In this document: piece after piece, positions 1 through 22,414 of the stretch | Position numbering within the stretch: position 1 is the stretch's first letter | Layout: each line of letters begins with the position of its first letter | Virus record (IMG/VR): IMGVR_UViG_3300020462_000554 | Coordinates: 1 to 22,414 of that record | DNA length: 22,414 nucleotides | Strand: one strand, 5' to 3' | DNA from: a virus | Notes under the pieces: generated by a model | Database searches by the model: none | What the model was told of the DNA's origin: nothing | What the model saw: only the letters and a program-made list of their open reading frames with translations | Made by a program: the position numbers and the translations under genes

Positions 1-125
1 TCTAAGTCTGAACCACAAAATGGGCAAAATTTAATTTCATATCCATCACCCAAATCATATTCAACATCACCTTCTGCTCCACATTCTCCACAATAAAAAG
101 ACCTTACTTGTTCTGGGTCTTGCAT
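1..125 (-). CDS. Zinc-ribbon protein, partial (runs off the left edge)
   Basis: ATG at 125 opens a frame that is still open at base 1, so only 41 N-terminal residues are visible. They hold two CxxC pairs, C12-GE-C15 and C34-PF-C37 followed by G, about 18 residues apart. This is the pattern of a small zinc ribbon. A good Shine-Dalgarno (GGGAG) sits 8-9 bases before the ATG, overlapping the stop region of the glutaredoxin gene, so this is the last visible gene of the nrd/redox operon. Small zinc-ribbon proteins are common in T4-like marine phages, but what this one binds cannot be told from the sequence. The C-terminus and full length are unknown. Confidence 0.7.
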   Translation of the reverse strand, partial: MQDPEQVRSFYCGECGAEGDVEYDLGDGYEIKFCPFCGSDL

Positions 126-138
126 AATTGTTATCTCC

Positions 139-375
139 CTATTTTTCGTTCCAATCAGTTGTGAACCATTTATATAGTTCTTGGTATCCACCTATTGCTT
201 CACCATCAATCCTAATTTGAGGGAAGGTTCTTGCAGTAGGGAATTCTTCAAAGAGTTCTTCTCTTGTAAAGTCTGTGTCTAATTGTTTATAGACAAATTC
301 TAATTCTTCTCTTTCACAAAGTTGTTTTGCTTTGTCACAAAAAGGACATTGTGTTTTTCCAAATATTTCTATCAT
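139..375 (-). CDS. grx: Glutaredoxin
   Basis: This 78-residue protein has the thioredoxin fold signature of a dithiol glutaredoxin. The active site C10-P-F-C13 follows the first beta strand, the cis-proline is in T50-F-P52, and the glutathione-binding GG pair is at 62-63 (IGGY). The length matches phage and bacterial glutaredoxins. Glutaredoxin passes electrons from glutathione to class Ia ribonucleotide reductase in the cytoplasm, and nrdA and nrdB lie in the same operon, so that is its likely role. The start overlaps the cytochrome c stop by the four bases ATGA, which supports translational coupling. I see nothing missing from the active site. Confidence 0.93.
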   Translation of the reverse strand: MIEIFGKTQCPFCDKAKQLCEREELEFVYKQLDTDFTREELFEEFPTARTFPQIRIDGEAIGGYQELYKWFTTDWNEK

Positions 376-815
376 TTTAATTCTACCTCAATAAATTTAC
401 CTAACATATTTATCTCTGCATCGGATAACATACCTGCTTGACCCCACATTGTAGAACTCATTGCACCGACTTCACCTCTATTCTTATATGTGTTAAGTCT
501 ATCCACAATGTAGTCTTGAGTTTGACCAGCAAGTTTAGGGAATACTGCCATTCCTTGACCTTCTTGTCCATGACAAGCTGCACACCCACTCCATAAACTT
601 CTAATATCACTGAACTCGTCTAAGTTTGCAAGTTCTTGTTTTGCTCTAAGTTGTTCTACTACTGTTCCATTAACTTCGACATACTCTGCATAACACATAC
701 CAGTACATGAATGTGTACTAGGATATCCTTTGTACTCCATGTCTGGATAGATTACAGTTGCAAAAAATCCAGTAAAAATTAAACAACCAAATAATACCAT
801 TCCTAATTCTTTCAT
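372..815 (-). CDS. Exported mono-haem c-type cytochrome
   Basis: This 147-residue protein opens with a hydrophobic segment at about residues 5-23, which acts as a signal peptide or membrane anchor. The haem attachment motif is C78-A-A-C81-H82. It is followed by GQEGQG and a FPKLAGQ stretch at 92-98, then a Met-rich region (M119, M123) that can give the sixth haem ligand, and a final helix starting LSDAEI. This order is that of class I cytochromes c of the c4/c553/oxidase-subunit type, which carry electrons in the periplasm. An extra Cys pair (C37, C41) lies in the linker before the haem domain. The start overlaps the nrdB stop (TAATG). A haem protein is not needed for phage DNA metabolism, so a role in host respiration during infection is inferred. 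Maturation would depend on the host cytochrome c assembly machinery. Confidence 0.88.
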   Translation of the reverse strand: MKELGMVLFGCLIFTGFFATVIYPDMEYKGYPSTHSCTGMCYAEYVEVNGTVVEQLRAKQELANLDEFSDIRSLWSGCAACHGQEGQGMAVFPKLAGQTQDYIVDRLNTYKNRGEVGAMSSTMWGQAGMLSDAEINMLGKFIEVELK

Positions 816-1915
816 TATAATTTAAATCCTTCAAAGGTATTTTCTTTAATATCTTGTTTGATACCACCGATGACATAAGATTCAATCTCAGTCTCCTGTG
901 GTGCATTCTGTTGACCCTTTGATGTCAACCAATGTTGTGTCCATGGTAATGGATTAGTTCTACTTGATACCTCATATATAGGATTTAAACCAATTGCACG
1001 AAGTCTTCTATTTGCAATATACTCTACATACTGACTTAAAAGTGCAGTAGATAAACCTAACATACTACCATGTATGAATAAATATTCTGCCCAATCTTTT
1101 TCTTCTTTGACTGCTTCTTCATACATCTGGTAAACATCTGGTTCACAATCTTTCATGACTTTAGTCATAACTTTATCTTTCTCTTGATTCTGATAACATT
1201 TTAGAATGTGTTGAGTAATTGCAAGATGTTGTGCTTCGTCTCTTGCAATGAAACTTATAATCTTTGCAGACCCTTCCATTTTTTTCATTTCACCAAATGC
1301 AAAAGTACATGCAAATGATACAAAGAAACGAAGTCCTTCAAGTATGTTGATACTTATAAGTGCAAGATATAATCTTTTCTTAAGTTCGTATTCATCCTTT
1401 TCATAACCTAAACTATATCTTTGTGCATAGTCAATAAACTCATCATATCTTTTTGTTACTGACTCTGCTCTTGCAATGATTTTCTCATCGTCTAGAATTG
1501 TATCAAACACTTTTGAAGGGTCTGGATACAGATTCTTTATCATGTAAGTGTAGGAACGACTATGGATAGTTTCCATAAAGTCCCATGTAATAATGCATCC
1601 TTCTAACTCTGGAAGAGTACAGAAAGGTAATAATGCAGTAGCAGGGCCTCTACCTTGAACTGAATCCAGAAGAGTTTGGTACTTTAGATTACTAGTAAAG
1701 ATATGTTTATGTGCTTTACTCAGTTCATTGTAGTCGTTCCTATCTTTTTGAAGAGAAACTTCTTCTGGTCTCCAGAAGTAACCCAATTGTCTTTGTGTTA
1801 ACTTGTCGAAAATCGGATATTTAAAATCGTCATATCGTTGGGTATTAAGTTCCTCTCCAAAGAAGATTGGATTCTTTAAAAAGTTTACTTTATTTCTATT
1901 AAATACTTTACTCAT
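815..1915 (-). CDS. nrdB: Ribonucleoside-diphosphate reductase class Ia, beta subunit
   Basis: The protein has 366 residues and closely tracks E. coli NrdB. It makes and stores the diiron-tyrosyl radical used by NrdA to reduce ribonucleotides. All ligands are visible: D84 (LLDSVQG), E115 and H118 (ETIHSRSY), E194, E228 and H231 (RDEAQH), with the radical Tyr122 in SRSY. It ends F-K-L, like the tail by which NrdB docks on NrdA. I chose ATG at 1915 rather than the in-frame GTG at 1936. The ATG gives E. coli-like numbering, overlaps the upstream stop as ATGAGTAA, and has AAAGGA ten bases upstream. It feeds dNTP synthesis for phage replication, together with NrdA and glutaredoxin. Confidence 0.96.
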   Translation of the reverse strand: MSKVFNRNKVNFLKNPIFFGEELNTQRYDDFKYPIFDKLTQRQLGYFWRPEEVSLQKDRNDYNELSKAHKHIFTSNLKYQTLLDSVQGRGPATALLPFCTLPELEGCIITWDFMETIHSRSYTYMIKNLYPDPSKVFDTILDDEKIIARAESVTKRYDEFIDYAQRYSLGYEKDEYELKKRLYLALISINILEGLRFFVSFACTFAFGEMKKMEGSAKIISFIARDEAQHLAITQHILKCYQNQEKDKVMTKVMKDCEPDVYQMYEEAVKEEKDWAEYLFIHGSMLGLSTALLSQYVEYIANRRLRAIGLNPIYEVSSRTNPLPWTQHWLTSKGQQNAPQETEIESYVIGGIKQDIKENTFEGFKL

Positions 1916-2918
1916 ATTTCTCGTGTCCTTTACCACATGGTTTACCTGTGATGGGGTCTGTTATTCCTGTATTTCCATACTTCCAATACTCATTTCTTTT
2001 TTGTATTATGCTGTTTGCCTCGTCCCATGCTCTACCCTGTTTACTTCCTGTTCCATGATAAACCGATGGTCTACCATCATATGCAAGTATTGGAAAATCT
2101 CTATACATAGGGCCATCTGCATGTAAATAATGTATAAAGATTTGTCTTGCAGACTCACCTGCTAATCTATCTCTCCAGTGTATTACATTACTACCTTGAT
2201 AAAATAATGCATCACCTGGCTCTAATAAAACTTGAGTGCAATTCTCTCTATCCTTGAAAGGTGCATTCATTGATAAATTCCATGAGTCTTCATTATCCAT
2301 TCCACAAAAGTTCATATCATTACGAATCCATATTGACCATGGTTTACCATTATCTGTATTATATGATATAGGAAAAGTTGCACTGAACTCACATGATGGT
2401 CTATCAGTATGACTCAACAATCTTGAATGTCTGTCATAAGTTCTTCCATACGAATATGTTGGGACTAATCTATATCCAAACAATTCTTCAATTTTCTTTT
2501 GATACATTAAAAGAATAGTTTCTCCATAGTTAGGAAAAGGCATTCCTTTACTAACCCATGTATCTAATCCTTTACCTCTATCATCAAAGTTTTCACCTAT
2601 GATATGTTCTTCACGATAGTATTGTTTTCTATGTTCTTGAAACTTAAACATATGAGAAGTCCATTCAATGTGGTCTTTTTCAAAAAAGTTTCTTGCTACA
2701 AAGAATCTATTCTTTGCAAACTGATAACCTTGTTTAGTTATCTCTGGAACATCATCTGCATAATCTGTTTCTGGATTAAAGACTTCTAGTCTTTTTTCCA
2801 ATGATAATTCGTAAGATTCTAATATATCTTCTTTTAAAAGATTGTTAGTATTAAGAATCTCTTGTTTGTTATTATCTTGTTCTTCTTTACTTTTTCTTGC
2901 GTAATCTATATGGCGCAT
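1908..2918 (-). CDS. 2-oxoglutarate/Fe(II)-dependent oxygenase-like protein
   Basis: This 336-residue protein carries a double-stranded beta-helix core at about 150-270. The iron triad is H170-x-D172 and H247. R258, in a beta strand (SARQIFIHY), is placed to bind 2-oxoglutarate. LLEPGDALFY at 231-240, just before the distal His, is typical of Fe(II)/2OG dioxygenases. The N-terminal 130 residues and the last 60 (rich in Gly, Lys and Tyr) match no domain I recognise. Such oxygenases hydroxylate or oxidise proteins, nucleic acids or small molecules, and the substrate here is unknown. The gene sits between nrdA and nrdB, overlapping nrdA by 13 bases and nrdB by 8, so it is expressed with them. 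T4-like marine phages often carry 2OG oxygenases of unknown substrate. Confidence 0.82.
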   Translation of the reverse strand: MRHIDYARKSKEEQDNNKQEILNTNNLLKEDILESYELSLEKRLEVFNPETDYADDVPEITKQGYQFAKNRFFVARNFFEKDHIEWTSHMFKFQEHRKQYYREEHIIGENFDDRGKGLDTWVSKGMPFPNYGETILLMYQKKIEELFGYRLVPTYSYGRTYDRHSRLLSHTDRPSCEFSATFPISYNTDNGKPWSIWIRNDMNFCGMDNEDSWNLSMNAPFKDRENCTQVLLEPGDALFYQGSNVIHWRDRLAGESARQIFIHYLHADGPMYRDFPILAYDGRPSVYHGTGSKQGRAWDEANSIIQKRNEYWKYGNTGITDPITGKPCGKGHEKYE

Positions 2919-5206
2919 GCGTCACATTCCTCATCATCTAAATCTTCCACTACTGGAAGTGGTTCATCTTGAACCTCAATTACTTCATCTGTTTTCATAT
3001 CATATGTGTTTTGATAATAAGATGTTTTCCAACCATATTTATATGTCTTAAGAAGGTCTGTTGCCATTGCAGAGATAGGAACTTCATTATCTTCATAGTT
3101 TTCTGGGTTGTAAGACCAATTTCCACTAATACCTTGGTCAAAAAACTTTTGCATTACTGCAACTACCTTAATATACCCATCATTGTCTTTCATATCCCAT
3201 AAAAGTGTATAAAAGTTCTGTAACACTTGATATGATGGAACAATCTGCTTTAGAGGCCCTTTCTTCGATTTCTTGACACTTAAATAGTCTCTTGGTGGTT
3301 CAATACCATTTGTCTCGTTAGAGACCACTGAGGAGCTCTCAGAGGGCATCTGTGCAGATAATGTACTATGTCTTAGTCCATGTACCTTAATTACAGTTCT
3401 GAGCTTCTCCCAATCTTCTTTATATACTGGTTTTACAATCTCATCAACATCTGTTTTATAGGTATCAATAGGTAATAATCCTTCTGCATACTTTGTACTA
3501 TCATACCATTCACATTTACCTTTTTCTGATGCAAGTTGAGCTGATGCTCTTAGTAAACTATATTGAAACTTTTCTGTAAGTTCATGTACTAATTTATGTG
3601 CTTCTGCATCATCATACTTAACTTTATTCTTTGCAAGGTAATGTGCAAGTCCAATATACCCTATTCCTAATGACCTTCTTGCTTTGGTTGATACCTCTGC
3701 AGCTTTCACTGGATATTTTTGATAATCAATTAATTCTTCTAATCCACGAACTGAAAGTTCACAAAGTTCTGGTAGTTCATCTATCTTGATTGAACCCACA
3801 TTGATTGCAGATAAAATACAAAGTGCAACCTCTCCATCCTCATCATCTGGATGTGAGATTGGTTTTGTAGGTAAAGTAATCTCTTGACATAAATTTGACA
3901 TACTTACTTTATCTGAGAATGAACTATGACTATTACTATGGTCAATGTTCATAATATAAATTCTTCCTGTCTCTGCTCTTTCCTTGAGCAAGTCCATCAT
4001 TAATGTTCTTATACTTATTTTCTTTTTAGGGATTGAATATGCTCTCTCGTACTTTTCGTAAAGTTCATCAAACCCTTCTGTTCCAAATGCATCGTAGAGG
4101 TCAGGCACATCGTGAGGACTAAACAAAGTAATGTCTTCGTCTTTGATAAATCGTTCATAAAATAACTTACTTAATTGGATTGAGTAGTCAAGTTTTCTGA
4201 CTCTATTATCTTCTGTTCCTTTATTGTTTTTGAGAACAATAATGTCTTCAATTTCTTGATGCCAGATTGGAAAGTGGACAGTAGCACTTCCACCACGAAC
4301 ACCATTTTGGGTACAACATCTGACAGTAGATTCAAATTTCTTGAGGAAAGGAATAACTCCTGTGTGCTGTACTTCTCCACCACGAATTTTAGAATTGATT
4401 CCACGAATCCTACCAGCATTGATACCAATACCAGCCCTCTGTGCAACATACCTACCAATAGCCATATCAGAAGAGAAGATACTTGAAAGAGTATCATCAC
4501 TGTCGACCAGAACACAACTAGCAAACTGTCGAAGAGGAGTTCTAACCCCTGCCATAACTGGGGTTGGAATGTTGATTTTAAATTGACTAATCGCGTCATA
4601 ATATTTTTTAACATAATTTAATCTCGTTTCTTTAGGGTAGTCCTTAAAAAGAACTGCACTAATCAAAATATACATGAACTGAGGTGTCTCATACAATTTA
4701 CCAGATGACCTGTCTTGTACAAGATACTTGTCCACTACCTGTTGGAGACCTGCGTATGCAAACAACATGTCTCTGTTATGATTCAAATACGAGTTGAGTT
4801 TATCCCACTCCTTATCGTCATAATAATTTATTAAATCTTTATCGTAAACACCATATTCGATATTTCTTTCTACGATATCTTTCAATGGTGGATAGATTTT
4901 ACTATCTTTCCATTTAGTATTGAATACATCCTTACGAATTGCAAACAATAATAATCTAGATGCAACATATTGATAATTAGGTGCATCTAATGATATTAAA
5001 TCTGATGAAGATTTAACTAATGTTTCTTGAATTTCTTGAGTAGTTACTCCATCATAAAACGACAAGTTTGCACTCATTTCAACCTGTGATGCAGATACCC
5101 CATTGATACCTTTACATGCAGCTTCTACCATTCTATGAATTTTTTCTAAATTTAAATTCTCTTTTGACCCATCCCTCTTTGTAATACTTAAACCATTACC
5201 ATTCAC
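2906..5206 (-). CDS. nrdA: Ribonucleoside-diphosphate reductase class Ia, alpha subunit
   Basis: The protein has 766 residues and is the catalytic subunit that reduces NDPs to dNDPs. An N-terminal ATP-cone (about residues 7-95) suggests allosteric control by ATP/dATP. Catalytic residues are all present: C231 and C463 form the reducing pair, N438-x-C440-x-E442 is the radical site (NLCQE), and Y730-Y731 form the radical relay. The C-terminus ends C761-D-A-C764-A-I, the shuttle cysteine pair re-reduced by glutaredoxin; the spacing is shorter than the CxxxxC of E. coli. Translation starts at GTG (5206-5204), which overlaps the primase stop by one base (TAGTG) and has GGAG nine bases upstream. It works with NrdB and the glutaredoxin further down the operon. 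Confidence 0.97.
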   Translation of the reverse strand: MNGNGLSITKRDGSKENLNLEKIHRMVEAACKGINGVSASQVEMSANLSFYDGVTTQEIQETLVKSSSDLISLDAPNYQYVASRLLLFAIRKDVFNTKWKDSKIYPPLKDIVERNIEYGVYDKDLINYYDDKEWDKLNSYLNHNRDMLFAYAGLQQVVDKYLVQDRSSGKLYETPQFMYILISAVLFKDYPKETRLNYVKKYYDAISQFKINIPTPVMAGVRTPLRQFASCVLVDSDDTLSSIFSSDMAIGRYVAQRAGIGINAGRIRGINSKIRGGEVQHTGVIPFLKKFESTVRCCTQNGVRGGSATVHFPIWHQEIEDIIVLKNNKGTEDNRVRKLDYSIQLSKLFYERFIKDEDITLFSPHDVPDLYDAFGTEGFDELYEKYERAYSIPKKKISIRTLMMDLLKERAETGRIYIMNIDHSNSHSSFSDKVSMSNLCQEITLPTKPISHPDDEDGEVALCILSAINVGSIKIDELPELCELSVRGLEELIDYQKYPVKAAEVSTKARRSLGIGYIGLAHYLAKNKVKYDDAEAHKLVHELTEKFQYSLLRASAQLASEKGKCEWYDSTKYAEGLLPIDTYKTDVDEIVKPVYKEDWEKLRTVIKVHGLRHSTLSAQMPSESSSVVSNETNGIEPPRDYLSVKKSKKGPLKQIVPSYQVLQNFYTLLWDMKDNDGYIKVVAVMQKFFDQGISGNWSYNPENYEDNEVPISAMATDLLKTYKYGWKTSYYQNTYDMKTDEVIEVQDEPLPVVEDLDDEECDACAI

Positions 5207-6198
5207 TATACTTTACTCCAATTATTAATTGCAAGGGATAATTCTAAACCTTGTCTTGTATTATTATTAATCACATCAACGATTGATGGTATCTTGTTAA
5301 GTACCATATCATTAATATCTTTTTCCCCTATCGTCTCTGGCCAAACACAAACCTTATATCCTTGGTCACCCATAGACCTCATCTTCTTGATGATTTCTTT
5401 GTTCCGAGGTTCATTGTCAAAAATAAGAGTAGAACCACTCTTACTAATTTCGTTTGTTACCTTAGAGAAGTCTGAACCTGCGACTGCAATGCAGTTGTCC
5501 AGAAATAAAGAGTCAATTGGCCCTTCAACAACATAAAGAGGTTGGTTGAAATCAACTTTGTCGAGATTAAAAATAAGTGGTTTTTCTTCATCGAATCGTA
5601 ATGTTAAATATCTTAGTTGTGAATTATTTAATGCTCTACCAGTTATTCCTATGAGATTATTTTGTCTATCAAAGAAGGGTAGAACTAGTCTTGGGTCGTT
5701 TCCTAAAACTCTCTTATTATACTTATAATTTATTGAACTTAGACTTTGTGATTTCTCTACAAAATAGAAATCTTTCCACCATTTTTTTGGTATCTTTCTT
5801 CTAGTCAAATATTCAACACATAATTCACTATCTTCTGCTTTGGGATATCTTGCAAGTATGTTAGATTTGAACTTTGGTGGTTCAAATGTAAAGTTTTGTT
5901 GTGCAACTGGTCTGGTATCATTCTTCTTACCAAACTTTTCCATGACCCATTGTTTATGTAACATTTCATCATGGTCTTTTAAAAATATACCTATATTAGT
6001 AGAATGACCACAATTATGACACTTATAGACATAGGTGTCCTTATGCACGAAGTGATAACCTCTTGCTTTTAGTTGGTTACTAGAACTGTCTCCACAATAG
6101 GTGCATGAATGGTTAAGGAGTTTATCATCCTTCCACTTCACATTTCTCAACCGAGGAGATACCAATTTAAGGTATTTTTTATCAATCCACAAAGACAT
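5206..6198 (-). CDS. DNA primase, T4 gp61 type
   Basis: This 330-residue protein makes RNA primers for lagging-strand synthesis with a gp41-type helicase at the phage fork. It has an N-terminal zinc ribbon (C32-TY-C35 and C60-HN-C63) followed by a TOPRIM catalytic domain. In that domain E225 lies in VVEGPIDS, an acidic pair (D261, E263) in IFDNEP, and a KDIND motif at 293-297. Length and order fit T4 gp61. The ATG at 6198 is the only sensible start, because the WID segment and the zinc ribbon follow at once. No Shine-Dalgarno precedes it, and the candidate promoter puts transcription start almost on the ATG. It is the first gene of the primase-nrdA-oxygenase-nrdB-cytochrome-glutaredoxin run. 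Confidence 0.9.
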   Translation of the reverse strand: MSLWIDKKYLKLVSPRLRNVKWKDDKLLNHSCTYCGDSSSNQLKARGYHFVHKDTYVYKCHNCGHSTNIGIFLKDHDEMLHKQWVMEKFGKKNDTRPVAQQNFTFEPPKFKSNILARYPKAEDSELCVEYLTRRKIPKKWWKDFYFVEKSQSLSSINYKYNKRVLGNDPRLVLPFFDRQNNLIGITGRALNNSQLRYLTLRFDEEKPLIFNLDKVDFNQPLYVVEGPIDSLFLDNCIAVAGSDFSKVTNEISKSGSTLIFDNEPRNKEIIKKMRSMGDQGYKVCVWPETIGEKDINDMVLNKIPSIVDVINNNTRQGLELSLAINNWSKV

Positions 6199-6204
6199 AT
6201 ATCT

Positions 6205-6232
6205 ATAATACTATGTTTTTGGGATTTGTCAA
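6205..6232 (-). promoter_or_regulatory. Sigma70-type promoter for the primase/nrd operon
   Basis: On the minus strand a perfect -35 box TTGACA (6232-6227) is followed after 16 bases by TATTAT (6210-6205). An overlapping alternative -10, TATAGA, has a 19-base spacer. It lies in one of the few real spacers of the window and drives the replication/nucleotide operon, which suits an early or middle promoter read by the host polymerase. The predicted transcript start falls within a few bases of the primase ATG. Confidence 0.6.
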
Positions 6233-6236
6233 GGTA

Positions 6237-6260
6237 ATATTCGTTCTCTCTTACGAATAT
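6237..6260. repeat. Perfect inverted repeat (8-bp stem, 8-base loop)
   Basis: ATATTCGT (6237-6244) is mirrored by ACGAATAT (6253-6260) around an 8-base loop. It sits 13 bases past the stop of the outer-spanin gene and 4 bases upstream of the -35 box of the primase promoter. There is no T-run on either side, so it is not a standard intrinsic terminator. It could be an operator, an RNA-processing hairpin or a weak transcription stop. Confidence 0.5.
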
Positions 6261-6273
6261 CTAGACATTGGTT

Positions 6274-6783
6274 TTAGTTTTTGGTTATGACTGCAGCTTT
6301 GGCTTCTGTTGTAGAACCATCTGGGTTCTTGATGGTAACATTTCTATAGTAAACTACAACTTCTTGTACTTCACGAATGTATCTTCTTAGTTCTTGCATG
6401 TTATATGACATGAGTTCGTAATCACTGACTGACATTGCAACAAAGACAACATCACCACTGTTCGCTTTCTTCATGTCGTCTAAGAATCTGTCTAAGTATG
6501 TGTAACCTTCTGGCCAGTCTGGATTTTCTTTGCCTAGTGAGCAGTCTCTTTTTCCTGTATCTTTGTCTTTGACGCATGGATTAGTTATTTTTGCCTCTGA
6601 AACTACATAAAACCTAGGTTCTTTTAAATCAATGTTCCTAGGCATTGTAGGTTGAATTATATCAATCTCTAATGGTTTACTGACTATCTCTACTTTCTTA
6701 GTTGGTATTAACGAACAACCACTAATTGTTAGGGTTGATATCAGAAGTAGGGTCGTCCAACGAGTCCAATTCTTTGCTATCAT
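6274..6783 (-). CDS. Lipoprotein, probable outer-membrane spanin (o-spanin)
   Basis: This 169-residue protein has a signal peptide (about residues 8-22) ending in a lipobox I20-S-G-C23, so it should be lipidated at C23. Its start lies 62 bases inside the preceding gene in another frame. That gene encodes a one-span, coiled-coil inner-membrane protein. An inner-membrane coiled-coil protein overlapping a lipoprotein is the classical Rz/Rz1 spanin arrangement, which fuses the inner and outer membranes at the last step of lysis. At about 147 mature residues it is larger than lambda Rz1 and not proline-rich, so the assignment rests on topology and gene overlap. No holin or endolysin is in the window. 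It implies a Gram-negative host. Confidence 0.65.
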   Translation of the reverse strand: MIAKNWTRWTTLLLISTLTISGCSLIPTKKVEIVSKPLEIDIIQPTMPRNIDLKEPRFYVVSEAKITNPCVKDKDTGKRDCSLGKENPDWPEGYTYLDRFLDDMKKANSGDVVFVAMSVSDYELMSYNMQELRRYIREVQEVVVYYRNVTIKNPDGSTTEAKAAVITKN

Positions 6784-7117
6784 TTTCTATACTCTCAAAT
6801 ACTTGCTTTGTTGAGTTATTAACTCTTTTTTCAATCATGCCAGGCTTAGCAATTGCAAGTTGGTTTAAATTATGTCTTCGAAATATATCCAGATATGAAT
6901 TCATTTCTTGTTCAATCTGTGCATTCTTTCTACTCATTTGGTTCAATGCTTTACCTTGTTTCTCAAAGGATTCTCTCATTGTATCCATAGCTGCCTGTTG
7001 TTCTTTTACTGCACCTTCAAGTGCAAGATTGTTTGCACTCAATACTTGGTTTTGATTATAGAGATAATAACCCCCTAATCCTAAAACCAATATAATTCCT
7101 ATCAACATCTGTTGCAT
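6722..7117 (-). CDS. Inner-membrane coiled-coil protein, probable i-spanin
   Basis: The protein has 131 residues. A single hydrophobic span at about residues 4-22 is followed by a long polar helix (about 23-90), rich in Gln, Glu, Lys and Asn with heptad-like spacing. This topology, N-terminus in and the rest in the periplasm, fits an Rz-like inner-membrane spanin. Its last 62 bases overlap the lipoprotein gene in a different frame, as in many spanin pairs. The start overlaps the acyl carrier protein stop (TAATG). The tail is acidic and rich in Asp and Asn. A general membrane-anchored coiled-coil protein remains possible, but the lipoprotein partner makes the spanin role the best reading. Confidence 0.65.
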   Translation of the reverse strand: MQQMLIGIILVLGLGGYYLYNQNQVLSANNLALEGAVKEQQAAMDTMRESFEKQGKALNQMSRKNAQIEQEMNSYLDIFRRHNLNQLAIAKPGMIEKRVNNSTKQVFESIENDSKELDSLDDPTSDINPNN

Positions 7118-7332
7118 TATGAATTGTCCTCAATCCATTGTTTGATATCTGCAACTGTGAAAAGGGTTTCTGCATCTTCATCTGGTATTTCAACTTCATA
7201 CTCAGACTCAATGTCCATAACTATTTCGACTACTGATAATGAATCTGCACCTAAGTCATCAACAATATGTGACTCATCTGTAATTGTAGATACATCTACA
7301 TTTAATCTTTCTGATAATATTTTCTCTAACAT
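7117..7332 (-). CDS. Acyl carrier protein
   Basis: This 71-residue acidic protein matches the whole acyl carrier protein fold. It has four helices, with the phosphopantetheine attachment serine S31 in the signature G28-A-D-S-L at the start of helix 2, and the following acidic recognition helix (VVEIVMDIESEYEVEI). Host ACP synthase would add the 4'-phosphopantetheine arm so that it can carry acyl chains as thioesters. The ATG follows the upstream stop directly (TAAATG), with AAGGAG about 7 bases before it. The partner enzyme is not obvious. The spanins lie just downstream and a diiron oxidase lies about 1.3 kb upstream in the same run. It may redirect host fatty-acid or lipid A synthesis, or serve that oxidase; both ideas are inference. 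Confidence 0.9.
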   Translation of the reverse strand: MLEKILSERLNVDVSTITDESHIVDDLGADSLSVVEIVMDIESEYEVEIPDEDAETLFTVADIKQWIEDNS

Positions 7333-7584
7333 TTATAACTCCTTTATTATATAGTTCAGTCCTGCGGCACTTCTATATTCAATCACCTCATTATCTTCAT
7401 TTGTAAATTTGAGATGTTTTTCTTGTTGTTTATGAAGTTTCTTAGCAATATAAGTCCTGTCATCTGCATCACCCCATTCTTTATTAAAGGATACAGTAAC
7501 TTCGTATCGAGTTCTGAATAAATCTATGAACCACCAAAATGCACATTTAATCCATTCCCAAATCTTAGTTATCCACTTTTGCAC
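7333..7584 (-). CDS. Small conserved-looking protein of unknown function
   Basis: The open frame reaches back to a TTG at 7716, deep inside the preceding gene. The best start is the GTG at 7584, which has GGAGAG a few bases upstream and leaves only a 20-base overlap. That gives 83 residues. A Trp-rich amphipathic or membrane-associating stretch (about residues 3-20, five Trp) is followed by a mixed alpha/beta region containing EVTVSFNKEWGDADDRTY and ending KEL. I recognise no domain. It is the gene just before the acyl carrier protein, with their stop and start codons adjoining, so the two are co-translated. The start choice is moderately certain and the function unknown. Confidence 0.6.
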   Translation of the reverse strand: MQKWITKIWEWIKCAFWWFIDLFRTRYEVTVSFNKEWGDADDRTYIAKKLHKQQEKHLKFTNEDNEVIEYRSAAGLNYIIKEL

Positions 7585-8620
7585 TTGCTCTCCACTGATA
7601 ACATGACCAATATCTTGCTTTCCATTTAGGGCCAGGATTTGCACAATCGTGTCTTGCTCTAAAAGATTTTCTTCTAGCAGGGTCGTCTCTTTTAATAGAC
7701 ATTTTAGGGTCACCAAATCTAACTACAACAACTGAACCCTTTTCATTCTTTACATAGACCTTAAACTTCTTATTAGGGTTCTCAGATGTTCTTATAGGGT
7801 TGTTTAATGTAACTTTTTTACCTTGGTATTCTGATTCTGTGATTACATGGTCATAGTGACCAGTACATTCTGCACAACATTCTTCTTGAGCTCTTTTAAT
7901 TTGGTCTTGGGTAGGAGCTCCTTTTTCACCCTTCTTTCTCATTTTTTCACCACGAGCTCTTTTCTTTCTGATATTGTCCCAAAGTCCTTCTTCTAATTCA
8001 TCACCTTGTTTTAAGAACAATCTGTTTTTCCCTTGTTTCTTATCAGTTACTACCATTCCTACCATTTTTGCTATAGAACTAATAAATGCCATTCCATCTT
8101 TTGCATTTGCTCGATATTTTTTACCCATTTCAGCTTTGAGTTTTTTAACAATAACATCAAGTACATTTTCTACAGTACTAACTAACTTACCATCTACCAT
8201 TAGTCTTGCTTCATTTACAGATGAAAGAGAACCTTTAAGTACAACTTTTTTCTTTTCTTTTTCTTTATCTTTGACATGAGGTGGATGTTCATCATCACCA
8301 GCAACAATAGACCCCATTTGATTAATGATTGAAGTGATGACAGGCATTGGTAGTCTTGCAATTACATCAGCTGCTTTTGCATCTAGACCTTTTACTTTCT
8401 TTAATAAGTTTTTAATCTTTGCATTTTCAGTGATTGCTTTCTCTTGGCCAGGGGTATCTTCTTTGTACCTTTTTAAAAGTTCTGGTGTACCTATTTCCCT
8501 ACCAGATGAATCTTCCTTCTTTTTCTTTTTACGAACAATAGGTTCATTAGTTGCTACTGCAACTCCAGTTGCATTTGCTGGTGCATCTTCGAATACTTCT
8601 TTGAACCTTTTTATTTTCAT
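7565..8620 (-). CDS. Probable virion/internal-head protein with a conserved C-terminal Cys-containing domain
   Basis: This 351-residue, very lysine-rich protein begins MKIKRFKEVFED, similar in pattern to the N-terminal peptides of other putative internal-head proteins here. Residues 1-200 are basic and helical, with a KKKKK run at 31-35. Possible prohead-protease sites are V135-N-E|A and L209-E-E|G. The C-terminal region (about 245-345) has a Cys cluster (C248, C249, C252), a beta-rich part with VRFGDPKMSIKRD at 299-311, then RRKSFRARHDC and a final C340. I recall this C-terminal block as recurring in T4-like marine phage proteins, but I know of no established function. The start overlaps the diiron oxidase stop by ATGA. 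A structural or DNA-associated role in the head is inference. Confidence 0.7.
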   Translation of the reverse strand: MKIKRFKEVFEDAPANATGVAVATNEPIVRKKKKKEDSSGREIGTPELLKRYKEDTPGQEKAITENAKIKNLLKKVKGLDAKAADVIARLPMPVITSIINQMGSIVAGDDEHPPHVKDKEKEKKKVVLKGSLSSVNEARLMVDGKLVSTVENVLDVIVKKLKAEMGKKYRANAKDGMAFISSIAKMVGMVVTDKKQGKNRLFLKQGDELEEGLWDNIRKKRARGEKMRKKGEKGAPTQDQIKRAQEECCAECTGHYDHVITESEYQGKKVTLNNPIRTSENPNKKFKVYVKNEKGSVVVVRFGDPKMSIKRDDPARRKSFRARHDCANPGPKWKARYWSCYQWRASAKVDN

Positions 8621-9726
8621 TTTACTATCTCTAGGGGTTTACTTAACTCTTCCCATGATGTTTCATAGTCTGATTCCACAGAGTCTTGAAACTTGGAAAT
8701 CCCTAACATATCATATTTAGGTAAAAGTCTATCTGGAAGTAGTCCAACTTTCTTAAGATTAGGCATAATCCTAGTAAACAGTAGTTCTTGGAATTGAGTA
8801 TTCAATGCATTTTTTGTAATATACTTATCTGTATATTCAATATCAAATCCCCATTTTTCCCAAACATCATATTGTTTAAATCTATTTCTTAATACTGTAC
8901 AAGCTTCTAAACAAAAATCTTCTCTTTCTTCTAGTTCTTGAGGAGTTAATGTTTTTGTAAAACTTTCAAGATAATTAACACCAAAGGTTACATGTCTTGC
9001 TTCGTCTCTAATCACTAGAGTAAGTATTGACCTTAATACTGGGTCTGTAGTTGTTTGTCTTATTGTATTGAAGATTGCAAGTGCAAGACCTTCAATGATT
9101 ATTTGCATTCCAATAAATTTCAAATCCCACCTTTCATCTGTAAGAATTTTATCTAGTAATGCTTTTAGTTGTGTACCGATAGGAAACATTCTACCAACTC
9201 TAACCTGTAGATACTTATTAAATGCTTCTACATGTCTTGCTTCATCAAATGTTTGTGAAGCTGCATATAGTTTTGCATTGAATGTTGGAGCGCAACTTGT
9301 AAGTTGAGATGCAACTAGTAATGCACCTTGTTCACCATGCAGTAATTGTGCAAGTGTCCAATTATTTAAATCTTGAACAAAATCTTTTCTTTGTTCCAAT
9401 GACAAGTGTTTGTAATCTTTATGGTCTTTCCACTGTTCATTAAAAAACATAAATGCAGTTTCGTCTTCATCTGGATTAGGAACATCCCAATTGATGTCTG
9501 ATTCTACATTCCAATTTTTTTCTTTTCCTAATTCATATAGTTTTTTAATTCTATTGTCTTGAACTGTGTAATCCCAATTATAAGAACCAGTTAGAGGTGT
9601 ATTGAATATTTCAATTACATCTTCTGGGTTAATTCCTTCGTCTTCCACTGGATAGTTTGCACCATTGAAATGTGCAATGTCTTTTGGTGGGGATTGTACT
9701 TTAGTAATTTTCATAAATCCATTCAT
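8617..9726 (-). CDS. Ferritin-like diiron oxidase/oxygenase
   Basis: This 369-residue protein has a four-helix ferritin-like core. The complete six-ligand set of a diiron carboxylate enzyme can be placed: E132 (GEQGA), E162 and H165 (DEARHVEAF), E212 (IEGLA), and E242 and H245 (RDEARHVTF). The same E...ExxH...E...ExxH order is used by NrdB, R2-like oxidases, acyl-ACP desaturases, AurF-type N-oxygenases and bacterial multicomponent monooxygenases. It is not a second NrdB, because the SRSY radical tyrosine context and the NrdA-docking tail are absent. The ATG at 9726 overlaps the upstream stop by ATGA. The substrate is unknown. An acyl carrier protein lies about 1.3 kb downstream in the same run, so an acyl-ACP substrate is worth considering but not shown. 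Confidence 0.8.
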   Translation of the reverse strand: MNGFMKITKVQSPPKDIAHFNGANYPVEDEGINPEDVIEIFNTPLTGSYNWDYTVQDNRIKKLYELGKEKNWNVESDINWDVPNPDEDETAFMFFNEQWKDHKDYKHLSLEQRKDFVQDLNNWTLAQLLHGEQGALLVASQLTSCAPTFNAKLYAASQTFDEARHVEAFNKYLQVRVGRMFPIGTQLKALLDKILTDERWDLKFIGMQIIIEGLALAIFNTIRQTTTDPVLRSILTLVIRDEARHVTFGVNYLESFTKTLTPQELEEREDFCLEACTVLRNRFKQYDVWEKWGFDIEYTDKYITKNALNTQFQELLFTRIMPNLKKVGLLPDRLLPKYDMLGISKFQDSVESDYETSWEELSKPLEIVK

Positions 9727-10307
9727 TTAATATCGTGACCTGTTATCAACATGGACTGGTCTTTTGTTATGTTGTAGACTCTGTATATGTCTACTCCCAT
9801 CACATTATCAGTCGTTCCTAATACCTGTACTTGGTCTCCTCTCGTACCAATACAGTCCTCTTCGTTCCAAACCGATTGTCTTAATTCATACTCTTTTCCT
9901 TTTTGTAGATTATTCATATTATCATGACCTTCTAATAAGTCAAGTACTAAATTGTTTTCTCTGAGGTATTGATAGAAATGTCTTTCAAGTGATTCACCAT
10001 CAATATTGAAATTTTCTTTGAGTAAAGCTAATGATGCAGCGTAAGATGCAAGTCTTGTTCTACCAAATGGTAGTAGTTCTAAGACTCTTTTTAAATTGAA
10101 TACTAATCTATGTAGTAATGTGAATGAGTTTTTTTCTTCTGAGGTTTTGGGTTTGACTGATTTAATTCTTTTACCATTTGCATCGATAAGACCGAACTTA
10201 AATGCATCCATCTCTTCCCACTTTCGTGTCATCATTTTAAGAATACGAAATACAATGACTGTATCAACTACATTCATTGCACCTTCTTTTAAATTAACTT
10301 GTTTCAT
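9723..10307 (-). CDS. Conserved marine-myovirus type protein, possibly structural
   Basis: The protein has 194 residues. The N-terminal two thirds is helical and basic (about residues 12-120), with FRILKMMTRKWEEMDAFKFG at 20-39 and then KSVKPKTSEEK. The C-terminal third is a small beta-rich part. The helical part looks like a protein I recall from T4-like cyanophages and pelagiphages, where it is annotated only as hypothetical or structural. No catalytic motif is visible. It overlaps both neighbours by ATGA (10307-10304 and 9726-9723), so it is tightly coupled to the 122-residue protein before it and the diiron oxidase after it. An alternative start at Met11 exists, but the coupling favours 10307. 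Confidence 0.65.
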   Translation of the reverse strand: MKQVNLKEGAMNVVDTVIVFRILKMMTRKWEEMDAFKFGLIDANGKRIKSVKPKTSEEKNSFTLLHRLVFNLKRVLELLPFGRTRLASYAASLALLKENFNIDGESLERHFYQYLRENNLVLDLLEGHDNMNNLQKGKEYELRQSVWNEEDCIGTRGDQVQVLGTTDNVMGVDIYRVYNITKDQSMLITGHDIK

Positions 10308-10672
10308 AACTCTCTTAATACCTGTGCTACTTCCATATCAACTGGTGTCTCTGTTTTCCAGTCTTCTTTAACATAGTCCATATAAATTAAACAAGTTTTG
10401 AGTACAGGCCAGTACTCTAAGTCAATTTTGAACTCTAACATCTTGATTGAGTTATCGAATCCAAATATATTGAAAATGACGATGAGATGATTAAGAATTA
10501 ATCTTTCTCTGAGTTCACCATTTTTATAATATCTTCGTAACAGTCGTTTTAGATATCTAAACCTTCTAAGGTCTTCCATGAACTCTTCCATGGATGTGCA
10601 TTGAGGGTTATCATAACACTGCATTGCAAACATGGTGAAGTTCTCATCTGTCAACTTCTCAAATAATTTCAT
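10304..10672 (-). CDS. Conserved hypothetical protein of T4-like marine phages
   Basis: This 122-residue all-helical protein contains C19, C25 and C94. It has an RFRYLKRLLRRYYKNGELRE stretch at 37-56, then LILNHLIVIFNIFGFDNSIKM. The basic helix followed by a hydrophobic helix has the look of a small DUF-type protein I remember as widespread in T4-like cyanophages, beside structural genes. No enzyme motif is seen. It is the first gene after a 48-base spacer that holds a candidate promoter, and its stop overlaps the next start (ATGA). AGGA lies 8 bases before the ATG. Function unknown. Confidence 0.65.
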   Translation of the reverse strand: MKLFEKLTDENFTMFAMQCYDNPQCTSMEEFMEDLRRFRYLKRLLRRYYKNGELRERLILNHLIVIFNIFGFDNSIKMLEFKIDLEYWPVLKTCLIYMDYVKEDWKTETPVDMEVAQVLREL

Positions 10673-10686
10673 AATTTATATCCTAG

Positions 10687-10714
10687 TTTATACTAGTATA
10701 TAGGTGTTTTGTAA
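10687..10714 (-). promoter_or_regulatory. Candidate sigma70-type promoter
   Basis: In the 48-base spacer before the 122-residue gene, the minus strand reads TTACAA (10714-10709), 16 bases, then TATAAA (10692-10687). The -10 region is part of a 12-base palindrome TATACTAGTATA (10689-10700) that could also be an operator. The TATAAA box is not a T4 late box, since it is followed by CT. Only the consensus match and its position support it. Confidence 0.35.
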
Positions 10715-10720
10715 GAAAAG

Positions 10721-11161
10721 TTATTTGATTTCTGCAACGACTTTGAACATTTTAGTAGGAAGTCTTTCCCATTCAACATGTAATTTTAAGTCTGGGCCTT
10801 TAGCAGAAACGAAGTTGTCATCTATATCACCTTCTTCGTCTTTACCCATTCTACCACCATATTGTGTGATAGGTAAATCTTTAGAACCAGAGTCCCCAAC
10901 ATTTTCTTCCAATGTTGGGTTAAACTCTATTCCAATTTGTTTTACTTTTCTATACAATTGTTGCATTGCAGCTTCTACAGTAATGTGTTCTCTGTCTGCA
11001 ATATCACCTATCCAAGTGTTTAATTTATCTAAAACTGAATCATCTGATGCAAATTGATGTAAATCATCTGTAGGGACACGACCTGTAACATCTTTGTTTA
11101 GTTTGTATCCACCACCATCTGTTTCGTAGTTTTCATTAATATATTTCTTGAATGTTTTCAT
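10721..11161 (-). CDS. Protein with capsid-targeting-like N-terminus, unknown function
   Basis: The protein has 146 residues and begins MKTFKKYINEN. T4 internal head proteins begin MKTYQEFIAEA, the capsid-targeting sequence removed by the gp21 protease after the Glu. Here I8-N9-E10 gives the same I-x-E cut site. The rest is acidic and soluble. It has a helical middle (about 40-80) and a C-terminal beta strand region ending FKVVAEIK. No enzyme motif is seen. It is read just after the Ig-like virion protein with its late promoter (12-base gap), so late expression with structural genes is likely. Internal-head localisation is inference from the N-terminus and the context. Confidence 0.65.
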   Translation of the reverse strand: MKTFKKYINENYETDGGGYKLNKDVTGRVPTDDLHQFASDDSVLDKLNTWIGDIADREHITVEAAMQQLYRKVKQIGIEFNPTLEENVGDSGSKDLPITQYGGRMGKDEEGDIDDNFVSAKGPDLKLHVEWERLPTKMFKVVAEIK

Positions 11162-11173
11162 AATTTATTCCTA

Positions 11174-11743
11174 TTAAGCAACTACTGTAATTGTGCCAGC
11201 TGCAGTTCCAATTCCTGCGACACTAGTAATTGTTGCGTTTCCACCTTCAGCTCTATCAACAATAGTTCCACTGTTAAGTGCTAAAGGATTTGCACCAAAA
11301 CTTAATACATCATCTGCATTTGTTGCCGCATTAGCAGCTCCGATTGCAAGACTAAATGTAAGTTTATTGGTTGATGAACCACTAGCATATGCTAATAAGT
11401 GTGGCCCTCTTCCAGTACCAGTACCTTGGTTACCATTAGTTACTGATAATGTAGGTGTTCCACCAGAAGTGTTTACTGTTACTTTTTCATTAAAAGTTAC
11501 TGTTGCACTTAAAGTACCACCAGCTGATTTATCAAATGCAGTAGTTACCCATGTAATATCAGTAATGTCTGCTTGACCTATAGAAGTTGCTAGTTCTCCA
11601 ATTGCACAGAGAACTTCTTCTTGATGATTATCAGATTGCTTATATACCCAACCTCTTGCGTCTGCAAATGTTAGTTTCTTTTGTGCAGCTGTCAACCATT
11701 TTGGTTTGGCTTCGTCTGCATCTGAATTACCCCATAAAGACAT
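11174..11743 (-). CDS. Probable virion surface/decoration protein with Ig-like beta domain
   Basis: The protein has 189 residues. The N-terminus MSLWGNSDADEAKPKWLT is a type I recall at the start of abundant structural proteins of T4-like marine phages. Residues 1-60 are compact and polar. From about 60 on the sequence is Thr/Ser/Gly/Ala-rich with alternating beta strands (TLSATVTFNEKVTV, GTPTLSVTNG, TNKLTFSLAIG), the pattern of a bacterial Ig-like domain of the VTFxExVTVxG type. Such domains decorate phage heads and tails and bind carbohydrate or cell surface weakly. A T4-type late promoter lies 51 bases upstream and GGGAG precedes the ATG, so strong late expression is expected. Base composition is less AT-rich than its neighbours. 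Confidence 0.7.
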   Translation of the reverse strand: MSLWGNSDADEAKPKWLTAAQKKLTFADARGWVYKQSDNHQEEVLCAIGELATSIGQADITDITWVTTAFDKSAGGTLSATVTFNEKVTVNTSGGTPTLSVTNGNQGTGTGRGPHLLAYASGSSTNKLTFSLAIGAANAATNADDVLSFGANPLALNSGTIVDRAEGGNATITSVAGIGTAAGTITVVA

Positions 11744-11793
11744 AATTATCTCCCTTTTTTAGTTCTCTGTTTGAGAAACTTTTTGTTTATACT

Positions 11794-11805
11794 ATTGTAT
11801 TTATA
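11794..11805 (-). promoter_or_regulatory. T4-type late promoter
   Basis: The minus strand reads TATAAATACAAT, against the T4 late consensus TATAAATACTATT. It lies in the 74-base spacer between the ATP-grasp gene and the Ig-like virion gene, about 51 bases before the ATG. In T4 such boxes are read by the gp55 sigma factor with gp33 and the sliding clamp. It supports both the T4-like assignment and a late structural role for the gene that follows. Confidence 0.75.
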
Positions 11806-11817
11806 ACTTTTAAAATC

Positions 11818-13092
11818 TTAATCACCCCAATAGGCTCTTAAATCTGACTCTTTTTCTACTTCATTAATGAAATCCATATTGATTTCATCTTCAAATACTA
11901 TCACCACTCCACCTTTTGTTGCTATATACTTATCATCTATTATCTCGATAGGTGTTGGTTCTGCAATCTTATATTTATCATGCAAGTGAAATGGATATTC
12001 ACATTCTTGGTCTTGGTTACCTATGTTCTTATTTTGTATTACTACTTTAGGAAACTTTCTTCCATCAAACCAATCACCGATTTTCTGTGGATTGTTTCTG
12101 AATGCATCCAAATATTCGTTACCTGTATAAGGAATAGGGAATGTATTATTTACATATGGTCTACAATTGTTTTCTAAAAAGTACAATTCACCATCTTCTC
12201 CTAACATTTGAGTAATACTACCCTCATATGTTCCACCCAACTTTGCAGCTTGATTTAAATATTCTACAACATTATCTCTCACCATCTTGTCGACTTCTGG
12301 GTTGAGTTCTTCGATGGTGGTATTTGCATACCAAACTACTGGGTTTACATTAAAAATTTGTTTTGCTTTTGATTCATCACATGATTCAGAAAAGGTAAAT
12401 GACCATTTTCCATTTGACATAATGTAAGATATATTAGTTTCTTGTCCTTTTATTAGTTCTTCTACATAATAACTGTATTTTGCTGAATGGTCACTACTAG
12501 AAAACAAAAAGGTTTCTAAAGGAAATGATGACAATAATTTTTTGTCTGGTACTACAGTAGCAGATGTCCATTTATTAGATGGTTTAATAACAAATGAATC
12601 TGGTAATGAGTCTGTATTAAAATCTGTTCTATGATTGTCTCCTCTCTGTAATATTTTAGGTGTTTTCATATCACAATGTTTTGCAAATGAATTTCCAAAC
12701 ATTTTTTCTTGTTCTAATTTAATTGCTTCTGGACTTGCAGATATAAATTCAACACCCCAATCTTTCATATGCATAATTTCATTAAAGGGAGGCCAAGTAC
12801 ATATAACTAAATCTATTTTATATTTTTCTAAAGTATTTTCAAATTTTTCTTCCATCCATTTTGGTAATCCATTACCAACTGCTTCGTAAGTATCCATATC
12901 AATAAGATGACCCCAAGACATTGTAGGATTCCAGACTTCGTGTGGTAAATCATCACCAACTGTATTAATACCTAGTGATTTTAAATAATTTTTTGAAAGT
13001 GATTGATTAGTATAGACTGAATGACCATCTTCTGCAAGCTTCTTCATAAATTGAAGATTGTGTTGTTCCATTTCAACGAATAATATGTTCAT
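11818..13092 (-). CDS. ATP-grasp ligase-like protein related to PurD
   Basis: This 424-residue protein has the domain order of phosphoribosylamine-glycine ligase (PurD). It has a Rossmann-like N-terminus (MNILFVE), then the SPEAIKLEQEKMF segment at 120-132, typical of the PurD pre-ATP-grasp region. The ATP-grasp lysine follows in SFVIKPS (K170), then YVEELIKGQE (209-218), the nucleotide-binding Glu pair, and LYFLENNCRP (303-312), whose E307 and N309 would bind magnesium. The PurD GDPETQ signature after the ExN motif is replaced by RPYVNNT, so the acceptor is probably different. ATP-grasp enzymes join a carboxylate to an amine or thiol using ATP. The gene lies in a run with a fibre-like and a possible GNAT protein, not with purine genes. 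Its start has no clear Shine-Dalgarno. Confidence 0.7.
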   Translation of the reverse strand: MNILFVEMEQHNLQFMKKLAEDGHSVYTNQSLSKNYLKSLGINTVGDDLPHEVWNPTMSWGHLIDMDTYEAVGNGLPKWMEEKFENTLEKYKIDLVICTWPPFNEIMHMKDWGVEFISASPEAIKLEQEKMFGNSFAKHCDMKTPKILQRGDNHRTDFNTDSLPDSFVIKPSNKWTSATVVPDKKLLSSFPLETFLFSSSDHSAKYSYYVEELIKGQETNISYIMSNGKWSFTFSESCDESKAKQIFNVNPVVWYANTTIEELNPEVDKMVRDNVVEYLNQAAKLGGTYEGSITQMLGEDGELYFLENNCRPYVNNTFPIPYTGNEYLDAFRNNPQKIGDWFDGRKFPKVVIQNKNIGNQDQECEYPFHLHDKYKIAEPTPIEIIDDKYIATKGGVVIVFEDEINMDFINEVEKESDLRAYWGD

Positions 13093-13099
13093 AATATAT

Positions 13100-13112
13100 A
13101 ATTGTATTTATT
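13100..13112 (-). promoter_or_regulatory. Late-promoter-like box (variant)
   Basis: The minus strand reads AATAAATACAATT, one base off the T4 octamer TATAAATA, with a good downstream extension. It overlaps the stop codon of the preceding gene and ends 7 bases before the ATG of the ATP-grasp gene. A transcript starting here would have almost no leader, and no ribosome site is visible. Weak evidence. Confidence 0.3.
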
Positions 13113-13935
13113 GTACTGGTTCTGAGGGTATAGGTGCTGGTTGAATTCCTAGTTTTTCTGGTTCATCTACAGATGCAATATAAGGTCGTTCAATTGAATC
13201 TGGTCTTTCAACATTATTCACATGATATAATGAATGTATTGATGGCCATCCCATATGTTCTTGTTTACCACCAACTAATCTATAAATAAAAGATTCTTGT
13301 TCATCTGGATTAAAACCTAATTCTTTTCTTTCATTAAAACTATATCCCATTTGTAACCATATATCATGTTTTAGTGATTCACAATCTCTAGAACCCCAGA
13401 GAAGTTGTTTTTGTAACCTACCATGTGTACAGCAATAAGCTCTTTTTTTACCATATTGCCACATTGCTTGGTATAAAGATTCACCATCATTATTATCCCA
13501 TACTGGTGAAATTTCTGGTCTTGTTCTCATCCAATGTTTTGCATCACCAGTGGAATCTGGTCTTGTTACCATAAGGTCAGTTTTTAATGTTTCATTTTTC
13601 CAGTCTGAATTATCACCAATAATTTTTGGGATTGGGCCATCATCTGATGCAGTATGAACCATTGCACCATTAAAGTCTTCTCTTTGATTTGCATCATGAA
13701 ATGCTCTGAATCCTAATAAAGTATCATCTTCCCACCACATCTGATAAAAAATTGCACTACCTAAAGACCATCCCATTACTTCGTCTCTAAACTGTTCAAA
13801 ATCAGTATACAAATGTTTTGGGTTATACCAAGTATAAGCTGCATAATCCCAAAAAGTTTTTTTATGCAAATCAAACAATTCTACAAATTGTTCTTCTGTT
13901 GGTTTTAATGTATTTGTCTGTCTATATGTTCCCAT
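13108..13935 (-). CDS. Protein of unknown function, possible GNAT-type acyltransferase fold
   Basis: This 275-residue protein is rich in Trp, Tyr and Asp. The order of elements could fit a GNAT fold: an N-terminal helix pair (14-60), a central strand DTLLGFRAFHD at 71-81, a helix LYQAMWQYGKKRAYCC at about 154-169, then WLQMGYSFNERKEL (about 194-207) and a final strand SFIYRLVGG. The acetyl-CoA pyrophosphate loop (Q/RxxGxG/A) is not clear, so this is tentative. The C-terminus is proline-rich (PEKLGIQPAPIPSEPVQ). It lies between a fibre-like gene (12 bases upstream) and the ATP-grasp gene (15 bases downstream), with AAGGAA before the ATG. A structural or adhesin-modifying role is possible. Confidence 0.5.
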   Translation of the reverse strand: MGTYRQTNTLKPTEEQFVELFDLHKKTFWDYAAYTWYNPKHLYTDFEQFRDEVMGWSLGSAIFYQMWWEDDTLLGFRAFHDANQREDFNGAMVHTASDDGPIPKIIGDNSDWKNETLKTDLMVTRPDSTGDAKHWMRTRPEISPVWDNNDGESLYQAMWQYGKKRAYCCTHGRLQKQLLWGSRDCESLKHDIWLQMGYSFNERKELGFNPDEQESFIYRLVGGKQEHMGWPSIHSLYHVNNVERPDSIERPYIASVDEPEKLGIQPAPIPSEPVQ

Positions 13936-13947
13936 AATATATTTCCT

Positions 13948-15498
13948 TTATCCTGTCCAGAGGGGGTTACCTCTTCTACCAATTATCATAAATACTCTGC
14001 AATCACCAGTTGGTCTTGCATATGCATATTGAGGTGGGTAAAAACCTTGAAGTACATTAAGATTGTTACCAAACTTACCAGCTGTTGTTGAACCTTTTGT
14101 TCCACCTGTATAATCACATATTGAGGTAAAAAATGACCCAATGTTTAAACCAGCAGTTGCTTTTGGTTGGTTGCCATAACCAAGGTTTATAACACCACCC
14201 TCATGATAATAACTATTGTATCCAGCAGCAGAGTTTGGTACAACACCAGACATATTTTTAAATTTACCTGTTGATTGGTCATACATAGCATTAGTCAGAC
14301 CCCCACCTAAAGAATTAACATAAAATGGAGAACTACTAATGTTTATATAAAATCTTGCTGACCTTTGCATTGCTACTGGTACTGGTATATTGTATAAAGA
14401 GTCTGAACTATTGTAGGACTCTTTCATCGCAGCATCTGTGTTTGTGTATTTTACAGTTGCATTTAGAACTGCATCAATATAAGTATCTGGGCCTTTGATA
14501 CAAAATATATGGAAAATATAAGGTTGTGCAGAACTGTGATATGGATTTACTCCCACTACAGTTGCACCATCACCAGTGGCCACTGCACTGTAAATTGCCA
14601 GATTGTCATCGTTACCTGTTTGATTTTTATGTGGTGCCATATGAGTTGTTACTGTTGCACCGACTGATACACTACCACCACCAGATTCATCTCTTAAATA
14701 AAGTGGACTAGTAGTTGAAAAAGTATACATATCTCCACCACCACCATGTGCAATTACTAGAACTCTATCACCAGTACATAATTTTGTATTTAGTTTACAA
14801 TGTGTCCATGCATTTGTATGAGTAGTTGAATAAACACTATATCCCATATTTAAGGCACTTGAATGGTCGCCAGGATTAGTTTGTACTTGAGTTTCCGCAG
14901 AATTTACACTCATGCCTGGCGACATCCCCTTACCCAAACTTCCACCAGTTGATGTATTACCAATACCTATTTGATGATTTGCATGAATTTCATGAATTTG
15001 AGTGCTAGTGATACCATTGGTAATACCACGAGTTTGGCCACAATTATCTGTGGTGATACAAGAGTTTCCTACTCCTACCATATCTCCCATTTTCATGCTT
15101 GATGAAGACATTGGTGGGTTTATGTTTGAAGGGGCTGCTGTAGAACTAGACCTATATCTACTGTTCATATAACTGAAAATAACTGGTTCTTCATACATCT
15201 GACTATTAGAACCATAAACTCCATCCATATTATTATAAAGTGAATAGATTCCAGTATCAGCACCATCAAAATTTGAATCTGTATATGGTAATACAGCAGA
15301 CATCATACTTAATCTAAATCCAGTACTAGTTCTAGTAGCATCACTGTAAGGAACTGAAATGGTTGAAGATGCACCCCCAGAACCAGCTGATGCTGTACCA
15401 ATCCAATCATCTCCACCCCCACCTTGATTGGTACGAGTACGAATCATATCAGACATTTTAATATTTAATCTTTGTCCATCATTTGCACCGAAAGGCAT
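13948..15498 (-). CDS. Probable virion fibre/tail structural protein
   Basis: This 516-residue protein is rich in Gly, Ser, Thr, Asn and Tyr, with few Lys and no enzyme motif. It begins MPFGANDGQRLNIKMSDMIR, then has a glycine-rich linker (26-42). A long, low-complexity beta region follows, with GGG runs (for example HGGGGDMY and ESGGGS), and it ends in RPTGDCRVFMIIGRRGNP. This composition is typical of tail fibres, appendages or host-recognition proteins of marine phages. The start overlaps nothing upstream: the HNH-type gene comes after it, sharing one base (TAATG). The base composition is visibly richer in C and G on the coding strand than the flanking genes. Which structure it belongs to cannot be told. 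Confidence 0.6.
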   Translation of the reverse strand: MPFGANDGQRLNIKMSDMIRTRTNQGGGGDDWIGTASAGSGGASSTISVPYSDATRTSTGFRLSMMSAVLPYTDSNFDGADTGIYSLYNNMDGVYGSNSQMYEEPVIFSYMNSRYRSSSTAAPSNINPPMSSSSMKMGDMVGVGNSCITTDNCGQTRGITNGITSTQIHEIHANHQIGIGNTSTGGSLGKGMSPGMSVNSAETQVQTNPGDHSSALNMGYSVYSTTHTNAWTHCKLNTKLCTGDRVLVIAHGGGGDMYTFSTTSPLYLRDESGGGSVSVGATVTTHMAPHKNQTGNDDNLAIYSAVATGDGATVVGVNPYHSSAQPYIFHIFCIKGPDTYIDAVLNATVKYTNTDAAMKESYNSSDSLYNIPVPVAMQRSARFYINISSSPFYVNSLGGGLTNAMYDQSTGKFKNMSGVVPNSAAGYNSYYHEGGVINLGYGNQPKATAGLNIGSFFTSICDYTGGTKGSTTAGKFGNNLNVLQGFYPPQYAYARPTGDCRVFMIIGRRGNPLWTG

Positions 15499-16496
15499 TA
15501 TGTCATACTCCTTTTAATTGCACCAAGAGCTTTCATGAAAGATTGTTTATTCTTTCCTAATAATTTGATTAACTGTACTCTCATTTGTGGTTTTACTTTG
15601 TCTAATGCCATGTTAATTATCTTTGCATTTTTCTGAGTAACTTTAATAGTTTTACCATCATCCAATTTTACATTACTACCAGTTCTTAAGTCTTCTGCAC
15701 CTTTAAGTTGTACTTGAAGATTTTGGTCTGGGTCATTTGCACGAGGGCCAAGTTTTTTAACTCTATCTCTTTGTTGAATAAAGTCTTTGACATTTTGTTC
15801 TATATCTTTATCTGGAGACCAGTCTGTAAATTTACCAGAACCAATTGCTTGTGCAAACTTTTTACTTGCAGTGGATGAACCCTTTGCAAAGTCTATAATC
15901 TTATTTAGTGCATCTTTCTCGTCTTTTGCTTTATTTGAAATATCTCTTATCTTATTATTTGCAGCTGGACTGTTTGCACCGAAGTCATGAAATGCACGAG
16001 CTTCAGTATGTACTTCTCCATACATTTTATGGTAATCTTTTGTGTACTTAGATTTCTTCATTGGTTGTTTCCTTGCTTTCTTATCGCCAGGTGCATCTTT
16101 GTATGCAGAAGAATCTGAATCTGACTTTTCTTTTCCTTTTTGGAAATGTGCATCTCGTTTAGACTTAGTAGATTTTTTAAGACCTTTGAAATACTTTGCT
16201 GGTTGAGTTCCTTCTTTGTCTTTGATATCTTTATCTTGAGGTTCTCTATCCTCACCCCTAAGTCGAGGTTCAGTTCTATTATACTTTTGTGTAACTACTG
16301 AAAGGTTTGACTTATCGTTATTAAGTGGATTGTTATCCTTATGATGGACATCTTTACCTACAATACCTTTGTTGTCTTTAAGAGACCTTCGTGCTTTGTT
16401 TCTACCTGCTCTTCTTTTTTTCTGTTCTGTACTAGAGTGGTAGTTTTCGTATTCTTTTTTGTAGTTTCTCTCAAGGAAAGTCTTTAAACTCTTCAT
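15498..16496 (-). CDS. HNH-type protein with capsid-targeting-like N-terminus
   Basis: This 332-residue, highly basic protein begins MKSLKTFLERN, like the putative capsid-targeting peptides of neighbours. Residues 25-75 form an HNH/His-Me finger: a basic helix RRAGRNKARRS, then DVHHKDNNPLNN (49-60), NL at 64-65 and a closing VTQKYN. The pair H51-H52 and the Asn residues are kept, but the last His usual in the motif is Gln70 or Asn73, so activity is uncertain. Residues 80-150 are Lys/Asp-rich and probably disordered. The C-terminal half (155-332) is helical and ends KNKQSFMKALGAIKRSM. Long extensions and the setting among head-type genes argue against a free-standing homing nuclease. A packaged DNA-binding or nicking protein is a reasonable guess. 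Confidence 0.65.
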   Translation of the reverse strand: MKSLKTFLERNYKKEYENYHSSTEQKKRRAGRNKARRSLKDNKGIVGKDVHHKDNNPLNNDKSNLSVVTQKYNRTEPRLRGEDREPQDKDIKDKEGTQPAKYFKGLKKSTKSKRDAHFQKGKEKSDSDSSAYKDAPGDKKARKQPMKKSKYTKDYHKMYGEVHTEARAFHDFGANSPAANNKIRDISNKAKDEKDALNKIIDFAKGSSTASKKFAQAIGSGKFTDWSPDKDIEQNVKDFIQQRDRVKKLGPRANDPDQNLQVQLKGAEDLRTGSNVKLDDGKTIKVTQKNAKIINMALDKVKPQMRVQLIKLLGKNKQSFMKALGAIKRSMT

Positions 16497-16505
16497 GACA
16501 ACTCC

Positions 16506-18416
16506 CTACAATGCTGAATAGATATCGTTGTGATTTCTGTATTTCTTTTTAGACTGTTTCATGAGGTCATCGAATATTGCCATTCGAGTATCAATTAACC
16601 CTTTAGGCATATGACCTAATGCTTTATGTGTTTGCATTATACCCTTTAAAGCATCAAGTGATTTTCTGTCACCCATAACTTTTGCAAGATGCATTAATGA
16701 ACCATTGTGGTCATTTCTGTCTGTCATTTGTGCAATCTTTTTTACATCTGTATCTTTCATTTCCTGTGCTTCAACAAGTTCTTCTATTCCTTCTTTAATT
16801 TCAGAAATATCTTTGTTCCAGTCTACTATCTCGTCTGTACCTTCTTTGTAAAAGATTGCTTTCTTGGATACTGGGTCTAATCCCATGTACTTACCTTTTA
16901 GAGAAGGCATTTTAACACCAATCTTATTTAACAATGCAACCATCTTATGAAGTCTTTCCCAGTTTGCTGGAACATGTTTTTGTTTCCAGATTTGACCCAT
17001 CAATTTGTCAATACTTTGTTCTGGTTTACTGTCATCAAATTGTAGTTTAGTCATTTTTGCTAACATTTTACCATATGTTTTTAACTTAATCAAATCAGTT
17101 GAAGATAAGTTTTCAATGATTACATGGTGACCTGTAAATTCTTTTGATTCATTTGCATGTCTTAATGCAAGTTTAACTGCTGGTAATTTAGATAATCCTC
17201 TTTTAAGTTTCTCTATTTCTTTCATTGCATAGTTCATATTACCATCTAAGTCAAGTGCAAGTTCTATTGCTTTCTTAACTGTTTTATCTCTTGCAGCTAC
17301 TTTTTGTTTTGGGTTGTCTCTGTAATATCTTTGTATTTCTGAACCAGTGAGTTTAGATTTACCCATTTTAGATAGTGGGTCTAACTTACCATCTTTAACT
17401 TTTTCACTTACTGCCTTTTCTAAATCATCTGCTTGTTTTGCATGTTTTTTACTTGCACCTTTTAACTTATTGATTATTTTTTTTACTACTGGTTTGTCGT
17501 CATTGTCAAGTTCTTCTGGTAAAGGTTTAACACCAGCTTTCTTGAACATCTTTTTTAATCTTTTTAGGTAAGCATCTTTACCTTGTGGTGCAAGTTTGGT
17601 TTTACTATCTTTACCCATTGCAATCATAGTACTTTTAAATCCTGTTGGATTTTGTTTCTGCATTGCAAGTGCAACTTTAACATCGGTCATGTTAAGAAGT
17701 TTTGCAATACCTTGAGTCATCATCCTATCACCACCAGCATTAAAGAGTTTGTCAATCATTTCACCAGCAGATGCTTCTACTAGTTCAAAGTTTTCTTTTT
17801 GCATTAACATTTTAGTATTAAGAGTTCCAATCATCTTAAGGATTGTGTCTCTTGCATCTAAAACTTGTTTGTAAGATTTGTTATGAACTGTATTCTTGAG
17901 TTCTTTGTCACCCATGTTTGCAATCTTCTGATAAGATTTTAAGACACTCTGCATGTCTTTAGAAACCTTTTTCATTGCATCGACTTCTTGTCTTTTGACT
18001 TCATCCAACATACTGTCATCTGGATGTACAACATGTGCAAGGTCTTTATCGTGGTTTAAACCACCTTTCTTTTTCTTTACTATAAATGCGTTTACTCTTG
18101 CGTGTCCCCACTGTTGTGGAGTCGTACCTGGCCTATGACCTGTTTTCCATGCAGCCATTCCACGATTATAAACTTTTTTTAATGTGTCTACTGAGATACC
18201 AGACTTCTTAGCTTTGTCTGCTAATGCACCTTCATCTAAATTTTTATTTTCATCTAGATATTCTGCAATACTATCAATTTCTTCTTCACGAACATCTTCG
18301 ATGAGAGAATCTATTAACTCCTCATTCAAGACATCTTCATCAACCTTTGCGTACATTGACCTGTATGCATCAGCTATAGATGCAGTTGTTTTAACATCCT
18401 TATAGTAGTTTGACAT
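16506..18416 (-). CDS. Large multidomain protein of marine T4-like phages, probable internal/structural
   Basis: This 636-residue protein is lysine-rich and helical. After an acidic N-terminal segment (20-62) comes a conserved block at about 63-127. It contains GISVDTLKKVYNRGMAAW and then GHRPGTTPQQWGHARVNAF, a domain I recall from many marine myovirus proteins (DUF5824-like, from memory). The middle (130-420) is a series of basic helices. The region 420-530 is a separate mixed domain, and 550-636 a helical tail. Sites fitting the gp21 prohead protease (hydrophobic-x-E|A/G) occur at L60-D-E|G, L212-V-E|A and L547-V-E|A, close to where the domains appear to change. It is read 3 bases after the previous gene. 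The function is unknown; a cleaved head protein is inferred. Confidence 0.65.
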   Translation of the reverse strand: MSNYYKDVKTTASIADAYRSMYAKVDEDVLNEELIDSLIEDVREEEIDSIAEYLDENKNLDEGALADKAKKSGISVDTLKKVYNRGMAAWKTGHRPGTTPQQWGHARVNAFIVKKKKGGLNHDKDLAHVVHPDDSMLDEVKRQEVDAMKKVSKDMQSVLKSYQKIANMGDKELKNTVHNKSYKQVLDARDTILKMIGTLNTKMLMQKENFELVEASAGEMIDKLFNAGGDRMMTQGIAKLLNMTDVKVALAMQKQNPTGFKSTMIAMGKDSKTKLAPQGKDAYLKRLKKMFKKAGVKPLPEELDNDDKPVVKKIINKLKGASKKHAKQADDLEKAVSEKVKDGKLDPLSKMGKSKLTGSEIQRYYRDNPKQKVAARDKTVKKAIELALDLDGNMNYAMKEIEKLKRGLSKLPAVKLALRHANESKEFTGHHVIIENLSSTDLIKLKTYGKMLAKMTKLQFDDSKPEQSIDKLMGQIWKQKHVPANWERLHKMVALLNKIGVKMPSLKGKYMGLDPVSKKAIFYKEGTDEIVDWNKDISEIKEGIEELVEAQEMKDTDVKKIAQMTDRNDHNGSLMHLAKVMGDRKSLDALKGIMQTHKALGHMPKGLIDTRMAIFDDLMKQSKKKYRNHNDIYSAL

Positions 18417-18418
18417 GT

Positions 18419-19090
18419 TTACTTTCCAGTTTTTTTGTTTGTATATATCAACGATTTTTCTTTGACATATCCAAGTCTTCGAAGTGTTTCTTTAAATGAT
18501 TTACTTCTTGCATCGTATTTTCCTTCTGAGGCATCCTCGTTTTTGTCAATTGCTTTTGAAATTGCTTTTCTTTTCTTATGTAAGAATTTATCAGATGAAT
18601 CAACATCACCATCGTTATCAATGTCTTTGTCTTTTCTGTTTTTAAACTTTTTCTTTGCAGCTTTTGGGTCTGCTTTATCTAATCCTTCACCATCATCTGA
18701 TTTATCATTGGATGCATCTTCTGAATTACAATGTGATGCTTTGACAACTTTTTTACCTTTTTTATCGTATGCTTCACCAACTGTACAAGGATACTCTTTA
18801 CCAGCAAACATAAATGATTTTTTACCATCTGCTTTTGCTTTACGAGCAGCCATAACAAATTGTTTTTTGTCATCATTTACTGCTTTTCTAAGTTCTTGTA
18901 ATTCTCTAGTGAACGATTCTGCAACTTCTGGTTTTTCCTGTGTAGGGTAACCCATTAATTCTGCTTGTTGTTCATAACGAGATTTAGGTGTTTGTCCAGA
19001 ATTGAGGACATCTGAAACCGCGTCAGCAACTGATTTAGTTACTTTATCAGTTCCACTGTTGAATTTCATTCTATCTTGTATATCTGACAT
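18419..19090 (-). CDS. Protein with dockerin-like calcium-binding loop
   Basis: The protein has 223 residues. Residues 1-50 look disordered. A helical segment follows V56-A-E-S-F-T-R-E-L, resembling a segment of the 470-residue kinase-like gene upstream. A short beta unit FMFAGKEYPCTVGEAY lies at 93-109. An acidic then basic linker leads to the loop D156-I-D158-N-D160-G-D162-V-D164-S-S-D167. Its acidic residues fall at positions 1, 3, 5, 7, 9 and 12, with Gly at 6, as in EF-hand and dockerin calcium loops. A basic helix follows. A T4-type late promoter lies 26 bases upstream and AGGAG precedes the ATG, so it is a late gene heading the 636-residue, HNH and fibre genes. Its role is unknown. Confidence 0.65.
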   Translation of the reverse strand: MSDIQDRMKFNSGTDKVTKSVADAVSDVLNSGQTPKSRYEQQAELMGYPTQEKPEVAESFTRELQELRKAVNDDKKQFVMAARKAKADGKKSFMFAGKEYPCTVGEAYDKKGKKVVKASHCNSEDASNDKSDDGEGLDKADPKAAKKKFKNRKDKDIDNDGDVDSSDKFLHKKRKAISKAIDKNEDASEGKYDARSKSFKETLRRLGYVKEKSLIYTNKKTGK

Positions 19091-19115
19091 TGTGGTCTCC
19101 TGTTTAATCTTTCCT

Positions 19116-19127
19116 ATAGTATTTATA
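19116..19127 (-). promoter_or_regulatory. T4-type late promoter
   Basis: The minus strand reads TATAAATACTAT, matching all twelve first positions of the T4 late consensus TATAAATACTATT. It lies in the 50-base spacer between the kinase-like gene and the calcium-loop gene. The box ends 25 bases before the ATG, leaving room for the AGGAG ribosome site. It should drive late expression of the genes from 19090 down to the fibre-like gene. Confidence 0.85.
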
Positions 19128-19140
19128 TATATCAGTAATT

Positions 19141-20553
19141 CTACTGCTTATCTTTTTGATTTTGTTGTTGTCTAAAACTTGCAAGTCTTTCAATTTCTTG
19201 TTTTTTAACTTTAGGCATTAATCTTTTAGCAAGTTTTGCTATTACACCCTTCTTTTTGTCAAGTTTTTTACCAATTGCTATCCTAGCACCGATTGATAAA
19301 TCACCAGATGCCTTGCCTCCAGACATCTTTTTGAATAAAATTGACCTTGCTTGTTTTTGTGCTTTGGTCTTTAAAGCTCTTGGGTCTTTCATTCTTTTCT
19401 TTTTACGAGCTTTAGTTCTTGCAATTTTCTTTGCAAGTCTTTTCATCCTCATGCCAATCTTTCTTCTTTGTGACATGTTGAGTACTTCAAGTTGTAGTTG
19501 TCTTGTCAATTCACTTGTAAACTTACCTTCTGCAACTTTATGTTGTTTCTTTGCCATGTTCATTGCTGTTCCATGCATGACTTCATCTGCCTTATCACCA
19601 TACTCCTTTTCAAAGTATTCTCTTTTCTTTTTAAGGTCTTTATAAATCTTTTCTTTTGTTGCAAGGACTTCTTTAGATTCTTCGGTCTGAACATTCTTCT
19701 GTCTAGTAATTCTCATTCTATCCCTGTCCTTTTCTTTATCGTGTTTATCTTTAAGTTGTTCTCTTTCTCTTTTTTGTTTATCACCTAATGCATCTGTTAC
19801 TCTATCTTCACTGAATAATCTATTATCCATATCTATTGGATGTTCATATGCAGCTGCAAGTGCAACATTTTTCATAGGTTTCATGGTCAATGCAGATTTC
19901 CATGCAGTTGCCATTTTGTTTGAAGGGTATTCTTTTACAAAACTTCGTAGTCTAGGAAACACTTTAGTTGTATTCTTTTCTAAATCTTTTATGTCTCCAT
20001 CGTTATCGATGATAAAAAAGTTCTGTCTACCGAATGCATTCTGTAGTTTACCCATGTTTGAACGAACTTTTGCATGGTTGTCTTTTACTATATTGTCTGG
20101 TATACTTCTTTCTCTTTCTCTATTTCTATCTAATGCAGTTTCTAAAGAAGTATTTACAAATACCATTGCAGTTTCATAACCGAGCTGTTCTAATAGTTTT
20201 TTCTGAACCATAAGTTTTTTGATATCTCTTGCAGTAGAATCTATAACAAGACCCATACGACCTTTAACAAGTATATCTTGTCTTTTAGCAGTCATTGCTT
20301 TTGCATGAACTCTTACTGCATCTCTTTGTTCTTCTTCGTCTTCTGGCATCTTAAGTGAAAGACCTGCTTTCTTAAGACCATTTTCAAAAGATGTGTCTGA
20401 GTTTACTGGTCGTAAACCCATGGTTAGGAATCCTAGTTTTTTAGCTGCAAGTGATTTACCACTGCCAGGCCCACCTGCCATGAAGACAGCTTTGAAAATG
20501 CCTGGGTCGTTAATTCCCTCGTTAAGCGATGCGTATGTCTCTTCCAATGTCAT
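19141..20553 (-). CDS. P-loop kinase/ATPase with long basic C-terminal arm
   Basis: The protein has 470 residues. The N-terminal 210 form a P-loop kinase: Walker A G27-G-P-G-S-G-K33-S34, an NSD motif at 51-53, a Walker B-like GLVIDSTARD at 101-110 and an Arg-rich lid (DRNRERER, 142-149). The look is that of zeta-toxin/polynucleotide-kinase-like enzymes, which phosphorylate sugars, nucleosides or nucleic acid ends. Residues 255-345 are charged coiled coil. Residues 360-460 are an extremely basic helical region (QRRKIGMRMKRLAKK, then KKMSGGKASGDLS) of a kind I recall at the end of other marine phage proteins. The N-terminus holds L10-N-E12|G, a good gp21-type site. It overlaps the nucleotidyltransferase gene by 32 bases. 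Substrate unknown. Confidence 0.75.
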   Translation of the reverse strand: MTLEETYASLNEGINDPGIFKAVFMAGGPGSGKSLAAKKLGFLTMGLRPVNSDTSFENGLKKAGLSLKMPEDEEEQRDAVRVHAKAMTAKRQDILVKGRMGLVIDSTARDIKKLMVQKKLLEQLGYETAMVFVNTSLETALDRNRERERSIPDNIVKDNHAKVRSNMGKLQNAFGRQNFFIIDNDGDIKDLEKNTTKVFPRLRSFVKEYPSNKMATAWKSALTMKPMKNVALAAAYEHPIDMDNRLFSEDRVTDALGDKQKREREQLKDKHDKEKDRDRMRITRQKNVQTEESKEVLATKEKIYKDLKKKREYFEKEYGDKADEVMHGTAMNMAKKQHKVAEGKFTSELTRQLQLEVLNMSQRRKIGMRMKRLAKKIARTKARKKKRMKDPRALKTKAQKQARSILFKKMSGGKASGDLSIGARIAIGKKLDKKKGVIAKLAKRLMPKVKKQEIERLASFRQQQNQKDKQ

Positions 20554-21178
20554 TTCTTATGTACTCTGGTATATGATGAAACTCTTCTGAGAGTCCCATT
20601 CCTTTTCTAATTGATTTATATAACTGTTTTCCCTGTCTAAAAGTTCTTGGTAATGCAGAAATAAATCCTTTCTCATCACCATCAAAAGCCATTGCTCTCA
20701 TCTTAGATGCAGACATACCAGATATGTCATCTGCATCTGGGTCTCTTTCACCTGCTGATACCAATTCGATATCATTAAAGTTGTAGAAACCATGTCTACC
20801 TTTCACACCATTGTACTTTGTGAGTAGACTCTCAAACTCTCTTAATCTATCCGAACCAGCAACCATCTTTACACTTCTGTATCCTTGGTTATATAAATCA
20901 ACAACTACATCAAATACTGTTCTAGAATTAGATGTAGAAACTGTTACTTTTGCTGGTCTAAACAAGAGTTTCATGAACTTTGTTTTGGTTCTATAATCCA
21001 ATGGATTTTTCTTTGGGTCTTGACTATGACTTGTATAGATAAACCCATCATCCGAACCTGCGACACTTTTTACTTTCATTGCAAGTTTAAGGTGTCCAGC
21101 AGTTGGTGGATTAAACCGACCAAATGCAAAGACAGCTGTCTTAGATTTCACCTCAACTATGTCTTTGAAAGATTTCAT
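20522..21178 (-). CDS. HIGH-superfamily nucleotidyltransferase (cytidylyl/NMN-adenylyltransferase type)
   Basis: The protein has 218 residues. F19-G-R-F-N-P-P-T-A-G-H29 is the nucleotide-binding (T/H)xGH motif of the cytidylyltransferase/NMN-adenylyltransferase superfamily. ISGMSASKMR at 152-161 is the matching C-terminal SxSxxR motif, and MVAGSDR at 105-111 is the central strand. Such enzymes transfer AMP or CMP from a nucleoside triphosphate to a phosphate; the substrate (NMN, a sugar or a lipid headgroup) cannot be told. The N-terminus MKSFKDIVEV, with I7-V-E9, resembles the capsid-targeting peptide of T4 internal proteins. The gene overlaps the P-loop kinase by 32 bases. A nucleotidyltransferase beside a kinase recalls NadR-type NAD salvage, but that is inference. 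Confidence 0.82.
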   Translation of the reverse strand: MKSFKDIVEVKSKTAVFAFGRFNPPTAGHLKLAMKVKSVAGSDDGFIYTSHSQDPKKNPLDYRTKTKFMKLLFRPAKVTVSTSNSRTVFDVVVDLYNQGYRSVKMVAGSDRLREFESLLTKYNGVKGRHGFYNFNDIELVSAGERDPDADDISGMSASKMRAMAFDGDEKGFISALPRTFRQGKQLYKSIRKGMGLSEEFHHIPEYIRNDIGRDIRIA

Positions 21179-21179
21179 A

Positions 21180-21191
21180 TAGGTATTTATG
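21180..21191 (-). promoter_or_regulatory. Late-promoter-like box (variant)
   Basis: The minus strand reads CATAAATACCTA, one base off the T4 octamer, in the 17-base spacer before the nucleotidyltransferase. The octamer ends 5 bases before the ATG, so a transcript from it would be leaderless or start inside the gene. It may be chance in AT-rich DNA. Confidence 0.25.
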
Positions 21192-21195
21192 TATT

Positions 21196-22392
21196 TTAAA
21201 ATTTGTGTTTGTTGTTTTTAAGACATTCATATTCAATATCAACAAGTTCTCGACATCTTGACCACCAGTCTTTGAGGTCTTCATCTTCTTGTAATTCATT
21301 CATAACATGTTGTCTTATATGTGGTGTAACATTTACATGGGTATGTCCATGCATATTATGTTTTTCTTTTACATGTAAAGCTTCAACTGCATCTTGAGAT
21401 ATGAATCCTAATTTTACTAAAGAATCAATTACACCTGTGTTTTCTTCTAAAGATTTATGGTCTACACCCATCTGACCATGGTCATTAGTTTTAAATGAAA
21501 TATCATGTTTATAATGTATAAGATTATCATATATGTCATACATTGACTTACCTCTCCATAAAGGTCTTCCTAGAAGAAATGTATGATTTGCTTGTGGGCC
21601 ATCTAGTCCACCTATCATTAAATATTCTGGTTCTGTAAAGAAAAGTATTCTTTTACATGAATTGTATAAAAGTTCCCATCCTCTTTCTGTATTTGCTATC
21701 ATATCATATTTCCAAGGATTTAATAATCCATTATCCATTTCTGTTATCAAACCAGACATAAATCTATCCCAAGGGTCTCTAACAATCAAATATGTTGTAT
21801 AATCTGTAAATGGTTTTAATGTTTGTAGTGGTGGTGAGAAAGTTTGTTCTTTTGAAAGGATTGATTCTGAATTATTTGCAAATTCTTGAATCCAAGTTAT
21901 TGTGTTTTCTTTACCAAATAATTCTTCTATTTTTTCTTTGTTTTGATTCCAAATAAGTTCTGAGGAATAGTTGTATTGATTCCCATTTGTAAATACATCT
22001 TGATTGACTGCATCTTCATTACTAATAACATTGATTTTATTTTTATCTGAAAATAAATCATTATAAAGTTCTAGTAAATCATCTTTGTTTAAGAAATTTT
22101 TAGGGTATCTATCTTCGTCTTCAATCCAAATCCAATCGTCATTATTCACTGCATTCATATAATTCAAGTAATAACGAATTGATGAATGTCCTACCTTACG
22201 AGGACATGTTAATATGACTTTTCTTTTTTGTGAAATAAAGGTGGGGTGATTTCTTTCAAAACAAGTGTTACCTTCAAATTCTAAAACATGTTGACTTAAT
22301 TCAAAAGGAACACCATCCTTATCGTTAACAATATACTTTTCACCTTCAAAGTGAAAGGCATTTTTTGCATAATTCTTTAATGCATCTGACAT
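21196..22392 (-). CDS. Sulfotransferase-fold protein
   Basis: The protein has 398 residues. Two PAPS-binding elements of the sulfotransferase superfamily are visible. The 5'-phosphosulfate loop follows a beta strand in KVILTCPRKVGHSSIRYYL (58-76). The 3'-phosphate motif is YLIVRDPWDRFMSGL (201-215), with R205 and S213 eight residues apart as in known sulfotransferases. The rest is helical, with a His-rich stretch near 352-366 (VKEKHNMHGHTH). These enzymes move sulfate from PAPS to sugars, proteins or small molecules. Some phage relatives may have lost catalysis, and here the loop reads PRKVGHSS rather than PKTGTTS. GGAG seven bases before the ATG supports the start. A late fibre- or surface-modifying role is possible but not shown. 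Confidence 0.75.
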   Translation of the reverse strand: MSDALKNYAKNAFHFEGEKYIVNDKDGVPFELSQHVLEFEGNTCFERNHPTFISQKRKVILTCPRKVGHSSIRYYLNYMNAVNNDDWIWIEDEDRYPKNFLNKDDLLELYNDLFSDKNKINVISNEDAVNQDVFTNGNQYNYSSELIWNQNKEKIEELFGKENTITWIQEFANNSESILSKEQTFSPPLQTLKPFTDYTTYLIVRDPWDRFMSGLITEMDNGLLNPWKYDMIANTERGWELLYNSCKRILFFTEPEYLMIGGLDGPQANHTFLLGRPLWRGKSMYDIYDNLIHYKHDISFKTNDHGQMGVDHKSLEENTGVIDSLVKLGFISQDAVEALHVKEKHNMHGHTHVNVTPHIRQHVMNELQEDEDLKDWWSRCRELVDIEYECLKNNKHKF

Positions 22393-22414
22393 AATATATC
22401 TCCATAATTTATTT

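Follow-up and report, generated by a model that had tools for sequence, protein, structure and literature searches.

The stretch of DNA analysed here, referred to as the window, comprises 22,414 nucleotides of a viral record (IMG/VR IMGVR_UViG_3300020462_000554). Close to its start lies a gene, cyt, for a c-type cytochrome, embedded in a series of minus-strand genes (Table 1). The cyt reading frame is intact, running from ATG to TGA with no internal stop codon, and it overlaps its neighbours at either end. The stop codon of nrdB and the start codon of cyt have one base in common (TAATG, 813-817), and the start codon of grx overlaps the cyt stop codon (ATGA, 372-375). These overlaps confirm the position between nrdB and grx reported in an earlier note on this DNA; that note gave no strand, which is the minus strand. 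The PHROG 2954 family gene of the cluster is named ferrochelatase in PHROGs, and by eye it resembles a 2OG-Fe(II) oxygenase. The encoded NrdA is 75% identical to the NrdA of a cyanomyovirus. Elsewhere the window encodes an acyl carrier protein (7117-7332; PF00550, 1e-12) and an AurF-like di-iron oxygenase (8617-9726; PF11583, 1.1e-10); in related loci (L203-L208) an AurF-like gene adjoins the alternative oxidase described below.

Table 1. Features of the cytochrome cluster; coordinates refer to the window except where a contig is named
Feature	Coordinates	Strand	Basis
Zinc-ribbon gene, truncated at the window end	3..146	minus	weak zinc-ribbon matches
grx, glutaredoxin, downstream of cyt and overlapping its stop codon	139..375	minus	PF00462 3.3e-12
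cyt, class I c-type cytochrome, probably membrane-anchored, 147 aa	372..815	minus	PF00034 2.4e-7; PDB sequence matches; fold match to c554/c552; 80 viral relatives
Met123, predicted sixth haem ligand	447..449	minus	invariant in 38 sequences; aligns with Met of solved cytochrome 8yts
CAACH, predicted haem c attachment site, residues 78-82	570..584	minus	C78, C81, H82 invariant in 38 sequences
CTGMCY (CxGxCY) motif, residues 37-42	690..707	minus	62/63 distinct viral sequences; 16/18 bacterial relatives
Predicted N-terminal membrane helix, residues 2-25	741..812	minus	model helix, pLDDT about 91 over residues 1-20; mean Kyte-Doolittle 2.3
nrdB, ribonucleotide reductase small subunit, immediately upstream of cyt	815..1915	minus	PF00268 1.4e-55
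PHROG 2954 family gene	1908..2918	minus	phrog_2954 4e-34; no Pfam match
nrdA, ribonucleotide reductase large subunit	2906..5206	minus	PF02867 5e-131
Phage DNA primase	5206..6198	minus	phrog_47 8.2e-74
Alternative oxidase genes of cyt-bearing phages	L001 6396-6968; L020 5441-6007; L274 7212-7820		PF01786

The encoded protein

The cyt product scores 32.4 bits against the Pfam profile PF00034 (Cytochrom_C), above the cut-off of 21.3, whilst against PF13442, the profile of cbb3 oxidase subunit III (CcoP), it reaches 23.9 bits, below the cut-off of 27; membership of the CcoP family was rejected on this score. By sequence, its closest solved relatives in the PDB are cytochromes c4, c552 and c554 (best match 1.1e-14). 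Each haem domain of cytochrome c4 is similar in sequence to cyt, however c4 proteins have two such domains and cyt has one CxxCH in its 147 residues, so that membership of this group too was rejected.

An AlphaFold2 model built from a 38-row alignment (mean pLDDT 83.7) starts with a helix (residues 2-25) and continues through an ill-defined segment (30-36) and linker helices to a confident haem domain. In Foldseek comparisons the haem domain matches cytochromes c554, c546/556, c552 and c553 with a probability of 1.00, a TM score to the target of 0.73-0.82 and an rmsd of 1.2-1.9. Cytochromes c552/c554 (1cno, 2zzs) and c546/556 (8yts) have the fold, the CxxCH and the Met ligand region of the haem domain in common with cyt, but they are chains of 80-105 residues which lack the CxGxCY segment and the phage context. 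A CxxCH early in the haem domain, the profile match, a Met on the C-terminal side and the fold identify the protein, by sequence and model, as a class I c-type cytochrome which would be loaded with haem c.

Ten residues are invariant in 23 diverse viral members of the family: C37, G39, C41, Y42, C78, C81, H82, G83, M123 and W124. When bacterial relatives are added, giving 38 aligned sequences, C78, C81, H82 and M123 are still invariant; M123 is the only Met candidate of which this is true, the other Met residues being variable. The earlier note had proposed a c-type cytochrome, predicted to be exported, within a phage nucleotide and redox operon, and the results on profile, fold, conservation and gene order all favour this proposal. 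Neither of the two outcomes that it had named as contrary, absence of a profile match or loss of C78, C81, H82 and a Met ligand in viral homologues, was observed.

The N-terminal helix is hydrophobic, and no AxA-like cleavage site was found in the sequence that follows it, which makes an anchored protein more likely than a soluble one, as judged from sequence. The part beyond the helix is acidic, with a pI of 4.8. The cysteine pair C37/C41, which had been singled out as unusual, is real and conserved; it is not peculiar to the phages, being a trait of the family that is common to the bacterial relatives. The pair may form a structural disulfide or serve as a redox or metal site.

Distribution, selection and origin

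In a scan of IMG/VR, 111 stretches were found to encode relatives of cyt, of which 80, mostly full length and with 59-100% identity, were kept; at least 80 viral contigs thus encode such a protein, and on two of those kept it is identical to that of the window. The median pairwise dN/dS is 0.26 and the maximum 0.55 (302 unsaturated pairs), so the protein is maintained by purifying selection. The order nrdB-cytochrome-grx, which it had been suggested to seek in marine virus contigs, is shared by 39 of the 84 viral loci, with nrdB upstream and glutaredoxin downstream. In 5 further loci glutaredoxin is directly upstream of cyt, and in some others cyt sits beside a late sigma factor and gp46/47-like genes; given these differing settings, the gene has moved between positions.

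The carriers are T4-like phages. On one contig of 146 kb (L271-L278) the genes stand in the order of the window, primase-nrdA-PHROG2954-nrdB-cyt-grx, with an alternative oxidase a few small genes further downstream. PHROGs families are matched at 1e-56 or better by six proteins of this contig: the major head protein, prohead protease, portal, sheath, tube and late sigma factor. Cellular contamination is excluded. Residence in a phage genome, seen on the T4-like contig, together with the upkeep by selection that is apparent from dN/dS, marks cyt as a putative phage auxiliary metabolic gene, and we rate it among those concerned with electron transport.

A number of other genes accompany cyt in these phages. 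A small open reading frame encoding a single-helix protein of 57-94 residues has 45 matches, mostly directly beside cyt, and matches nothing in Pfam or PHROGs. It is found beside cyt or the oxidase and sometimes apart from both (L018 5441-5614; L042 5441-5623; L052 4834-5004; L277 11283-11567). Although recurrent, it occurs away from cyt, and was therefore rejected as an obligatory partner. Some phages encode IscS, IscU, IscA-like and ferritin-like proteins near cyt (L035 5457-7614; L053 354-1164; L058 3163-4815), and one cyt-bearing contig encodes a haem oxygenase (PF01126, 7.8e-20; L153 5510-6076) and a 4Fe-4S ferredoxin (L151 819-1172). Genes resembling those for curli export, CsgG-like and CsgF-like when judged by eye, are also present in cyt-bearing phages (L153 2223-3698; L276 8948-10410). 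Phage contigs with the cyt operon (L082-L085) sit in metagenome-assembled genomes called Synechococcus, Planctomycetaceae and Sphingobacteriales, and are probably misbinned.

Considered as a protein, cyt joins an unremarkable class I haem domain to a membrane-anchored architecture of bacterial type, and we found no name for this plan. As a phage gene, it has no precedent that we could find in the resources searched. There is no match in PHROGs at E 1, and in BFVD, which holds viral structures, no fold matches the cyt model at better than E 2.3. Among 50,697 phage records searched with tblastn, none matches the window protein at 0.01, and none matches at 0.1 a bacterial relative or a consensus-like cytochrome probe of our own composition, which is not a database sequence. 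These results fit the view of the earlier note that haem electron carriers are rare among phage genes. The open-access papers searched contain no description of a phage cytochrome c like this, which is not proof of novelty. Previous reports from viruses concern respiratory genes of another kind: cbb3 oxidase subunit I from the viral fraction, recovered from metagenome reads (PMC3474794), and a viral ccoP (PMC12713726) are oxidase subunits, as opposed to a single-haem carrier. Other earlier work deals with carriers of photosynthesis.

The plan of helix, CxGxCY and haem domain is found at full length in about 14 of 195 Pseudomonadales genomes sampled, the named carriers being Halieaceae and Halioglobus assemblies. 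Outside the Pseudomonadales, only haem-domain matches reach 1e-20 among the 369 gammaproteobacterial and 399 proteobacterial genomes sampled. Like cyt, these bacterial proteins (L086, L120-L134) have an N-terminal helix that appears uncleaved, a CxGxCY motif, a single CxxCH and an SxxM(W/Y/F) motif; the window protein, with its helix, CxGxCY, single haem domain and SxxM(aromatic), conforms to this plan at 27-38% identity. Unlike cyt, they are encoded by stand-alone chromosomal genes, in marine Gammaproteobacteria of aerobic type, and a long branch lies between them and the viral clade. Their neighbourhoods hold no conserved operon from which a function might be read.

Of the viral sequences in the tree, 62 group together on a long stem, as a single clade apart from the bacteria (SH-aLRT 99). 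Two divergent viral cytochromes (L203, L213) are tentatively placed elsewhere on long branches, and an AU test for monophyly of all viral sequences gives p 0.113. The earlier note had looked to SAR11 for relatives; a SAR11 origin is not supported, as the only full-length cellular relatives found belong to Pseudomonadales (Halieaceae and kin). In a partial sample of 399 Proteobacteria, no genome other than those already included in the Pseudomonadales sample gave a match at 1e-20.

The companion alternative oxidase

Contig L001, whose cytochrome is identical to that of the window, encodes an alternative oxidase of 190 residues about 1 kb downstream of cyt. In contigs of this population the gene lies beyond the zinc-ribbon gene, a point which falls just outside the window. 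The protein matches PF01786 over residues 2-189 (3.8e-70, 236 bits), and the di-iron ligand motifs LET, NERMHL, EEEA and RADExxH can be read directly from its sequence; on this full-length match and these motifs it is an alternative oxidase.

Within the flanking DNA retrieved, 16 of 84 cyt loci contain the oxidase, which overlaps the end of cyt in 5 of them, and L193-L197 show tight pairing of the two genes in other phages. A separate scan found 167 viral stretches with oxidase relatives, and 23 of the 80 loci kept from it also contain cyt within the DNA retrieved. Many cyt loci are without the oxidase in that DNA and many oxidase loci are without cyt, and therefore the two are not an obligate pair. 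Phage C48C1 (OQ984149.1, Kyanoviridae) encodes an oxidase, annotated as hypothetical, that is 62% identical to that of the window population (L242 8031-8582); it differs from the window phage in that its record contains no match to the window cytochrome at E 0.01.

The phage oxidases group with those of two Halieaceae-type genomes (72-75% identity, SH-aLRT 100) in a bacterial sample that covers a subset of bacteria and was partly chosen because the genomes carry cyt. Both of these genomes carry cyt also. Since the closest oxidases and the cytochrome occur in the same genomes, sequence comparison suggests, whilst not proving, that marine Halieaceae-type bacteria are the donor and a possible host. 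GC content differs, at 0.34 in the phage as against 0.49-0.59 in the bacterial regions.

Electron flow in the infected cell

Alternative oxidases take electrons from quinol and not from cytochrome c, and therefore the phage cytochrome and the phage oxidase need not act together. A phage-encoded haem-copper oxidase was considered as a partner for cyt and rejected, as none is present among 12 viral records; electrons leaving the cytochrome would therefore need an oxidase of the host. The idea that cyt has a role in respiration nevertheless gains weight from the presence of a phage alternative oxidase in the same gene cluster.

On balance we consider it probable, with some reserve, that these marine T4-like phages form a family equipped with respiratory genes, in which the cytochrome sustains or reroutes host respiration and the alternative oxidase is a recurrent companion. 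The account includes predictions as to how the protein is loaded with haem and oriented, which partners it has, in which direction electrons flow and what the phage gains. The cytochrome would be exported by Sec and held by its N-terminal helix, with haem c attached at CAACH by the Ccm system of the host. In the periplasm it would accept electrons from bc1, the quinol-oxidising complex of the host, and pass them to a terminal oxidase, also of the host, thereby supplementing the carrier that normally works there or taking its place. In phages that have it, the alternative oxidase would provide a second, non-pumping outlet which takes electrons directly from the quinone pool. Between them the two proteins could keep up electron flow, NAD+ regeneration and energy supply and ease over-reduction, during a phase in which the genes of the host are silenced and reducing power is being spent on making deoxynucleotides.

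The cytochrome, along with the oxidase where there is one, might instead draw electrons off the energy-conserving path of the host so as to weaken its growth or a defence that depends on membrane energy. This would accord with the recurrence of the oxidase beside cyt and with the known enzymology of alternative oxidases, which conserve no energy. It is unlikely, however, given that purifying selection acts on a haem domain and ligands of the kind found in an ordinary carrier and that T4-like phages depend on host energy up to lysis.

The near invariance of C37 and C41 in viruses and bacteria, and the frequency of glutaredoxin on either side of cyt, could point away from a carrier between bc1 and oxidase and towards a periplasmic function in thiol and redox chemistry or oxidative stress, with CxGxCY and haem acting jointly in a disulfide relay or in the handling of peroxide or metal. 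Yet glutaredoxin is cytoplasmic and goes with ribonucleotide reductase, and the invariance of M123 indicates that the haem is probably six-coordinate, unlike the open site of a peroxidase; such a function seems improbable.

It is very doubtful that cyt and the small single-helix protein work as a complex in a phage-specific membrane process, for although most of the 45 matches lie directly beside cyt, the open reading frame also occurs away from it, belongs to no known family and was not found in the DNA of the window. Finally, bacteria commonly encode cytochromes c and an individual contig may be misassigned, but the idea that cyt reflects contamination with cellular DNA, or that it is a captured host gene in decay, can be dismissed with near certainty, as phage genes lie on the same contigs, including the 146-kb T4-like genome, the 62 viral sequences stand as a clade apart from bacteria, dN/dS does not exceed 0.55 and broken frames in many relatives were not seen.

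The role favoured here, that of sustaining or rerouting host respiration, has a parallel in the cyanophages, which carry plastocyanin (petE) and PTOX, often in one cassette; these genes are hypothesised to keep electron flow balanced during infection (PMC3037559). In both cases an electron carrier and a quinol oxidase are carried by phage, although the cyanophage genes belong to photosynthesis, to other protein families and to phages of cyanobacterial hosts, and the carrier contains copper, not haem. A further likeness is seen in the T4-like Prochlorococcus phage P-TIM68, in which NdhP (L280 6969-7112) directly follows nrdB, the slot occupied by cyt in the window phage; unlike cyt, it is annotated as a subunit of NADH dehydrogenase. 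The cyt phages probably manage host respiration during infection much as cyanophages manage photosynthesis. It is attractive to consider, though we would stop a little short of calling it an even chance, that respiration in heterotrophic Gammaproteobacteria is taken over at two branches, the phage cytochrome serving that of bc1 and the phage oxidase that of quinol. If so, the plastocyanin/PTOX strategy would have its counterpart in respiration, and the phage would control how the infected cell uses oxygen, its redox balance and how much ATP it gains.

Reprogramming of energy metabolism by phages is well documented for photosynthesis and poorly so for the aerobic respiration of marine heterotrophs. 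The present analysis identifies an oxidase hitherto annotated as hypothetical in the record of phage C48C1, and puts forward Halieaceae-type bacteria as candidate hosts for a group of uncultured phages. A conserved family of phage cytochromes c, often found near a phage alternative oxidase, thus provides specific genes with which to ask if infected heterotrophs respire differently, a change that would have a bearing on how oxygen is consumed and carbon turned over in the ocean.
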